64,000 bases of DNA, from the NCBI GenBank assembly GCA_030432595.1, contig JAUIGU010000009.1:1-64000 (forward strand), written 5' to 3'. This stretch comes from Phycisphaerae bacterium. Lineage in GTDB: Bacteria; Planctomycetota; Phycisphaerae; Phycisphaerales; Phycisphaeraceae. The notes beneath the pieces are model-generated. The model was given only the letters and a program-made list of their open reading frames with translations, was not told where the DNA came from and made no database searches. Numbering within the stretch: the stretch's first letter is position 1; each line of letters begins with the position of its first letter. The translations under genes were made by a program, and so were the position numbers. Positions 1 through 64,000 of this stretch are shown here, one piece after another.

Positions 1-518
1 CCCTTGGCGTGTGTCCCGTCGACGTTCGTGACCGGCCCGTCGGCCGATGAGAGGAACGCTGCGTTTTCCCGAGACACGGCCTCACCGACCTGGAACCCCG
101 CGACGACCTTTGGGCACCCCCGGAAGCTCACGCCCCGGGGGATAACTCGGGGCGGCGTTTGGCGTGGCTGCGCAGCGGATTGAATCGCCAGCGCACCGCG
201 CGGACGAATCGCCCGGTGCTTCAAGGCGGTTCGTGTTCGGACGATTATTTCGACGAGCGCCGGCGGGCGTCCCGGACGTGCGCCGGCGTGCGGCAACGGA
301 CCGCGCGTTGCATCGGGCGAAACGGCCGGGGCAGGGCGGCAAAGGCGGCGCGGGCAACGGCGATACGGTATTCTTGCGGGCCGCCCCGGGCGGGCGTCGG
401 CGGTTCAACCAACCGCCGCGCAGGGTGAGTGGTTGGGTTGAGTGGTGGGCGTGGGGGGTGGTTGGGTGCGAAGAGGCATGTCCCGGATTGAACCCTTTCC
501 AAGCGAAGGATGCTGAAC
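1..518. other. Gene-free left end with a diverged dispersed repeat
   Basis: No convincing gene. The open frames here have arginine-rich, low-complexity translations and no plausible start context. Positions about 63-190 resemble positions about 39650-39779: a 34-base block starting CGAGACACGGCCTCACCGAC is identical in both (71-104), followed by shorter conserved blocks. Positions 423-466 hold five runs of three or more G just upstream of the ytfQ ribosome-binding site. Confidence 0.5.
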
Positions 519-1511
519 ATGAATGCTTGCCGATGGTTGAGTTCGACGTTGGTTTTCGCGGTGGCGGGTCTGCTGGCGTTGGTGGCGGGCTGCGACAACG
601 CGGGTTCGTCCGGGTCCGGTGGGGGCGCGAGCGGCGATGCGCTGGTCGTGGGCTTCTCTCAGATCGGGGCCGAGTCGGATTGGCGCAAGGCCAACACCGA
701 GTCGATCCAAAGCGAGGCGAAGAAGCGCGGCATCGACCTGCGCTTTTCGGATGCGCAGCAGAAACAGGAGAACCAGATCAAATCGATCCGTTCGTTCATC
801 GCGCAGGGCGTGGACGTGATTTCGTTCTCGCCGGTGGTGGAGACGGGCTGGGAGCCGGTGCTGCGTGAGGCCAAGGCCGCGGAGATCCCGGTGGTCTTGA
901 GCGACCGCGCGGTGGAGGTGTCGGACGACTCGCTGTACGTGACGTTCATCGGGTCGGACTTTGTAGAGGAAGGCCGGCGGGCGGCGCGGTGGCTTGCGGA
1001 TGCGACCGGCAACAAAGCGGTGATCGCGGAGCTGGTGGGCACGCCGGGCTCGGCACCGGCGATCGACCGCAAGACCGGTTTTGAAGAGGTCATTGCCGAG
1101 CACGCGGACATGAACATCGTCTGGAGCCAGAGCGGCAACTTCACACGGACCGAGGGCAAGGAGGCGTTCCAGGCGTTCCTCAAGAGCCCGCAGGCGCAGG
1201 AAGTCACGGCGCTGTTCGCGCACAACGACGACATGGCGCTGGGCGCGATCCAGGCGATCAAAGAGGCGGGCAAGAAACCCGGCGAGGACATCCTCGTGGT
1301 CTCGATCGACGCGGTGAAGCAGGCGTTTATCGCGATGACCAACGGTGAGCTGAACTGCACGGTCGAGTGCAACCCGATGATCGGCGAGCAGTTGTTCGAT
1401 CTGATCGAGAAGGTCGCGGCGGGCGAGGACGTGCCCAAGCGCGTGGCGGTGGAAGAGGGTGTGTTCACGCAGGAAGACGCGGCGGAACTGTTGGAGTCGC
1501 GCGCGTACTGA
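519..1511 (+). CDS. ytfQ: Sugar ABC transporter substrate-binding lipoprotein, YtfQ type
   Basis: Extracytoplasmic binding protein (330 aa) of a furanose importer. The N-terminus has a hydrophobic stretch ending in LVAGC, a lipobox, so it is probably lipid-anchored. The mature part has the periplasmic-binding-protein family 1 fold signature and reads very like E. coli YtfQ (VGFSQIGAESDWR, QQKQENQIKSIRSF, PVVETGWEPVL). The ATG at 519 is preferred over the in-frame ATG at 510 because GAAGGA at 505-510 is well placed for 519. First gene of a same-strand run with its own ATPase and two permeases. E. coli YtfQ binds galactofuranose; the arabinofuranosidase neighbours suggest arabinofuranose or arabinose here (inference). 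Confidence 0.93.
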   Translation: MNACRWLSSTLVFAVAGLLALVAGCDNAGSSGSGGGASGDALVVGFSQIGAESDWRKANTESIQSEAKKRGIDLRFSDAQQKQENQIKSIRSFIAQGVDVISFSPVVETGWEPVLREAKAAEIPVVLSDRAVEVSDDSLYVTFIGSDFVEEGRRAARWLADATGNKAVIAELVGTPGSAPAIDRKTGFEEVIAEHADMNIVWSQSGNFTRTEGKEAFQAFLKSPQAQEVTALFAHNDDMALGAIQAIKEAGKKPGEDILVVSIDAVKQAFIAMTNGELNCTVECNPMIGEQLFDLIEKVAAGEDVPKRVAVEEGVFTQEDAAELLESRAY

Positions 1512-1562
1512 GCGACCGCATCGTGGGATGGTGAGGTTCGGCCCTTCTGATCTGACCGCACT

Positions 1563-3119
1563 GTGACCGCTGACCAAGCCCCGCCCCTGCTGACCATCCG
1601 CGGCGTCTCCAAGACGTTTCCCGGCGTCCGTGCGCTCGACGACGTGCAGCTTACGCTGCGCCGCGGCGAGGTCCACGCGCTGATGGGGGAGAACGGCGCC
1701 GGCAAGAGCACGCTGATCAAGGTGCTGACGGGGGTGGAGTCGGCGGACGGCGGCGAGATGTTGCTGGACGGCCAGCCGATCCGCCCGAACTCGCCGCGCG
1801 ACGCCGAGGCCGTGGGGATCAGCACGGTCTACCAGGAGGTGAACCTGGTCCCGAACCTGTCGGTGGCGGAGAACCTGTGTCTGGGCCGGTTCCCCAAGAC
1901 CGCGGGCGTGATCCGGTGGGGCGAGGCGCGGCGGCGGGCGCAGGCGGCGCTGCGGCGGCTGAATCTCGACTTGGACGTGCGTCGGCAGTTGTCGTCGTAC
2001 TCGCTGGCGCTGCAGCAGATGATCGCGATCGCGCGGGCGCTGGACACGGACGCGAAGCTGCTGATTCTGGACGAGCCGACGTCGAGCCTGGACGACAACG
2101 AGGTGGACGAATTGCTGGGCGTGATGGACCGGCTGCGCAGCGAGGGGCTGGGCATTTTGTTCGTCACGCACTTTATGGATCAGGTGTACCGCATCAGCGA
2201 CCGGATCACGGTGCTGCGCAACGGCGGATTCGTGTGCGAGCGCAGGACGGCGGAGCTGCCGCGGCTGGAACTGATCAGCGCGATGGTGGGCAAAGACGTC
2301 GCGGCGCTGGAGGAACAGGAAGCGCAAGCCCGCGCCGGCCACGCCCAGGCAACGCAAGGCGAGACGCTGCTCAAGGCGGAGGGCCTAGGACACACGGGCG
2401 TGCACGGCCCGATGAACTTCGAGATCGAGAAGGGCCAGACCGTCGGGCTGGCGGGGCTGCTGGGGTCGGGGCGGACGGAGACGGCGTGGATGGTGTTCGG
2501 CGTGGACCCGGCGGGGAGCGGCAAGCTGAAATTTGACGGCAAGGACGTGAACCCCGGTTCGCCGCGCGAGGCGATGGCGCTGGGGATCGCGATGACGCCG
2601 GAGGACCGCAAGGCCGCGGGCATCATCCCGAACCTGTCGGTGCGCGAGAACATCGTGCTCGCGCTGCAGAGTCGGCGGGGCCTGTGGCGGCGGCTGTCCA
2701 AGGCCAGACAGCGCGAGCTGGCGGACCAGTACATCGCGTCGCTGAACATCAAGACGCCGCACCGCGAGCAGCTGGTGCGCAACCTGTCCGGCGGGAACCA
2801 GCAGAAGGTGCTGCTGGCGCGGTGGCTGGCGATCGAACCGCGGCTGTTCATTCTCGACGAGCCGACACGCGGGATCGACGTGGGCGCGAAGGGCGAGATC
2901 GAGAAGCTGATCCGCGTGCTGGCCGAGAAGGGGATGAGCATTTTGTTCATCAGTTCGGAGCTGGAAGAGGTGGCGCGGACGTGCCAGCGGGTGGTGGTGC
3001 TGCGCGACCGCCGGCAGGTCGGGGTGCTGGACGGCGAAGGGATCAGCGAGAAGGCGATCCTGGAGATGATCGCGGCGTCACCGACGGGCGGCGCTTCGAA
3101 GGAGGCGGCGCATGCCTGA
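1563..3119 (+). CDS. ytfR: Sugar ABC transporter ATPase with two nucleotide-binding domains, YtfR type
   Basis: Cytoplasmic ATPase (518 aa) that powers the importer. It has two fused nucleotide-binding domains, as in RbsA and YtfR. The first has Walker A GENGAGKST, Q-loop YQEVN, a non-canonical signature (SLALQQM) and Walker B LLILDEPTSSLD. The second has a degenerate Walker A (GLLGSGRTE), signature LSGGNQQK and Walker B LFILDEPTRGID. This asymmetry is usual for sugar ATPases of the family. The GTG start at 1563 lies 51 nt after ytfQ. The 3' end overlaps the next permease gene by 8 nt, which indicates one transcript. Confidence 0.93.
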   Translation: MTADQAPPLLTIRGVSKTFPGVRALDDVQLTLRRGEVHALMGENGAGKSTLIKVLTGVESADGGEMLLDGQPIRPNSPRDAEAVGISTVYQEVNLVPNLSVAENLCLGRFPKTAGVIRWGEARRRAQAALRRLNLDLDVRRQLSSYSLALQQMIAIARALDTDAKLLILDEPTSSLDDNEVDELLGVMDRLRSEGLGILFVTHFMDQVYRISDRITVLRNGGFVCERRTAELPRLELISAMVGKDVAALEEQEAQARAGHAQATQGETLLKAEGLGHTGVHGPMNFEIEKGQTVGLAGLLGSGRTETAWMVFGVDPAGSGKLKFDGKDVNPGSPREAMALGIAMTPEDRKAAGIIPNLSVRENIVLALQSRRGLWRRLSKARQRELADQYIASLNIKTPHREQLVRNLSGGNQQKVLLARWLAIEPRLFILDEPTRGIDVGAKGEIEKLIRVLAEKGMSILFISSELEEVARTCQRVVVLRDRRQVGVLDGEGISEKAILEMIAASPTGGASKEAAHA

Positions 3120-4233
3120 GCAGGTCGCGACCAAGACGCGCCGGCTGCCCGCGGCGTTCGAGGCGTTGTTCTGGCCGGTGCTGGCGCTGGTGTTGTTGCT
3201 GGTGTTCAACGCGCTGTTCACGCCGAACTATTTGAAGGTGGAGATGGTGGACGGCCGGCTGTCGGGGTATTTGATCGACATCTTTCGCGACGGGGCGGCG
3301 GTGATGCTGGTGGCGCTGGGGATGACGCTGGTGATCGGCACCGGCGGGGTGGACCTGTCGGTGGGCGCGATCATGGCCATCGCGGCGGTGCTGGCGGCGG
3401 CGATGGTGACGCCGGCGTGGCTGGGCGATACGCTCGGGCCGTGGGCGGTGGACGCGTACGCGAACCATCCCGGGGCCTGGGTGGCGCTGTTGCTGGTGGT
3501 GTCGTTGGCGGCGGCGGCGGTCGTGGGGATGTGGAACGGGCTGCTGGTGTCGGTGCTGCGCGTGCAGCCGATCATCGCGACGCTGATTCTGATGGTGTCG
3601 GGGCGGGGGTTGGCGCAGCTCATCTGCGGCGGGCAGATCTACCTGTTCGATGACGAGCCGTCTCTGAGGTTCATCGGGCAGGGCACGCTGCTGGGGCTGC
3701 CGTTCTCGCTGTGGCTGGTCGCGGCGATGCTGATCGTGACGGCGCTGTTGACCCGGCGGACGGCGCTGGGGCTGATGATCGAATCGGTCGGCGACAACGA
3801 CCTGGCCAGCCACTACGCGGGGCTGCGGGCGCGGACGATCAAGTTCATGGTCTACGCGTTCTCGGGGCTGTGCGCGGGCGTGGCGGGGCTGATCGAGTCG
3901 ACGAACGTGAGTTCGGCCAACGCCAACAAGATCGGCCTCTGGTTCGAGTTGGACGCGATCTTCGCCGTCGTCGTCGGGGGCACGGCTCTGACCGGCGGGC
4001 GGTTTTTCATCATCGGCTCGGTCGTGGGGGCGCTGCTCATCCAGACGCTGACCAACACCATGTACGTCTACGAGGTCCGCCCCGAAGTCGCGCTGATCCC
4101 CAAGGCGCTGATCATCCTGGCGGTGTGCCTGCTGCAGTCGGCGGCGTTCCGGCGGCGGGTGGTCGGCGCGCTGACGGCGCCGTTCAAGAGCAAGGGGACG
4201 CAGGGCAACGCCGCGGCGGGGGGTGCCGGATGA
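3112..4233 (+). CDS. ytfT: Sugar ABC transporter permease, YtfT type
   Basis: Inner-membrane permease (373 aa) of the BPD_transp_2 (RbsC-like) family, with many hydrophobic segments from about residue 17 to 345. It shows family features: MTLVIGTGGVDLSVGAIMAI after the second or third segment and AVVVGGTALTGG near the C-terminus. It overlaps ytfR by 8 nt and the next permease by 4 nt (ATGA), as expected for two permeases forming a heterodimer. The start MPEQVATKTRR fits a short cytoplasmic N-terminus. Confidence 0.92.
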   Translation: MPEQVATKTRRLPAAFEALFWPVLALVLLLVFNALFTPNYLKVEMVDGRLSGYLIDIFRDGAAVMLVALGMTLVIGTGGVDLSVGAIMAIAAVLAAAMVTPAWLGDTLGPWAVDAYANHPGAWVALLLVVSLAAAAVVGMWNGLLVSVLRVQPIIATLILMVSGRGLAQLICGGQIYLFDDEPSLRFIGQGTLLGLPFSLWLVAAMLIVTALLTRRTALGLMIESVGDNDLASHYAGLRARTIKFMVYAFSGLCAGVAGLIESTNVSSANANKIGLWFELDAIFAVVVGGTALTGGRFFIIGSVVGALLIQTLTNTMYVYEVRPEVALIPKALIILAVCLLQSAAFRRRVVGALTAPFKSKGTQGNAAAGGAG

Positions 4234-5225
4234 TCGCCGCGCTGTTTGACCGCAAGTACATCCCCATCGCCGCGACGCTCGCGGTGCTGATCCTGCTGTT
4301 CGTCTTCGGCGCGGTGCGTTACGACGACCGCAACTTCGCGTCGCTCTACAACATTGTCGGCCTGTTCCGCGGCGGGGCGGTGGTGGGTGTGGCGGCGATC
4401 GGCGCGACGTTCATCATCCTCTCGGGCGGGATCGACCTGTCGGTGGGCTCGGTCATCGCGTTCACGACGATCTTCGTCGCGACGCTGGTGTCGCCGGAGG
4501 TCGGCCCGGGGTGGCACCCGGCGCTGGCGATCGCGGCGGCGCTGGGCGTGGGCACGGTGTTCGGCGTGATGCAGGGGTGCTTCATCCACTTCTTCGCGCT
4601 GCCGCCGTTCCTCGTGACGCTCGCGGGCATGTTCCTGGTGCGCGGGCTGGCGTTCGTGATCCACGAGCAGAGCCTGGGCATCACGCACGACTTCTACACC
4701 TCGATGCAGATGGCGGGCGTCCCGCTGTCGCGCGGCGTGCTGCTGACCGTGCCGGTGATGGTGCTGCTGGCGTGCTATGCGCTGGCGATCTTCGGCGCGT
4801 CGATGCTGAAGTTCGGGCGCGAGGTTTACGCCGTCGGCGGCGACGAGGCGTCGGCCCGGCTCATGGGCATCAGCCTGGCGCGGGTGAAGCTGGGGGTGTA
4901 CGGCCTGGGCGGGCTCACCGGCGCGCTGGCCGGCGTGCTCGCCACCGTCGATATGGGCTCGGGCAACCCCGCCGAGTTCATCGGATACGAGCTCGACGCC
5001 ATCGCCGCGGTGGTCATCGGCGGCACGCTGCTCACCGGCGGCGTCGGGCTGGTCATCGGCTCGCTGCTGGGCACGCTCATCATCGGGCTCATTCGCCTCA
5101 TGATCGACAACGAGGGCACGCTCAGCACGTGGTGGACCAACATCTCCACGGGCCTTTTGCTGTTCCTCTTTATCCTCATGCAGACGCTGGTCGTGAAGTT
5201 CACCGCGGGCAAGGGCAGGGGCTGA
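4230..5225 (+). CDS. yjfF: Sugar ABC transporter permease, YjfF type
   Basis: Second permease of the importer (331 aa), same family as the preceding one (FIILSGGIDLSVGSVIAFTT, AAVVIGGTLLTGGVG). The reading frame is open much further upstream, but the ATG at 4230 overlaps the ytfT stop as ATGA and gives the expected N-terminus (MIAALFDRKYIPI). It is followed after 78 nt by a GH43 gene on the same strand. Confidence 0.92.
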   Translation: MIAALFDRKYIPIAATLAVLILLFVFGAVRYDDRNFASLYNIVGLFRGGAVVGVAAIGATFIILSGGIDLSVGSVIAFTTIFVATLVSPEVGPGWHPALAIAAALGVGTVFGVMQGCFIHFFALPPFLVTLAGMFLVRGLAFVIHEQSLGITHDFYTSMQMAGVPLSRGVLLTVPVMVLLACYALAIFGASMLKFGREVYAVGGDEASARLMGISLARVKLGVYGLGGLTGALAGVLATVDMGSGNPAEFIGYELDAIAAVVIGGTLLTGGVGLVIGSLLGTLIIGLIRLMIDNEGTLSTWWTNISTGLLLFLFILMQTLVVKFTAGKGRG

Positions 5226-5303
5226 TCAACAAAGGCTGATTGATCCGTTCGTCCAACGCCCGCTTGCCGTTCGTCCGTGAAAACACATCAACTGGAGAAC
5301 GTG

Positions 5304-6338
5304 ATGCCGCGATATCTTGCCGCTTTGCTTGCCGGGGTTTGCGTGATGCCGGGCGTCAGCGCGTGTGCGCAGGAGGAGATGATGAGTTCCGAAACAACGT
5401 CACAGGCAATGGACGCGAGCGAGCAAGCCGTGCAGGCCCCGCCCGCGATCCTCGAGGGCTTCACCGCCGACCCCGCCATCCGCGTGTTCGGCGACACGTA
5501 CTACATCTACCCCACGTCCGACCGCCCGAACTGGGAGACCACCGAGTTCGCCGTCTTTTCGTCCAGGAACCTCAAGGACTGGAAGAAAGAGGGCGTGTTC
5601 ATGGACATCAGCACCGACGAAGACCTCGCCTGGGCGGACATCAAGGCCTGGGCCCCCGACTGCATCGAGCGCGACGGGACGTACTACTTCTACTTCTGCG
5701 CCAACCACGACATCGGCGTCGCCACCGCGCCCAGCCCAACCGGGCCGTTCAAGGACGCTTTGGGCGAGCCGCTCATCCGCAACGACCGGCACGACACCTT
5801 CACCATCGACCCGCACGCGTTCATCGACGACGACGGGCAGGCCTACCTCTACTTCGGCAACGGCCAGCCGATGGTCTACAAGCTCAACGACGACATGGTT
5901 TCCTTCGACGGCCCGCCCGTGAAGTTCAACCTGCGCGAGTTCCGCGAGGGCATCGTCAACTTCAAACGCAACGGCAAGTACTACTTCATGTGGTCGATCG
6001 ATGATGCGCGGAGCCCGAACTACCGCGTGGGTTGGGGCTGGTCGGACTCGCCGTTTGGGCCGGTCGAATCGCCCGACGAGAACTTCATCGTGCTGCAGAA
6101 GAATGGCCCGGCCGTGGCGACGGCGCACCACAGCGTCGTCAACGTGCCCGGCACCGACCGCTGGTACGTCGCCTACCACCGCCACGCGATCCCCGACGGC
6201 AGCGGCTACAAGCGGCAGACGTGCCTGGTCGAGATGAAGTTCGACGATGACGGGCACATCCTGCCCATGGACCCGATGACGTTCCCGTTCGGGCCGGACG
6301 ACGAGGGTGAGCCGGTGGGCAAGCGAGTGGAGCGTTGA
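5304..6338 (+). CDS. Exported GH43 glycoside hydrolase (arabinanase/arabinofuranosidase-like)
   Basis: Probable extracytoplasmic arabinan- or xylan-side-chain hydrolase (344 aa). The N-terminus is a signal sequence ending in VSAC, a possible lipobox. GH43 five-bladed propeller features: TADPAIRVFGDTYYIY with the first catalytic Asp, IKAWAPDCIERDGTYYFYF, IDPHAFIDDDGQAYLYFG with the second Asp, and REGIVNF with a candidate catalytic Glu. ATG 5304 was chosen over GTG 5277 because GGAG at 5294-5297 precedes it. The stop overlaps the next gene (TTGA), so the two are probably translationally coupled. Exact substrate is not determined by sequence. Confidence 0.88.
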   Translation: MPRYLAALLAGVCVMPGVSACAQEEMMSSETTSQAMDASEQAVQAPPAILEGFTADPAIRVFGDTYYIYPTSDRPNWETTEFAVFSSRNLKDWKKEGVFMDISTDEDLAWADIKAWAPDCIERDGTYYFYFCANHDIGVATAPSPTGPFKDALGEPLIRNDRHDTFTIDPHAFIDDDGQAYLYFGNGQPMVYKLNDDMVSFDGPPVKFNLREFREGIVNFKRNGKYYFMWSIDDARSPNYRVGWGWSDSPFGPVESPDENFIVLQKNGPAVATAHHSVVNVPGTDRWYVAYHRHAIPDGSGYKRQTCLVEMKFDDDGHILPMDPMTFPFGPDDEGEPVGKRVER

Positions 6339-8341
6339 AAAGCTTGTTCGACTTAATTCGATTCCTGCTGGTGTTGAGCGCGTTTGGCCTCATCCCGCAT
6401 CTGGTTCTGGCTGAGGACGCGCCTTTGAAGCTCACCATCGACGCCACCGCCGAGGGCAAGCCGATCAGCCCGGACCTGATCGGCGTGTTCTACGAAGACC
6501 TCAGCTACGCGGCGGACGGCGGGCTTTACGCCGAGCTGATTCAGAACCGCTCGTTCGAGTTCGGCCCTGCCGACCACGAGGGCTGGAATGCACTCACCGG
6601 GTGGGACGTGATCAAACCCGAGGAGGGCCGCGCCCGGGTGATCATCGACACAGGCCTGCCGATCGATCCGAACAACCCGCACTACGCAGTGCTCGGCGTC
6701 GCGGCGGCGGGCGAGACGGTCGGGCTTCGCAACTACGGCTACGACGGCATCGCGCTCAAAGCTGGCGCGGCGTACGGCTTCTCGGCGTTCGCGATCCAGC
6801 TCGCGGACGCGCCGGGCCCGCTACGCGTCGCACTCGAAGACGCGGACGGCGAGGTCCTGGCCGAGACGACGCTCCCGCCGGCGACCGGGCGGTGGGAGAA
6901 GTACGAGGCGACGCTCACGCCCGACGCGGACTGTGACGATGCACGCCTGATTGTGACGGCTTCACATCCCGGACGCCTTGGCCTCGACATGGTGTCGCTG
7001 TTCCCCGCCGACACGTTCCGCGGCCACCCCAACGGTCTGCGGCCCGATCTCGCGCAGGCGGTCGCGGACTTGAAGCCGCGCTTCGTGCGTTTCCCCGGCG
7101 GCTGCCTCGTGCACGGCGACGGGCTGGACAACATCTACCACTGGAAACACACGGTCGGGCCGGTCGAGCGGCGCAAGACGCAGCGCAACATCTGGAACTA
7201 CCACCAGTCGTTCGGGCTGGGGTACTACGAGTATTTCCGCTGGTGCGAGGACATGGACGCCGAGCCGATGCCGATCGTCGCGGCGGGCGTGACGTGCCAG
7301 AACTCCGGGGCGGGCGTCTCGCGGCGCTGGGGCCAGGGCCAACGCGCGATCCCGACGGAGGACATGCCCGCGTACGTGCAGGACGTCCTGGACCTGATCG
7401 AGTTTGCGAACGGGCCGACGGATTCGAAGTGGGGCGCGGTGCGGGCGGAGATGGGGCACCCCGAGCCGTTCGGCTTGAAATACCTCGGCGTCGGTAACGA
7501 AGACCGCATCACCGACGAATTCGCCGAGCGTTTCGAGATGATTTTCGACGCCGTGCGGGAGAAGCACCCGGAGGTCACGGTCATCGGCACGTCCGGCCCG
7601 TGGCCCGACGGCGAAGACTACGACCGCGGCTGGGCGCTGATCCGACAGCTCGGCGTCGCGTTGGTGGACGAGCACAGCTACAAGCCGCCGCAGTGGTTCT
7701 GGGACAACCTTGACCGTTTCGACGACCACGACCGCGACGGCGCGAAGGTCTACCTCGGCGAGTGGGCGGCGCACGACGACGGTCGACGACCAACTCTGCG
7801 TGCTGCGCTGGCCGAGGCGGCGTACCTCACGAGCCTGGAACGCAACGGCGACGTCGTCGTCATGTCGTCCTACGCGCCACTGTTCGCCAAGCGCGGCCAC
7901 ACGCACTGGAACCCCGACCTCATCTACTTCGACAACCAGCGCTTCTACCCGACGATCAGCTACCACGTCCAGAAACTCTTCGGCCACCACGCCGGCGACG
8001 AATACCTCGGGCAGGTGGACGGCGTCGACGTTGCGCAGACGCAGCTCGCGTCGTCCGTGGTGCGCGACCGTCAAACCGGCGACGTGATCATCAAGCTCGT
8101 CAACGCGGAGCCCGACGCGGCGGCGGTGGACGTCACACTCGCCGGCGCGGACGGGTTTGCCGGCGAGGCGACGCTCCTCACGCTGGCCGGCGACGATCTG
8201 GATCGCACCAACGCGGCGGGCGCGCCCGACCCGGTTTTGCCCGAGGAAACGCGTGTTTCCGTCGACGAGCATTTCAGCCTGACCCTGCCCCCGCACTCGT
8301 TTTCGGTCGTCCGACTGCACCGCCCGCCCGGAGTCCACTAA
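6335..8341 (+). CDS. Exported GH51 alpha-L-arabinofuranosidase
   Basis: Releases terminal arabinofuranose from arabinan or arabinoxylan (668 aa). A signal peptide (hydrophobic residues about 6-25) is followed by a carbohydrate-binding-like N-terminal region, the catalytic barrel with GVGNEDRI (acid/base Glu) and VYLGEWAAH (nucleophile Glu), and a C-terminal beta domain. The N-terminus of the mature protein (PISPDLIGVFYEDLSYAADGG) is typical of the family. The start is TTG at 6335, overlapping the GH43 stop by 4 nt. It probably works with the two GH43 enzymes, and the product would feed the importer upstream. Confidence 0.9.
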   Translation: MKSLFDLIRFLLVLSAFGLIPHLVLAEDAPLKLTIDATAEGKPISPDLIGVFYEDLSYAADGGLYAELIQNRSFEFGPADHEGWNALTGWDVIKPEEGRARVIIDTGLPIDPNNPHYAVLGVAAAGETVGLRNYGYDGIALKAGAAYGFSAFAIQLADAPGPLRVALEDADGEVLAETTLPPATGRWEKYEATLTPDADCDDARLIVTASHPGRLGLDMVSLFPADTFRGHPNGLRPDLAQAVADLKPRFVRFPGGCLVHGDGLDNIYHWKHTVGPVERRKTQRNIWNYHQSFGLGYYEYFRWCEDMDAEPMPIVAAGVTCQNSGAGVSRRWGQGQRAIPTEDMPAYVQDVLDLIEFANGPTDSKWGAVRAEMGHPEPFGLKYLGVGNEDRITDEFAERFEMIFDAVREKHPEVTVIGTSGPWPDGEDYDRGWALIRQLGVALVDEHSYKPPQWFWDNLDRFDDHDRDGAKVYLGEWAAHDDGRRPTLRAALAEAAYLTSLERNGDVVVMSSYAPLFAKRGHTHWNPDLIYFDNQRFYPTISYHVQKLFGHHAGDEYLGQVDGVDVAQTQLASSVVRDRQTGDVIIKLVNAEPDAAAVDVTLAGADGFAGEATLLTLAGDDLDRTNAAGAPDPVLPEETRVSVDEHFSLTLPPHSFSVVRLHRPPGVH

Positions 8342-8343
8342 CC

Positions 8344-9399
8344 TTGTCCGCTCGAACCCCCGGCTTGATCGCGTTGTGCCTGCTGTTCTTCGGAGGCTGC
8401 ATGTCCACGAGTGCCCAGAACCCCGGCGACCCCGGCTGGTCCAACCCCGTCGTCCCGCAGCGCGCGGACCCGTGGGTCTACCGGCACACCGACGGGTTCT
8501 ACTACCTCACGGCCACGGCCCCCGAGTACGACCGCATCGAGCTCCGCCGCGCCGAGACGATCGGCGGCCTCGCGACCGCACCCGTAAAAACGATCTGGCG
8601 GAAGCACGACACCGGGCCGATGAGCCACCACATCTGGGCGCCCGAAATCCACTACATCGACGGCAAGTGGTACATCTATTTCACCGCGTCGCAGGCCGAC
8701 GACATCTGGAAGCTCCGGCTGCACGTGCTCGAGTGCGCCGCCGAGAACCCGCTCGAAGCGGAATGGGTCGAGCGTGGCAAGCTGACGGTGAACTGGGAGT
8801 CGTTCACGCTCGACGCGACGACGTTTGAGCACAACGGCACGCGCTACTTGGCGTGGACGCAGCGCGACGACGAGCACCGGGGCACGCACATCTTCCTCGC
8901 GGAGATGGACACGCCGACGTCAATCACCGGCGAGGCGATCAAGCTCACCCGCCCGCAGCACGACTGGGAACGCCGCGGGCACTGGGTCAACGAAGGGCCC
9001 GCGGTGCTGATCCGCAACGGCAAGGTGTTCATGACCTACTCCGCCAGCGCGACGGACGCGAACTACTGCGTCGGCCTGCTCACCGCCGACGCCGACGCGG
9101 ATTTGATGGATCCCGCGTCGTGGCACAAGTCGGAGGTGCCGGTGTTCAAGAGCAGCCCGGAGAACAGCGTGTTCGGCCCGGGCCACAACTCGTTCACCAC
9201 CACGCCCGACGGGCAGACCGACATCATCGTCTACCACGCCCGCAACTACGAGAAGATCAACGGCGAGCCGTTGCACAACCCGGATCGATCGACGCGGGCG
9301 CAGCCGTTCACCTGGAACGACGACGGCACGCCGAACTTCGGCGAGCCGATGCCCGACGGCCCGGTGCCGTTGGACAAGCCCGGGCGCGTGCCGCGCTGA
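8344..9399 (+). CDS. Exported GH43-family glycoside hydrolase
   Basis: Second GH43-type propeller enzyme of the locus (351 aa with the start used here). Signs: VVPQRADPWVYRHTDGFYYL (catalytic Asp region), HHIWAPEIHYIDGKWYIYF and WVNEGPAVLIRNGKVFMTY. The TTG at 8344, two bases after the GH51 stop, gives a signal sequence ending in FFGGCMST, an imperfect lipobox. The ATG at 8401 would remove this signal and is less likely. The frame is open further upstream but that part is the shadow of GH51. The gene ends before a palindromic repeat at 9429-9499. Confidence 0.85.
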   Translation: MSARTPGLIALCLLFFGGCMSTSAQNPGDPGWSNPVVPQRADPWVYRHTDGFYYLTATAPEYDRIELRRAETIGGLATAPVKTIWRKHDTGPMSHHIWAPEIHYIDGKWYIYFTASQADDIWKLRLHVLECAAENPLEAEWVERGKLTVNWESFTLDATTFEHNGTRYLAWTQRDDEHRGTHIFLAEMDTPTSITGEAIKLTRPQHDWERRGHWVNEGPAVLIRNGKVFMTYSASATDANYCVGLLTADADADLMDPASWHKSEVPVFKSSPENSVFGPGHNSFTTTPDGQTDIIVYHARNYEKINGEPLHNPDRSTRAQPFTWNDDGTPNFGEPMPDGPVPLDKPGRVPR

Positions 9400-9428
9400 G
9401 CAAGAGGTCGAGAGAACGCTGGGTTTTC

Positions 9429-9499
9429 CGGGTGCCACGGTCGCTTGCGACCGTGCGGTGTCTGACGACGCGCACCGCCGCAAGCGACGGTGACACCCG
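9429..9499. repeat. Inverted repeat between convergent genes (GGGTGCCACGG family)
   Basis: Two 21-nt arms (9429-9449 and 9479-9499) match at 19 of 21 positions and are separated by 29 nt. The left arm also folds on itself (GCACGGTCGCAAGCGACCGTG type). The left arm begins GGGTGCCACGG, like the repeat at 39299. It could terminate transcription from both sides, but no T-run follows. Confidence 0.7.
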
Positions 9500-9506
9500 A
9501 GAACAA

Positions 9507-10271
9507 TCAACGGCGTTCGATCATTCTTGGATCGATCCGCAGCCGCAGCAGGTCGCCCACGCGTTCGCGCTGGCCGGTGAGACGCACCGGGTCCGCGACG
9601 AACGGCAGCAGCGCGTGCAGCGCCTCGCCGCGCAGGCCGTGGCCTTGTTCATCGACCAGCAGGTAGTACGCGGGGGCTCCGTCCGCGTCGGTGGTCACGA
9701 ACATCGGCGGGATGCCGCCCTGGATGCACAGCGTCGCACAGGCCTTGTGGACCTTGCCCTGGCCGGGCTTCATCGCGCCGAAGTAACACTTGGGATCGAC
9801 GATCTCGCCGTCGAGCGTCGCCGTGCCCAGCGCGACCGGCACCGGGTCGCGGGCGATCACCGGTTTGCCCGAGACCGCGACGTCGTCTTCGGGCGACTCG
9901 ACGGTGAGCAGCACCGTACCCGCCGCGCCGCGCGCGATCGGGTAGCCGGTGATCGAGACCGCATCGTCGGTGGCGGGCAGGTCGAGTCCGGCCCCGCCGA
10001 CCTTGCCCATGGTGACCAGCAGGAACTGGCGCGGCGGCGCGCCGGGCTTGCCGGGCACGGTGAGCATGGCGTAGGGCTCGGTGGTGAGCGTGCCGGTGAC
10101 CTTGATTTTTTCCGACAGGTCCCACGTGCCGTCGCCGGGCGCGGGTTGCTGGGTCGTGGCCACGAGCGCGACGGCGCCTGCCCCGAGCAGCAGCACCACC
10201 ACGACCGTGGTGACAAACGCTCTGAGGCGCTTGGGCATCCGCAGATAGCCGACGTAGAACGCGTCACGCAT
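9507..10271 (-). CDS. Membrane-anchored protein of unknown function linked to the Rieske module
   Basis: Not assigned to a named family (254 aa). One N-terminal membrane segment at about residues 18-40, preceded by positive charges, puts the rest outside the cytoplasm. The C-terminal domain has a cysteine cluster at 162, 178 and 182 in DPKCYFG, HKACATLC and IQGGIPP. This could bind a metal or cofactor, or form disulfides (inference). It overlaps the Rieske gene by 8 nt and is the last gene of a four-gene unit, so it probably acts with that electron-transfer protein. Confidence 0.8.
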   Translation of the reverse strand: MRDAFYVGYLRMPKRLRAFVTTVVVVLLLGAGAVALVATTQQPAPGDGTWDLSEKIKVTGTLTTEPYAMLTVPGKPGAPPRQFLLVTMGKVGGAGLDLPATDDAVSITGYPIARGAAGTVLLTVESPEDDVAVSGKPVIARDPVPVALGTATLDGEIVDPKCYFGAMKPGQGKVHKACATLCIQGGIPPMFVTTDADGAPAYYLLVDEQGHGLRGEALHALLPFVADPVRLTGQRERVGDLLRLRIDPRMIERR

Positions 10272-11361
10272 CGCCGGCCTCCCCGACGGTTTCGTGGATC
10301 AACGCGGGTTCCACGGCCGTGCCCGGCGGGAGCGCTTCGGGGTTCACCAGGATGTCACGCCCCTCGACGCGCACGCGATACGTCGGGATGGTCTCGGTGT
10401 AGGGCGGCGGCGACTGCCCGTCCTCGGGGCGGTACTGGTAGCCGTGCCACGGGCACGTGATGCAGCCGTCGATGATCCGGCCTTCGCCGAGGGGCCCGTT
10501 CTGGTGGGCGCACACGTTGCTCACCGCGCTGACCTTGTCTCCGTGGCGGAACACGGCGATGCGTTCGTGGTTCTTAAGGCACACGACCTTGCCGTGAGCG
10601 TCTTCGAGGTCATCGATCTTCGCGACCGCAACCCATTCGGTGTTGGCTATACCGTCTTGGCCTTCCTTGATGTTCTCACGGACGCCGGCAACGACGTGCA
10701 GCACCACGATCACCGCCGCGCTGCCGCCGAGCAAGCCGGCGTAGACCACACTTACGTCGTCCTGAAGGAAGCCGAGCGTGACGTGCATGACGATCAGCCC
10801 GTAGGCGAGGTAGACGAGGGTGTGCAGGTTCTTCCAGACGCGCGGCGAGAGGTTCTTGAGCCAGAAGTCGTGGCTGGTCGCCGCCATGAGGAAGAGGATG
10901 ATGAGCGCGAACACGCCCAGCGGCTGGTACGGGAAGCCGTGGAGCCAGCTCTGCCAGCGTTGCCCCTCGGCAGGCAGGTAGTTCGCGTTGGTCGTGAAGA
11001 CCGAGGTGACCGGGTCGACGACGCCGAAGCCGTGGTACCAGAATGTCGCGAGCCCGCCGTGGACGAGCGCGACGAGGAACGTCGAGACGCCCAGGTGCCG
11101 GCGGTTGTAGAGCAGCGGGTTGAACCGCGGGGATAGCCGGGCGAGCGGGCCGATGGCGAGGACGATCGTGAGCAGCGTGATCGCACAGGTGCTGGTGGCG
11201 CGCAGGATCAGCGTGACGGGGTGCGCGGCGTGGTCGCCTTCGTGCTGGAGCAGGCCGACCACGACAAACAACGCGATGAACAGCACGACGCCGACCGCGA
11301 TCAGCGCGTCGTAGGTGCGCTTGTGCTTGTTCCACTGCACGGCGCGGTAGGCGTGGGTCAC
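10264..11361 (-). CDS. Ferric-reductase-like membrane domain fused to a Rieske [2Fe-2S] domain
   Basis: Predicted membrane electron-transfer protein (365 aa). Residues about 18-235 form several membrane helices with histidines placed as in YedZ/ferric-reductase-like haem domains (RRHLG, VALVHGG, KNLHTLVYLAYG, IVMHVTLG). Residues about 250-345 are a Rieske domain with CAHQNGPLG (Cys about 282) and CITCPWHGYQY (about 299-305), giving the CxH...CxxH ligands of a [2Fe-2S] cluster. The GTG start at 11361 is chosen because it overlaps the preceding stop as GTGA; upstream in-frame codons belong to the small gene's other frame. Electron donor and acceptor are unknown. Confidence 0.85.
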   Translation of the reverse strand: MTHAYRAVQWNKHKRTYDALIAVGVVLFIALFVVVGLLQHEGDHAAHPVTLILRATSTCAITLLTIVLAIGPLARLSPRFNPLLYNRRHLGVSTFLVALVHGGLATFWYHGFGVVDPVTSVFTTNANYLPAEGQRWQSWLHGFPYQPLGVFALIILFLMAATSHDFWLKNLSPRVWKNLHTLVYLAYGLIVMHVTLGFLQDDVSVVYAGLLGGSAAVIVVLHVVAGVRENIKEGQDGIANTEWVAVAKIDDLEDAHGKVVCLKNHERIAVFRHGDKVSAVSNVCAHQNGPLGEGRIIDGCITCPWHGYQYRPEDGQSPPPYTETIPTYRVRVEGRDILVNPEALPPGTAVEPALIHETVGEAGDA

Positions 11362-11513
11362 GGCGAAGCCTCCTGCGTCGGGGTTGCGCCGGGCCTCGCG
11401 GTCGTTGCGGAGGCGCTCGGCCGAACCGACAGACCGACCGCGAACCCCACGAGGATCAGCGGACCCAGCAGCAGCCACCACCACAGGTGCCGTCGGCGTT
11501 GCGCCCGGATCAT
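11358..11513 (-). CDS. Small single-pass membrane protein (51 aa)
   Basis: A 51-residue protein: MIRAQRRRHLWWW, one membrane segment to about residue 30, then a Pro/Ala/Thr-rich tail. It is coupled on both sides: its ATG overlaps the upstream stop (ATGA) and its stop overlaps the Rieske gene start (GTGA). The overlaps and charge pattern support a real gene. The role is unknown; it could be an assembly or stability subunit of the haem/Rieske protein. Confidence 0.7.
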   Translation of the reverse strand: MIRAQRRRHLWWWLLLGPLILVGFAVGLSVRPSASATTARPGATPTQEASP

Positions 11514-11728
11514 CCCGACACCTCCCGCGGCGCGCTGCGGGCTTTTCGCCACAGGCACGGCCACAGCGCGACACTGCCCGGGAAGATCAACACCCGGAAC
11601 ATCGGCGTCCCCGTCCGTGCCGCGTCGTCACAACGGCCCACGCCGCGCGTGACGAACCACCACGCGAACACCCCCCCGATCAGGAGGTAGACGCCGACCA
11701 CGGCGAGCAGGGAGTACCAGAGCGTCAT
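11510..11728 (-). CDS. Small membrane protein (72 aa), first gene of the Rieske unit
   Basis: A 72-residue protein with an N-terminal membrane segment (about 4-27, YSLLAVVGVYLLIGGVFAWW) and a second hydrophobic stretch around MFRVLIFPGSVALWPCLW, ending in a basic tail. It overlaps the next gene as ATGA. I do not recognise a characterised family. It starts the four-gene unit that encodes the haem/Rieske protein. Confidence 0.7.
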   Translation of the reverse strand: MTLWYSLLAVVGVYLLIGGVFAWWFVTRGVGRCDDAARTGTPMFRVLIFPGSVALWPCLWRKARSAPREVSG

Positions 11729-11862
11729 CGGGAGGTTTGGTCTCGGCTGAAGGTTCGCGTCCGCGACATGGTTTCACGCGGCGGCCGCCGGATCAAGCGT
11801 GACGCGACGCGGTGTATTCCATGGAGACGTCACGGTAAAAGTGTGTGCGCGTTTGGGCCGGT

Positions 11863-12702
11863 TCAGTCCTCGGCCTTCGGCAGTTCGGCGTCGTGGTCAA
11901 TGACGGTCGGCAGGCGCCCGACGCGGCCGGGGTAGGTGATCCAGGGCGCGGCGTCCGGGGCGTTGGGGCGTGGGGGCGCGAGGGCCGGGTCGGTGATGCG
12001 GGTGAGCATCTTGAAGACGGGCAGCCTGAGGACGCCGTCGTCGCCGGTGCGGGCGTGGGGGTAGACGAGTTGGAGCGTGGCGTCGATGCGGTCGTTCTCG
12101 ACGCGGTCGAAGGTGAAAGCGACGGTACCGACGTCGGCGTTGGGCCGGGGGCGGCCATCAGCGTCGGTGACGGGTTGCACCAGCGCCGCGGGTGCGCGGG
12201 CGAACGCGGTGGCCCACGCCGCGTTGGCTTCATCGGTTTGGTTGTGTTGCTCGTGCCAGAGCGCAAGCAGGGCCGGGGCGTAGAACTGGTCGGCGCGGGC
12301 GTCGGTTTCCAGGCGGAGGTTCTCCGCGGTGACCGGCTCCAGGAACACCGGGCTGGCCGCGAGCGCGGCGCAGCGTTGGATCGAAGCGACCAGCTCGGCG
12401 TCGGGGTGGAACTCGTAGTCCTTGTAGGTCTCGCCCGTGCGGGCCTGCGACATGACGCCGCGCTCGAGCGATTTGTAGGTCGTCGCCAACGCCGGCCACT
12501 CGGCGCGCTGAGCCCAGTCGAGCGCGGGGTTTTCGTTGTTCTTGAAGTCGGCGTCGATCACCTGCCACGCGAAGAACACGATGATCGGCACGATCACGAA
12601 CAGGGACAGCGTCGCGTAGACCAGTGTTGGGCCGCGCATGGACGCGGGTCGGTCGGTGGCCGGTTCCTCGAGAGCGTTCGTCGAAACGTCGGGTTCGGTC
12701 AC
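11863..12702 (-). CDS. Single-pass membrane protein of unknown function
   Basis: Predicted protein of 279 aa: a short cytoplasmic N-terminus, one membrane helix (about residues 25-47, VYATLSLFVIVPIIVFFAWQ) and an extracytoplasmic domain of about 230 residues rich in Ala, Asp and Pro. No catalytic motif recognised. The start is GTG at 12702, overlapping the HAD gene stop as GTGA; upstream codons in the same frame look non-coding. It is co-transcribed with the HAD hydrolase, but the link is not functionally explained. Confidence 0.75.
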   Translation of the reverse strand: MTEPDVSTNALEEPATDRPASMRGPTLVYATLSLFVIVPIIVFFAWQVIDADFKNNENPALDWAQRAEWPALATTYKSLERGVMSQARTGETYKDYEFHPDAELVASIQRCAALAASPVFLEPVTAENLRLETDARADQFYAPALLALWHEQHNQTDEANAAWATAFARAPAALVQPVTDADGRPRPNADVGTVAFTFDRVENDRIDATLQLVYPHARTGDDGVLRLPVFKMLTRITDPALAPPRPNAPDAAPWITYPGRVGRLPTVIDHDAELPKAED

Positions 12703-13376
12703 GGCAACACCCCGTAGCGCGTCAGGTGTTGCCGCAGCAGGGGCACGGGGTCTTCGAGCCGGGGGATCAGCTCGGCGTACCACCCGCGTTGTTGCGCGGC
12801 GGCGACGTTCTCTTCAAGATCGTCGAAGAAGAGGATGTGCGCGGCGCCGGTGTCGGTCTCGCGTTCGACGTGTTCGTACGCCTCGGCGTTCGGCTTGGCG
12901 TGGCCGACGTCCTGGCTGGGAAAGACGTGCGTGAGCCGGTCGAGCGGGAGGCACGCGGGGTGGTCGGGGTTCGTGAGGCTGACCCAGTGCTGCGGGTTGG
13001 TGTTGCTGAGGCACGCGGTGGGCACGCCGCGCTGCTGGATCGCATCGAGCAGCGGGACGATGCCGGGCATGGGCTCGATGAGCCAGGCGTCGAAGAGGTC
13101 GATGGCTTGTTGCGACGAGAGGCCGAGCAGGGGCGAGCACGTGCCGAAAAACGCGTCGGCGTCGAGCCGCCCGGTTTCGAAGTCGGCGAAGGCGGCCTCG
13201 AGCGCCGGGTCCTGATCGCGCTGCCCGGCCGAAGAGATGTCGCCGGCGAGCGCCGCGGGCAGCGTGATCCCGGCCCGCGTGGCGACGTGTTCCCAGTCCT
13301 CGGCGATGCGCAGCAGGACGCGCCCCAGGTCGAAGACGACCAGGCGGATGTCGGGTTGGGGGGACGTTGCGGGCAT
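12699..13376 (-). CDS. HAD-superfamily hydrolase
   Basis: Cytoplasmic phosphatase-like protein (225 aa). Motif I RLVVFDLGRVL (nucleophile Asp; the second Asp is Gly, as in the FDLGGVL subgroup), motif II CLSNTN, motif III Lys in GHAKPNAEAY, motif IV ILFFDDLEEN. The cap is the small helical type. Substrate is unknown. The ATG at 13376 is preferred because the TACCAT box lies 8 nt upstream and the N-terminus then reads MPATSPQPDIRLVVFD. The stop overlaps the next membrane-protein gene. Confidence 0.88.
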   Translation of the reverse strand: MPATSPQPDIRLVVFDLGRVLLRIAEDWEHVATRAGITLPAALAGDISSAGQRDQDPALEAAFADFETGRLDADAFFGTCSPLLGLSSQQAIDLFDAWLIEPMPGIVPLLDAIQQRGVPTACLSNTNPQHWVSLTNPDHPACLPLDRLTHVFPSQDVGHAKPNAEAYEHVERETDTGAAHILFFDDLEENVAAAQQRGWYAELIPRLEDPVPLLRQHLTRYGVLP

Positions 13377-13384
13377 CGGCGGGC

Positions 13385-13390
13385 ATGGTA
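13385..13390 (-). promoter_or_regulatory. TANNNT box for the HAD gene, probably leaderless
   Basis: On the minus strand TACCAT ends 8 nt before the start codon at 13376, with no Shine-Dalgarno sequence between. If used, transcription would begin at or next to the start codon. No clear -35 element is visible. Confidence 0.4.
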
Positions 13391-13413
13391 CCCGCGGCGG
13401 CCGGGGCGGCGGT

Positions 13414-14010
13414 TCAGTTCTGCCGGCCCTCAATCGCGCACATCAGCACGGCGGCGGCGAACCCCAGCCGCGGGTCGAGCCGGTCGCCGGTGTCGGGGCT
13501 GAAGTCGATGGCGATCTTCTGAACGATGGGGTTGAAGTGCTGACGGAACGTGGCCACCGGCTGTCCGTCGATGTCGACGTGGTAGGCCTGGGGCATCAAC
13601 AACGCGGCGGGTTCGAAGAACCGGCGGGCGATCGCCTTGACCGCGCTGTCTTCCTTGATCTTGCCGATGGGCTGGCCGGTGGCGTCGAGGATGGACCACT
13701 CGTCCTGCAGCATCGATTTCATGCCGTGCCGTTTGAGCGCACCGACGGTCTCGTTGGCGATCGGGTCGAAGACGTCGTACGTGCCGGAGATGTCCCAGAT
13801 GCTCTGCGTGCGTATGACCAGCAGCTCGCGCTCCATGGCTTCGGAGGCGTACATGCGGATGTCTTCCTTGAGCTTGAACGCCTTGAGCTTGGAGAACAGC
13901 ACGAGCCGGCCGTCGGGGCCGTAGATGTGGAACTTCGCGCCGGCGATGGTGAGGACCTTGCGGCGGAGCGTGTAGGTCTGGTGCTGGAACGCGGGGGCGG
14001 GCGTGCTCAC
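13414..14010 (-). CDS. LURP-one-related (Tubby-C-terminal-like) protein
   Basis: A 198-aa protein resembling bacterial LURP-one-related/YxjI proteins, which fold as a membrane-scramblase-like beta barrel around a central helix. Supporting text: QTYTLRRKVLTIAGAKFHIY, LKAFKLKEDIRMY, then repeated strands such as GKIKEDS and AYHVDIDGQPVATF. No catalytic residues are known for the family and the role is not established. The start is GTG 14010, giving MSTPAPAFQHQTY. It lies 38 nt downstream of proA on the same strand. Confidence 0.75.
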   Translation of the reverse strand: MSTPAPAFQHQTYTLRRKVLTIAGAKFHIYGPDGRLVLFSKLKAFKLKEDIRMYASEAMERELLVIRTQSIWDISGTYDVFDPIANETVGALKRHGMKSMLQDEWSILDATGQPIGKIKEDSAVKAIARRFFEPAALLMPQAYHVDIDGQPVATFRQHFNPIVQKIAIDFSPDTGDRLDPRLGFAAAVLMCAIEGRQN

Positions 14011-14048
14011 TGGGGTTGCTTCCGGAAAGGGGGCGGGCCGGTGAAGGT

Positions 14049-15362
14049 TCAGCCGCGGGTCTGGCCGTTGCCGTGCGCGACCCACTGGGTGGTGGTGAGG
14101 TCCTCGGCGCCCATGGGCCCGCGGGCGTGGAGCTTGTCGGTGGAGATGCCGATCTCGGCGCCCAGGCCGTACTGCTGCCCGTCGGAGAAGCGGGTGGAGC
14201 AGTTGATCATGACGTTGGCGGTATCGACGGCCTGCATGAACTGCTGCACGGCGTGGAGGTGGTCGGACACGATCGCGTCGGTGTGGCGCGAGCCGTAGCG
14301 GTTGATGTGTTCGGCGGCGTCGGAGACGTGATCGACGACCTTGACGGCGCAGACCATGTCGAGGAACTCGGTGGCGTAGTCGTCGCCCGTGGCTTCCGTG
14401 AGTTTGTTGTGTTTCCCGGGGAAGGCGTCGCGGGTGCGTTGGTCGGCGCGGAGCTCGACGCCGGCGTGGAGCAAGGCTTCGACCACGCGCTGGAGGATGC
14501 CGTTGTCGATGCAGCCGGCGTGGAAGAGCATTGTTTCCGCCGCGTTGCACACGCCGGTGCGCTGAGTCTTGGCGTTGACGGCGATCTTGACGGCCATGTC
14601 CGGGTCGGCGTGCTGGTCGATGTAGACGTGGCAGTTGCCGGTGTAGTGTTTGATGACGGGGATGCGGGACTGCTCGACGACGGCGCGGATGAGCGACTCG
14701 CCGCCGCGGGGGATGCACACGTCGATGTCGTTCTCGCAGACCAGCAGCTCGCCCACGGCCGCGCGGTCGGTGGTGCCGACGAGCTGCACGGCGTGGCGGG
14801 GCAGGTCGGCGGTGTCGAGCGCGGCGGCGATGCATTCGGCGATCGCGCGGTTGGAGTGCAGTGCCTCTTTGCCGCCGCGGAGGATGATCGCGTTGCCGGA
14901 CTTGAGGCACAGCGCGGCGGCGTCGGCGGTGACGTTGGGGCGGGACTCGTAGATGAACAGCACGACGCCCAGCGGGACGCGACGCTTCACCAGGCGGATG
15001 CCGTTGGGCAGCACCCGGCCCTCGAGGACTTTGCCGACCGGGTCGGGCTGGTCGGCGATCTGGCGGACGCCGTCGGCCATGGACTTCAGGCGGTCGTCGG
15101 TGAGGCGCAGCCGGTCGATCATCGCGTCGGAAAGCCCGAGCGACGGCGCGGCGTCGAGGTCTTTGGCGTTGGCGGCCTGGAGGTCGGCGGCGCGGCCGAG
15201 GATCGCGTTGGCGATGGCGCGCAGCGCGGCGTCACGTTTCTGGCCGGACGCGCCGGCGAGTCGGCGGCTGGCGGCGCGGGCGTTGCGGGCCAGGCCGCGG
15301 CAGTAGGCAGGGACGTCGTCGGTCCCGGTGTCGGCCGGGGGGTGGGTGGTGGATGCGGTCAT
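14049..15362 (-). CDS. proA: Gamma-glutamyl phosphate reductase
   Basis: Second step of proline synthesis: NADPH-dependent reduction of gamma-glutamyl phosphate to glutamate-5-semialdehyde. At 437 aa it is the usual size. Family signatures: VKRRVPLGVVLFIYESRPNV, SGNAIILRGGKEA, VCIPRGGESLI, VIKHYTGNCHVYID, and the active-site Cys in QRTGVCNAAET. No proB is adjacent. A TATGAT box at 15383-15388 lies 20 nt upstream of the ATG, implying a very short leader. Confidence 0.96.
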   Translation of the reverse strand: MTASTTHPPADTGTDDVPAYCRGLARNARAASRRLAGASGQKRDAALRAIANAILGRAADLQAANAKDLDAAPSLGLSDAMIDRLRLTDDRLKSMADGVRQIADQPDPVGKVLEGRVLPNGIRLVKRRVPLGVVLFIYESRPNVTADAAALCLKSGNAIILRGGKEALHSNRAIAECIAAALDTADLPRHAVQLVGTTDRAAVGELLVCENDIDVCIPRGGESLIRAVVEQSRIPVIKHYTGNCHVYIDQHADPDMAVKIAVNAKTQRTGVCNAAETMLFHAGCIDNGILQRVVEALLHAGVELRADQRTRDAFPGKHNKLTEATGDDYATEFLDMVCAVKVVDHVSDAAEHINRYGSRHTDAIVSDHLHAVQQFMQAVDTANVMINCSTRFSDGQQYGLGAEIGISTDKLHARGPMGAEDLTTTQWVAHGNGQTRG

Positions 15363-15382
15363 GGCGGGGCTCGGGTGCGGGC

Positions 15383-15388
15383 ATCATA
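15383..15388 (-). promoter_or_regulatory. Candidate -10 box of proA
   Basis: TATGAT on the minus strand, 20 nt before the proA ATG, so the leader would be about 13 nt. No Shine-Dalgarno sequence is evident and no convincing -35 is seen. Confidence 0.4.
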
Positions 15389-15474
15389 CCGCTGACGATG
15401 GGCCCACGGTCACAGGCCGCGGGCTTCAAGTGAAACTTGATTCGATGACCGCAACGTTTGCAAGACGCCGGTTT

Positions 15475-16479
15475 TTAGTTGCCGTTCGTCCCGTTGCTCG
15501 GCTCGGCGGTGCGGCGTTTGAGGATGACGGTCTGTTGTTGCAGCGCTGTCGTCACGCCGGGCGGGGTGATGAAGGTGACGTCGACGGTTTGCCGGCCCTC
15601 GCTCAGTTCGGCGATGTTCTTGAAGCGGAGCACGGCCTGAATCTCCAATTCGCCGGCGGCGATGCGCTCGAGCGTGTCGCTGGGGCCGGTCACCTCGACG
15701 TTGTTGATGACGCGTTCGTTGTTCTCGGTGCGGATGTCGAAGGGGAAGTCGGTCGGCACGAGCAGCTCGAGCGGGACGGTGGGCACGGTCAGCGTCGCGT
15801 CGACCTTCTCGATCCGGTAGGTGACGAGCGCCTCTTCCGCGTCGGCCTTGGTCCAGCGCGTCTCGATCCCGTCGGGCCATTCGATCGCGAGGGTCTGCTG
15901 GTCCTGCACGCCGGGCTCAGGCGGGTTGTTGCGGATGGCGTCGTTGAGGTCGACGTACGCGCTCTGCCGGCTCAGCCGCGGGGCGAGGTCTTCGGGCACG
16001 GTGAACGTCACAGTGTTCGGCTCGATGGCCGGCGGGCGCTCCAGCTCGACCTCGCTGTCGCGCACGGTGATGGGGACCCTGACCTCGACGAGCCGGCGGA
16101 CGCTGACGTCTTCGGTCTCGGGGTCGGCTTCGTCGAGCACGATGCCCAGTTCGTTGAACACTTCCTGTTCGAGCCGGTCGGCGATATCGACGGTCTGCAG
16201 GTTCTCGTCGCCGGGCTGGAGGGGGATGGTGATGGGCGCGCTGTCGGTGCGTTCCTTGAACTTCTGGAACGTCGGCCCGGACGCGCGGAAGGTGACCAGC
16301 GGCGTGACGACCGCGGGTTCGATGGCCACCGGCACGTCGCCGGCGCCGACGAACTGGATCGTCACCTTCTGCCGGGTGTAGGTCTCGACGATCGCGCCCT
16401 CGGCGTAGAGCCAGATGAGCACGGTGATGACCGTGACCACGACCCAGGTCTCGAGTTTGTCGAAGAGCTTGCGGGTCAT
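15475..16479 (-). CDS. cdaR: YbbR-domain protein, CdaR-like regulator of diadenylate cyclase
   Basis: Membrane-anchored protein (334 aa): short cytoplasmic N-terminus, one helix (about 10-27, VVTVITVLIWLYAEG), then extracytoplasmic YbbR-type repeats such as VEVTGPSDTLERIAAGELEI and TVDVTFITPPGV. In Firmicutes CdaR modulates the cyclase CdaA. Here the two genes overlap as ATGA, supporting the same partnership. No glmM follows, unlike the Firmicutes cluster. Confidence 0.85.
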   Translation of the reverse strand: MTRKLFDKLETWVVVTVITVLIWLYAEGAIVETYTRQKVTIQFVGAGDVPVAIEPAVVTPLVTFRASGPTFQKFKERTDSAPITIPLQPGDENLQTVDIADRLEQEVFNELGIVLDEADPETEDVSVRRLVEVRVPITVRDSEVELERPPAIEPNTVTFTVPEDLAPRLSRQSAYVDLNDAIRNNPPEPGVQDQQTLAIEWPDGIETRWTKADAEEALVTYRIEKVDATLTVPTVPLELLVPTDFPFDIRTENNERVINNVEVTGPSDTLERIAAGELEIQAVLRFKNIAELSEGRQTVDVTFITPPGVTTALQQQTVILKRRTAEPSNGTNGN

Positions 16480-17381
16480 GCGGGCGGTTCGTCGGCTTTG
16501 GTTTCGGGTTGTTCGGCGGGGTTCGGTTCGTCCGCCGGCGCCTCGCTGTCGGGCAGCGGCTCCTCGACGCGCTGGGTGAGCTGGACCTTGGTCATGCCGC
16601 GGCTGAGGACGGGCCGCAGGTCTTCGGTGGAGAGGTGGCGGGTGAGCTCGCCGCGCTCGGCGACGGAGACGGTGCCGGTCTCTTCGGAGACGACGATGAC
16701 CAGCGCGTCCGCCTCCTGCGAGAGCCCGATGGCGGCGCGGTGGCGCGAGCCGAGCTCCTGGGGCAGGCGGTCGGAGTCGGCCAGCGGGAACTGCACGCCC
16801 GCGGCGAGCAGCCGGTCGCCGCGGATCACCACGCCCAGGTCGTGCAGCGCCGACCCGGGCCAGAAGATCGTGTTGAGCAACTCTTTTGTGATCTCGGCGT
16901 CGAGGCGGACGCCGGCCTCGACGATGCCGCGCAGCCCGGTCTGCTGCTCAATGGCGATCAGCGCACCGACCTTCATGCGCGAGAGGTAATCGACCGACGC
17001 GAGGATCTCGTCCACGACGCGCTGCTTGCGCTGGCCGGTTTGGCGGAACAGGCGCGTCTCGCCCAGGCGGACCAGCGCGCGGCGCAGCTCGGGCTGGAAC
17101 ACGATGACCAGCATCAGCGAGGCGAACGCGAGGAAGTTGGCGTAGAGGAAGTTCAGCCGGGCGAGCTTTTCGTCGCCGCCGAGCACCTGCACCGTGAGCG
17201 TGCCGGCGATCAGCAGCAGGGCGACACCCTTGACCACGCGGGCCCCGCGCGTGCCGCGCAGGAAACGCAGGATCAGGTACACCACCGTCCAGATCACCGC
17301 CAGCTCGATCAGGACGTACGGCCAGCCCTCCTGGAGGTACAGGCTCAGACGGGTGATCAGCAGTTGCAGTTCTTCGGACAC
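16476..17381 (-). CDS. cdaA: Diadenylate cyclase, CdaA type, with altered DGA motif
   Basis: Predicted c-di-AMP synthase (301 aa): three N-terminal membrane helices (about 22-40, 49-68, 77-95) and a DAC domain (about 120-250). The RHR motif is intact (RHRAAIG, 213-215). The usual DGA motif reads LHDLGVVI (Asp181, Leu182, Gly183), so the Asp is kept but Gly-Ala is changed. The C-terminal tail is acidic and Pro-rich. The start GTG at 17381 gives MSEELQLLITRLSLYL; the longer upstream frame is a shadow of moxR. It overlaps cdaR by 4 nt. Confidence 0.87.
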   Translation of the reverse strand: MSEELQLLITRLSLYLQEGWPYVLIELAVIWTVVYLILRFLRGTRGARVVKGVALLLIAGTLTVQVLGGDEKLARLNFLYANFLAFASLMLVIVFQPELRRALVRLGETRLFRQTGQRKQRVVDEILASVDYLSRMKVGALIAIEQQTGLRGIVEAGVRLDAEITKELLNTIFWPGSALHDLGVVIRGDRLLAAGVQFPLADSDRLPQELGSRHRAAIGLSQEADALVIVVSEETGTVSVAERGELTRHLSTEDLRPVLSRGMTKVQLTQRVEEPLPDSEAPADEPNPAEQPETKADEPPA

Positions 17382-17400
17382 GGCGGTGGTGGGAGGGACT

Positions 17401-17525
17401 GGGTTGTGGGGCTTGGGGTTTGGCTGGAACGAGTCAGGGGGCAGCGCACTTTGCGTCACAACCCGGCAAGCGCGTCTTATCGGACGCGGCAGCGGATCGT
17501 TCCCCCCAGACCCCGAACCCCACCT
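17401..17525. repeat. Imperfect G-rich inverted repeat (GGGGCTTGGGG family)
   Basis: A left arm around 17403-17423 (GTGGGGCTTGGGGTTTGG) is the approximate inverse of 17503-17525, with several mismatches. The same word pattern occurs at 30452 and 31391. It lies in the divergent gap between cdaA and the MoxR gene. Confidence 0.5.
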
Positions 17526-17598
17526 TCCATCGGTCATCGGCCGGCCACGCAACGCCCGCAGCGGTATGAGTTTACCGCTGGGCCGATAAACTCGCCGG

Positions 17599-17604
17599 TA
17601 TACT
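17599..17604 (+). promoter_or_regulatory. TANNNT box for the MoxR gene, probably leaderless
   Basis: TATACT ends 8 nt before the ATG at 17613, with no Shine-Dalgarno sequence between. TTTACC at 17571 is 22 nt upstream, too far for a standard -35. Confidence 0.5.
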
Positions 17605-17612
17605 CTCCGCCC

Positions 17613-18539
17613 ATGCATGGGCTCGAGCGCCTCCGCGCCAACATCCAGTCCTGCTTCTTCGGCAACCACTCGGCGGTCGAGAAGCTGCTCGTGTGCCTGC
17701 TCGCCCGGGGGCACGTCCTGATCGAGGACGTGCCGGGCGTGGGCAAGACCACGCTCGCCAATTCGCTGGCCAAGAGCCTCGACGCGTCGCTGGCCCGGAT
17801 CCAGCTCACGCCGGACATGATGCCCGCGGATATCCTGGGCGTCACCGTCTGGGACCAGCCGCAGGCCGAGTTCGTCTTTAAGCCCGGGCCGATCTTCGCC
17901 AATATCGTCCTGGCCGACGAGATCAACCGCACGACGCCGCGCACGCAGTCGGCGCTGCTGGAGGCGATGAACGAGAACCAGGTCAGCATCGACGGGCACA
18001 CCCGCCGGTTGCTCGAGCCGTTCCTGGTCATCGCGACGCAGAACCCCTTCGAGTTCGAGGGCACCTACTTTTTGCCCGAGAGCCAGCTCGACCGGTTCCT
18101 GATGCGGATCAACCTGGGCTACCCCAGCGCCGGGGACGAGGCGCGCGTGCTCACGGTCGATCCGCGGCGCAGCGCCCTGGCCGACCTTAAGCCGGTGATG
18201 ACGGCGCAGGAGTTGGTCGACCTCCAACGGCAGGTCGAGCGGGTCAAGCTCGACCCCACGCTCGTGGACTACATCGTTGCGCTGGCGACCGCGACCCGGC
18301 AGAGCGAGCAGCTGCAGTTGGGCGTGAGCCCGCGTGGCACGCTGGCGATGGCGCGGGTGGCGCGGGCGTCGGCGTTCCTCAAAGGGCGAGACTACGTCGT
18401 GCCCGAAGACATCGTCGGCCACGCCGTCGCCGTCTTCTCCCACCGCTGCGTCAGCCGCAGCTTCACCCAGGACGCCGACGGCACCGCGACGCGGCGCATC
18501 ATGCAGCAGGTGCTGGAGACCGTGCCGTCGCCGGTGTGA
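17613..18539 (+). CDS. MoxR-family AAA+ ATPase
   Basis: Cytoplasmic AAA+ chaperone-like ATPase (308 aa). Walker A is EDVPGVGKTTLANSLA, followed by RIQLTPDMMPADILGV, Walker B IVLADEINRTTPRTQSALLE, sensor region VIATQNPFEFEGTYFLPESQ and the lid domain with SPRGTLAMARVARA. MoxR proteins usually sit beside DUF58 and VWA genes. Here the next gene is convergent and unrelated, so the partner is not in this neighbourhood. ATG 17613 is the first that gives the conserved start (MHGLERLRANIQSCFFG). Confidence 0.92.
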   Translation: MHGLERLRANIQSCFFGNHSAVEKLLVCLLARGHVLIEDVPGVGKTTLANSLAKSLDASLARIQLTPDMMPADILGVTVWDQPQAEFVFKPGPIFANIVLADEINRTTPRTQSALLEAMNENQVSIDGHTRRLLEPFLVIATQNPFEFEGTYFLPESQLDRFLMRINLGYPSAGDEARVLTVDPRRSALADLKPVMTAQELVDLQRQVERVKLDPTLVDYIVALATATRQSEQLQLGVSPRGTLAMARVARASAFLKGRDYVVPEDIVGHAVAVFSHRCVSRSFTQDADGTATRRIMQQVLETVPSPV

Positions 18540-18542
18540 GAC

Positions 18543-18640
18543 GGATTGTCGATTTAGGAATGTCGATTGCAGAATTGTTGCATCAAGACGGTGAATGAGG
18601 ACGCATTCATTCGTCAATCGGCAATCCTCAATCGGCATCC
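18543..18640. repeat. Imperfect inverted repeat with tandem GATTGTCGATT-like words
   Basis: A left arm (about 18543-18573) and a right arm (about 18604-18640) are imperfect inverse copies. Each arm is itself a near-tandem of words such as GGATTGTCGATT. It fills the gap between the convergent MoxR and GH15 genes. Confidence 0.6.
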
Positions 18641-18643
18641 GCC

Positions 18644-20824
18644 TCACCGCGTCGTCAACACCGGGCCGTCCATCGGCGATCGGCCGCTGACGCCGGGCAT
18701 GCCCACCGGTTCCTGGCCGGCGAGTTCCTGCAGGCGTTGCAGGTAGCGCGTCACCGTCGCCACCACCGTCGCGTGGCTCCAGGTCAGTGGGCTGACGCTC
18801 AACGGCTCGTTGGTCATCGGGTGGACCTGCTCGGCCAGCACGCCCGACCGCAGCGCCCGGTCCGCGACCCACTCGATCGGCGCGGCCGCCGCCTTGAGCT
18901 CGTCGAGGTTCCGCGCCTTGGCGATGTCGTAGTCCGCCATCCACAGCGTGCAGATGAACCACGGGTTGCCCGGCACGTTCTCCACGTCGTCCGTGACCTG
19001 GTGGTAATAGTCGTCGATGTACCGCGCTACGCCGCCGACGTCGGTCTTGATCGTCAAACGCTGACGCACCTGCTCCATCGTCGAACGCACCCGCGGGTCA
19101 TCGACCGGCAGCAGCCCCAACGCGAAGATGGCGAACATAGACGCGTCGAGGTTGTCGTCGGTCTCGAACTTCACCGCGTCGGGCGCGGTGGGCACGGAAG
19201 CCCCCAGCGGGTCGCCCGGGTTGGCGCCCGGGGCGCGGCCGGCGAACATCTCGGCCATCAGCCGCGCGTTGCGGTTCTGGTCGCTGGGCGTGATCCGCCG
19301 GTAGAACCGCCCCAGCGACTCCGACCACAGGTGCCGGCAGAACGCCTCGCGCACCTCCTGCGCCGCGGTGCGGTAGCGCTTGGCCCGGCCGGCGTCGCCG
19401 AAGCAGTGCGCCAGCTCCGCCGCCGCTTCCAGCCCCGCGAACACCGTCGCCACCGTGAACGCGTGCACGCCGTAGCGCTCCTCCCACAGGTCGTAACTAG
19501 GCAACGGCAGCTTCGTGTCCGGGTCGCGGTACATCACCATGAAGTCCGCCGCCGGCCGGATCAGCGACGACCACATCGGCCGGGTGAACTCGATGTCCCG
19601 CCGTCGCTCGAAGTGGCGCCACAGCGCCCAGAGGACCAGCGCCGTCTCGTCCTCCTGGATCGGCATCTGCGGCCGGCCTTTTTTGTCGACCCACGGGTGC
19701 CACGACGACGCCTCCGACCCGTCCGGGCAGTATTTGTGCAGGAACATGCCCCGCCGGTGCAGCCGGCCGTTGCAGAACGTGAAGAACCGCCGCGCCAGGT
19801 CCGCGAACCCCGCGGCGTCCATCGCGTCGGCGACGAACGCGCCGTCGCGCGGCCAGAGGTAGCTGTACGTGTCCCGCGAGAACTGCATGATGTCGCTGTC
19901 GTTGGCGGCGATGATCGCCCCGCCGTTGTCGCACTGCGTCCGCACCACCAGCAGCGACCGCTTATACAGGTCGTGCGCCTTCGCCGACAGACCCGAGTCG
20001 GCCGGGGACACGAACCGCGTCGTCGCGCCGTCCAGCCACAGCCGCCAGTACCGCTGCGTCCGCTCGATGATCCCCTGCGGCGTCTCGCGGTGGATGAACC
20101 GGTGCAGCTCGTCCAGGTCGTCGTAGTTGAACCCCGCCCCGATCACCAGGTACACCGTCCGCGTCGCTCCGGCCGGCACCGTGGTGCGCACCATCATCGT
20201 CGAGTCCACCGCGCCCTGCGCGATGGGGTTGTTGCCCAGCACGCCGTCTTCCGCGTCGCGCCACGTGCCCTCTGCCCCGCCGAAGCCCGACGTGCCCGTC
20301 GCGTACTCGTCCGTCTGCTGGTCGCCGTCCTGGTAGAAGCACGCCATCAGGTAGCGGTTCTTGCGGTAGTGGATCAGGCAGCGCAGCTGCGGGTCGAAGT
20401 ACGCCGTGTCCCCCACCCGGGCGCCGTACATGTAGAAGTCCTGGTGGTGGAACAGCCGGACCTCGCGCTCGCGGCTGTCCTCGTTGGTGATGTCGATCCG
20501 GCGGACCAGCAGGCTGCGGTGGAAGTCGACCACGTCGCAGCAGTTCAGCCGCAGCGCCAGGTCGCCGTGCCGCATGACCACGTCGGTCGCCAGCGTGTTC
20601 TCGACGTAGCGCAGGTCGGTGTCCCAGTTGTCGTCCGACCAGTAGACGCGCTTGCGCCGGCGGTCGTCGGAGTTGCGCGGCAGCTCGGACCACACGCCGA
20701 ACCGGCACGGCGCGCCGACGTGGTTCTCCTGGCCGACGTGCGGGAAGTACAGGTCGCGCAGGCGGTAGTGCCGGTCGAAGGTGACCAGCATCTGGCCGTT
20801 GCCAACGGGGATGTCACGCGGCAT
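18644..20824 (-). CDS. GH15-family glucoamylase/trehalase-like protein
   Basis: A 726-aa (alpha/alpha)6-barrel glycoside hydrolase with no signal peptide, so probably cytoplasmic. The N-terminal beta-sandwich starts IPVGNGQMLVTFDRHYRLRD, then the barrel has SYLWPRDGAFVADAMDAAGF, MPIQEDETALVLWALW and LSVSPLTWSHATVV, which are GH15 features and include candidate catalytic Glu residues. GH15 members act on alpha-1,4-glucans or trehalose; the substrate is not clear here. A possible -10 (TAAAGT, minus strand, 20876-20881) lies about 50 nt upstream. Confidence 0.87.
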   Translation of the reverse strand: MPRDIPVGNGQMLVTFDRHYRLRDLYFPHVGQENHVGAPCRFGVWSELPRNSDDRRRKRVYWSDDNWDTDLRYVENTLATDVVMRHGDLALRLNCCDVVDFHRSLLVRRIDITNEDSREREVRLFHHQDFYMYGARVGDTAYFDPQLRCLIHYRKNRYLMACFYQDGDQQTDEYATGTSGFGGAEGTWRDAEDGVLGNNPIAQGAVDSTMMVRTTVPAGATRTVYLVIGAGFNYDDLDELHRFIHRETPQGIIERTQRYWRLWLDGATTRFVSPADSGLSAKAHDLYKRSLLVVRTQCDNGGAIIAANDSDIMQFSRDTYSYLWPRDGAFVADAMDAAGFADLARRFFTFCNGRLHRRGMFLHKYCPDGSEASSWHPWVDKKGRPQMPIQEDETALVLWALWRHFERRRDIEFTRPMWSSLIRPAADFMVMYRDPDTKLPLPSYDLWEERYGVHAFTVATVFAGLEAAAELAHCFGDAGRAKRYRTAAQEVREAFCRHLWSESLGRFYRRITPSDQNRNARLMAEMFAGRAPGANPGDPLGASVPTAPDAVKFETDDNLDASMFAIFALGLLPVDDPRVRSTMEQVRQRLTIKTDVGGVARYIDDYYHQVTDDVENVPGNPWFICTLWMADYDIAKARNLDELKAAAAPIEWVADRALRSGVLAEQVHPMTNEPLSVSPLTWSHATVVATVTRYLQRLQELAGQEPVGMPGVSGRSPMDGPVLTTR

Positions 20825-20920
20825 GGGGAGACTCGGGTGCGGGGCACGGTCGGCGAAACAGCAGGCCGACCACGCACTTTATCGGCGATGCGGAACGTTG
20901 GGGCGTCGATCTCCGGTTCC

Positions 20921-21072
20921 CCTCCCCTTGGGAGGGGTCAGGGGAGGCTGCCGGCAACAATGACGAAACCCGAATGACGAATCACGAAACCGGGAGGAAT
21001 GGCTTCGTCATTCGAGCTTCATCATTCCAAGCCGAGCCCGGGCACCCTCCCCCAACCCCTCCCGAGGGGAGG
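20921..21072. repeat. Nested palindromes: one inverted repeat inside another
   Basis: Outer arms 20921-20947 and 21046-21072 (CCTCCCCT, GGGAGGGG, GGGGAGG pattern) match at 24 of 27 positions. Between them lies a second inverted repeat of an unrelated word family: 20959-20983 (AATGACGAAACCCGAATGAC) and 21001-21026 (its inverse). The block separates the GH15 gene from the phosphoesterase gene. Confidence 0.75.
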
Positions 21073-21087
21073 GGAGTCCAGACGCGC

Positions 21088-22158
21088 TCACGCCCAGTCG
21101 ATCCGCACCGTTTCCCCGTCCTTGGGGTGGCCTTCCATCGCCCGCAGCGTCAGCGTCATGCCGCCGGCGTCCAGGTCGGCGACGACGTAACCCCAGGGCG
21201 CGCCCTCCTCGAACACGTAACTCGTCGGCGGCAGCCCGATCAGCGGCACCCGCATCTTTTTCTGTGAGCCGTCCGCCATGCGCATCGCCCAGCCGCGCGG
21301 GCGCGGGTTCCACAAGTGCGAGTGCCCGTGGAACACCGTCTGGATATTCGGTCGCGCATCGACCACCTCCCAAAAGTCCTCGTGGTCAATCAAACTGAAG
21401 GGCTTGTCGGGGTCTTCGTCGGGGACGGGCGGGTGGTGCAGGACGACGATCACGGGGCGTTCGGGACGCACCGCCGCACTCCGGGCGAGCCATTCGAGCT
21501 GCTGGCCACCCAGCACGCCCGGCACCTCGTCGGTGTGCCGAAGCGAGTCAAGCAGCAGCCAGTCCGCGTGTCGTGAGCCGTTGGCTTCCCACAGGTGTCG
21601 AACGTGGTGGCTCGACTCCGAACCCGTGCCCATCACCGCCGAGGCGATCTTGCGGAAATTCGCGCGGTGGTCGTGGTTGCCGAGCGTGAAATGGACCGAC
21701 GCGTCAAGAAGATCGGCCAGCCCCGGAAGGTTGATCGGCTCATACAGAAGAGATTGGTAATCGCCGAGTTCGCCCGTGTCGTAGGCGTTGTCCCCGTTGA
21801 CGATCATGAAGTCGTAGTGCGGGTATATCAGCTCTACGCTTGCCATCGACGTAGGCTTCCAATCCTTGGGTCTTCCCATCACGCTGATTTCGCTCATGAC
21901 GGCCCGAAGCCGATCCGCCATGTTGACTCCGTCGCGGCTGACGGTTTTGGGGTCTGCCGCGATGTGGGGGTCCGACAGCAACATCACACGGTCGTGCCAC
22001 CTCGGGTTGTCGAAGGACCGGGTCGTGGTTGGCCTCTGGGCTGCGTCGATGCCGGACACGCAGCCCGACAGTCCGCCGAGCGTCCCCACCAACCCCGCCG
22101 CCCCGCCCGCAAGTATCTGGCGGCGGGTGCGTCCGGTCGGCGGCAGTTCGATGGGCAT
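21088..22158 (-). CDS. Tat-exported calcineurin-like metallophosphoesterase
   Basis: A 356-aa phosphoesterase. The N-terminus has a twin-arginine signal (TGRTRRQILAGGAAG) ending in LSGCVSG, which may also be a lipobox. Metal-binding motifs are in order: LLSDPHIAAD, VNGDNAYDTGE, FTLGNHDHRANF, VVLHHPPVPDED, VFHGHSHLWNP. The substrate is unknown. Folding before export by Tat suits a metalloenzyme. The start at 22158 gives the complete Tat signal. Confidence 0.9.
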   Translation of the reverse strand: MPIELPPTGRTRRQILAGGAAGLVGTLGGLSGCVSGIDAAQRPTTTRSFDNPRWHDRVMLLSDPHIAADPKTVSRDGVNMADRLRAVMSEISVMGRPKDWKPTSMASVELIYPHYDFMIVNGDNAYDTGELGDYQSLLYEPINLPGLADLLDASVHFTLGNHDHRANFRKIASAVMGTGSESSHHVRHLWEANGSRHADWLLLDSLRHTDEVPGVLGGQQLEWLARSAAVRPERPVIVVLHHPPVPDEDPDKPFSLIDHEDFWEVVDARPNIQTVFHGHSHLWNPRPRGWAMRMADGSQKKMRVPLIGLPPTSYVFEEGAPWGYVVADLDAGGMTLTLRAMEGHPKDGETVRIDWA

Positions 22159-22304
22159 GGGTTGACCTCGCTGTGTGCGTCACGGCCGACTTAGCCGCGG
22201 GCCAACGGCCCGCGTGTCGCACCGCCACCCCAGGGCACGCGACCTGTGGGGTCGCGGCTATCTGACAATGTACCCCCGCCATGTGAGCAGAAGGCTCGCT
22301 CGGT

Positions 22305-22325
22305 TCCCCTCCCGCCGGGAGGGGA
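22305..22325. repeat. Short GC palindrome (CCCCTCCC family)
   Basis: TCCCCTCCC and its inverse GGGAGGGGA are separated by GCC. The arm words match the outer arms of the nested repeat at 20921. It lies 20 nt upstream of the nuoG promoter box. Confidence 0.6.
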
Positions 22326-22344
22326 GATGAGAGCGCTCTGCCGT

Positions 22345-22350
22345 TAAACT
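22345..22350 (+). promoter_or_regulatory. TANNNT box for nuoG, probably leaderless
   Basis: TAAACT ends 6 nt before the ATG at 22357. The intervening bases are all C, so there is no ribosome-binding site. No clear -35. Confidence 0.45.
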
Positions 22351-22356
22351 CCCCCC

Positions 22357-24009
22357 ATGCCCAGCATCACCGTCGACGGCATCACGTGTTCGTTCGAAGG
22401 CAAGAAGTCGCTGCTCGAGGTCGCGCTCGACGGCGGGGTCGAGATCCCGCACTACTGCTACCACCCCGGGCTGACCGTTGTCGCGTCCTGCCGGATCTGT
22501 CTGGCGGAGGTTTCGCAGCCCAACCCGCGCAACGACAACAAGCTCGAGCTGATCCCCAAGCTGGTGCCGACCTGCCAGACGCCGGCGGTGGACGGCGCGG
22601 TGGTGCACCTCAAGTCGCCGCGGACGCTCCAGAACCAGAAGGCGGTGATGGAGTACCTGCTGATCAACCACCCGCTGGACTGCCCGGTGTGCGACCAGGC
22701 GGGCGAGTGCTCGCTGCAGGACTACAGCTACCGCTACGGCAACTCGCACTCGCGTTTCGAGGAAGCCAAGATCAAGCAGCCCAAGAAGGACGTCGGCGAC
22801 CACGTGTTGCTTTACTCCGACCGCTGCATCATGTGCTCGCGCTGCGTGCGCTTCACGCGCGAAGTCACCGAGACCAACGAGCTCGCCGTGTTCGGCCGCG
22901 GCAGCGACGAGCAGATCGACGTCTTCCCGGGCCGGCCGCTCAACAACGAGCTCTCGGGCAACGTCATCGACATCTGCCCCGTCGGCGCGCTGCTGGACAA
23001 GGACTTCCTGATGTCGATGCGCGTTTGGAATTTGACCAAAACTCCGGGGATCGACGGCATCACCGCGTCGGGGGACAACCTTTCGATCGAGTCCAACGAG
23101 GGCAAGGTGTACCGCTTCAAGCCGCGCACGAACATGGACGTGAACAAATGGTGGACCAGCGACGAGATCCGCTGGGGCTGGAAGTTCGTGCATTCCCCTG
23201 AACGGTTAGCCTCGCCGACGGTTCTGAAGCATGGCACGCCTGAGGCCGTGGATTTCAACACCGCGTACGACACCGTGCTGGAAAAGCTCGAGGTCACGAA
23301 GCTCAAGAAAGGCGAAGGTTCACTGGGCGTATTGGTCAGTCCGATGCTGACCTGCGAAGACGCGTACCTGCTCGGCAAGCTGGCGCTCAAGCTCGACCCG
23401 AAGGTCAGGCTCGCGGTCGGGCCCGTGCCGTTCGAGGGGCAAGACAAGACGTTCCCCGGCGGGTACACCGTGCTGGCCGAAAAGGCCCCGAACGCGCGCG
23501 GCGTGAAGCGGGCGCTCGAAACGGTCGCGGGGGGCGGCAATGTCCTCGACTTCGACGGCTTCACGTCGGCGGTGGGCGGGGGCGAGCTGCACGCCGTGAT
23601 CCTCACCGGCAACTACCCCAGCGCGTGGGTGACCGATGAACTGCGCGACGCGGTGGGGAACCTCTTCACGGTGCTGATCGACACGCTGCCCAATGCGTTG
23701 ACGGACGCCGAGGTCGGCAAGTCCGCCGACGTCATCCTTCCGGGGGCGACGTGGGTCGAGAAGGCGGGCACGTTTGAGAACCACCAGAACCGCCTGCAGA
23801 GCTTCCCGGCCGGCATCCCGGCCCTGGAAGGCGCGAAACCCGAAGCCCAGATCGCGCTGGACTTGCTGGCCCGGCTCGACGGCGAGCGCCCCGCCCGGTT
23901 CGACGCCGCCGCCACGCGAACCGAGATGGGCGGCGCGTTCACCACCGACGTCCACGACCCGCCCGCCGACGCGACGCTCACGAGCGAGGTGGAGTACGTG
24001 GCGTTGTGA
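22357..24009 (+). CDS. nuoG: NADH-quinone oxidoreductase subunit G (orphan gene)
   Basis: Iron-sulfur subunit of complex I (550 aa). The N-terminal 2Fe-2S domain has CYHPGLTVVASCRICL and PTCQTP. A Cys-His cluster follows (NHPLDCPVCDQAGECSLQD), then a 4Fe-4S ferredoxin-like part (DRCIMCSRCVRF ... ICPVGAL) and a shortened molybdopterin-oxidoreductase-like domain (TGNYPSAW, ADVILPGATWVEKAGTFENH). It is shorter than the about 900-aa E. coli protein but near other bacterial G subunits. No other nuo gene is adjacent. The 3' end overlaps the convergent gene by 32 nt. Confidence 0.93.
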   Translation: MPSITVDGITCSFEGKKSLLEVALDGGVEIPHYCYHPGLTVVASCRICLAEVSQPNPRNDNKLELIPKLVPTCQTPAVDGAVVHLKSPRTLQNQKAVMEYLLINHPLDCPVCDQAGECSLQDYSYRYGNSHSRFEEAKIKQPKKDVGDHVLLYSDRCIMCSRCVRFTREVTETNELAVFGRGSDEQIDVFPGRPLNNELSGNVIDICPVGALLDKDFLMSMRVWNLTKTPGIDGITASGDNLSIESNEGKVYRFKPRTNMDVNKWWTSDEIRWGWKFVHSPERLASPTVLKHGTPEAVDFNTAYDTVLEKLEVTKLKKGEGSLGVLVSPMLTCEDAYLLGKLALKLDPKVRLAVGPVPFEGQDKTFPGGYTVLAEKAPNARGVKRALETVAGGGNVLDFDGFTSAVGGGELHAVILTGNYPSAWVTDELRDAVGNLFTVLIDTLPNALTDAEVGKSADVILPGATWVEKAGTFENHQNRLQSFPAGIPALEGAKPEAQIALDLLARLDGERPARFDAAATRTEMGGAFTTDVHDPPADATLTSEVEYVAL

Positions 24010-25108
24010 CGGACGTGCCGGCCCACCGCCGGCTCAGCCACGGGATCACCACGGGTGCGATGACCAGCAAAGCGCCCGGCTCCGGCACGCCATCGGGGAA
24101 GTCGGGGCTGGGCACGACCTTGCCCCAGTTGAGTAAGACCCCGTCGAGTTCCGACTGGTCCACGATCCCGACCGGGAAGTCGCGGGTCCAACCGTTGGGG
24201 ATGCCGGTGCCGCCCCAGTTCAGGAGCACGAGGTCCAGGTCGGCCTGGTCGACGAACTTCGAGAAGTTGTAATCGCCGCGGAACGCGCCGGGGTTGAGCG
24301 CGGGGTTGGTGAGGTTCATCCCGGCGGTATCGATGTAGATCTGGTCGATGTACTGCGCGTCGGCCATCGGCGCGAACGGCCCGTTGTTGCTGCTCTGGAA
24401 CATGAGGGTGAGCAGATCCTGGCCGTTCGGCCCGCCTTGGAAATCGAACGGCGCGTTCGCGCTGGTCAGCAGGGTCGGCGCCTGGCCGAGCAGCCGGGAG
24501 GTGTAGAACTGGACCTGGTCGTTCGCATTGTCCAGCACGACCCAGAGGTTGTTCCAGGCGCCGGGCGAGTAGAGGGGCGACAGGTCGCTGAGCGTGTTGC
24601 CGTCGCCGGCGCGGAAGGTGCCGCCGGGCTTGGTCTCGCCTTCCGCGACGCCGTAGCCCGCGTAGTCGGCGGTGGTGCCGGGCGCCGCGGCGCGGGACGC
24701 GCCGATGGCCAAGTTGCCGGTGACGTTGCTGATCGACTCGACGTAGAACCGCATGAAGACCGTGGCGGTTGAGCCGTCGGCGATGGCGGTGGGCAGGGTC
24801 TTGTGGACCGAGGTCAGCCCGCCCGCGGCGTTGGCGTCGATCTGGAGCACCTGGTTGAAGACGACCTGCGGATCGACGACCACGTTGGCCAGGTGGACCG
24901 TCGGGTCCGTCCCCAGCGTGCCCTGGGCGCCGTTGTCGATCCACCCGCCCTGTTGGAAGTTCGGCCCGGCGCCCGAGCGGTCGTCGAGCGGGCCGAGCGT
25001 GTAGTTGTCGAAGTCGTCGAGCAGCGTGAACACACCGCGGGCGTCGGGCGTGACTCCCAAGAGCAGCAAAGCGACCGCCAGAGCGCAACACCGAGCAAGA
25101 CACCGCAT
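23978..25108 (-). CDS. Secreted PEP-CTERM protein with dockerin-like repeats
   Basis: A 376-aa exported protein. It has a signal peptide (residues 1-24), a beta-rich lectin/laminin-G-like domain (about 30-240), then two related segments (VDQADLDLVLLNWGG and VDQSELDGVLLNWGK) like dockerin-type helices. VPEPGALLVIAP then leads into a hydrophobic helix and WLSRRWA, a PEP-CTERM sorting signal followed by an unusual 16-residue tail. An exosortase-like system would process it. The same module is in the protein at 59273-61552. No enzymatic motif seen. Confidence 0.85.
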   Translation of the reverse strand: MRCLARCCALAVALLLLGVTPDARGVFTLLDDFDNYTLGPLDDRSGAGPNFQQGGWIDNGAQGTLGTDPTVHLANVVVDPQVVFNQVLQIDANAAGGLTSVHKTLPTAIADGSTATVFMRFYVESISNVTGNLAIGASRAAAPGTTADYAGYGVAEGETKPGGTFRAGDGNTLSDLSPLYSPGAWNNLWVVLDNANDQVQFYTSRLLGQAPTLLTSANAPFDFQGGPNGQDLLTLMFQSSNNGPFAPMADAQYIDQIYIDTAGMNLTNPALNPGAFRGDYNFSKFVDQADLDLVLLNWGGTGIPNGWTRDFPVGIVDQSELDGVLLNWGKVVPSPDFPDGVPEPGALLVIAPVVIPWLSRRWAGTSVTTPRTPPRS

Positions 25109-25411
25109 GATCGACCTCCTGAATATCCGCGTGAAGCGCGGGGACGGGTTGAAGAGACAGGCAGGAAACCCGACACACCGGCCGACGGTGCAAAGATATG
25201 CGACACCGCGGGCCGACCGGACCCGGGGACGAAAAAACTGATGAGCCGCCCCCTGCCGATGCCGCGATTGTATCGGGGCGTTCTCCGGGAATCCAGCGTC
25301 ACGCCTTCACCGGGTGGCCCTGCCGAGGGCTCAAGCCAATCGGCCTACAGCAACAAGGCCTAGAATCAAGCGGTTTCCCGAAGCAGTAACCAGGGTGCAA
25401 AGGACGTGCTC
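25109..25411. other. Divergent intergenic region
   Basis: No gene seen. It holds the 5' region of the minus-strand PEP-CTERM gene and, on the plus strand, a possible -10 box TAGAAT at 25361-25366 and a Shine-Dalgarno sequence AAAGGA at 25399-25404 serving the pilin-like gene. Confidence 0.5.
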
Positions 25412-26281
25412 ATGCAAGTATCCGATTCGACGATCTTTCGTTCACGTTGTTCCCAGCGACTCGGCGTTCCGTCGCGCCGCGTGTACTGCGGCTTCACGCT
25501 GATCGAACTGCTCGTTGTGATCGGCATCATCGCGCTGCTGATCGCGATCCTGTTGCCGGTGTTGTCGAGCGTGCGCGGGGTCGGACGGTCGGCGGTGTGT
25601 CTGTCAAACATGCGGACGCTCGCGCAGAGCGCCAACACGTTTGCGGTGGATCACAAGGACCAGTTGCCCAGCAACCGCGTGCGGACCCCGGCCGTGCCCG
25701 AGTACGAGACGCCGGACGTCAGCACGCATATCACCTGGCGGGCGTACTTGGTGCTTAAGGGGTATTTGCCCGACGGACCGGACGCGCAGGACGAAGGCGA
25801 CGCGGGACAGAAAGACGGCAGCGCGATGTGGGCGTGCCCCTCGTCCCCGACGCCCGCACTGTCGGAAGAGGGGCGCAGCGACGGCGTGACGTTCTGCGTC
25901 GACGACGTCGAGAGCAACTACGGCTACAACGGGATGCTCGCGTGGCGTTACCCGCCGCCCTTTGACGCGGCCGATATTGATCTGGTCAAGGTCCGGCAGC
26001 CGTCGCACACCATCGTCTTCTTAGAGACGCGCAGCGTCTGGCCCGACCTGCGGGAGAACTCGATCGACGGGCGCGGCCCGACCTTCGGGGCCGAGGACGA
26101 CGGCGGTGGGTATTTCTCCTGGTGGCACCAGGGCGACGGGAACTGGGCGACGTTCGACGGATCGGTGACGTCGATGGGGCTGCTCGAAACCGTCGAGGGC
26201 ACGCCGCGCTGGCGCAACGTCGCGGTGGACGCGTCGCTGTATTCGGATTGGCCCGACCGGGTGGCGAGCGTGTACCGATAA
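25412..26281 (+). CDS. Prepilin-type N-terminal cleavage/methylation protein (DUF1559-like)
   Basis: A 289-aa pilin-like protein of the type expanded in Planctomycetes. After a basic leader it has CGFTLIELLVVIGIIALLIA, giving prepilin-peptidase cleavage after Gly and Glu at +5. The C-terminal domain ends with WWHQGDGNWATFDGSV, typical of the planctomycete family. It was chosen to start at ATG 25412 because AAAGGA is 7 nt upstream; GTG 25406 is too close. It does not belong to the T2SS operon in this window. Function in the family is unknown. Confidence 0.88.
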   Translation: MQVSDSTIFRSRCSQRLGVPSRRVYCGFTLIELLVVIGIIALLIAILLPVLSSVRGVGRSAVCLSNMRTLAQSANTFAVDHKDQLPSNRVRTPAVPEYETPDVSTHITWRAYLVLKGYLPDGPDAQDEGDAGQKDGSAMWACPSSPTPALSEEGRSDGVTFCVDDVESNYGYNGMLAWRYPPPFDAADIDLVKVRQPSHTIVFLETRSVWPDLRENSIDGRGPTFGAEDDGGGYFSWWHQGDGNWATFDGSVTSMGLLETVEGTPRWRNVAVDASLYSDWPDRVASVYR

Positions 26282-26472
26282 CCTCGTGAACATGTCAACG
26301 CCGGGTGATCTCCCGTCCGGGACCGCCTTACGCGGCCGGGCGATCGCGTCGATGGACAACCCGTGGGACCGCTGCGCGAACCGTCCGAGGGGGGCGGGTC
26401 GGCGGTGGTTTCGTGTGGTCCGGCCGCGCGGGCGCAACCGCGTGGTGCGGCGTGACGGAAGCTGCGGAGGCG

Positions 26473-28833
26473 ATGTCGATCCTGGCCGTGATGCTGATGC
26501 TGCTGGCGACCTGGCTGAGTGCCGGGGCGGTGGTGTTGGGGCTGGGCGTGTCGGCGTGGCGGCTGTGCGGGCTGGAGTGCTGGAAGGGGATGACGCCCGG
26601 CGTGCCGATCCCGCCGGACCTTCTGTTTGATGAAGAGGGTGGGCTGCGCGGCCCGCACGACCCGCGCGGCCGGGGCGACGCGGTGTGGCGGGTGTGGTGT
26701 GCGTGGTGGTTGGGGTTGATCGTGCTGGTGGGTTTGCTGCAGGCGTGGCACCTGGTGTTCGCGCTCAACGGCATCTCGCTGGGCGTGGTGGGTTTATTGG
26801 GATTGAGCGGCGCGTGGTGGTGCCGGGCGGAACTGGCGTTGGCGTGGTCGCAGTTGTGCGAGCGCGGCGCGGACGTGCTGGTCCATGGCCCGGCCCGGAA
26901 GGGATCGGATACATCCGCGAAACGGTCGGGCGTGAAGGGCATCCTGATCGCGTGGTTGATCGGCGGAATCTGGCTGGCCAACCGCGCCAGCGGGTTCAGC
27001 GTCGAGCCTTCGACGGGTTTGGCGTGGCTGCCGCTGGTGCGCTGGGCGGACGGGTACGCGGCGGTGCCGGGCGTGGGCAACGTCAGCCCGGTGTACGGCT
27101 GGAACGCGGGGTGGCTGCTGGTGTGCTCGTGGCTGAGCGTCGGTCCTTGGGACGGCCGCATCGGACACGTCGGCGGCGGTTGGGTGCTGTGGTGGCTGTG
27201 GTTGTGGGCGGTGCTGGGGTGGTCGGCGGTGGTGCAGGAAGTCCGAACACTCCGAACGCCCCACGGCGTCGATCCGCACGCCGCGGCGCAGCGCGCGGCC
27301 GCGCGGCCCGGCGCTGCGACAACTGCGAGCAAACTCGGTGTGGGCGCGATCTACGCGGCGGCGCTGGCCGTGCCGGTGTGGGTGCTGGGGATGGGCCCCG
27401 GCGTGACCGATCCGTTGCCCGGACTCGTGAGCGCGGTGCTGGTGCTGGTGGCGGCGGCGTGCGTGCTGCGCGCGTGTGGCCCGGACGAGTCGCACCGCGG
27501 GCGGCGCATCGATGCGTTGTTGGTCAGTGCCGGGTTGTGTCTCGGTGGCTTGGCATTGGACCCGATGGCGGCGCCGGCGCTGTTGGCGATGTTGGGCTTC
27601 GTGGCCTGGCGATTGATGAAGAGCGAGGGTGCCTGGGTTGAAGGCCAGCGCCCGACGCGTTCGATCGGCATGGAACACGAAAAGCTGCCTGGTTTGGCGG
27701 CGCGGAGTTCGTCGGTGTCGGCGGTGGGGCTGGCGGCCGGCAGTGTGGTGACGTTGTGGGTGGCGCGGAACGTGTTGCTGACCGGGTACCCGCTGTTTCC
27801 CTTGCGGAAGATCGGGCTGCCGGTGGACTGGGCCGTGCCCGCGGGCATGGCGGACGTTGCGCGGTGGCTGCCGCGCTGTGCGCCCGGCGAGATGCTCGGC
27901 GGGACCTTGGGCGGCGTGGTGTTCCCGGCGGTGGTCGGCCTGGGCGGGTTGATGGCCTGGTTCGGGCGCGGCGGTGGCGAAGGTCGGTGGAAGAGCTGTG
28001 CCGGGCTGGGCGCAGTGCTGCTGGTCGGGGTCGCGGGGTGGTACGGCGTGTCGGCACGCGGACTCTCGGCGACGGGGCCGGCCTGGGCGTTGGCGGCGAT
28101 CGCGCTCGCACTCAACGCCCGCACGATCGCGCAGCGCGGCCGGCCGGTGAAGGGCCCGACCGCGCCGCAGCTCGCCACGATCATGGCGGGCGTGGCCGTG
28201 GTGGTCGGCGCGTTGCACCTGGCCACCGGCGCCGGCACGGGCTTGTGGCCGATGGGCCGGGACGTCCGCCGGGCGCTGGCCGCGCAGACCCAGAGCGACG
28301 CCGACGATTCGAACGCGTCAAGACCGACCCGACGTACCACGTCGCGCTGGTCGACACGCCCGACCGAAGAGCCGGGCCTGAGCACGCCGCGCGTCGTGAT
28401 CACCGAGCCGAACGTGGAACCGGCAATGAACGACTTGGACGAAGGCGACGCGACGGCGTGGCTGCCGGTACGCATCCCGGGCCTGTCGGAAGGCGGCCTG
28501 GAAGAACGGCGTGAGCCGGCCTTGCGCGCCTGGGTCTCGCGCTGGGGCGTCGAGATCGGGCTCAGCACGCCGGACCCCGACGGGGACAGCCAAGGTTGGT
28601 CCGGCGGCGCCGTGACGTTCGACGCATCGACGCCCGGCGGTGTCGGCCTGCCGTGGTGGGCGAACCAGCCCAGCGTGTTGGCCGAGCCGAGTGAGCACCT
28701 GCGCTACCGCGGCGGCAGCATGCGCCGCGGCTTCATGATCGACCGCCGCGGCACCGGGTCGTACCTCGACGAAAGCCCGACCGTGCGCTCGGCCGAGCGC
28801 GGCGTGTTCCAGGGCCGCCGCGACGGATCGTGA
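26473..28833 (+). CDS. Large polytopic membrane protein, possibly LIC_10190-like
   Basis: A protein of about 786 aa with at least ten hydrophobic segments over the first 600 residues and a soluble C-terminal domain of about 200 residues. A central motif, RNVLLTGYPLFPL, resembles the R-N-x-x-x-[ST]-G-YPL[FY]P motif of LIC_10190-type membrane proteins, which may be glycan-related. This is recall, not a search result. The start is uncertain (ATG 26473 with GGAGG only 2 nt upstream, or GTG 26452). Positions about 28305-28365 look frame-shifted and restored: the peptide in the used frame is implausible while the -1 frame reads KTDPTYHVALVDTPD. Confidence 0.7.
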   Translation: MSILAVMLMLLATWLSAGAVVLGLGVSAWRLCGLECWKGMTPGVPIPPDLLFDEEGGLRGPHDPRGRGDAVWRVWCAWWLGLIVLVGLLQAWHLVFALNGISLGVVGLLGLSGAWWCRAELALAWSQLCERGADVLVHGPARKGSDTSAKRSGVKGILIAWLIGGIWLANRASGFSVEPSTGLAWLPLVRWADGYAAVPGVGNVSPVYGWNAGWLLVCSWLSVGPWDGRIGHVGGGWVLWWLWLWAVLGWSAVVQEVRTLRTPHGVDPHAAAQRAAARPGAATTASKLGVGAIYAAALAVPVWVLGMGPGVTDPLPGLVSAVLVLVAAACVLRACGPDESHRGRRIDALLVSAGLCLGGLALDPMAAPALLAMLGFVAWRLMKSEGAWVEGQRPTRSIGMEHEKLPGLAARSSSVSAVGLAAGSVVTLWVARNVLLTGYPLFPLRKIGLPVDWAVPAGMADVARWLPRCAPGEMLGGTLGGVVFPAVVGLGGLMAWFGRGGGEGRWKSCAGLGAVLLVGVAGWYGVSARGLSATGPAWALAAIALALNARTIAQRGRPVKGPTAPQLATIMAGVAVVVGALHLATGAGTGLWPMGRDVRRALAAQTQSDADDSNASRPTRRTTSRWSTRPTEEPGLSTPRVVITEPNVEPAMNDLDEGDATAWLPVRIPGLSEGGLEERREPALRAWVSRWGVEIGLSTPDPDGDSQGWSGGAVTFDASTPGGVGLPWWANQPSVLAEPSEHLRYRGGSMRRGFMIDRRGTGSYLDESPTVRSAERGVFQGRRDGS

Positions 28834-28883
28834 AGCGAACGAGGATGAATGATTGCAGGCATCAAGAGCCGTGCGCTGAATCA

Positions 28884-30476
28884 TCACTCATCCATCACTC
28901 TCCCCACCGCGTCCTCCAACACCGTCACCATCGCGTCGATGTCCTCGGCCGTGCTGTTCAAGGGCGGGAACAGATACATCGAATCACCCAGCGGCCGCAG
29001 CAGCGCCCCGCAGCCGTCGGCGGCGCGGGACTCGACCGCTGCGCGGTACACGCGGTATCCGGTGCGGTCTTGCGCGGGCAGGGCGGTGCCGTCGGGGTTC
29101 GTGAGGTCCACCGCCGCCGCCATGCCGACGCCGCGCACGTTGCGCATATCGCCGCGCCGGTTTGACAACGCTTGCAGCTTCGCGCGCAGCGTGGGTCCGA
29201 GCCGTGCGACGTGCGACAGGATGTCTGTCTCGGCGTACACGTCCAGCGCCGCGTGCGCCACCGCCACCGCCAAGGCGTTGCCCGCGTAGGTGTTTGAGTG
29301 CATGAACGCCCGGCCGTCGAAGTACGGGCCGTAGAAAAGCCCGTACACCGGCTCCGTCGTCAACACCACCGACATCGGCATAAACCCCGCGGTCAGGCCT
29401 TTCGAGACCACGGCGAAGTCGGGCCATGCAGAAGATGGCGGATGTGGGATGGCGGATGGCGGATGGGAAGAACGTCCCGTTTCGGTTTTCGTCTGGTCTT
29501 GTCCATCCGCCATCCGCCATCCGCCATCCGCCATCGCCAGCTGTGACGCCAACACCGCGCCGCACCGCCCCAGCCCCGCGGCGATCTCGTCCGCGATGAG
29601 GTACACGCCGTTTGCGTCCGCCCAGCCACGCAGCCGCCGCAGCAAATCCGGGCTGTAGGGCCGCATCCCGCCCGCCGCCTGCAGCACCGGCTCGTAGATC
29701 ACCGCCGCCAGCGTGTCTGCCGCCGCGTTGAGCAGCGCCTCGATCGTGTCCCACTCCGGCTGCGCGTTCATCCATTCCGGGTCGTCGGGCCCGCTCCGCC
29801 ACGGCACGGGCTCGAGCTTCAACGTCTCGAACATGATCGACCCGTGCGGGCTCGTGTACAGGTCCAGGTCCGACACCGACATCGCGGCCGCCGTCTCGCC
29901 GTGGTACCCGTTACTCAGCGTCGCGAGCTGTGTGCGTTGCGTTTCCCCGCGCTGGTGCTGCGCCTGCAGCGCCATCTTGATCGCCACCTCGACGCCGGTC
30001 GAGCCGTTGTCGGCGAAGAAACATTTGGTGAAGTGGGGTTCGGGGTACGGGGTACAGGGTTCGGCCAAGCCTTCCTCGCCCGAACCCTGTACCCCGTACC
30101 CTGCACCCGCGGCCGTAAAGCGGCCGCTGTTCGCCGCCTCCAGCAACCGCTCGCACAACGACACCAACGCTTCGCTGGTCGTGTTCGCCGTGATGACGTG
30201 CTCAAACTTGTCCGTCTGTTCGCGCACCGCCGCGACCAGCGCCGGGTGCGCGTGCCCCAGCGACTTACACCACCAGGAGCTGATCGCGTCGTACAGCTTC
30301 CGCCCGTCCGCCAGCTCGATCAACGGGCCGGCCGCGCGGACGACTTCTAACGGCGGGAACGCCTCGTAGTCGTGCATCTGCGAGCATGGGTGCCAGACCA
30401 CTTCGTGGTCGCGATTCTGCAAAGGCGTCCGCGCGGTGCGGGTGGGGTCAGGGGTCTGGGGCTTGGGGCTTGGCAT
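28884..30476 (-). CDS. bioA: Adenosylmethionine-8-amino-7-oxononanoate aminotransferase with repeat-encoded insertions
   Basis: PLP-dependent aminotransferase of biotin synthesis (530 aa; the family is about 430). Conserved text: VVWHPCSQMHDYEAFPPLEV, DAISSWWCKSLGHAHP, CFFADNGSTGVEVAIKMALQ, SNGYHGETAAAMSVSD, LIADEIAAGLGRCG, and the PLP lysine in VVSKGLTAGFMPMS. Two extra segments interrupt the pattern: about residues 122-147 (AGYGVQGSGEEGLAEPCTPY) and 314-348 (MADGGWRMADG ... SSAW). Both are translations of palindromic repeats. The N-terminus PSPKPQTPDPT comes from a third repeat. Start: ATG 30476, or TTG 30506. Confidence 0.9.
   Translation of the reverse strand: MPSPKPQTPDPTRTARTPLQNRDHEVVWHPCSQMHDYEAFPPLEVVRAAGPLIELADGRKLYDAISSWWCKSLGHAHPALVAAVREQTDKFEHVITANTTSEALVSLCERLLEAANSGRFTAAGAGYGVQGSGEEGLAEPCTPYPEPHFTKCFFADNGSTGVEVAIKMALQAQHQRGETQRTQLATLSNGYHGETAAAMSVSDLDLYTSPHGSIMFETLKLEPVPWRSGPDDPEWMNAQPEWDTIEALLNAAADTLAAVIYEPVLQAAGGMRPYSPDLLRRLRGWADANGVYLIADEIAAGLGRCGAVLASQLAMADGGWRMADGQDQTKTETGRSSHPPSAIPHPPSSAWPDFAVVSKGLTAGFMPMSVVLTTEPVYGLFYGPYFDGRAFMHSNTYAGNALAVAVAHAALDVYAETDILSHVARLGPTLRAKLQALSNRRGDMRNVRGVGMAAAVDLTNPDGTALPAQDRTGYRVYRAAVESRAADGCGALLRPLGDSMYLFPPLNSTAEDIDAMVTVLEDAVGRVMDE
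29434..29535. repeat. 33-bp inverted repeat inside bioA (ATGGCGG tandem words)
   Basis: Arms 29434-29466 and 29503-29535 match at 31 of 33 positions and are separated by 36 nt. Each arm is a tandem of the heptamer GATGGCG/GCGGATG. The element is 102 nt, a multiple of three, and is translated as BioA residues about 314-348 in the minus frame. Confidence 0.9.
30043..30101. repeat. Perfect 22-bp inverted repeat inside bioA (GGGTACGGGGTACAGGG)
   Basis: Arms 30043-30064 and 30080-30101 are perfect inverse copies with a 15-nt spacer. The arms contain the near-tandem words GGGTAC, GGGGTAC and AGGGTTC. It is translated in frame as BioA residues about 126-145. Confidence 0.92.
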
Positions 30477-30601
30477 GCAGATCGAAGGTCTGTGGGAACG
30501 AAACAAATCGCGTGAACGCCACGCACAACAAAACTCACTGACCCAAGCCTAGACGATCCACCGTCGTGCCTCCCACCCCCCAAACCCCAAGCCCCAGACC
30601 C
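30452..30601. repeat. Inverted repeat spanning the bioA start (GGGTCTGGGGCTTGGGG)
   Basis: Arms 30452-30473 and 30580-30601 match at 21 of 22 positions and are separated by 106 nt that include the bioA start. The left arm is inside bioA and encodes PKPQTPD near its N-terminus. The same words recur at 31391. Confidence 0.8.
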
Positions 30602-30641
30602 GCGCCCGCAGCGCTCGCAACCGCAAACCACTCCGAAACGG

Positions 30642-30647
30642 TAATCT
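30642..30647 (+). promoter_or_regulatory. TANNNT box for the GT2 gene, probably leaderless
   Basis: TAATCT ends 7 nt before the GTG at 30655, with no Shine-Dalgarno sequence in between. Confidence 0.45.
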
Positions 30648-30654
30648 TCACGCC

Positions 30655-31368
30655 GTGCTCTCCGTCGTCATCCCCGTCTACAACGAGCAGGACACGGTCG
30701 CCACGCTGATCGGCCGGGTCGCGTCCGTCGAGTACGGCATCGGCTGCGAGGTCATCGTCGTCGACGACGCCTCCACCGACGGCACGCCCGCCGCCGTCGC
30801 CGCCGCGATCGAGAAACACACGCACGTCCCCATCCGCACGCTCCGCCACGAGCACAACCGCGGCAAGGGCGCCGCGCTGCGCACCGGCTTCGCCGACGCC
30901 CAAGGCGAGTATGTCATCGTGCAGGACGCCGACCTGGAGTACGACCCGCGCGACATCCCTCGGCTGCTGCGCCCCCTCCTCGAGGGCGAGGCCGACGTCG
31001 TCTACGGCACGCGCTTCACCGGCGGGCAGTCGCACCGCGTCCTCTACTTCTGGCACAGCCTCGCCAACCGCCTGCTCACGCTCATCTCCAACGCGTTCAC
31101 CAACCTCAACCTCACCGACATGGAGTGCTGCTACAAGCTCTTCCGCAAGGACGTGCTCGACCGCCTCAACCTCGTCGAAGACCGCTTCGGTTTCGAGCCC
31201 GAGGTCACCGCCAAGCTCGCCAAGCTCCGCGAAGACGGCAAGCCGCTGCGCATCTTCGAGGTCGGCGTCAGCTACGCCGGCCGGACCTACGCCGAGGGCA
31301 AGAAGATCGGCCTGCGCGACGGGTGGCGGGCGCTGTGGTGCGTGCTGAAGTACAACCTTTGGGGTTGA
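30655..31368 (+). CDS. Family 2 glycosyltransferase (dolichyl-phosphate-mannose-synthase-like)
   Basis: A 237-aa GT-A-fold transferase without membrane helices. The N-terminus LSVVIPVYNEQDTV, then EVIVVDDASTDGT (nucleotide binding), YVIVQDADLEYDP (the DxD-like metal site) and YGTRFTGGQSHRV are those of DPM1-like GT2 enzymes. It probably transfers a sugar from a nucleotide sugar to a lipid or polysaccharide; the acceptor is unknown. The GTG start is the first residue of the conserved motif, so there is no leader peptide. Confidence 0.9.
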   Translation: MLSVVIPVYNEQDTVATLIGRVASVEYGIGCEVIVVDDASTDGTPAAVAAAIEKHTHVPIRTLRHEHNRGKGAALRTGFADAQGEYVIVQDADLEYDPRDIPRLLRPLLEGEADVVYGTRFTGGQSHRVLYFWHSLANRLLTLISNAFTNLNLTDMECCYKLFRKDVLDRLNLVEDRFGFEPEVTAKLAKLREDGKPLRIFEVGVSYAGRTYAEGKKIGLRDGWRALWCVLKYNLWG

Positions 31369-31390
31369 GAGTGCTAGTGGCCGGGGTATG

Positions 31391-31470
31391 GGGTCTGGGG
31401 CTTGGGGTTTGTTTGTACTTGGTTTGTTTCATGCTTCTTGCCTAACCCCCAGCCCCCAAGCCCCAGACCC
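31391..31470. repeat. G-rich inverted repeat (GGGTCTGGGGCTTGGGG family)
   Basis: A perfect 17-nt pair: 31391-31407 and 31454-31470, with flanking partial matches. The word GGGTCTGGGGCTTGGGG is identical to the left arm at 30452. It lies after the GT2 gene and 145 nt before the EF-G-like gene. Confidence 0.8.
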
Positions 31471-31614
31471 GCGCCCGGCCTGACATTTCCCTTGCCCGGA
31501 ATCCGCCCGCGTCGTACCCTTGGGCTTGCGGCCCGCCCGCCATGTCTTTCTGCCTCTTGCCGCGACGGCCTCGCGGGCCGTCCGCCGCGGCGACAACCCA
31601 AGGAGTGTGCGCCC

Positions 31615-33720
31615 ATGACGGCCTACACCACAGCGGACATCCGCAACCTCGCCCTCGTCGGTCACGCCGGTGCCGGGAAGACGACGCTCTCCGAAGCGCT
31701 TCTTCACCGGGCCGGCGTTTTAGGTCACGCCGGCCGTGTCGAACAAAAAGACACGACCTCCGACTACACCGACGAAGAACATGAGCACGGCCACTCGCTG
31801 TTCGCCTCCGTCCTCCACGCCGACCTCGACGGCACCCACCTCAACCTCCTCGACACCCCCGGCGCGCCCGACTTCCTCGGCCAGGCGCTCGGCGTGTTCC
31901 CCGCGGTCGAGACCGTCGCCGTCGTCGTCAACGCCAACCACGGCATCGAGCCCATGACCCGCCGCATGATGAAGCGCGCCGCGGACCGGAAGCTCTGCCG
32001 GATGATCGTGATCAACAAGATCGACCAGGCCTTCACCGGCGGCAGCGTCGACCTGGGTGACCTGCTCACGAACCTCCGGCAGACCTTCGGGAACCGCGTG
32101 TTGCCCGTGAACCTTCCCGCGGAACAAGGCACGAAGATCGTCGATTGCTTCAAGAACACCGACGGCGAGTCCGACCTGGGCCCGGTCTCGCAGTGGCACA
32201 GCCAGATCGTGGATCAGGTCGTCGAGGTCGATGAAAACCTTATGGAACTCTACCTCGAGCAGGGCGAAGTGAAGCCAGACCAGTTGCACGCGCCGTTCGA
32301 GAAGGCGCTGCGCGAAGGGCATCTGGTTCCTGTGGTGTTCACCGCCGCCGCGGTCGAGCACGACGCCAGCCAGTCCGTTGGCATCGATGAGCTGGTGAAG
32401 TTCATCAAGGAACTCTGCCCCAACCCCTGCGAGGGCAACCCCCGGCCGTTCGTACGCGGCAGCGGCGACGAGCTGGACCTCGACCCCGACCACGAGATCC
32501 ACGCGGACCACGACCCGGCACACCACGTGCTGGCCCACGTGTTCAACGTCCGCATGGACCCGTTCAAGGGCAAGCTCGCGTGCTTCCGCGTGCATCAGGG
32601 CACCGTCAACAAGGACACGCAGCTCTTCATCGACGACGCCCACGAGGGCGAGAGCAAAAAGCCCTTCAAGGTCGGGCACCTTTTCAAGTTGCAAGGCGCG
32701 AAAAGTGAAGAGGTGGACGCGGCGCTGCCGGGCGACATCGTCGCGGTCGCAAAGGTCGATGATGTGCACTTCGACGCGGTGCTGCACGACAGCCACGACG
32801 AAGACAACGTGCACCTGCGCCCACTGCGGATGCCCGCGCCGATGGCGGGGGTTGCCGTCGAACCCAGGAAGCGCGGCGACGAGCAGAAGATCGCCGACGC
32901 CCTGGTCAAGCTCCAGGAAGAAGACCCGACCTTCCGCGTCTCCCGCAACAACACGACGCACGAGACCGTGATCCAGGGCCTGGGCGACCTGCACCTGCGC
33001 GTGCTGCTCGAGAAGCTCCAGAAGCGCTACAACGTCGAGGTCGAGACGCACCCGCCCAAGATCGAGTACCGCGAGACGATCCTGGCCAACGCCGAGGGCC
33101 ACCACCGTCACAAGAAGCAGACCGGCGGGGCGGGGCAGTTCGGCGAGGTCTACCTCCGTGTCGAGCCGCGCGAGCGCGGCGAAGGCTTCGAGTTCTCCGA
33201 CGACACCTTCGGCGGCTCGATCCCCAAACCCCTGATCCCCGCGATCGAAAAGGGGGTTCGGCAGGCGCTTGCGCAAGGCCCGATCGCCGGCTGCCCGCTG
33301 CAGGACGTAAAGGTCAGCGTCTACGACGGCAAGCACCACCCGGTGGACAGCAAGGAGATCGCGTTCGTCACCGCCGGCAAGCGCGCGTTCCTCGACGCGG
33401 TGAGCAAGGCCAAGCCCGTGCTGCTCGAGCCGATGGTGGACGTGGAGGTGGTCGCGCCGGCGTCGTACATGGGCGACCTGACGGCCGACCTCTCGACGCG
33501 CCGAGGCCGGGTGTCCGGGACGGACATGATGCCCGGCGACATGTTCGCGCTGCACGCCTCCGTGCCGCTCGCCGAGCTGACCAACTACAACAGCCAGCTC
33601 AACGCCATGACCGGCGGGGCCGGGAGCTACTCCATGGAGTTCTCTCACTACGAACCCGCCCCGCGCAACGTGCAGGACAAGGTCGCCGCCGAGTACCAGC
33701 CGGCGGCGGAAGAGGACTGA
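31615..33720 (+). CDS. EF-G-like translational GTPase (EF-G-2 type)
   Basis: An EF-G paralogue (701 aa) with the full set of domains I-V and no mitochondrial or membrane features. G1 is GHAGAGKTT (16-24) and G4 is VINKID. G3 is DTPGAPDF (80-87), where canonical EF-G has DTPGHVDF, so the catalytic His is replaced by Ala. Domain IV includes KIEYRETI and GGAGQFGEV. The start at ATG 31615 has AAGGAG at 31598-31603; the upstream open frame is repeat-derived. Members of this EF-G-2 group are not the main elongation factor. It ends just before a terminator hairpin. Confidence 0.88.
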   Translation: MTAYTTADIRNLALVGHAGAGKTTLSEALLHRAGVLGHAGRVEQKDTTSDYTDEEHEHGHSLFASVLHADLDGTHLNLLDTPGAPDFLGQALGVFPAVETVAVVVNANHGIEPMTRRMMKRAADRKLCRMIVINKIDQAFTGGSVDLGDLLTNLRQTFGNRVLPVNLPAEQGTKIVDCFKNTDGESDLGPVSQWHSQIVDQVVEVDENLMELYLEQGEVKPDQLHAPFEKALREGHLVPVVFTAAAVEHDASQSVGIDELVKFIKELCPNPCEGNPRPFVRGSGDELDLDPDHEIHADHDPAHHVLAHVFNVRMDPFKGKLACFRVHQGTVNKDTQLFIDDAHEGESKKPFKVGHLFKLQGAKSEEVDAALPGDIVAVAKVDDVHFDAVLHDSHDEDNVHLRPLRMPAPMAGVAVEPRKRGDEQKIADALVKLQEEDPTFRVSRNNTTHETVIQGLGDLHLRVLLEKLQKRYNVEVETHPPKIEYRETILANAEGHHRHKKQTGGAGQFGEVYLRVEPRERGEGFEFSDDTFGGSIPKPLIPAIEKGVRQALAQGPIAGCPLQDVKVSVYDGKHHPVDSKEIAFVTAGKRAFLDAVSKAKPVLLEPMVDVEVVAPASYMGDLTADLSTRRGRVSGTDMMPGDMFALHASVPLAELTNYNSQLNAMTGGAGSYSMEFSHYEPAPRNVQDKVAAEYQPAAEED

Positions 33721-33751
33721 TCCGCCACTTCATCGAAGTCCGATGCCTCGC

Positions 33752-33784
33752 GAAGCCCACGGCGTCACGCCGTGGGCTTCTTTC
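33752..33784 (+). terminator. Intrinsic terminator of the EF-G-like gene
   Basis: GAAGCCCACGGCG (33752-33764) pairs with its inverse CGCCGTGGGCTTC (33768-33780), 13 bp with a 3-nt loop, followed by TTTC. The stem core recurs in the terminators at 34736 and 39198. Confidence 0.75.
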
Positions 33785-33794
33785 ACACTTGCTC

Positions 33795-33800
33795 TATCAT
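33795..33800 (+). promoter_or_regulatory. TANNNT box for the SMP-30 gene, probably leaderless
   Basis: TATCAT ends 6 nt before the ATG at 33807; no Shine-Dalgarno sequence. It lies 11 nt after the upstream terminator. Confidence 0.45.
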
Positions 33801-33806
33801 CACGCC

Positions 33807-34715
33807 ATGCAAACCCTCGACCTGCCCATCGAAATCGTCGCCAACTACCACTGCGTCTGCGGCGAGGGCCCGATCTGGCACGACACCGAAAAAGCGCTCT
33901 ACTGGGTCGATATCCCGACCGGCAGGCTGCTGCGTTACGACCCCGCGACCGGGCAGCACGACAACGTCTACACCGGCCGGTTCATCGGCGCGGTGACAAT
34001 CCAGACGGACGACTCTTTGTTGCTGCTCGGTCAGGATTGCGAGGTGTTGATCTACAAGGACGGGGAGACGAAGACGGTCATCGAAGGCATCCCCGACGAG
34101 ACGCGGTTCAACGACGCCATCGCGGACCCGCAAGGCCGGGTGTTCTCCGGCTCGATGCCCGCCGACGCGCCCGACCGTGACGGCGAGTTCAACGATGGCC
34201 GGTGGTCGCGCCTGGGCAAGCTCTACCGCATCGACCCCGACGGCTCGTACCGCGTCGTCGACGAGGGCTTCGGCTGCGCGAACGGCATGGGGTTCACGCC
34301 CGACGGCAAGGGGCTGTACTTCACCGACACCCACGCCGGCACGATCTATCGCTACGACTACGACGCCGCGACCGGGAAGATCAGCAACCGCGAGCCGTTT
34401 TTCCAGCAGCCGCGTTCCGGGCCGGACGGCATGACGATGGACCAGCACGGCAACATCTGGAGCGCCCGCTGGGGCCAGTCGCGCGTCGTCAAACACGACG
34501 CGAAGACCGGCGAGATGGTTGCCGAATTCCCGCTGCCCACCGCGAACATCACCTGCATCGCCTTCGGGCACGACGATCGCGCGACCGCGTACATCACCTC
34601 CGCCGGCGGTGATCCCAAGACCGCCGATCGCAACAACCCCGCGGGCGCGCTCTTCAAGACCGTGATTCCCGGCGTGCACGGCGTGCCGGAACACCGCTCG
34701 GCGGTGGGGATTTAG
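33807..34715 (+). CDS. SMP-30/gluconolactonase-family protein
   Basis: A six-bladed propeller lactonase-like protein (302 aa). Candidate metal ligands: the Glu in CGEGPIWH, the Asn in TRFNDAIAD, the Asn in GCANGMGF and the Asp in SGPDGMTMD. Family members hydrolyse sugar acid lactones. No signal peptide is present, so it is probably cytoplasmic; a role in pentose or hexose lactone breakdown is possible but not shown by context. Confidence 0.88.
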   Translation: MQTLDLPIEIVANYHCVCGEGPIWHDTEKALYWVDIPTGRLLRYDPATGQHDNVYTGRFIGAVTIQTDDSLLLLGQDCEVLIYKDGETKTVIEGIPDETRFNDAIADPQGRVFSGSMPADAPDRDGEFNDGRWSRLGKLYRIDPDGSYRVVDEGFGCANGMGFTPDGKGLYFTDTHAGTIYRYDYDAATGKISNREPFFQQPRSGPDGMTMDQHGNIWSARWGQSRVVKHDAKTGEMVAEFPLPTANITCIAFGHDDRATAYITSAGGDPKTADRNNPAGALFKTVIPGVHGVPEHRSAVGI

Positions 34716-34735
34716 AAAGGGTTACGACGATAAAA

Positions 34736-34764
34736 GAAGCCCACGCCGTGACGGCGTGGGCTTC
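34736..34764. terminator. Bidirectional terminator between the SMP-30 gene and mscL
   Basis: GAAGCCCACGCCGT and its inverse ACGGCGTGGGCTTC form a hairpin between two convergent genes. The minus-strand copy is followed by a short T run (TTTTATCG), and the plus strand by TTCGGTTG, so it can serve both. Confidence 0.65.
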
Positions 34765-34798
34765 GGTTGTGATTGAATCTTTGGCGCGACGTTCGGCT

Positions 34799-35239
34799 TT
34801 AAGCCTGTTTCTTCAGCGCGTCGCGGATCTCGGTGAGCAGTTCGACTTCCGGAGGGGTCGGCTCTTCCTTGGGCGCTTCCTCGGCCTTGCGCTTCATCGA
34901 GTTGATCATCTTGATGACGACGAAGATCGCCAGGCCCACGATCAGCAGCTCGACAAAGTCGCCGATGAACGAGCCGTACTTGATGGTCACGGCTTCGATG
35001 TCCTGATCGGCGACCATGCCGTAGATGTTCTCCTCGCCGGCCTTGACCGCGTTGACGACGGTGTATTCGTACTTCGAGAAGTCGATCCCCCCGAGCAGGG
35101 CACCCATCGGCGGCATGACGATGTTCTCAACCAGCGACTTGACGACGGTTCCGAACGCCGCCCCGATGACGATGCCGACCGCCATGTCGATCATGTTGCC
35201 TTTAAGAATGAACTCTTTGAACTCTTTGATGATCCCCAT
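34799..35239 (-). CDS. mscL: Large-conductance mechanosensitive channel
   Basis: A 146-aa homopentameric channel that opens under membrane tension. N-terminal amphipathic helix, then TM1 with KGNMIDMAVGIVIGAAFGTV, a loop with PPMGALLGG, TM2 at about residues 93-112 (LLIVGLAIFVVIKMIN) and a cytoplasmic helix with a charged C-terminus (EVELLTEIRDALKKQA). GGGAG precedes the ATG. An MscS-type gene is divergently oriented 264 nt away. Confidence 0.96.
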   Translation of the reverse strand: MGIIKEFKEFILKGNMIDMAVGIVIGAAFGTVVKSLVENIVMPPMGALLGGIDFSKYEYTVVNAVKAGEENIYGMVADQDIEAVTIKYGSFIGDFVELLIVGLAIFVVIKMINSMKRKAEEAPKEEPTPPEVELLTEIRDALKKQA

Positions 35240-35503
35240 GTCGTCTCCCTGCTGAAGGAAAAAGGCGGTGGCCGGGCCACGACGTTCATGGCCGATTCAT
35301 GCCGCGTCAACGTGTTAAGGTGAGGGTTGTCCCTGAATCTGTCAACAGGGGACGCACGCCGAACGTGTTTCCGGACGGCCTAAGGTGGCCGCGAACGCAT
35401 GGGGCGGCTTTTCTCGGACCTGCCGCGTGTCGCCCGCACAGAATCTGACCCGACTTGCACCAGACCGGCTTCGACCAGGCCGCAACCCGCACGGAGAACA
35501 CGG

Positions 35504-36511
35504 ATGCTCTTCACCCTTGCCCAGACCGTCAGCCCGTTTCTGGCCCAGGCCGACCCGTCCGCGGAAACGTCGCCCGACGCCCCCGCCGACGGTGCTGCCC
35601 CTGGTGCCGACCCCGCGCCCGGCGACGTCGTGCGCGACCTCACCGGTGAAGCGAAGCAGGACGCGCTCAACGCGTGGGAGGGCCTGATGCAGGGCGACCT
35701 CGCCGCGTCCTGGCCGCTGATCGAGAAGTATGTCCTGCCGCTGGGCCTGGCGATTCTCATTTTGGTCGGGACGTTCATCGCCGCCAAGGTCGTCTCGCGG
35801 ATGGCCGGCAACGCGATCCGTCGCGCGAAGGTCGACGAAACGCTCTCGCGGTTTTTCGCCAAGCTCGTGTTCTACGCCGTGGTCGTGTTCGGCGTGCTGG
35901 CGGCAATGAACACCGTCGGGCTCCAGGTCACGGGCTTCGCCGCCATCCTCGCGTCCGTCGGCTTCGCGATCGGCATGGCCATGTCGGGCACGCTCGCAAA
36001 CTTCGCCGCCGGCGTCATGCTCCTGATCTTCCGGCCGTTCCGCGTGGGCGACGTCATCTCCGCCGCCGGTGTCACCGCCAAGGTCAACGCCATCGAGCTG
36101 TTCACGACGACCTTCGACACCTTCGACAACCGACGTTTCATTGTGCCCAACGCAAAGATCTTCGACGACGTCATCGAGAACATCACGCACCACGGCCAGC
36201 GCCGCGTCGACGTCAACGTCGGCGTCGAGTACAGCGCCGACCTGGATAAAACCCGCGAAGTTCTCAGCGCCGCGGCCGAGTCACTCAAGGACAAGATGAT
36301 CGAAGGCGAGGGCCGGGGTTTTCAGGTGTATCTGCTGGATTTGGGCGATTCGTCGGTGAACTGGGTCGTGCGGTTCTGGACGAACGCCGCGGACTTCTGG
36401 CCGGTCAAGGAACAGCTCACGCGGGCCGTGAAGATGCACCTGGACGAGGCCGGCCTGGGCATCCCGTTCCCGCAGATGGACGTGCACCTGGACGGCAAAC
36501 TGGACGGGTAA
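35504..36511 (+). CDS. MscS-family mechanosensitive channel
   Basis: A 335-aa small-conductance channel. A hydrophobic N-terminal segment and an Ala/Pro/Asp-rich linker are followed by three membrane helices at about residues 78-180, with pore helix AAILASVGFAIGMAMSGTL. The MscS beta domain (FRPFRVGDVI, TFDTFDNRRFIVPNAKIFD) follows, then a C-terminal alpha/beta domain. ATG 35504 was chosen for GGAG at 35493-35496. It and mscL are likely jointly relevant to osmotic shock. Confidence 0.92.
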   Translation: MLFTLAQTVSPFLAQADPSAETSPDAPADGAAPGADPAPGDVVRDLTGEAKQDALNAWEGLMQGDLAASWPLIEKYVLPLGLAILILVGTFIAAKVVSRMAGNAIRRAKVDETLSRFFAKLVFYAVVVFGVLAAMNTVGLQVTGFAAILASVGFAIGMAMSGTLANFAAGVMLLIFRPFRVGDVISAAGVTAKVNAIELFTTTFDTFDNRRFIVPNAKIFDDVIENITHHGQRRVDVNVGVEYSADLDKTREVLSAAAESLKDKMIEGEGRGFQVYLLDLGDSSVNWVVRFWTNAADFWPVKEQLTRAVKMHLDEAGLGIPFPQMDVHLDGKLDG

Positions 36512-36525
36512 GCCCGGCGGGGCGG

Positions 36526-36531
36526 TATAAT
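36526..36531 (+). promoter_or_regulatory. Consensus -10 box upstream of the lipoprotein gene
   Basis: TATAAT, 55 nt before the ATG at 36587. Here a normal leader with a ribosome-binding site follows, unlike the five TANNNT boxes that abut start codons. Confidence 0.6.
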
Positions 36532-36586
36532 GCCCACGTGCCCTCCAAGGGGTTGGACACCACGCACGATTGCGAAAGGGAAATCG

Positions 36587-37147
36587 ATGAACCGAAGAAT
36601 GTGGATCACGATGTCGGCGGCCGCGCTGACCGCCGGCCTGATGTTCGGCTGCAGCGAAGAGACCAAGGGCAAGCTGGCCGACGCCGCGGAGGCCGGCAAA
36701 GACGCCGCAACCTCTGCCGGGAACGACCTCAAGGACGCGGGCGGCGACATGGCCGAGACGGTCAAGGATGTCGGCGCCGATCTGGCGGACAAGGCCGGCG
36801 ACGTCGCCGACGACGTCAAGGAAAAGCTCGCCGACGAGGGCACCAAGCTCGAAGACGCAGCGAACGATCAGGCCGAGCAAGTGAAGGATGACGCCGAGAA
36901 CCAACTGGGCGACGCGATGGGCCAACTCGGCGACCTCCAGACCAAGGCCCAGGACATGATCGCCAAGGTCAAGGAGATGATCGAGAACAAGAACTTCGGC
37001 GACGCCCAGGCGATGCTCGACCAGCTCAAGGCCCTGCCCGGGCTGGACAAGCTCGAAGGCGTCACCTCGCAGATCGAGTCGCTCGAAGCCGCGATCACCA
37101 AGGGCAAGGAACTCGCGGACGGCGCTGCCGGGCTGATGGGCAAGTAA
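36587..37147 (+). CDS. Lipoprotein with amphipathic LEA-like repeats
   Basis: A 186-aa lipoprotein: signal sequence ending in LMFGC (lipobox), then an almost fully helical mature part with repeated 11-residue-like units rich in Asp, Lys and Ala (for example DLADKAGDVADDVKEKLADE). It resembles LEA or apolipoprotein-type proteins; no enzyme motif. AAGGGA precedes the ATG. It is followed by a strong terminator. A role in envelope stress or desiccation tolerance is a guess. Confidence 0.78.
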   Translation: MNRRMWITMSAAALTAGLMFGCSEETKGKLADAAEAGKDAATSAGNDLKDAGGDMAETVKDVGADLADKAGDVADDVKEKLADEGTKLEDAANDQAEQVKDDAENQLGDAMGQLGDLQTKAQDMIAKVKEMIENKNFGDAQAMLDQLKALPGLDKLEGVTSQIESLEAAITKGKELADGAAGLMGK

Positions 37148-37183
37148 AGAGCCCGACCGCAACCTCAGGACCAAACTACTTGG

Positions 37184-37213
37184 CCCCGCCGCGCCGACCG
37201 CGGCGGGGTTTTT
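37184..37213 (+). terminator. Intrinsic terminator after the lipoprotein gene
   Basis: CCCCGCCGCG (37184-37193) pairs with CGCGGCGGGG (37199-37208), a 10-bp stem, followed by TTTTT. Confidence 0.85.
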
Positions 37214-37376
37214 CGTGCCTGGTCCGGCCGGTCCCGCCGGTACAGGCGCACCCGACACGGATGCGACGCTACGGATTTGTCCCTAGTGCGGGCCGTTGCA
37301 CACGCTCCGACTCAAGGCCCGGCCCGCCCGGTTCGATGAGACACGCACGGGGGGGCTCTTGCAAGGGAGCCCCGAC

Positions 37377-39179
37377 ATGTCTCTGGCTTTGATTGTCGAT
37401 CGTTCGCCGTTTAGCCGGGAGTTGTTGTCCGGTTTTCTCCGTGGGGCGAATTACATCACGCTCGCCGCGACCGAGATGGACGAGGCGGTCGAGATGGTGG
37501 AGGGCTGCGGCGTGTCGCTGGTGGTCCTCGACGCCGGGGTCGCCGAGCCGGGGTCGGCCGAGCGGCTGACGGGTGCTTCACCGAGCGACGCGTTGCCGAT
37601 CGTCGTACTGACCGATTCGGGACAAACGACGGGCGTGCCCTCAACCAACGCGCATGTGGTGGAACGCGGCACCTTCGTGGCGGATGATTTCCTTGCGCTG
37701 TGCGCCAAGCTCTGCCCGCCCGCGTCGAACAAGAAACCGACCGCAAAGAAGGCCGTGCGGAAAAAAGCGCCGGCCGAGAACCCGTCCGCGCCGCCGGCGC
37801 CGGTGGTGAAACCGGCCGAGACTTCCGAGCCACGCCGGGGGGTGCCGGCCCCGACGCCGGAGATCGACGAGGTGAGCGTGCTCAAGTCGTTGTCGCCCGC
37901 CGTCGAGCGGTCGCAGATCGACGAGTTGATTACCCGCGCCCACCAACTGCTCGTGCCCGAAGCGGTCCGTGAAGCGTTGCGGTCCGTCCTGGAGGACGAG
38001 TCGGCGACCCGGGAAGACCGCGCGGCCGCGATTGCGCTGGACGTGGGGCTCACGTTCCGGGTGATGGCGGCGGCGAACGTCAACGCCGGCAAGGGCCGCG
38101 ACCCCGCCGAGTCGTTGATGTCCGCGGTGGACCGCCTGGGCGTCGAGAACCTGCGGCTGATCGCCAGCCAGCCCGACGCCGACAAGATGAACGGTCAGAA
38201 CCTTGACGACACCCGTTGCGTCGAGCCGCTGGGGTTCTGGATGCACTCGTACGCGACCGGTCGGGTCGCCGCCGCGCTCACCGCGGCCAGCGGCGGCAGT
38301 CCGGACGACGTCGAGTCGGCGATGACCGCCGGGTTGATGCACGACGCCGGTCGGCTGGTCTACGCCCGGCACTTCCCCGACGAGTACGCCGACGCGGTCG
38401 AGACCGCGACCAGCCTGAACCTGCCGCTGGAGCGGGTCGAACAGCAGATCATGCTCGACGACCACGCGCAGCTGATGGACAAGGTGCTCCGGCAACTCAA
38501 CTTCGGGCCGCGCCTGATCCAGTGCGCCGCGTGCCACCACCTGCCGGTGATCCAGGCGCGGAACCTGTCGGGCCGCTGCTTCCGCGAGGTCGCGACCCTG
38601 ATGCTGGCCGAGCGGTACGCCGCGGCGATGCTGGCCGGCGACGGGCGGTTCGACCCGGTGGCCGGCTGCGAGCCGCTGCTGACGGTGCTCAAGATCGATT
38701 CGGCGAAACTCGAACGGGGCCTCTGCGACGTCGCCGACGCCCTCCAAGAAGCGAGCCGGCGCTACGCCACGGTGCACGGCTTGTCCGACATGGAAAGCAC
38801 GCTGGACCAGGTCGTCTCGCGGCTGGAACACGCGGCGCGCCCGATGTACGTCGGGTCCGACGAGCGGGCGGACCCCTTCGCGGTGTTCTGCCGCCGAATC
38901 TGGGTCGGGCCGGAAGAAGCGGCCCCGAACCTCGCGCTGGTGCACATCAACAATGTGCGCGAGCGGGACGCGCTGACCGGTCGGCTGCGCGGACAGGAGT
39001 TCGAACGCAACGCGACGAAGCTGCCGGTGCTCACGGTCTCGCCCAAGGGCAGCATCGCGCTGGACCCGTCGGTGCTGACCGGCCGGGAAACCGCGGACCT
39101 GGCCGAACCCGTGCTGGCCGACCAACTGCTCCAGGCCAGCGACCGCGTGTTGAGTCGGTGTACCGCGCAGGCCGCTTGA
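37377..39179 (+). CDS. Signalling protein with degenerate receiver-like and HDOD domains
   Basis: A 600-aa protein. The N-terminal about 120 residues resemble a response-regulator receiver domain (LALIVDRSPFSRELLSGFL, VVLDAG) but lack the usual acidic pair. A Lys/Pro/Ala linker follows, then an HDOD domain (about 190-480): KSLSPAVERSQIDELITRAH, SLMSAVDRLGVENLRLIAS, AGLMHDAGRLVYARHFP. The C-terminal 120 residues are unassigned. It probably works as a regulatory partner rather than an enzyme. AAGGGAG at 37363-37369 fixes the start. Confidence 0.85.
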   Translation: MSLALIVDRSPFSRELLSGFLRGANYITLAATEMDEAVEMVEGCGVSLVVLDAGVAEPGSAERLTGASPSDALPIVVLTDSGQTTGVPSTNAHVVERGTFVADDFLALCAKLCPPASNKKPTAKKAVRKKAPAENPSAPPAPVVKPAETSEPRRGVPAPTPEIDEVSVLKSLSPAVERSQIDELITRAHQLLVPEAVREALRSVLEDESATREDRAAAIALDVGLTFRVMAAANVNAGKGRDPAESLMSAVDRLGVENLRLIASQPDADKMNGQNLDDTRCVEPLGFWMHSYATGRVAAALTAASGGSPDDVESAMTAGLMHDAGRLVYARHFPDEYADAVETATSLNLPLERVEQQIMLDDHAQLMDKVLRQLNFGPRLIQCAACHHLPVIQARNLSGRCFREVATLMLAERYAAAMLAGDGRFDPVAGCEPLLTVLKIDSAKLERGLCDVADALQEASRRYATVHGLSDMESTLDQVVSRLEHAARPMYVGSDERADPFAVFCRRIWVGPEEAAPNLALVHINNVRERDALTGRLRGQEFERNATKLPVLTVSPKGSIALDPSVLTGRETADLAEPVLADQLLQASDRVLSRCTAQAA

Positions 39180-39197
39180 AACGGACCATCCCCCCCT

Positions 39198-39230
39198 GAA
39201 ACCCACGCCGTGTCGGTGTGGGTTTCTGTT
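39198..39230 (+). terminator. Intrinsic terminator after the HDOD gene
   Basis: GAAACCCACGCC pairs with GGTGTGGGTTTC, followed by TGTTTCT. The stem is nearly the same as those at 33752 and 34736. Confidence 0.7.
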
Positions 39231-39298
39231 TCTCTCGACGCCACGTTGGAGCGACAACGCCCCTGCTTCACTTGTCAAAGAGCCGGCAGGCGTGCCTG

Positions 39299-39374
39299 GG
39301 GTGCCACGGACGTTCGATCCGTGCCGGCCGTGTAGTGGTTCCCTATGCACACGGACCAATAGTCCGCGGCACCC
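39299..39374. repeat. Inverted repeat of the GGGTGCCACGG family
   Basis: Outer arms 39299-39311 (GGGTGCCACGGAC) and 39362-39374 (inverse, 1 mismatch). The left arm extends into its own hairpin (CACGGAC...ATCCGTG), like the element at 9429. Confidence 0.65.
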
Positions 39375-39649
39375 GGCAACGACGCGTCACCCCAAACACC
39401 ATCCCACCTTCACCAAGGCCGGACCTTCGTCCCACGCGGCGGCGGCTCCCACTTCACGCAGCACCACGCTGATGCACACCCAGCATCAACCCCGGCGAGC
39501 CATCGCGTTCGGATCGGACTCCCTTGGCCCATGTCCCGTCGGGGGTCTTGCGAAGCGTGGGGTGGCGCTCATTCTTCAACTCTTACGCCTTGCGTGCGAG
39601 CATCCACTCGCCGGGCGCACCACCCAATTACCATCGACGCAGCGGACCC

Positions 39650-39779
39650 CTCGTTTCACCGAGACACGGCCTCACCGACCTGGAACCCCGCGACAACCTG
39701 CGGGCCCCCGCCCCCGGAAGTTCCGGAAAAGCAGGGCTTACCGTGGGGCGAAGATTTGATTCTCTGCGCAGCCGATTGA
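39650..39779 (+). repeat. Second copy of the left-end dispersed repeat
   Basis: Shares a 34-nt identical block with position 71-104 and further blocks with 105-190 (CCCGGAAG, GGGGCG, CTGCGCAG, GATTGAA). In one frame both copies translate to RDTASPTWNPATT and both end CAAD-stop. Nature unknown. Confidence 0.6.
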
Positions 39780-39820
39780 ACCGCGGAGGCGCGGAGAGCG
39801 CAGAGGTCGCGCAGAGGACG
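39780..39820. repeat. GCGGAGGCGC/GCAGAGG direct-repeat unit
   Basis: A run of related short words (GCGGAGGCGCGGAGAGCGCAGAGG, then CGCAGAGG) directly after the dispersed repeat. Confidence 0.5.
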
Positions 39821-39868
39821 ACATTTATGTTTTCAGCCGCACTGCCACGCAGTGCGGAACGAGCGTCA

Positions 39869-41374
39869 TCAACTTGCGCACGCATCGAGGCGCGTTGACG
39901 CGGGCGGGGCGAGGTGGTCGGCGAGCGGGAGTTGGAGGACGGCTTCGAACCGGCCGGGGTTGGGTTGGGTGGCGGTGAGGGTGCCGCCGAGGCGTTCGGC
40001 GGCTTTGCGGGCGAGCGGGAGCCCCAGGCCGAAATGTTCGCCGTGGCCTTGGCTGGGGTCGTGGCGCCAGAGCGGGGTGAACAACGCGTCGAGCGCGTGG
40101 GGTTCGAGCGGTTCGGCGTCGTTGGCGATGTGCAGCCGTGCGTGGCCGTCGTGGGCGCGGAGGTCTAGGCTGATGGTGCCGTCGGGTTTGACGTAGTCGG
40201 CGGCGTTGCGGAGCAGGTTGCGGACGGCGACGTTGAGCAGCGCGGGGTCGGCGCGGACGTGGACGCCGGGCGGCAGATCGGATTGAAGTTGGAAGTTGTG
40301 CGGGTCGGGGTGGAGTTGTTCCCAGACGTGGGTGACGAGCCGGCCCAGGTCGTGGGTGGGGGTGGCGGCCGCGTGGTGGTTGGCGTTGTTTTTGTCGGTG
40401 CCCGGTGCGGCGTCGCGGCCGGTCTCGGGCGGGTCGAGGCGGGCCAGGGCGAGCAGGGCCTCGACGAGTTCCTGCATCTGGAGGGTGATGTGGTGGGCGC
40501 GGTCGAGGGCGGTGCGGGTGCGTTCGTCGCCGTTTGGGTTGCGGGCGCGCTGGACGTCGAGGGTCATGCGCAGCGCGGCGAGGGGGTTGCGGAGTTCGTG
40601 GGCGGCGTTGGCGGAGAAGAGGCGCTGCTGCTCGATGGTGTTTGCGACGCGCCGGAGCAGGGCATTGAACTGCGTGACCAACGGGCGCAACTCGGCGGGG
40701 ACTTGTCCGTCGTCGAGCGGTTCGGTGAGTTGGGCCTCGGCACGGCGTTCGAGTGAGGCGGACAATTCCGCGACGGGGCGCAACGCGCGCGGCAGGGCGA
40801 AGCTGAGCGCGGCGGCGATGCTCACGGCGGCCAGCGCGCCCACCGACACCAGGGCCAGGACGAGGCGGGACAAGAGGTCGTGAACGGACGACGCGTCGAC
40901 GGCGAGGGTGAGGGAGAAGGGCACGTCGGCCGCGTTCGCATCGCCGGGCTCGTGCGGCGCTTCGGTCGGGTCGTGCCAGCGCCAGGCGATGAGTCGACAG
41001 GGTTGGCCGTCGGGGTGGTGAGCGGCCGTGGTCTCTCCGTGTTTCAATTCATCGCCGGCCTGGAGCAGTGCGGCCGTGGGTGCCTGGTCGGGCCAGACCA
41101 TGAGCGTTTGGCCGCCGAGCCGGACGGTCAAGGCTTCGATCGGCAGCGCGGCGGCGTCGGGTTGCGTGAGCCGCTCTTCGAAAACCAGGTCGAGTTCGTT
41201 GCCTTCCATTTCCACGGCGGCGGCGACGAGGCCGGCCGTGCGTGCGAGTTGGCGGTCGAGTTCGGCGAAGAGATAGGCGCGTGCGCCGGCGTAGAGCGCG
41301 GCGGCGGCGAGGGCGAGCGTCGGCAGCGTGACGCCGAGCACGGTTAGAAGCAGGCGGCGGTTCAGTGTCGGCAA
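39869..41374 (-). CDS. Sensor histidine kinase, QseC/PmrB type
   Basis: A 501-aa membrane kinase. TM1 is at about 7-29, a periplasmic domain of about 130 residues follows, TM2 is at about 168-192, then HAMP-like and HisKA (FSANAAHELRNPLAALRM, phospho-His about 260). The ATPase domain has NLLRNAADYV (N box) and FGLGLPLARKAAERLGG (G box). TTG start at 41374, overlapping the regulator gene by 13 nt. The signal is unknown; the PepSY-like gene two steps upstream may be involved. Confidence 0.92.
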   Translation of the reverse strand: MPTLNRRLLLTVLGVTLPTLALAAAALYAGARAYLFAELDRQLARTAGLVAAAVEMEGNELDLVFEERLTQPDAAALPIEALTVRLGGQTLMVWPDQAPTAALLQAGDELKHGETTAAHHPDGQPCRLIAWRWHDPTEAPHEPGDANAADVPFSLTLAVDASSVHDLLSRLVLALVSVGALAAVSIAAALSFALPRALRPVAELSASLERRAEAQLTEPLDDGQVPAELRPLVTQFNALLRRVANTIEQQRLFSANAAHELRNPLAALRMTLDVQRARNPNGDERTRTALDRAHHITLQMQELVEALLALARLDPPETGRDAAPGTDKNNANHHAAATPTHDLGRLVTHVWEQLHPDPHNFQLQSDLPPGVHVRADPALLNVAVRNLLRNAADYVKPDGTISLDLRAHDGHARLHIANDAEPLEPHALDALFTPLWRHDPSQGHGEHFGLGLPLARKAAERLGGTLTATQPNPGRFEAVLQLPLADHLAPPASTRLDACAS

Positions 41375-42048
41375 GGGTTGCCCAGTTCGAGCAGGTAGCC
41401 GTAGCCGCGGCGGGTGACGATGACGTCGGGTGCGCCGGCGTCGGCGAGCTTGCGGCGGAGTTGCGAGAGGTGGACGTCGACGGCGTTGCTGTCGGGTTCG
41501 CCGTCGAAGCGGTAGAGGTGTTCGCCCAGGGCGGCGCGGCTGACGACCTGGCCGGCGGCGTAGGCGAGGGCTTCGAGGATGCCGAACTCGGTGGGCGTGA
41601 GCGCGACGGGTTCGTCGCCGACGCGGGCCTGCTTGCGGACCAGGTCGACCGTGACCGGCCCGGCGTGGACGAGCGGCGCGGCGCGTCCGGCGCGTCGGCG
41701 GAGCAGGGCCTGCAGCCGGGCGAGCAGCTCCGGGAACGCGAAGGGTTTGACGAGGTAGTCGTCGGCGCCGCGGTTGAGGCCGTCCACGCGGTCGTCAAGG
41801 GTGTCGCGGGCGGTGAGCACGATCACGCCGGTGTCGATGTCCGATTCGCGGAGGCGGTCGAGGACCCAGAGCCCGGTGCGTTTGGGCATGGTGATGTCGA
41901 GCACGACCGCGTCGTACGTCCCGCCGCGTAGATACCACCACGCCTCTTCGCCGTCGCCGGTGGCATCGACGGCGTAGCCCGCGTCCTCGAGTCCTTCGCG
42001 CAGCGACTCACGCAGCGGTTCGAAGTCTTCGGCGATGAGCAGCTTCAT
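41362..42048 (-). CDS. OmpR-family response regulator
   Basis: A 228-aa two-domain regulator: receiver domain with phospho-Asp in VVLDITMPKRTG (about 51), then a winged-helix DNA-binding domain (EFGILEALAYAAGQVV, VDVHLSQLRRKL, VIVTRRGYGYLL). Close to QseB/PmrA in layout. It is cotranscribed with the sensor kinase; targets are likely local but no binding repeats were identified with certainty. Confidence 0.94.
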   Translation of the reverse strand: MKLLIAEDFEPLRESLREGLEDAGYAVDATGDGEEAWWYLRGGTYDAVVLDITMPKRTGLWVLDRLRESDIDTGVIVLTARDTLDDRVDGLNRGADDYLVKPFAFPELLARLQALLRRRAGRAAPLVHAGPVTVDLVRKQARVGDEPVALTPTEFGILEALAYAAGQVVSRAALGEHLYRFDGEPDSNAVDVHLSQLRRKLADAGAPDVIVTRRGYGYLLELGNPCRH

Positions 42049-42084
42049 GCGGCGTCCTTTGCGTTGGTCTGCGCGGCCCGCGGG

Positions 42085-42657
42085 TCAATCGTCGGCTTCG
42101 AGCGGGACGCCGGCGTCAACCTCCCCGCGCTCGTCGAAGACCACGTCGCGGTCACGCCCGTCAACCTCGACCTCGGCCTCGTACACCGCACGCGGTTCGG
42201 GGAGATCGACCCAGTCGAGCTGGGCGCTGAGCTCGCGGCGTTCGACTTCGTTGACCTTGTTGCCCGCGGCCATGCGGTCGATTGCGGCGCGTGTGGCTTC
42301 GGGCACGTTGTCCAAAGCGATTTCACGGGAGACCTCGACGACGCGGCCGTCGGGCGTGAGGAAGATTTCGTGTTCCTCGCCGTCGACATCGACCTCCACG
42401 ACCCAGAGTGTGGTGACGCGGCGTTCGTGCGCCACTTCGGTGACGGGCGCGCCGGGGTAGCGCTTTTCGAGTTGCGCTCGCGCCCCGTCAGGCAGGCGGT
42501 CCAAGCCGATGTTGCGGTCGCCGTCGGCGTCTTCACGGTCTGTTTCGTCTTCGCCGGCCCCGAGTACGCCGGACTCAACCCCGCCGACGGCGTGGTAGAG
42601 CATGCCGCTGGCCCCGAGCAGGACGACGATGCCGAGGACGAGGGTGAGGGGTTTCAC
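42085..42657 (-). CDS. Exported PepSY-like protein
   Basis: A 190-aa protein: signal or anchor segment (about 5-22, LTLVLGIVVLLGASGML), then two PepSY-like repeats (YPGAPVTEVAHERRVTTLWV with EHEIFLTPDGRVVEVS; the second with DRDVVFDERGEVD). It is highly acidic. GTG at 42657 was chosen because AAGGAG is 5-6 nt upstream. It stands 36 nt upstream of the response regulator on the same strand and may modulate the kinase (inference). Confidence 0.8.
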   Translation of the reverse strand: MKPLTLVLGIVVLLGASGMLYHAVGGVESGVLGAGEDETDREDADGDRNIGLDRLPDGARAQLEKRYPGAPVTEVAHERRVTTLWVVEVDVDGEEHEIFLTPDGRVVEVSREIALDNVPEATRAAIDRMAAGNKVNEVERRELSAQLDWVDLPEPRAVYEAEVEVDGRDRDVVFDERGEVDAGVPLEADD

Positions 42658-42804
42658 GGTGGGCTCCTTTCGGTCGGTGGAAGTGAAGTCAATCACACGG
42701 TGGTGGTCGGGCCACTCGGAATCGCCGAGCGGCAGAGAAAAGCAAGATGAAACGGCCGACGCCCGCGGTTCCCGCGTCATCGTGTCGGGCGCCGGCCGGC
42801 GTGG

Positions 42805-43653
42805 TCAGTCCGCCGTGGCGCGGCGTCGACGCAGGGCCAGGGCGCCCAGGCCCATCAGGCCGCTCACCGCCGCCGACGGCGAGGGCACGGCCGACACCGA
42901 GGTCAACTCGATGATCGTCCGCGGCGTCCCCCCATTATCGAAGTCACCCTCGGTCCGGATCAAGCCCAATCCGCGGGCGAAGTACTTGTTTTCCAGCACG
43001 CCGGGTTCCAGGGCCGTGCTGTCTACGGTCCACAGCACGTCGTCGAACGGGCCCAACGGGCCTTCGATCATCTGGGCCAGGGCGATGATCTCTCCTTGAT
43101 CCACCGCCTCGTCGTCGGGGGCGAACTCCTGGTAGTAGCTGAAGCCGGGCGTCAGCACGGAGGGCATCTGGTAGCCGGGCTGGGCGTCGTTGATGCCGGC
43201 CTCCCACGCGCCGACATCCTCGCTGCCGGTCGGGTTGCCGTCGTCGTCGTAGTAGAACTCGGTCGTGTCCTCGCCGAGGTACCAGACGTTGCCGGCCCGG
43301 TCCTGGGCGAACCAGTCGCGGGTGGCCTCGACGCGCAGGCCGTCCACCCACTCCTGCGAATACACGACGACCGCGTCGATGCCGGCCACGGTCCGCCGGT
43401 CAAACAGCACCTCTTCCACGACGCGTTCGGGGACCAACTCGTCCTCATCCTCGTCGTAGGCCAGGCCTTCGTACACACGGATCGTGCCCGGCACCTGCGG
43501 GAAGTAGGGGTGGTCCACCGGGGCGCCGGCGTCGAAGTCCGCCGGCGAGAACACCGGCAAGACCGTTTCGCCCTCCGCCGTCCCGACCACGGCCACTGCC
43601 ACCGCCGCGACGCACGCCGCCGCGAGGCTTCCGTTCGACTTCATCCAAACCAT
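42805..43653 (-). CDS. Secreted protein with VPSP-type PEP-CTERM tail
   Basis: A 282-aa exported protein. Signal peptide; a domain with HPYFPQVPGTIRVYEG and DWFAQDRAGNVWYLGEDT, a recurrent uncharacterised family of secreted proteins; and a C-terminus VPSPSAAVSGLMGLGALALRRRR, the hydrophobic-plus-Arg tail common in Phycisphaerae. AAAGGG upstream supports ATG 43653. It lies beside the two-component genes, but on its own promoter. Function unknown. Confidence 0.82.
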   Translation of the reverse strand: MVWMKSNGSLAAACVAAVAVAVVGTAEGETVLPVFSPADFDAGAPVDHPYFPQVPGTIRVYEGLAYDEDEDELVPERVVEEVLFDRRTVAGIDAVVVYSQEWVDGLRVEATRDWFAQDRAGNVWYLGEDTTEFYYDDDGNPTGSEDVGAWEAGINDAQPGYQMPSVLTPGFSYYQEFAPDDEAVDQGEIIALAQMIEGPLGPFDDVLWTVDSTALEPGVLENKYFARGLGLIRTEGDFDNGGTPRTIIELTSVSAVPSPSAAVSGLMGLGALALRRRRATAD

Positions 43654-43947
43654 CGTTCGCCCTTTCAAAGGAACCCGCCGCCGTGGTCCCGGTCACACCT
43701 CGGACCGGCCGACCCAACGACGCGGACGAAACTACGGCGACCTTCCTTAAGGCCCGTTGAAGAGACCTGGAATTGCAGAGAGAACATCTCGGGGATCTGA
43801 TGTTTGCTGAATGTTTGGATCGCGCTGTGCGGCGAGGGGCGGTCCGGTCCGTCGTTTGAACGCTGCAATAACGGGAGTCCAAGGCCGTTTGCCCGGGTAG
43901 TGGGCGTCGGTCCCACGTCCTTCCACGCAGATTCAGGAGCTTTCGTG

Positions 43948-44604
43948 ATGCGTCAACGCACTTCCATGTTTATCTCCCGCCGCGGCCTGGGCCTGGTGTC
44001 GGCGGCGTTGGTCGTGGCCCTGGCCGGGGTCGCCATGCCGGTGGCGGCGCAAGACGGCCCGCCGGATCGGCAGCGCGGTAATCGGCAACGGTTCGAGGAC
44101 ATGAGTGACGAGGAGCGCGAGGCGTTCCGCGAGCGCATGATGGAGCGGCTGGCCGAGCGCGAGGCCGAGATGCTCGAAGACCTCCGCGAGGAGATGGGCG
44201 CCGGCGAAGACGACTTCGCGGTGCTGAGCCCGATGATCGTGCGGGTGCAGAGCCTGCAGCGCGAGCGGGACACGCTCGCCGCCGCGGCGCGCTTCGGCGG
44301 GCGCGGCGGCCCGGGCGGACGCGGTCAGGGGCGTGGCGGCGGGCGCGGCTTCGGCGGCCCGGGCGGCTTCGCGATGTTTGACATGTCCGAGCACGCCCAG
44401 AGCTGGCAGGACGCGCGGGCCGGGTTGGAGGAGGCGCTCGAGGACGATGACGCCGCCGCCGAGACGCTGCACGAGAAGATCAAGGCCTTGCGAGCCGCGC
44501 GGGCGGCGCACGAGTCGGAGCTCGCGTCGGCGCAGAAGGAGCTGCGCGAGGTGTTGGTTGCGCGGCAGGAGGCCGTGCTGATCCTGCGTGGCATGCTCGA
44601 CTGA
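43948..44604 (+). CDS. Spy/CpxP-like periplasmic protein
   Basis: A 218-aa exported protein. The signal peptide ends in MPVAAQ; the mature part is charged and helical with two long heptad-like stretches (FRERMMERLAEREAEMLEDL; LEEALEDDDAAAETLHEKI) split by a Gly/Arg-rich linker. It resembles Spy/CpxP or zinc-resistance-associated proteins by layout only, with no clear LTxxQ motif. AGGAG at 43935-43939 sets the start. It lies just before the T2SS operon and may be cotranscribed. Confidence 0.7.
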   Translation: MRQRTSMFISRRGLGLVSAALVVALAGVAMPVAAQDGPPDRQRGNRQRFEDMSDEEREAFRERMMERLAEREAEMLEDLREEMGAGEDDFAVLSPMIVRVQSLQRERDTLAAAARFGGRGGPGGRGQGRGGGRGFGGPGGFAMFDMSEHAQSWQDARAGLEEALEDDDAAAETLHEKIKALRAARAAHESELASAQKELREVLVARQEAVLILRGMLD

Positions 44605-44626
44605 CTTTGACCTGTTGGCGATCACG

Positions 44627-44665
44627 CACCCGGCGGTCCCCGTGCTGGTCACGGGCCGCCGGGTG
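44627..44665 (+). promoter_or_regulatory. Strong hairpin just before gspE (attenuator or terminator)
   Basis: CACCCGGCGG and its inverse CCGCCGGGTG flank a further pairing (CCCGTG/CACGGG), giving about 16 bp with a 2-nt bulge and a small loop. No T-run follows. It ends 32 nt before the gspE start. Confidence 0.55.
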
Positions 44666-44697
44666 CTGGTCGTGTTTCCGCACCTTGTCGCACTGAG

Positions 44698-46416
44698 ATG
44701 TTGATGCAACCGGTCCTCGAACGCCTGCGTGAACAAGGCCTGCTCGACGGCGACGCCGCCGATCGCGCCGAGCGTCTCTGGCGCGACGGCATGGCGTTCG
44801 AACGCGCAGTCTTGAGCGTGGATGGCGTGACGCCGGTACAACTGCTCTCGACGATGTCCGAGGCCTACGGCATGACGAGCGTCGATCTGGCCGACGCCGA
44901 GATGGACCCGACGCTGCTGGCGTCGATGCCGGCCCGCATGCTGCTGCAACACCGGATGCTGCCGCTGACGCGCGACGGGCAGACGGTGCGCGTCGCCCTC
45001 GCCTCGCCCGAGGCGACCGAGGCGCTCGACGAATTGCGGGTGTTGTCGGGGTTCGACATGGAGCCGGTGTTTGCGGACGGCGAGGCGATCGACCGCCTGC
45101 TGCGGCAGCACCTGGGGCTGGGGGCAGACACCGTGCAGTCGATGGTCGAGATCGACCCCGACGCGGTGCTGGACGACCCCGACGGGCAGGTCGATCTGGC
45201 CGAGGCCGCCGAAGACGCGTCGATCATCAAGTTCGTCAACGAAATTTTGATCGATGCGCTCAAGCGCCGTGCGACGGACGTGCACTTCGAGCCCTTCGAG
45301 GGCAAGCTGAAGGTGCGCTTCCGCATCGACGGCGTGCTGGTGGACGCGGCGGTGCCGGCGGAGATCCGGCGGTTCCAGCCGGCGATCGTGTCGCGCCTGA
45401 AAATCCTCAGCCACCTGGACATCGCCGAGAAACGTCTGCCGCAGGACGGCCGGATCAAGCTGCGCATCGGCGGGCGCGACGTGGACGTCCGTGTGTCCGT
45501 GATCCCCATGCTCTTCGGCGAGGCGGTCGTGCTGCGCCTGCTTGACCGGCAGGGCGCGCTGACCGGGCTCGAAGGCCTGGGCATGAACGCCGTCGATGAA
45601 AAGGCCTTCCGGCGCGTCCTGCACCAGCCGCACGGCATCATCCTCGTCACCGGGCCCACCGGGTCCGGCAAGACCACAACTCTTTACGCCGCGCTCGCCC
45701 AGATCAACGACGTGCAGCGCAAGATCATCACCATCGAAGACCCCATCGAGTACCACCTCGAAGGCGTCAACCAGATCCAGGTCGACACCAAGACCGGGCT
45801 CACGTTTGCGAAGGGCCTGCGCGCGGTCTTGCGTCACGACCCCGATGTCGTGCTCATCGGCGAGATCCGCGACCGCGAGACGGCCGAGATCGCGGTGCAG
45901 GCGTCGCTGACCGGGCACCTCGTCTTCTCGACGCTGCACACCAACGATGCGCCCAGCGCGGTGACGCGGCTGATCGACATGGGCGTCGAGCCGTTCCTGG
46001 TCGCGTCGTCGCTGGAGATGGTGCTCGCGCAACGCCTGGTCCGTCTGATCTGCCCGGACTGCAAGGCGCCGGTGCCCGACGCGGACCGCGCGCTCTACGA
46101 GCAGGAACTGGGCACGGCCTTGCCCGCCACGCTGTCGCACGGGCGCGGCTGCCAAGCGTGCGGCAACAGCGGATACCGCGGCCGGCAGGGCATCTTCGAG
46201 GTCATGCCGATGTCCGACGAGCTGCGCACCCTCACCACCGACCGCGTCTCGTCGCGCGAGATCCAGCGTGTGGCGGAGCGGCAGGGCATGAAGCGGCTGC
46301 GCGAAGACGGGTGGCGACTGCTGACCGACGGCCGCACAACGCTCGAAGAGATCATGCGCGTCACCAAGAGCGAGACGCTTGAACAAGGCGGCGGCGAGCG
46401 GGCGGGGGGCGGCTGA
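44698..46416 (+). CDS. gspE: Type II secretion ATPase GspE
   Basis: Cytoplasmic motor (572 aa) of the secretion system. An N-terminal MshEN-like domain (about 1-150), then the ATPase core: Walker A GPTGSGKTTTLY, Asp box IEDPIEYHLE, Walker B-like DPDVVLIGEIRDRETAE, His box TGHLVFSTLHTNDAP. A zinc tetracysteine follows (ICPDCKAP ... GCQACGNSG). First gene of the operon. Start is ATG 44698 or 44704; no strong ribosome-binding site. Confidence 0.94.
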   Translation: MLMQPVLERLREQGLLDGDAADRAERLWRDGMAFERAVLSVDGVTPVQLLSTMSEAYGMTSVDLADAEMDPTLLASMPARMLLQHRMLPLTRDGQTVRVALASPEATEALDELRVLSGFDMEPVFADGEAIDRLLRQHLGLGADTVQSMVEIDPDAVLDDPDGQVDLAEAAEDASIIKFVNEILIDALKRRATDVHFEPFEGKLKVRFRIDGVLVDAAVPAEIRRFQPAIVSRLKILSHLDIAEKRLPQDGRIKLRIGGRDVDVRVSVIPMLFGEAVVLRLLDRQGALTGLEGLGMNAVDEKAFRRVLHQPHGIILVTGPTGSGKTTTLYAALAQINDVQRKIITIEDPIEYHLEGVNQIQVDTKTGLTFAKGLRAVLRHDPDVVLIGEIRDRETAEIAVQASLTGHLVFSTLHTNDAPSAVTRLIDMGVEPFLVASSLEMVLAQRLVRLICPDCKAPVPDADRALYEQELGTALPATLSHGRGCQACGNSGYRGRQGIFEVMPMSDELRTLTTDRVSSREIQRVAERQGMKRLREDGWRLLTDGRTTLEEIMRVTKSETLEQGGGERAGGG

Positions 46417-46418
46417 CC

Positions 46419-47651
46419 GTGGCGAGCTTCCGCTACACCGCCCTGACCAGTGACGGGCGCGAAACCGCCGGCACCATCGCCGCCAGCGACCGCCCGGGCG
46501 CGATCGGCGCCATCGAGCAGCTCGGGCTGATCCCCGTCAACATCGACGTCGGCGAAGCGAAGGCCCCGCGCACGCCGTTGTTTCAACGCGGTGCTTCGGA
46601 CCCCACGGCGATCAAGCTGCGTCCGGCGACGACGCTGGTGTTCATGCGGCAGTTGTCGAACCTGTTGAGCGCCGGCGTGCCGCTGAGCCGGGCGCTGCAG
46701 GTGCTGGGCCGCGAGTCGTCGAAGCCCGACGCCAAGGCGGTGTGGAAGGGCATCCAGGACCGCGTGGTCGACGGCTCGGCGCTGGCGGACGCGATGGCGC
46801 GGTTCCCGCGGACGTTTTCGACGGTGCAGGTCGCGATGGTCCGCGCCGGCGAGGCGGGCGGGTTTCTGGACGTTGTGCTCAAGCAGATCGCCGACTTCAT
46901 GGAGCGCGAGCGCGAGCTGCGCAGCCGGGTGGGCGCGGCGCTGGTGTACCCGTGCGTGCTGGCGTTCATCGCGGCGGGCGTGGTGACGTTTCTGCTGTGG
47001 TGGTTCATCCCGCGGTTCTCGGAGATCTTCGCGGAGTTCGGCGAGTCGTTGCCGGCGCTGACGCAGTTGATCCAGGCGGCGAGTGGGTTGGTGCGCAGCT
47101 ACGGGTTGTTTGTGCTGGTGGGCGGGGCGGCGGCGGTGTTCTTCCTTCAGCGCTATCTCAAGACGGACGCGGGGAAGCGCGTGCGCGACCGGGTCCTCCC
47201 GGCGCTGCCGGGGGTCGGGAAGGTCACGACGAAGTTCGCGCTGGTCCGCTTCACCCGCATGCTGGGCACGCTGATCGGGGCGGGTGTGCCGCTGCTGTCG
47301 GCGTTGAAGACGGCGCGGGAGGCGGTGGGCAATCAGTTGTTGGCCGACACGCTGACCGGCGCGATCGCGCAGGTGCGCGAGGGCGCGTCGGTGGCGCACA
47401 GCCTGGCGCAGTGCCCGGCGCTGTTCCCCGAGTCGCTGATCGAGATGATCGCGGTGGCCGAGGAGTCGGGCCGGCTCGACGCGGAACTGGTGCGCATGGC
47501 GGACGAGCTGGAGTCGGACTTGGACCGGCAGTTGCGCGTGCTGGTGGCGTTGGCCGAGCCGGCGTTGTTGTTCGCGATGGCGGTGGTGGTGGGCACGATC
47601 GTGATCGGGATGCTGCTGCCGGTGTTCGATTTGTGGGACGCGGTGCAGTGA
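46419..47651 (+). CDS. gspF: Type II secretion inner-membrane protein GspF
   Basis: A 410-aa platform protein with the two repeated cytoplasmic domains and three membrane helices. Landmarks: TLVFMRQLSNLLSAGVPLSR, GALVYPCVLAFIAAG, TKFALVRFTRMLGTLIGAGV, MIAVAEESGRLD. GTG start 2 nt after the gspE stop. A 148-nt gap, filled by two repeat elements, separates it from gspG. Confidence 0.94.
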   Translation: MASFRYTALTSDGRETAGTIAASDRPGAIGAIEQLGLIPVNIDVGEAKAPRTPLFQRGASDPTAIKLRPATTLVFMRQLSNLLSAGVPLSRALQVLGRESSKPDAKAVWKGIQDRVVDGSALADAMARFPRTFSTVQVAMVRAGEAGGFLDVVLKQIADFMERERELRSRVGAALVYPCVLAFIAAGVVTFLLWWFIPRFSEIFAEFGESLPALTQLIQAASGLVRSYGLFVLVGGAAAVFFLQRYLKTDAGKRVRDRVLPALPGVGKVTTKFALVRFTRMLGTLIGAGVPLLSALKTAREAVGNQLLADTLTGAIAQVREGASVAHSLAQCPALFPESLIEMIAVAEESGRLDAELVRMADELESDLDRQLRVLVALAEPALLFAMAVVVGTIVIGMLLPVFDLWDAVQ

Positions 47652-47670
47652 GTTTTGACAGAGGTTTTTA

Positions 47671-47701
47671 GCCGCAGATTGACGCGGATGAACGCAGATT
47701 G
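47671..47701. repeat. CCGCAGATTGACGCGGATGAACGCAGATT-type repeat
   Basis: Near-tandem words (GCAGATT, GCGGATG, GCAGATT) directly after gspF, in the style of short dispersed intergenic repeats. Confidence 0.5.
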
Positions 47702-47771
47702 AGATTTGAAATATGCATGAAATACAAACGCCATACGCCGTTTCCAAGTGCGACCGATGCTGTTGCCGACT

Positions 47772-47806
47772 CCCTCTCCCTGGCAGGGAGAGGGCCGGGG
47801 TGAGGG
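47772..47806. repeat. Palindromic CCCTCTCCC repeat covering the gspG start
   Basis: CCCTCTCCCT (47772-47781) and its inverse AGGGAGAGGG (47785-47794) with a GGC loop, followed by CCGGGGTGAGGG. The probable GTG start of gspG (47800) lies within its tail. Confidence 0.75.
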
Positions 47807-48252
47807 TCGGGCGACCGAGTTCCACGGTCCATGCTCGCCGCCGTGCCTTCGGCTTCAGCATCCTAGAACTGCTTCTGGTGCTGGTGATCCTCTCGATCCT
47901 CGCGGGGATTGTCGGCGTGCGGTTTGCCGGGCAGTCGGCCGACGCGAAGATCAAGGCGGCGCAGTCGCAGCTCACCGAGTTCGGCACGGCGCTGGACACC
48001 TACGAGATCAAGACCGGCGGCTACCCCACCACGCAGCAAGGCCTCGACGCGCTCGTCGAACAGCCCAGTGGCGTGGACGACTGGCCCGGGCAACTGCTGG
48101 CCAAGGGCGTGCCCGACGACCAGTGGGGCAACGAGTGGCAGTACCGCATGCCCGGCACTCACAACACCGCGGGCTACGACCTTTATTCGTTCGGCCCCGA
48201 CGGGCAGCAGGGCGGCGGCGATGACATCACCAACTGGAGCGAAGACGACTGA
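47800..48252 (+). CDS. gspG: Major pseudopilin GspG
   Basis: Main pseudopilus subunit (about 150 aa). Leader then RRAFGFSILELLLVLVILSI: prepilin cleavage after Gly, Glu at +5. The C-terminal part (GGYPTTQQGLDALVEQP, DQWGNEWQYRMPG, SFGPDGQQGGGDDI) is the GspG calcium-binding fold. The frame is open to ATG 47713, but that extension is repeat-derived; GTG 47800 has GAGAGGG upstream and gives a normal length. Same strand as the rest of the operon. Confidence 0.93.
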   Translation: MRVGRPSSTVHARRRAFGFSILELLLVLVILSILAGIVGVRFAGQSADAKIKAAQSQLTEFGTALDTYEIKTGGYPTTQQGLDALVEQPSGVDDWPGQLLAKGVPDDQWGNEWQYRMPGTHNTAGYDLYSFGPDGQQGGGDDITNWSEDD

Positions 48253-48254
48253 AG

Positions 48255-48785
48255 ATGTTCGTGCCGCGTTTTTCATCCCGTGCGGCCTTCACGCTGCTCG
48301 AGTTGATCCTCGTGTTGGCGATCGCGGCGGCGCTGCTGTCGGTGGTGGCGGCGAGCCTGCGCGGTTTTTACGCCGAGCGAAAGGTCGATGACGCGGCCAC
48401 GCATCTGGTCGCGCTGCTGCACCAGGGCCAACAGCGAGCGGTGCGTGACGGCACGGTGTACCGCATGGTGGTGGACCCGGACGAGCGCGAGTACCAGATG
48501 GTCGAGGCGTCGGCGGGGTTCGATCGGCCGATCGAGTCGGAGTGGGGGCGGGTGTTCAGCTTGCCCGAGCACGTCGAGCTCTGGTGGGACGGCGAGTCGT
48601 CGTCGTCGCAGGTTCATGCGATCCAGTTGTCGCCGGACGGGACGGTGGAGCCGTTCAAGTTCCTGCTGGTCGGGCCGAACGGCACGACGCGGATGGTGTC
48701 GAACCTTGCGGCGGGCGGCGCGTTGACCGTGTTTTCTTACGAGGAGTCCGGCGTTGCGGAAGGCCACGTCAACCAGATGCAGTGA
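48255..48785 (+). CDS. gspH: Minor pseudopilin GspH
   Basis: A 176-aa type IV pilin-like protein: FTLLELILVLAIAAALLSVV after Ala (RAA at -1, not the usual Gly), with Glu at +5, then a GspH-like beta domain (FKFLLVGPNGTTRM). Start at ATG 48255, 2 nt after gspG. Overlaps gspI by 32 nt with the start used there. Confidence 0.85.
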   Translation: MFVPRFSSRAAFTLLELILVLAIAAALLSVVAASLRGFYAERKVDDAATHLVALLHQGQQRAVRDGTVYRMVVDPDEREYQMVEASAGFDRPIESEWGRVFSLPEHVELWWDGESSSSQVHAIQLSPDGTVEPFKFLLVGPNGTTRMVSNLAAGGALTVFSYEESGVAEGHVNQMQ

Positions 48786-49188
48786 GCGCGGCCGGTTTGT
48801 CCGTTGCGTGCGGCGCGGCGGCGGCTTCACGCTGCTGGAGGTGCTCGCGGCGCTGATCCTGGTGGCCGTGGTGCTGCCGGTGGCGATGCGCGGGTTGAGT
48901 CTGGCGACGCAGGGCGGCAGCTACGCGCGGTCGGTGACGGTGGCGACGGACCTGGCGAAGAGCAAGCTGGCCGAGGTCGTCGCGGACGGATCGTGGGACA
49001 CCGGCGACGACCGCGGCGTGTTCGACGCGGCCTGGGGCGACGACGCGGACCGGTTCGAGTGGACGCTGGCCGTGAGCGACTGGCTGGGCACGACGATGAA
49101 AGAGGTTCGCATCACGGTGTCGTGGGAGCAACGGAACGCATTGCAGTCGGTGTCGATCGCGACGGTGGTGATGGAGGAGGGGGTGTGA
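48754..49188 (+). CDS. gspI: Minor pseudopilin GspI
   Basis: A 144-aa minor pilin: RRGGGFTLLEVLAALILVAV with cleavage after Gly and Glu at +5, then a short beta domain (FEWTLAVSDWLGTTMKEVRI). The TTG start at 48754 overlaps gspH; GTG 48808 is an alternative with a very short leader. The stop overlaps gspJ by 1 nt (TGATG). Confidence 0.83.
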   Translation: MRKATSTRCSERGRFVRCVRRGGGFTLLEVLAALILVAVVLPVAMRGLSLATQGGSYARSVTVATDLAKSKLAEVVADGSWDTGDDRGVFDAAWGDDADRFEWTLAVSDWLGTTMKEVRITVSWEQRNALQSVSIATVVMEEGV

Positions 49189-49973
49189 TGCATCCCGCTT
49201 CAACCTCGAGTTCAACTGACCGATTGAGGCGGACCGGCGGATTCACGCTGCTCGAGTTGTTGCTGGCGATGACGGTGGCGGCGTCGGTGGGCGTGGTGCT
49301 GGTGGTGAGCCTGCGGATCGCGTTCGCGGCGCGGGACGCGGCGGTGGAAGAGGTCGGCACGGCGCGGGCGTTGTCGGCGGCGTTCGGCCGGATCGAGGAC
49401 GACCTGCGCGGCGTGATGCGGCCGACGGGCGTGTTCGCGGAGGCGTTCGACGGCACGGACGAGGCGGACGACGAGGGCCGGGCCGCCGACCGCGTGACGT
49501 ACACGACCAACAACCCGTGGTGGCCGGCGGCGGAGCCGATGGGCGAGCTGTTCCGGGTGGAGTTGTCGGTGGTGGACCGCGCGGTGTTCTTCGATCCGGT
49601 CTGGCTCGACGCCGAGGCCGAGGAAGACGACGACACGGAGCCCGCGGACTTCGGCCGTTGCCTCGTGCGCACGGTGACGACGAACCTGCTCCCCAGCGGC
49701 GAAGCGGCGCAGACGCAACAACTGCTGGTGGACCGCGTGGTCGGTTTCGACGTGCGCTACAGCGACGGCACGGACTGGCTCGACGACTGGCAATCCACGG
49801 AGCAGGACGACACACTGCCGACCGCGGTGGAGGTGACGCTGTCGGTGCTGTCCGAGGGCGTGCGGGTCACAGATGATGATTTGGAAGCGAGCATCATGAC
49901 GCGGCGGTTCGTGTCGGCGTTGCCGATGGCGCCCAGCGCTGCGCAGCGGCAGGTGGAGGCGGCCGGTGGCTGA
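49188..49973 (+). CDS. gspJ: Minor pseudopilin GspJ
   Basis: A 261-aa minor pilin: TGGFTLLELLLAMTVAASVG with Gly cleavage site, then a larger beta domain (AFGRIEDDLRGVM, VTYTTNNPWW, VVGFDVRYSDGTDWLDDW). ATG at 49188 follows the gspI stop by overlap. The frame is open upstream but that part is the shadow of gspI. Confidence 0.85.
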   Translation: MHPASTSSSTDRLRRTGGFTLLELLLAMTVAASVGVVLVVSLRIAFAARDAAVEEVGTARALSAAFGRIEDDLRGVMRPTGVFAEAFDGTDEADDEGRAADRVTYTTNNPWWPAAEPMGELFRVELSVVDRAVFFDPVWLDAEAEEDDDTEPADFGRCLVRTVTTNLLPSGEAAQTQQLLVDRVVGFDVRYSDGTDWLDDWQSTEQDDTLPTAVEVTLSVLSEGVRVTDDDLEASIMTRRFVSALPMAPSAAQRQVEAAGG

Positions 49974-51462
49974 TGCGTGCATCGCCGAGTGTCGGGCTGG
50001 CCGACGTCGTCGCGCGTCGTCGCGTCGGGGCGTGGCGTTGGTGGTGACGCTGGCGGTGGTGTTGTCGATCGCGTCGCTGGCGATCGTGTTTGCGCGGCAG
50101 ATGCAGGGCGATATGTTCGCGTCGCGCAACGCGGTGTCGGCGGCGCAGGCCGAGGCGATCGTGGACGGCGTGACGCGGGCCGTCGTCGCCGACCTCTGGG
50201 ACGACCTGGTCAACGGCACGGCGCCGGCGGTGGACCTGATCGACGTCGAGGGCGGCCGGCTGGGCGACGGGGCGTACTGGATCGTCCGCCCCAACTTCGA
50301 CGACGACACGCGGTGGGCGTTCGGCGTGGTCGGCGAGTCGGGCAAGCTCGACCTGAACCGCGCGACGTCGGAACAGCTCCAGGCGCTACCGAACATGTCG
50401 GCCGACCTGGCCGACGCGATGATCGACTGGCGCGACGGCGACGAAGACGTCAGCGAATACGGGGCCGAGGCGCCGTCCTACCTCGCGCTCGACCCGGCGT
50501 ACCTGGCGAAGAACGCAGACTTCGAATCGGTCGAGGAACTGAAGCTGATCGTCGGGATGGACGACCTGATCCTCTTCGGCGAGGACACGAACCACAACGG
50601 TGTGCTCGACGCCAGCGAGAACGACGCGGAACTGACCGGCGTGGCCGACAACCGCAACGGCGTACTGGACCGCGGCCTGTACGACTTTGTCACCGTGTTC
50701 GGCGGGACGTCGGCAGCGCCCGACGGCGACGAACCGGTGGACCTGAACAACGCGGAGACGGACGAGGTCCGTGACGGTCTGGTCGCGGTGCTGTCCGAAG
50801 CGCGGGCGAACGAGTTGGCGGCGCGGGTGCCGTCGGGTCGGCCGTTCGGGAGCGTGTTGGAGTTTTATGTGCGTCTGGAGGTGACCCCGGTCGAACAGAC
50901 ACAGCTAGCGGGGCGATTGACGGCGTCGGCGACCGATGCCCCCGGGGGCGGCAACGGGGGCGGTGACGGTGCGAATCAACCGAATCAGGCCGCCGGCAAC
51001 GCGGGGGAAAACGGCGACGACGCGAGCGAGGAGTCGGTGTTGGTCGATGTGTTCTTCGCCCCGGCCGAGGTGTTCGAGGCGTTACCGGGCCTGGAGCCCG
51101 GCGACGGCGAGGCGATCGTTTCCGCGCGGCAGTCCGGCGTGACTGCGGGCAGTCTGTCGTGGGTCGCTGACGCGCTGGGCAACGAGAAGGCCTTTTCGAT
51201 CGGGCCTTTCTTGGCCGCGCGGAGCCAGCGGTTCTCGGCGGACATCGTTGCAATCAGCGGGGACGGTCGTGCGTTCGCCCGGCGGCGGGTGGTGGTCGAT
51301 GCGACCGAAGCCACGGCTGACGTGCCGCCGCGGGTGGTCTACAGCCGGGATCTGTCGTCGTTGGGATGGCCGCTGGACCCGCAGATCATGGCCGACCTGC
51401 GTGCGGGGGTGCCGGCCGACGACGTGGTCCGCAGTTACACGACGACCGGGGTGAACCCATGA
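49966..51462 (+). CDS. gspK: Minor pseudopilin GspK, long form
   Basis: Tip minor pseudopilin (498 aa; E. coli-type proteins are about 320). The N-terminus SSRRGVALVVTLAVVLSIAS lacks the usual Glu at +5, as is normal for GspK. Two SAM-like helical regions follow (LDLNRATSEQLQALPNMSAD; DLNNAETDEVRDGL), then a Gly/Asn-rich linker (about 325-345) and a third helix-hairpin-helix-like part (FEALPGLEPGDGEAIV). The extra length is in the C-terminal third. GTG start overlaps gspJ by 8 nt. Confidence 0.85.
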   Translation: MADACIAECRAGRRRRASSRRGVALVVTLAVVLSIASLAIVFARQMQGDMFASRNAVSAAQAEAIVDGVTRAVVADLWDDLVNGTAPAVDLIDVEGGRLGDGAYWIVRPNFDDDTRWAFGVVGESGKLDLNRATSEQLQALPNMSADLADAMIDWRDGDEDVSEYGAEAPSYLALDPAYLAKNADFESVEELKLIVGMDDLILFGEDTNHNGVLDASENDAELTGVADNRNGVLDRGLYDFVTVFGGTSAAPDGDEPVDLNNAETDEVRDGLVAVLSEARANELAARVPSGRPFGSVLEFYVRLEVTPVEQTQLAGRLTASATDAPGGGNGGGDGANQPNQAAGNAGENGDDASEESVLVDVFFAPAEVFEALPGLEPGDGEAIVSARQSGVTAGSLSWVADALGNEKAFSIGPFLAARSQRFSADIVAISGDGRAFARRRVVVDATEATADVPPRVVYSRDLSSLGWPLDPQIMADLRAGVPADDVVRSYTTTGVNP

Positions 51463-52802
51463 GCCCGACGCTGCGTCTGCCGACATCCCGCCGCCTGATC
51501 GGCATCGCCGTGGGCGAGACGGCCTGGCAACTCGCCGAGGTATCGGCCGGGTCGCGCGGCTTGCGCACCCTGCGGACCAGCGCGTTCACGCCCCCCGAAA
51601 ACTGGACTCAGCAAGGCGACGCCTGCGGCGAAGCACTCGCCGCGCACCTCAAGGCAGAGGGCTACACCGCGCGTCAACTCGCGTTCGGCGTGGACAATCG
51701 GCACCTGTTTGCCCGCCACCGGCCGCTGCCGCCGACGCCCCACGAAGAAGCGCGACGCGGTGCCGTGCGGATCATGATCGAGAAGGAGCACGGCGGGCGT
51801 CGCCTCGCGTTCGACTTCCTGCGGTCCAGCACGCCCGGCGACGCACAGGACGCGGTGCTGCTCGTCGCGATCAACGACCGGCTGCTGGGACAACTGCGTG
51901 AGGTGGCCCGCGCCGCGCAGGCCAGGCTCGTTGCGGTGACCGCGACGTCGCTGGCGATCGCGAGCGCGGTCGGCGGGGGTGACGCGGACGGGGTGTGGGC
52001 CCGCGCCGACGAGGAAGGGATCGATCTTACGACCGTCGAGCGCGGCCGGCCGACGATGTTGAGCCGCCTGCCGCTGCGCGGGCGCCCGGTGTCGGAGGTC
52101 GTGAGCGCCCACCTGCATCACGTCGGCACCACGACCGGCGGCCCGCGCCGTCTGCGCTGGGTGAACCACGATGCGGCGTCACTCAACGGCGACGTCGCCG
52201 GGGTCACGTCGCGGGTGGAGACGGCCGGCGACTCGGCCGAGTTGATCGCGCGTTCACTGCTGAGCGCCCCCGACACCGCGCTCAACTTCGCGTCCAGCCG
52301 TCTGGAAGGCCCGAGCGTCTCGCGCGTGCAGCGTTTCCGGCGTCCCGCGCTCATGGCATCTGCCGTATTGCTGGCGCTCGTGCTGGGCGTCGTGGTCTGG
52401 GGCGCGTGGGGGTACCGGCAGAATCAGCAGTTGCGCGAGCAGTACGAACGCATCGCCGACCGGGCCGCCGCGTTGCAGACGGTCCGTGACCGCACGTCGT
52501 CGGCTGCGCCTTGGTTCGATCAGCGCCCGGCGACCATTGGAACGCTCGCGACGCTGACCGAGTGCTTCCCGCGCACCGGCCGGGTGTGGGTGACGAACCT
52601 GCGGCTGAGCGACACGGGCGAGGGCTCGCTGCAGGGCCGGGCCGACAGCAAACCGACCATGCTCGCCTGCGTCGAGGCGATGCAGGCCGAGGCGACACTT
52701 TACGAAGTTCAACTGCGCGACTGGAATCAGGCGGACCGCACGGCCGGCACCGTCGGTTTCGAGATCGTGTTTGTGCACCGGCCGGAAGGGGAGGGCGGTT
52801 AA
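51459..52802 (+). CDS. gspL: GspL/PilM-N-like assembly protein
   Basis: A 447-aa inner-membrane protein: an actin-like cytoplasmic part (PTSRRLIGIAVGETAWQLAE, ARHRPLPPTPHEEARRGAVR, AVTATSLAIASA), one membrane helix (about 305-323, LLALVLGVVVWGAWG), and a periplasmic coiled-coil plus ferredoxin-like domain (GRVWVTNLRLSDTGEGSLQG). This order fits GspL or a PilM-PilN fusion. ATG overlaps the gspK stop (ATGA). Confidence 0.82.
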   Translation: MSPTLRLPTSRRLIGIAVGETAWQLAEVSAGSRGLRTLRTSAFTPPENWTQQGDACGEALAAHLKAEGYTARQLAFGVDNRHLFARHRPLPPTPHEEARRGAVRIMIEKEHGGRRLAFDFLRSSTPGDAQDAVLLVAINDRLLGQLREVARAAQARLVAVTATSLAIASAVGGGDADGVWARADEEGIDLTTVERGRPTMLSRLPLRGRPVSEVVSAHLHHVGTTTGGPRRLRWVNHDAASLNGDVAGVTSRVETAGDSAELIARSLLSAPDTALNFASSRLEGPSVSRVQRFRRPALMASAVLLALVLGVVVWGAWGYRQNQQLREQYERIADRAAALQTVRDRTSSAAPWFDQRPATIGTLATLTECFPRTGRVWVTNLRLSDTGEGSLQGRADSKPTMLACVEAMQAEATLYEVQLRDWNQADRTAGTVGFEIVFVHRPEGEGG

Positions 52803-53348
52803 ATGTCCACGCGTGAGAAGATCCTCGCCGGCGTCATCGCCGCGCTCGTGGGCGTGTTCCTGCTCGACTGGCTGGTCATCGGCCCGGCGTGGTCGTACCT
52901 GCGGCAACAGGGCACCGAGGCACGCCGGCTGGAAACGGACCTTGAGCAGGCGCGGCTGCTGGTCGACAACGCCGACATCATCGAAGCCCGCTGGTCGGCA
53001 TTGACCACGGCGGGCCTGGGCGCCACCGAAGAGGTGCTGCGCACCAAGGTGCAGCAAAACCTCAGCGTCTGGTCCGGGGAAGCCGGGTTCGACCTGACCA
53101 CGCTCGTCAGCGGCCGGACCGTGGACGGCGACGCCATGCACGAGGTGCAGTTCGTCGTGTCGGGTTCCGGCTCGCTGAATGCGACCGTCGATCTGCTCGA
53201 CGCGATCCAGCGCAGCCCGTTCCCGCTGCGCATCGTCGAGTTGGACCTGACCAGCCGAGACGAAGACCAGGACCGCGTAAGCCTGCGGGCGACGCTCTCC
53301 ACCGCGCGCTTCGCCGGGGACGAGGGTCAAGAAGGGGGGCGCTCGTGA
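52803..53348 (+). CDS. gspM: GspM/PilO-like assembly protein
   Basis: A 181-aa single-pass protein: short N-terminus, one helix (about 7-30, ILAGVIAALVGVFLLDWLV), coiled coil (QQGTEARRLETDLEQARLL) and a small periplasmic ferredoxin-like domain (LNATVDLLDAIQRSPFPLRI). Directly follows gspL. Named by position and layout rather than strong sequence identity. Confidence 0.75.
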   Translation: MSTREKILAGVIAALVGVFLLDWLVIGPAWSYLRQQGTEARRLETDLEQARLLVDNADIIEARWSALTTAGLGATEEVLRTKVQQNLSVWSGEAGFDLTTLVSGRTVDGDAMHEVQFVVSGSGSLNATVDLLDAIQRSPFPLRIVELDLTSRDEDQDRVSLRATLSTARFAGDEGQEGGRS

Positions 53349-54046
53349 CACCAAACCGTCACGCCAAGTCGACGTTCTCCACGGCGGTGAAAGTCATCGT
53401 CGGCACGTTGGTTGTGTTGCTGCTTTCCGCCGTACTCCCGGTGTTCGGGCAGGCGAAGAACGGCATCACCTCGGCCTGGACGCCGCCGGCGCGCAACGAC
53501 GCGGCGTGCGCGGCCATCGTCAAACGCAACATCTTCCTCGCCGACCGGCGCGGCCTGGAGAACGCGATCCGCGAGGCGGAGCGGCCACGCCCCGAGGCGC
53601 CGCCGCCGGTCGAAACGCCGCCGCCCCCGCCGCCCAACCCCGACGCGTCGCTCGTGCTTGTGGGCATGGTGATCGTGGACGGGCAGGCGACCGCGTTCAT
53701 CGAAGACCGCGGAGCCGGCACGATCACGCGCGTGGTCGAGCCGGGACCGTTCAGCCAAGGCCGGATCACGTCGTTGTCCTTGGCGGGCGTCGAGTACGCC
53801 GCGGACGACGCCGAGCCGCTGCTCGTCCGCCTGCGCCAGACGTTCACGGGCCAAGAAGAAGCGGCCGCGCCGCGCGCGACGTCGTCCGCACGCAGCGGCG
53901 GCCAGGCCACGTCGTCGCGCAACCGCACCAACAACCGTGAACCGTCCGGCGACGCGGGCAACGCGAACGACGGCTTGTCCCCGCTCGAACGGCTCCGACA
54001 GCGCCGGCTCGAGGAAATGCAACGCAACAACGAGGCCTCCCCATGA
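53345..54046 (+). CDS. GspC-like periplasmic connector
   Basis: A 233-aa protein: one N-terminal helix (about 12-32), a Pro-rich stretch, a GspC/PilP-type domain (VLVGMVIVDGQATAFIEDRG, LRQTF) and a disordered, charged C-terminus. The gene order before the secretin suggests a connector between GspL/M and GspD. Start GTG 53345 overlaps gspM by 4 nt; the stop overlaps gspD as ATGA. Confidence 0.72.
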   Translation: MTPNRHAKSTFSTAVKVIVGTLVVLLLSAVLPVFGQAKNGITSAWTPPARNDAACAAIVKRNIFLADRRGLENAIREAERPRPEAPPPVETPPPPPPNPDASLVLVGMVIVDGQATAFIEDRGAGTITRVVEPGPFSQGRITSLSLAGVEYAADDAEPLLVRLRQTFTGQEEAAAPRATSSARSGGQATSSRNRTNNREPSGDAGNANDGLSPLERLRQRRLEEMQRNNEASP

Positions 54047-56169
54047 CCTATCTCCGACTCCCCGCTCGCCTCTCTCGGCAGATCATGGCCGTGGCGACCT
54101 TCCTGGGTTGCGTCTTCGTGGCCGGCTCGCTGACCGCCCAGCCGCAAGAGATGCCCGAGCCCAAGCTAAACGGCGACTCCAAGCTGGTGATGAACTTCCG
54201 CGACGCGACGCTGCAGGCCATCCTCGACTACCTCAGCGAGCAGGCCGGGCTGATCGTGATCAACCAGGTCGAGCTCGACGACCGCGTCACGGTGTTCAAC
54301 CTCCAGCCGGTGTCGCTCGACGAAGCGCTGGACATGCTCAACTCGGTGCTGCGCGATCAGGGGTTCACCACGATCCGGCGTGAGCGGTTGCTGCGCATCG
54401 TTCCGCTCAACGACGCCAAGCGGATGAGCGTGCCGGTGCGGATGGGCAACGACCCCGGCCGGATCGGGCTGTCGGACACGATCATCACGCAGATCGTGCC
54501 GATCCGTTACGCCGACGCCGCCGCGCTGGTCGAGAACCTTCAGCCGCTCGTCGAGGCCGACTACGCCGAGCTCGCCGCGAACGAGTCGAGCAACAGCCTG
54601 ATCGTGACCAACACCGAAGCGAACGTCCGCCGGATCGTGGAGATCGCCCAGGCGCTCGATCAATCGATCTCGCAGGTACGCGACGTGCGCGTGTTCCACC
54701 TCACGCACGCCGACGCCGACGACGTCGCCGAGCTGATCACGGATGTGTTCGAGCAGGGCCCGTCGGAAGACGAACAGTTCGGGCGCGCGGTCCGTCGGCG
54801 GTTCGGCGGCGGGCCGGGCGGACGCGGCGGAGGCGACAATGACGACGACAACCCGTCCGGCGCCGGCGGGCGCGAGGTCAGCGCCGCGGCCGACGAACGC
54901 ACCAACAGCGTGGTGGTCTCCGCCGACCCGACCATCATGGAAGCCATCTCGACCATGATCGAGCAGCTCGACACCGACACCGCCGCCAAGCAGGGCGTCA
55001 TGGTTTATCACGCCAAGAACACGCTCGCGGTCGATCTCGAGGCGCTCTTCTCCGCGCTGTTCAGCGGGACGACGATCGACCGCGGCGGGGACGGCGACAC
55101 CACACTCCGCAACAACAACCCGGTCAACTTTTTCGGCCCCGGCGGCAACAACAACCGCGGCAACAACAACGCCGAGGCCGGCACCGGCAGCGCGTCCGAC
55201 CTGGTCGGCAACGTCGTCGCCGTCGCCGACGAGTCCACCAACTCGCTGCTGGTCCTCACGCCCGAGATCAACTTCGACCGCATCCGCGCCATCCTCGACG
55301 ACCTCGACCGGCCCGTGCCGCAGGTGCTCGTGCGCGTCCTCGTCGCCGAGTTGACGCACGAAGAGGGCCTGGACTTCGGCACCGAGTGGGCCGCCGACTT
55401 CGAGCCCGGCGGCGACAACCTCATCCAGGCGCTCACCACCTTCGGCGCGCCGACCACCGGTCTTAGCCTGGCTGTCCTCGGTTCCGACTACACCGCCACC
55501 ATCACCGCGCTCGAGACCGAGGGCGTGCTCGATGTGCTTTCCCGACCCTACATCCTCACCCGCGACAACCAGGAAGCCACCATCACCGTCGGCGAAGAAG
55601 TGCCCATCCCCACCGACACCCGCGTCACCGAGAGCGGCAACACCATCTCCAGCGTCGACTACCGCGACACCGGCATCATCCTGGGCGTCACGCCGCAGAT
55701 CAACGAAGACGGACTCGTCGTCCTCAACGTCACGCAGGAACTTTCTTCGCTGCTCCAGAGCACCGTGCAGATCTCCGAAGACTTCTCCGCGCCGCGCATC
55801 GCGAAGCGCTCGGCCGACACGCGCATCGCCGTCATGACCGGGCAGACCGTCGTCATCGGTGGGCTCATGCAGGAAAGCATCACGCAGAACATCAGCAAAG
55901 TGCCGCTGCTGGGCGACCTGCCGATCGTCGGCGGGCTGTTCAAGCGGGAGCAGACCGACAAGGCCAAGACCGAGCTGCTGCTGTTCCTGACGCCCGAGGT
56001 CGTGATGACGCCCGACGACCTGGTGCCGATGTCGCAGCGCGTGCGGGCCGAGTCCGAGACCATTGATCAAACCGTCGCGCCCGGCGCGCTGCAGCGGCAC
56101 CTCGACCACATGGGCGGCGCCGCGGCCGGACACGAAACGCCGGCCCCCGAGGCGGAAGTCGATGAATAA
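54043..56169 (+). CDS. gspD: Type II secretion secretin GspD
   Basis: Outer-membrane channel (708 aa). Signal peptide (1-35), N0 and N1-N3 domains (DYLSEQAGLIVINQVELDDR; ESSNSLIVTNTEANVRRIVE; VSAAADERTNSVVVSADPTI), with two Gly/Asn-rich inserts (about 255-280 and 355-385), then the secretin domain (NQEATITVGEEVPI, IILGVTPQINEDGLVVLNVT, VVIGGLMQESITQNISKVPL LGDLPIVGGLF) with the VGG and VPLLGDLP signatures. The last about 30 residues are His/Ala-rich. It overlaps the next gene by 8 nt. Confidence 0.95.
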   Translation: MTYLRLPARLSRQIMAVATFLGCVFVAGSLTAQPQEMPEPKLNGDSKLVMNFRDATLQAILDYLSEQAGLIVINQVELDDRVTVFNLQPVSLDEALDMLNSVLRDQGFTTIRRERLLRIVPLNDAKRMSVPVRMGNDPGRIGLSDTIITQIVPIRYADAAALVENLQPLVEADYAELAANESSNSLIVTNTEANVRRIVEIAQALDQSISQVRDVRVFHLTHADADDVAELITDVFEQGPSEDEQFGRAVRRRFGGGPGGRGGGDNDDDNPSGAGGREVSAAADERTNSVVVSADPTIMEAISTMIEQLDTDTAAKQGVMVYHAKNTLAVDLEALFSALFSGTTIDRGGDGDTTLRNNNPVNFFGPGGNNNRGNNNAEAGTGSASDLVGNVVAVADESTNSLLVLTPEINFDRIRAILDDLDRPVPQVLVRVLVAELTHEEGLDFGTEWAADFEPGGDNLIQALTTFGAPTTGLSLAVLGSDYTATITALETEGVLDVLSRPYILTRDNQEATITVGEEVPIPTDTRVTESGNTISSVDYRDTGIILGVTPQINEDGLVVLNVTQELSSLLQSTVQISEDFSAPRIAKRSADTRIAVMTGQTVVIGGLMQESITQNISKVPLLGDLPIVGGLFKREQTDKAKTELLLFLTPEVVMTPDDLVPMSQRVRAESETIDQTVAPGALQRHLDHMGGAAAGHETPAPEAEVDE

Positions 56170-56605
56170 CCGTCGGTGTCAATTCCACGCATCGGTCATG
56201 GTGTGTTCGTTGCTGGTCTTCCAGGGCTGTGCATCGTCGCGCCCGGCAACGTCCGGTGACGCCGACCGACCGGTCTGTCCGCCGGCGTTTCAGCAGACCG
56301 CAAACGCGCTGATCTCGCACTTCGCGTACCACCGCCGCTGGCCGAGCCAACTTGAAGAACTCCGGGGTCCGCGTCGGCTCCCCGACGTGCCGCCCGAACG
56401 GTTGGCGCGGTACGGCTACGCGGGTCGCCCGCTGGGCGTGCTGCTTGACGGCCGGTGGGTCATGCTGGTCAACGATCAGGTCAATGAAGACGGCTCGGTG
56501 TGGTCGGTCGTGCAGACCCCGCCGATCCCCCCGGCGTTGCCGATGATCGACGTGGTCGCGGTGCCGTGGGACGAGCTCGAACTCGCGGCGGCTCAGGCGG
56601 AATGA
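56162..56605 (+). CDS. Lipoprotein at the end of the T2SS operon
   Basis: A 147-aa lipoprotein: signal with LVFQGCASS (lipobox). The mature region has HFAYHRRWPSQLEELRG and AYGYAGRPLGV-like segments; I recognise no family. Its start overlaps the gspD stop by 8 nt. It might act as a pilotin or accessory factor (inference). The stop overlaps the convergent GH78 gene by 13 nt. Confidence 0.7.
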   Translation: MNNRRCQFHASVMVCSLLVFQGCASSRPATSGDADRPVCPPAFQQTANALISHFAYHRRWPSQLEELRGPRRLPDVPPERLARYGYAGRPLGVLLDGRWVMLVNDQVNEDGSVWSVVQTPPIPPALPMIDVVAVPWDELELAAAQAE

Positions 56606-59052
56606 TCGAACGTCAAGGTGCCCTGGAACCCGGGCGGGAGCTCCCGGCGGTCGCCTTGCCAGTCGATCGTTCCGCCGAGCGACGGCGGGAGGCACAGGGT
56701 GATCTCGCGTCTTGATTCTGTGTTGTGGATCGCGGCGTGAACCGCGCCGGCGGGCGTGGCGACTTCGCCGCGGATGTGTTCGAGCGATCCGGGGCACGGC
56801 CGGATCAAAACACGTTCGAAGCCGAGCCCATCCGGCTGGATGCCCAGCACGTTGGCCAGCAGGTGGTACAGCGGGTGCCCGCCCCAGCCGTGGCAGTCGG
56901 AGCGTGTCGGCTCGGGCTGCTCGGGCGTGGTGACGAAGCCGCGCTCGGGCAGTTCACGCCACAACTCCAAGACGTCTTGCAGTCCATGGCCGTCGCCGAT
57001 CCGCGCGAGCGCTTCGAGCTTGTAGTGGCTGAAGTAGATCGTGCAAGCTGTGAGGTCGTCTCTTGTCCGTGTGCGATGCATGAGTTCACGCCGGGCGTCG
57101 GCATCGAGCAGCCCGGAGAGCACGGCGAGGCACTGCGTGTGTTCGCTGAAATGCCGGTGCGCCGCGTCGTCGGCAAAGAGACCGGACGACGCGTCGAAGA
57201 ACGTGCTGCGGAGGATTTGGCCGAGCCGTTGTGACGTTTCTCGGCAGCGTTCGGCCAGCCGGGGTTCACCGACCCACGCTTCGAGTTCGGCCATGCGTTC
57301 GAGCGTGTACGCCAGGTGCCAGTTGAACAACGCATGGGGTTCGTGTTCGGCACCGGGCGGGACACCGTGTTTCCAGCCGTCCGCCCAGTCCGCGAAGACC
57401 CATCCGGGCATCGGCCCGAGCAGGCCGTCGGGGTTGATGTTCCCGAGGTGCGTTTCGATCACACAACGCGCAACCGGCATGTGACGCGCGACGAACTCAC
57501 GCGCTCCGACCCACTGCGCGAAGTCGTGCAGCATGGCGACCCACCACAGCGAGAAGCCCGGGATGACCTGCGGCGTCGAGCTGGGGTAGCGCGCCTGGGT
57601 GAGGCCGAAGTGCGTGAGCGAGCCGCCGAACAGCTCGATGCACCGGCGGGCGGGGCGGTCGTCACCGGTGAGCGCGAGCGTGACGAGGGCTTCGAGCCGG
57701 CTGTCGCCGACGTAGGCCAACTGCTCGTAGTACGGGCAGTCCATGAACGTTTCGTGGGTGCAGACCTCGACGGCGCGCCGCATCAGCGGCAGGGCGGCCT
57801 GAAGCCGCGCGTCCGACAACTCCGGCAGGCGGGTGCGCTTCAACGGGTAGCGCGTCTCCATCAGCCGGAGGCCTTTGACCTCGACCGGTTCGTCCGCCGT
57901 TTGCACCTTCACCCGGACGTAGCGTCCGCAGCGCCACCACGGCGGCGCGTAGGTGCGGTCCCGGCCGTCGAGGATGAACGTGTCACCCTTGCCACGGAAG
58001 TAGCGCCCGTCGATCACGTTCCGATCGTCCTTGGCGTGCGCGTGCGGGTTGTCGTCGATGTAGAGCGCTTCGGCCCAGTCGATGCGGATCGTGGCGTCGC
58101 GGCCGCGGTCGGTCTGCAGCACGGGGTACGCGCAGACGTAGTCGTGCAGGTCGATGACGACGACGCGCGTGGTGTGGGCGGGGAAGGTGAGCGGTTCGTC
58201 TTGCCGTACGAGTTGATCCCATTCTGCGGCTTGTTCGGATTTGTGTGACGAAAAATCAACGGGGCAGGCGTCGGGCCCCACGTAACGCACCTCGGGCGAG
58301 CCGGTGAAGCGTTGCTCCATCATGCTCGGCAGGTTGCTTGACACGAGCGGACGCACGGTTTCGAACTGCCCCCACGGCGAACCACCGTACCGTGCGATCG
58401 CGCCGGGTTCGGCGGGTTGCCAGCCGTCACCGCGGCCGGCGAGGTGTTCCCAGTTGACCGCGCGTCCGTCAACGTGAACGGTTCCACCGGCGAGTTTCGT
58501 GGTGGGTTGCGTGGGGGGCACATGCGTGATCCCGTGCAGCAGGCGGGTTTCCCATGCAGCGGAACCGGTATTCAGTTCGCAGCCAAGCGTTCCTTCGGCG
58601 GAGAGCAGGAAGCCGGGGTCCACCGACCGTTGTGCGGAGGGCGCGAGCGACGCGTCGGCGCCCGGCGACGAGACCCAGGCCAGCAGCGTGTGTTCACCCG
58701 CGGGCAGCACGAGGTCGTAGGTTTCGAACGCCCAGCGCTGCGGATCGCCGCGGTGCGGGCCGCGCCCGACCCGCCGGCCGTCGAGCCGGAGTTCGTAGCG
58801 TTCATCGCCCGAGACGTGCACGCGCACCCGCGTGAGCGTCGACAAAGTAAAGCGTCGCCGGAACAACGCGTCGTGCGGCTTCGTGACCGCCGCGGGCTGA
58901 ATCCAACGCGCCGGCCAAACGTGACCGCCCCAGACGTCCCCGTGCTCTGCGTCCGCGTCCGATTGAATAAACGGCGGCGTTTCGGCAACAACCGGGCGGG
59001 CATCCGGATACGGGTCGGCATAGAGCCCGGTTTCGCGGTCTTGCAGAACCAT
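56593..59052 (-). CDS. GH78-type alpha-L-rhamnosidase
   Basis: An 819-aa hydrolase. N-terminal beta-sandwich domains (about 40-300) and an (alpha/alpha)6 barrel (about 430-780). Barrel features: ETRYPLKRTRLPELSDARLQ, CTHETFMDCPYYEQLAYVGD with conserved acids (GH78 DCPxxEQ...GD pattern), GFSLWWVAMLHDFAQWVG, GWGGHPLYHLLANVLG. It has no signal peptide from ATG 59052, so it may act in the cytoplasm on short oligosaccharides. It is next to a pectate-lyase-like gene, consistent with rhamnogalacturonan use. Confidence 0.87.
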   Translation of the reverse strand: MVLQDRETGLYADPYPDARPVVAETPPFIQSDADAEHGDVWGGHVWPARWIQPAAVTKPHDALFRRRFTLSTLTRVRVHVSGDERYELRLDGRRVGRGPHRGDPQRWAFETYDLVLPAGEHTLLAWVSSPGADASLAPSAQRSVDPGFLLSAEGTLGCELNTGSAAWETRLLHGITHVPPTQPTTKLAGGTVHVDGRAVNWEHLAGRGDGWQPAEPGAIARYGGSPWGQFETVRPLVSSNLPSMMEQRFTGSPEVRYVGPDACPVDFSSHKSEQAAEWDQLVRQDEPLTFPAHTTRVVVIDLHDYVCAYPVLQTDRGRDATIRIDWAEALYIDDNPHAHAKDDRNVIDGRYFRGKGDTFILDGRDRTYAPPWWRCGRYVRVKVQTADEPVEVKGLRLMETRYPLKRTRLPELSDARLQAALPLMRRAVEVCTHETFMDCPYYEQLAYVGDSRLEALVTLALTGDDRPARRCIELFGGSLTHFGLTQARYPSSTPQVIPGFSLWWVAMLHDFAQWVGAREFVARHMPVARCVIETHLGNINPDGLLGPMPGWVFADWADGWKHGVPPGAEHEPHALFNWHLAYTLERMAELEAWVGEPRLAERCRETSQRLGQILRSTFFDASSGLFADDAAHRHFSEHTQCLAVLSGLLDADARRELMHRTRTRDDLTACTIYFSHYKLEALARIGDGHGLQDVLELWRELPERGFVTTPEQPEPTRSDCHGWGGHPLYHLLANVLGIQPDGLGFERVLIRPCPGSLEHIRGEVATPAGAVHAAIHNTESRREITLCLPPSLGGTIDWQGDRRELPPGFQGTLTFDHSA

Positions 59053-59272
59053 CGTGGCGTTCGTTTCTGGCCGGGAAGTTTGAAGACGAGTGATTGATTG
59101 GCGGACCCGGGCAGAATAGATCAACCCCGGGCGCGTCGCCGGTCGCACGACGGCAGGGCATCGGGGCACAAATCACTTGCCGTTCGGTGTTTCCCGGCTT
59201 AAACTTGGGCGTTCCACGAGGATCGGTCCGATCCCCTCGTTTCCCATCCGTCTCGACACGCCGAGGAGATGC

Positions 59273-61552
59273 ATGTTCAGAGCAAACGCTGCGGCGGTGG
59301 TTTCGTCAGTCGCGATCGGGATGGGGGTCGCGGCGCACGCGGCCGTCGCGCCCACGTCGTTCATCGGGGCCCAGGGCTTCGGCGCGACCTCGATCGGCGG
59401 GCGCTTCGGCGACGTCTACCACGTCACCAACCTCAACGACAGCGGCGTCGGCTCGTTGCGCTACGGCATCGAGAACGCGCCCTCACGCGGGCGCACGATC
59501 GTCTTCGACATCGGCGGGTGGATCGACATCAACAGCAAGCTCGGCGTGCTCAACGACAAGATCACCATCGCCGGCCAGACCGCGCCCGGCGGCATCGGGG
59601 TGCGCGGCGACCAGTTCTCCATCGGGGCGGACGACATCATCATCCGCCACATGCGCTTCCGCCCGGGCAAGGGTGCCGGCCGCGTGGACGCCGCGGGCGC
59701 GAACATCGACGCCAACCGGATCATCTACGACCACGTCTCCGCGGGCTTCAGCTACGACGAGACGTTCTCGACCCGGGCCGACAACCTGACGCTCCAGTAC
59801 AGCTCTGTGAGCTGGGGCATGGAGGACCACTCGGCCGGCTCGCTGATCGAGAACGGCGCGGGGCACCTCTCGTTCCACCACAACGTCTACGCCCACAACG
59901 ACACCCGCAACCCCAAGGCCCGCGCCGAACTGATGGACTGGCGCGACAACGTCGCGTACGACTACCACAACGGCTTCATCGCCGGTGACTCGACGACGAC
60001 CGACTATTTCTGGCGCGTCAACTTCGACGGCAACACCTACGTCGGCGGGTCGGCGAACCGCCCGATGATGACCGGCGGCCGGGACTGGAACTACGGGCTG
60101 TGGTTCGGCGAGAACCAGCTCGACGCCGACGGCGACAACACCGTGGACCCCGTGCTGATCGACCGCGCCACCGCGATGGGCAGCCAGAGCATCGTCAGCA
60201 GCGCGTACACCTGGGAGACCCAGCCCTACGCCGCGCCGCCGGTCTGGCAGAACGAAAACGCCGCCGCGGCCTACGACTGGACGCTCGACCACTTCGGCGC
60301 GACGCCCTGGGCCCGCGACGCGGTCGATGTCCTCACCGCCAACAACATCCGCAACCGCGCCGGCTCACGCGTGAGCCACGAGAACCAGCTCGGCATCGAG
60401 AACGCCGGCTATCCCACGCTCGGCGGCGTCGCGGCACCCACCGACACCGACGGCGACGGCATGTCCGACGAGTGGGAGCTGCTCCACGGCCTCAATCCCA
60501 ACGTCGTCAACAACGCCGGCGACTTCGACAACGACGGCTACACCGACCTCGAGGAATACCTCACCGACCTCGCGCCCTTCCCGGCACCGGGCGTCATCCA
60601 CCACGTCGGCGGCGTGACGCGCTACGCCGAAGCGCAGAGCTGGAGCCATTTCTGGCAGCCCTCCCCGCTGGACACCGCGGCGATCCACACCGGCACCGTG
60701 ACGGTGGACGCGGTCGGGCAGCACGCCGGCACGCTGATCCTCGGGCCCGACGCCGGTGACCAGGCCTTTTTCGAAATCGCCGGCGGCTGGCTCAAGGTCG
60801 CGGACGAACTGGTGGTCGGTGGCGACGGCGTCGGCGTCGCGACGCTCAGCGGCGGGAAGCTCTTCGTTGACCGCCTTTCCAAGGGGGCGACCGCCGCGTT
60901 TGTCATGAACGGCGGCGAACTCCACGCCAGTGAGATTGCGTTCGATTTGACCAACCAGGGCGGCGTCATCGCGCCTGGATCTAGCGTCGGCACAACCACC
61001 GTGCTCGGTGACCTCGCGCTCGAGTCCGGCTCGGTGCAAATCGAGCTCGACGGTGTCGCGCCCGGTGCGTTCGACGAACTGATCGTGACGGGCGAGGCGA
61101 CATTTGGCGGCACACTCGATGTGGACTTCGGTTACGCGCCGTCGGTCGGAGACAGCTTCGCGTTCCTGACCTATGGTTCGCACGTCGGTGCGTTCTCGGC
61201 GCTGGACGTGTCGGGCCTGACGCCGGACTTAAACGTCGTCGTGAACTACGGCCCGCAGCAGGCAGTGCTGCAAGTCGTGGCCGCGGCGATCGCCGGTGAT
61301 TACGACGGCGACGGCCTCGTCGCCCAGGGCGACCTGGACCTCGTGCTCCTGAACTGGGGTGTCGATACGGCCGCCGGCGGCGTGCCGGCCGGTTGGGTGA
61401 CGAACCTGCCGACGGGTCTGGTTGATCAGGCGGAGCTCGATGAGGTGCTGGTGAACTGGGGCGGCAGCGCGGCGCCCTCGGGTCAAGCGGTGCCCGAGCC
61501 GGCGGTCTTCAGCGTGATCGCCGGCGGGTGCTTCGTGTTGTTGCGTCGTTGA
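59273..61552 (+). CDS. Secreted pectate-lyase-like PEP-CTERM protein
   Basis: A 759-aa exported protein. Signal peptide (1-24); a right-handed beta-helix (about 30-400) with IGAQGFGATSIGGRFGDVYH, IIIRHMRFRPGKG, and VSWGMEDHS, resembling PL1 pectate lyases. A Ca-binding/thrombospondin-3-like segment (DTDGDGMSDEWELLHGLNPN), an autotransporter-like region, then a dockerin-like pair (GDYDGDGLVAQGDLDLVLLN; LVDQAELDEVLVNWGG) and VPEPAVFSVIAGGCFVLLRR. GAGGAG upstream of ATG 59273 supports the start. Confidence 0.88.
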   Translation: MFRANAAAVVSSVAIGMGVAAHAAVAPTSFIGAQGFGATSIGGRFGDVYHVTNLNDSGVGSLRYGIENAPSRGRTIVFDIGGWIDINSKLGVLNDKITIAGQTAPGGIGVRGDQFSIGADDIIIRHMRFRPGKGAGRVDAAGANIDANRIIYDHVSAGFSYDETFSTRADNLTLQYSSVSWGMEDHSAGSLIENGAGHLSFHHNVYAHNDTRNPKARAELMDWRDNVAYDYHNGFIAGDSTTTDYFWRVNFDGNTYVGGSANRPMMTGGRDWNYGLWFGENQLDADGDNTVDPVLIDRATAMGSQSIVSSAYTWETQPYAAPPVWQNENAAAAYDWTLDHFGATPWARDAVDVLTANNIRNRAGSRVSHENQLGIENAGYPTLGGVAAPTDTDGDGMSDEWELLHGLNPNVVNNAGDFDNDGYTDLEEYLTDLAPFPAPGVIHHVGGVTRYAEAQSWSHFWQPSPLDTAAIHTGTVTVDAVGQHAGTLILGPDAGDQAFFEIAGGWLKVADELVVGGDGVGVATLSGGKLFVDRLSKGATAAFVMNGGELHASEIAFDLTNQGGVIAPGSSVGTTTVLGDLALESGSVQIELDGVAPGAFDELIVTGEATFGGTLDVDFGYAPSVGDSFAFLTYGSHVGAFSALDVSGLTPDLNVVVNYGPQQAVLQVVAAAIAGDYDGDGLVAQGDLDLVLLNWGVDTAAGGVPAGWVTNLPTGLVDQAELDEVLVNWGGSAAPSGQAVPEPAVFSVIAGGCFVLLRR

Positions 61553-61595
61553 ACGCAAGCGAACATCGTGGGTCACACGCGGCGAGGGGACTTCG

Positions 61596-63662
61596 TTACA
61601 AAGGCGGGCGCAAGCCCTCGTGCCGGATAATCCACCCCGCCTTGGGGAACCCCGGCGCGTTGCGGTTCGGAGCGCCTTCCCATCCCCAGGCCATCAACGC
61701 GACCGCCGCGAGCAACCCGCCGTTGCCCGGCAGATAGACCGGCAGGCTCGGCCGCTGGTAGTTGTGACCGTTTGCGCCGTAGGTGTTCTTCACCGAATCG
61801 ATGAACAAAGCGTCGACCGCGAGGTCGGGCCGCTCGGCCCGCGCGGCCGCCATCGCGAGCATCGGGAAGTCCCAGCCCCAGCAGCGGTCGAACTGCCAGT
61901 TGTTCATCACCGCCTCGACGGTCGCGCGGTGGACCACGGGATCGACGCCGTCGCCCGGCAGCACGCCGCGCAGCCCGACGATCGCGGGGTGCTCCCAGTT
62001 CCACTGCGTGTAAGTGTCGTGCAGCCCTTCGTGGAACAAATACCTGCCATCTTGTTGCGGCGGCGGCGCGAGGTTCGCGCGGATGTCGTCCCATGTCGAT
62101 TCGCGCGGCTGACCCAGCCTTTCGCGCCACGCGTTGGCGACCCGGAGCCCGAACCGCCAGTACGTCAGCTCGAACGCCGGGTTGCGCGACGTCAGCGGGT
62201 CATTGTTTTCCTGCACGGCTTTGAAGGGCGGCGTGATCGTGTAGCCGTCCGCGGTCGGGGTGACGTAGTCCGCCATGAAACGGGCGGTCAGTTCGACCAC
62301 CGCGCCCCAGTGTTCCAGGGTGGCGCGGGTCGGGCGCTCGCGGTAACACAGCTCCGCGAAGTAGATCGGGTGCGGTTGTTGCCACAGCAGCAGCGGCGCG
62401 ACCGGCGACGGCGAATCGATCCCCTCGGGACCGACCATCTTCGGCCAGCGCACGCCGGCGTAGCCCTGCCGCTCCGCGATCTCTCGCGCCCTTGGCATGA
62501 TGTCGTGGTACCAGCCGAGACTTTTTTCGAGCAGCGGCAGCCGGCCCCACAGCGCGAAGTGCACACCGTGCCACCAGTGCATCTCGAGGTGGAACTTGCC
62601 GTACCACGTGTTGCACGTCAGCCCGCTCTCCTGCGGCGGGATCGCGCCTGCGCAGTTCACCCGCATCAGGTACTGCGACAGCACGACACGCCGTTCGAGT
62701 TCGCCCGCCCGAGGATCAGTGCACTCGGAAAAATCGATCGCCGCGCCACTGTTCCAATAGGCCTCCCAGGTGCGAGCGCTCGATCGCTCGACTTCCGAAA
62801 CCGACGGAACATCGAGCGAAACATGGGCCGGCACAAAACCCACCGACAATTCGAGCGTGTCGTTTCCGCTCGTCAGCGCGAACGCGTGCCCGCCGGTCTG
62901 ACTCAGCGCGGCGGGCTCGTTCCAACCCAGTCGCACGCGGTACGCGGTTTCGTCGAGCGTCCGGTCAAGCGTGGCACGCTGCGGTCCGTCCGGTCTCAGC
63001 CTGGTCTGGTGAGCGTCGGGGCGTGACCAGTCTGCGGCGTTCATCTCCGGCGAGCCGTACGGAAACGAAAGCGTTACGGCGAGTCGATCCTTGCGCAGCA
63101 GCGAAGAGTCGACCCGTACCGCGAGCACGTCTTCGTCACCGGCACAACACGTTTGCACCCGGACCGGCACGCCCTCAAACCGGAAACAACTGGTCAGCAT
63201 GCCCGTCCAGAGGTCGAGCTCCTGGACGATGTCGGTGAGGTCTGCGAGCTGCGCGTCGTTTCCATCCTGCCGCTTCAACGACAACGCCAGCCGGCCCAGG
63301 TGCAGGCGGTGCGGGTTGTGTCGCAGCCAGTCGAACGCGGCCTCCTGCCCGTCGCGGTCGGTCAGGTAAGGCACGGGCCGACCGTCGGTGTCGTAGTCTT
63401 TGAAGCGGATCGTGGTCGGGTCGACGCCATCGCCGGGCGGCGTGGTGTGCCAGCCCCACTGCGACAGCGTGCACAGCGGCGTACGCGCGGCGTACGCCTC
63501 GGGGAACGTCTGCAACCCCGTCACGTCGGCGGTGAACGCAAACTCGCCGTTGCCGACCGTGAGCGGGTGCGCAACGTCCGCCTCGTGAAACACCACGCGG
63601 TGACGATCCACCACGGCGCGGCGGTCGATACGGCCCGGCGGGGTTGGGTTGACGCAATTCAT
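61596..63662 (-). CDS. Six-hairpin glycosidase-like protein (GH95/GH65-like fold)
   Basis: A 688-aa protein with an N-terminal beta-domain (about 1-260) and a helical (alpha/alpha)6 region. Candidate active-site text: CNTWYGKFHLEMHWWHGVHF, RWPKMVGPEGIDSPSP, FELTYWRFGLRVAN and NWQFDRCWGWDFPMLAMAA. The exact family is not certain. No signal peptide from ATG 63662. With GH78 and the lyase it belongs to a pectin-side-chain locus by context. Confidence 0.78.
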   Translation of the reverse strand: MNCVNPTPPGRIDRRAVVDRHRVVFHEADVAHPLTVGNGEFAFTADVTGLQTFPEAYAARTPLCTLSQWGWHTTPPGDGVDPTTIRFKDYDTDGRPVPYLTDRDGQEAAFDWLRHNPHRLHLGRLALSLKRQDGNDAQLADLTDIVQELDLWTGMLTSCFRFEGVPVRVQTCCAGDEDVLAVRVDSSLLRKDRLAVTLSFPYGSPEMNAADWSRPDAHQTRLRPDGPQRATLDRTLDETAYRVRLGWNEPAALSQTGGHAFALTSGNDTLELSVGFVPAHVSLDVPSVSEVERSSARTWEAYWNSGAAIDFSECTDPRAGELERRVVLSQYLMRVNCAGAIPPQESGLTCNTWYGKFHLEMHWWHGVHFALWGRLPLLEKSLGWYHDIMPRAREIAERQGYAGVRWPKMVGPEGIDSPSPVAPLLLWQQPHPIYFAELCYRERPTRATLEHWGAVVELTARFMADYVTPTADGYTITPPFKAVQENNDPLTSRNPAFELTYWRFGLRVANAWRERLGQPRESTWDDIRANLAPPPQQDGRYLFHEGLHDTYTQWNWEHPAIVGLRGVLPGDGVDPVVHRATVEAVMNNWQFDRCWGWDFPMLAMAAARAERPDLAVDALFIDSVKNTYGANGHNYQRPSLPVYLPGNGGLLAAVALMAWGWEGAPNRNAPGFPKAGWIIRHEGLRPPL

Positions 63663-63811
63663 TCGTCGCCGTTCGTGCTGATGGGCTGAAAACAGCTGGG
63701 AAACCTGGTCCGGAGGATACCGCGGCGAACCGTCGTTTGTTACGCTGGTTTCGTCTTGTTTTCCTGCCCGTATAGGCCCTCTGCCCCGTTGGTTCCTGGG
63801 AGCGTCACGCC

Positions 63812-64000
63812 ATGACATCCGCGATGTGCCGAGCGTGTTGTGTGGGTCTGATGCTGCTGAGCATGTTGGCCATGGCCGGGCGGGCATCGGCGCAGAACGC
63901 GGTGTTGCCGGTCGAGGTGGTGGAGCGGGGCGGCTTCATCGACATCGACAACGGCCTGGTGCGTTTCACGCTGGACGTCGAACGCGGGCGGCTGACCTCG
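63812..64000 (+). CDS. Exported protein, 5' part only
   Basis: An ORF that runs past the end of the window: 63 codons seen. N-terminal signal peptide with cleavage site ASAQ, then VEVVERGGFIDIDNGLVRFT and LDVERGRLTS. It might be a polysaccharide lyase (several begin with a similar beta-sandwich), but too little is present to say. The frame is open through position 64000. Confidence 0.55.
   Translation, partial: MTSAMCRACCVGLMLLSMLAMAGRASAQNAVLPVEVVERGGFIDIDNGLVRFTLDVERGRLTS

Follow-up and report, generated by a model that had tools for sequence, protein, structure and literature searches.

Palindromes with tandem-heptamer arms as probable in-frame insertions in bioA and other core genes of a Phycisphaerae bacterium

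Three palindromes at the bioA locus

The window analyzed here, a 64-kb stretch of DNA, is part of contig 16 of the 4.39-Mb assembly of a Phycisphaerae bacterium (G000). It carries bioA, whose coordinates are collected in Table 1 together with those of its palindromes; the alternative start TTG 30506 would give a product of 540 aa. The predicted protein matched the TIGR00508 bioA profile over 419 positions (E 1.5e-118) with 396 bits, slightly below the cut-off of 405, and the match was split by two breaks into three stretches spanning the length of the profile. K359, the PLP lysine of the SKGL motif, and other BioA columns were invariant across eight BioA sequences (that of G000 and seven relatives); this lysine is among the residues expected to be necessary in a class III aminotransferase.

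Table 1. Coordinates of bioA and of the palindromes in and near it (positions of the 64-kb window).
Feature	Position	Strand	Description
bioA CDS	28884..30476	-	530 aa from ATG 30476, stop at 28884
IR-A left arm	29434..29466		(G)ATGGCGG heptamers, 33 nt
IR-A loop	29467..29502		36 nt; search reported no further significant copy
IR-A right arm	29503..29535		inverted, 33 nt
IR-B left arm	30036..30069		GGGTTCG/GGGTACG/GGGTACA heptamers
IR-B right arm	30075..30108		inverted
IR-C left arm	30443..30473		GGGTCTG/GGGCTTG heptamers; apparent N-terminus of BioA, MPSPKPQTPDP, encoded here (start codon inferred)
IR-C right arm	30580..30610		in the region upstream of bioA
Intergenic palindrome	31383..31470		GGGTCTG/GGGCTTG family, as IR-C; flanked by genes for a glycosyltransferase and an elongation-factor-G-like protein (gene identities from ORF translations)

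The arms of IR-A (word GGATGGC) are 94% complementary, while the 34-nt arms of IR-B are 88% complementary and contain a perfect 22-bp core pair (30043-30064 / 30080-30101). At both loci, the inverted-repeat score and the 7-nt periodicity were each reached by none of 1000 dinucleotide shuffles, and the RNA folding energies were -73 kcal/mol for IR-A (z -10.7) and -64 kcal/mol for IR-B (z -8.5). The bioA reading frame is open through both palindromes, with predicted segments such as MADGGWRM...HPPSAIPHPPS, and an insert-derived peptide MADGGWRMADGQDQTK is predicted. Compared with Bacillus subtilis BioA (PDB 3dod), residues 115-145 replace about one residue and residues 312-349 replace four. In a predicted structure of BioA, built with eight sequences (mean pLDDT 61) and used solely to judge whether the inserts are unstructured, they form low-confidence coil or loop segments at 124-145 and 312-347.

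These data bear out an earlier note on this DNA, which had described two inverted repeats within the frame of a 530-aa bioA, placed between conserved BioA blocks and built of short tandem words resembling intergenic repeats: the words are heptamers, and the same arms occur between genes. The note had overlooked IR-C, a third heptamer palindrome, which spans the start of bioA. Provided that ATG 30476 is the start codon, one IR-C arm would encode the N-terminal PSPKPQTPDP.

Arm families across the genome

Words were counted in the whole genome and palindromes were surveyed in 798 kb sampled as stretches (18% of the genome). The IR-A word GGATGGC gave 74 genome matches (33+/41-) at about 13 loci, vs. 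5 (4/1) in the control, and the IR-B word GGGTACG gave 28 vs. 2; IR-A and IR-B belong to two separate arm families. Close inverted repeats numbered 40 in 400 kb vs. 1 in a Markov control, and 31 inverted repeats with periodic arms were found in the 798 kb, a few of them REP-like or due to chance. Families with 7-nt words comprise GGATGGC, GGGTTCG, GGGTCTG/GGGCTTG and GTCAGTA, and those with 8- to 9-nt words comprise CGCAGATTT, CGCCAAGA and AGCAGTAG. The variant units GGATTTC and GATGGGC recur together with arm words at unlinked loci.

An IR-A-type arm consists of head-to-tail heptamers (ATGGCGG x4 + ATGG). Among 21 GGATGGC arms, 13 measure 32-33 nt, 15 have their inward end on the identical base of the word, and 18 start on either of two adjacent bases. 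Fixed length and fixed word phase at the ends indicate that these arms are discrete copies and not free microsatellites. Orientation is equally uniform: the G-rich arm comes first in 17/17 period-7 palindromes, and GGGN4 array pairs within one element, found without using complementarity, are convergent in 9/9 cases. Runs of (GGGN4)3GGG numbered 22, vs. 0 in a shuffled control.

The loops between the arms range from 5 to 379 nt and are mutually unrelated. A search for second copies of 11 loops returned none, apart from a 44-bp repeat that is nested and a single weak match at 73%, and no conserved loop common to same-word copies was found for the heptamer families; among the 8/9-nt families, nested composites are shared between copies. 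Loops as mobile cargo were rejected, since they were single-copy at every site tested, and copying of an entire element was accordingly not observed.

Such repeats could in principle arise by local expansion, in which replication slippage builds up tandem heptamers within a variable loop and the inverted arm is added by snap-back (template switching), with no movement between sites. Tandem units, an in-register inverted copy, single-copy loops and the lack of a target duplication all fit this scheme. We nevertheless regard it as unlikely, because arm length and word phase are fixed at both ends across the 21 arms, identical words and variant units lie at unlinked loci, and orientation is strictly convergent, where snap-back of existing arrays predicts both orientations unless a single strand is used. 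Two further observations from relatives and from other phyla, given below, also weigh against it.

In-frame copies in other core genes

Further members of the element class, likewise in frame and without stops, were found in miaA (TIGR00174), nadE (NF010588), lysS (TIGR00499) and smc (TIGR02168), and a single arm lies in frame in mfd (TIGR00580). At least six core genes, bioA included, thus appear to carry in-frame heptamer-armed insertions, and the remaining copies of the class are intergenic. Every in-gene copy found is in frame and stop-free. Part of this is arithmetic: 7 is coprime to 3, so each strand of a heptamer array encodes a single heptapeptide repeat whichever frame is read (for the IR-A-type array, DGGWRMA on one strand and AIRHPPS on the other), and a stop-free word therefore stays stop-free, the arms never introducing a stop. 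The idea that stop-free words explain why heptamers alone occur in genes (5/14 vs. 0/16) was dropped, as stop-free 8-nt words are likewise absent from genes.

Programmed bypassing, in which the ribosome skips a hairpin and leaves the protein unmarked, has precedents in phage T4 gene 60 and the mitochondrial byps elements. The great stability of the hairpins in the coding RNA and the presence of the inserts in core genes would suit it, yet it seems very improbable here, given that the uniform in-frame, stop-free state of the in-gene copies would be needless under bypassing.

Some intergenic copies tightly abut genes (L036 1392-1525, L049 1386-1539 and L052 1494-1936). In these, a stop codon immediately precedes the G-rich arm, and the C-rich arm enters or nearly touches the next apparent start codon (CCGCCATG...).

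Empty sites and nesting in a same-genus relative

Contig 4 of G001, a genome of the same genus, is collinear with contig 17 of G000 at 72-80% DNA identity. At three intergenic sites, a palindrome in G000 corresponds to a short spacer in G001, with gaps of 405, 195 and 136 nt in the former vs. 54, 82 and 21 nt in the latter. The first site holds three palindromes with different words, nested concentrically; at the second, an outer palindrome (AACCAC-GGAT words) is common to both genomes and the inner one is confined to G000. Within genes, the entire arm-loop-arm unit of miaA, about 150 nt, is absent in G001, and the lysS site is empty there, with a 15-aa loop. Since G001 lacks the complete arm-loop-arm structure, the elements arrive as a unit; a whole unit missing from a relative also speaks against local expansion. 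No target-site duplication was visible by eye at the bioA, miaA and smc junctions, where relatives are only 70-85% identical.

Nesting was also seen elsewhere. Window positions 20918-21075 contain nested palindromes: an outer TCCCCTCCCCTTGGGAGGGG-type inverted repeat encloses, in its loop, a second one made of AATGACGAAACCCGAATGACGAA / TTCGTCATT (20959-20981 / 21004-21026). Concentric palindromes of different word families occur on contig 17 (102325-102670, L094) and contig 64 (90261-90549, L118) of G000, both with CGCCAAGA outermost and CGCAGATTT innermost and the former also with CACAGAGG, as if newer elements had entered the loops of older ones. On contig 17 at 230015-230282, this order is reversed.

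The same protein loops in other genera

BioA from relatives was compared at both insertion points. At the IR-A loop, inverted pairs of arms with the words GATGGCA, GGGTACR and GATGTYC were found in G026, G015 and G024, respectively, which represent three genera other than that of G000 (0/1000 shuffles each), while G001, G027, G004 and G029 have no palindrome or a short loop. At the IR-B loop, G027 has one heptamer arm (7-nt period, 0/1000 shuffles) and G015 a different tandem repeat. The G015 site (L005, L198) contains, in frame, four copies of the word CCCCCGGAA and, after them, a palindrome of REP-like type (GGTGCCACACAGCA...TGCTGTGTGCC). In SMC, a GGGTATC palindrome occupies the loop in G007, another genus (0/1000 shuffles), and 28/30 loci have none; the G001 loop perhaps retains a decayed palindrome (inverted-repeat score 9, 24/1000; 7-nt period 0/1000). 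In LysS, the palindrome is found solely in G000 among 30.

Word abundance matches the host. The exact loop word was counted in its own genome for two genera, giving 80 matches of GGGTATC in G007 and about 130 of GGGTACG in G015; G026 has 34 matches of GGATGGC-like words. The simplest reading of these sequences is that elements with different words at the same loop would be independent insertions from each genome's own pool. For the near-identical bioA-loop words of G000 and G026, a single ancestral insertion lost in G001 and G027 is possible.

Both BioA loops differ in length among relatives without palindromes, as would be the case for ordinary lineage-specific loop extensions of biased composition. 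That explanation is refuted by the copies of the arms elsewhere in the genome, between genes included, and it is at odds with DNA that is palindromic and periodic at 7 nt (0/1000 shuffles) and with the use of other words by other genera at this loop. Judged by sequence comparison, the bioA segments are confirmed as in-frame insertions of a dispersed element class.

The exact GGATGGC palindrome is also present in Acidobacteria gp7 and in a Gemmatimonas MAG, so the class is not confined to this lineage, and the sharing of one word between such palindromes is again poorly explained by local expansion. These loci are L201 5018-5139, L202 3330-3433 and L203 263-378; in L201 and L202, the arms are mosaics in which a second word also occurs (GGCGGCTGCGCT, GGCGGCTTCGCG).

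Discussion

Together, our results establish, at the level of DNA sequence, arms that are dispersed, multi-copy and fixed in length and ends, insertion as a unit, one polarity, nesting, single-copy loops, and in-gene copies that keep the frame. We consider it probable that these features reflect the in-frame insertion of small palindromes, each made of two convergent arms of about 32 nt built of tandem 7-nt words around a short unrelated loop. The earlier note had taken the bioA repeats for a mobile or replicating element. Both checks proposed in the note came out in favor of insertion: the arm words are multi-copy in the genome, and relatives either do without these segments or carry other repeats in the corresponding loops. 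The in-frame copies elsewhere and the empty sites in G001 also uphold it. The notion of one self-copying element fared less well: there are two arm families and single-copy loops, and neither a target duplication nor a transposase link was found.

We infer a passage from the genomic arm pool to a new site, which the element would enter as a hairpin, through a single-strand or replication-linked step. Entry would perhaps favor pre-existing hairpin loops, a preference suggested by copies nested inside older ones. Purging of harmful copies would follow, and in-gene survivors would be those whose length keeps the frame and which lie in a surface loop tolerating a change in length; the surviving insert would then be translated as part of the protein.

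The note's comparison with the palindromic elements of Rickettsia (RPE) holds for behavior and fails for family membership. RPE and their Wolbachia counterparts (Ogata 2000, 2002, 2005; reviewed in PMC2229807) are likewise small palindromes found between genes and in frame in genes of conserved proteins, with stable hairpin RNA; the host protein tolerates the insertion of RPE and, judged from sequence, that of the present elements. However, RPE are families of related sequences, 105-146 bp long and bearing 12-bp terminal inverted repeats (PMC2229807), and their copies share the whole of this length, whereas here the arms only are shared, several word families exist and the loops are unrelated. 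Organism and sequence also differ.

In arm architecture, the closest parallels are the convergent heptamers GGGAATC / GGGGAYT of Xanthomonas and Nostoc, read as G-quadruplex repeats (Rehm 2015, PMC4692102). These comprise one word per genome and are 89-93% intergenic; X. campestris has 70 close convergent inverted heptamer pairs, with about four units per arm (PMC4692102). Dispersed, G-rich tandem words of 7 nt and frequent close convergent pairs are present here too. The differences lie in the several words per genome, the discrete arm ends, and the in-frame copies at identical loops of orthologous proteins across genera. The quadruplex-capable unit GGGNATC or GGGGAYT (≥3 G) does not match: GGATGGC has GG runs only, and the IR-B and IR-C words contain GGG but are otherwise unlike it.

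REPINs combine two REP arms, individually imperfect palindromes, at near-constant spacing and are linked to RAYT transposases (Bertels and Rainey 2011, PMC3116915). The present elements share with them a conserved inverted arm pair around a spacer as the unit, lone arms as presumed remnants, and insertion into existing copies. Of the two marks of a MITE, terminal inverted repeats and a target-site duplication, the inverted repeats are present, and no duplication was visible at the miaA, bioA and smc junctions in comparison with relatives of 70-85% identity. Mobilization of the inserts in trans by the bacterium's own RAYT (Y1) transposases would fit this common plan of two arms and a variable spacer, as would three Y1_Tnp matches and typical REP pairs in the genome. 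It is nonetheless quite unlikely: the heptamer arms are tandem words and not imperfect palindromes, loop length varies widely, and the two Y1 genes inspected among the three matches (C17:179290 and C32:4185) have short repeats of another kind on their flanks (CGCGTCGCTTCG; GCGCAGGCAAGGCTGCCTGCGGCT) and no heptamer arms. Moreover, word-rich G026 has one Y1 match, and many word-poor genomes have several. REPIN-like GGGTGCCACGGTCGCTTGCGACCGTG pairs, separate from the heptamer class, occur at window positions 9429-9499 and on contig 17 at 41687, 158107, 232297, 286133, 288377, 393660 and 402017.

The elements thus resemble RPE in behavior and the Xanthomonas heptamers and REPINs in arm architecture, and on testing are a member of none of these families. 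Tandem-word palindromes similar to these are common in environmental genomes. Searching the literature for the words themselves and for inserts of this kind in planctomycetes returned nothing, and no paper naming tandem-word palindromes was found. More tentatively, the elements may represent an unnamed, widespread class of mobile palindromes in several phyla, with arms of 7- to 10-nt words, fixed length, strict convergence and unrelated loops, a hairpin-linked spread that nests in older loops, and repeated coding insertions at identical permissive loops of core enzymes; we put this somewhat short of probable.

For annotation, repeats of the MADGGWRM / HPPSAIRHPPSA type should be read as element-derived. 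Any mechanism has to account for the discrete arm ends, the single polarity and the nesting, which makes the origin of short palindromic repeats testable. Until now, in-frame palindromes in core genes were an oddity of Rickettsia and Wolbachia. A free-living lineage now appears to harbor a class with the same habit and an unrelated sequence, which uses several words per genome and has repeatedly entered identical loops across genera. Such elements would time and again supply proteins with new segments in nature, and their insertions would serve as natural replicate experiments on how proteins accept them.
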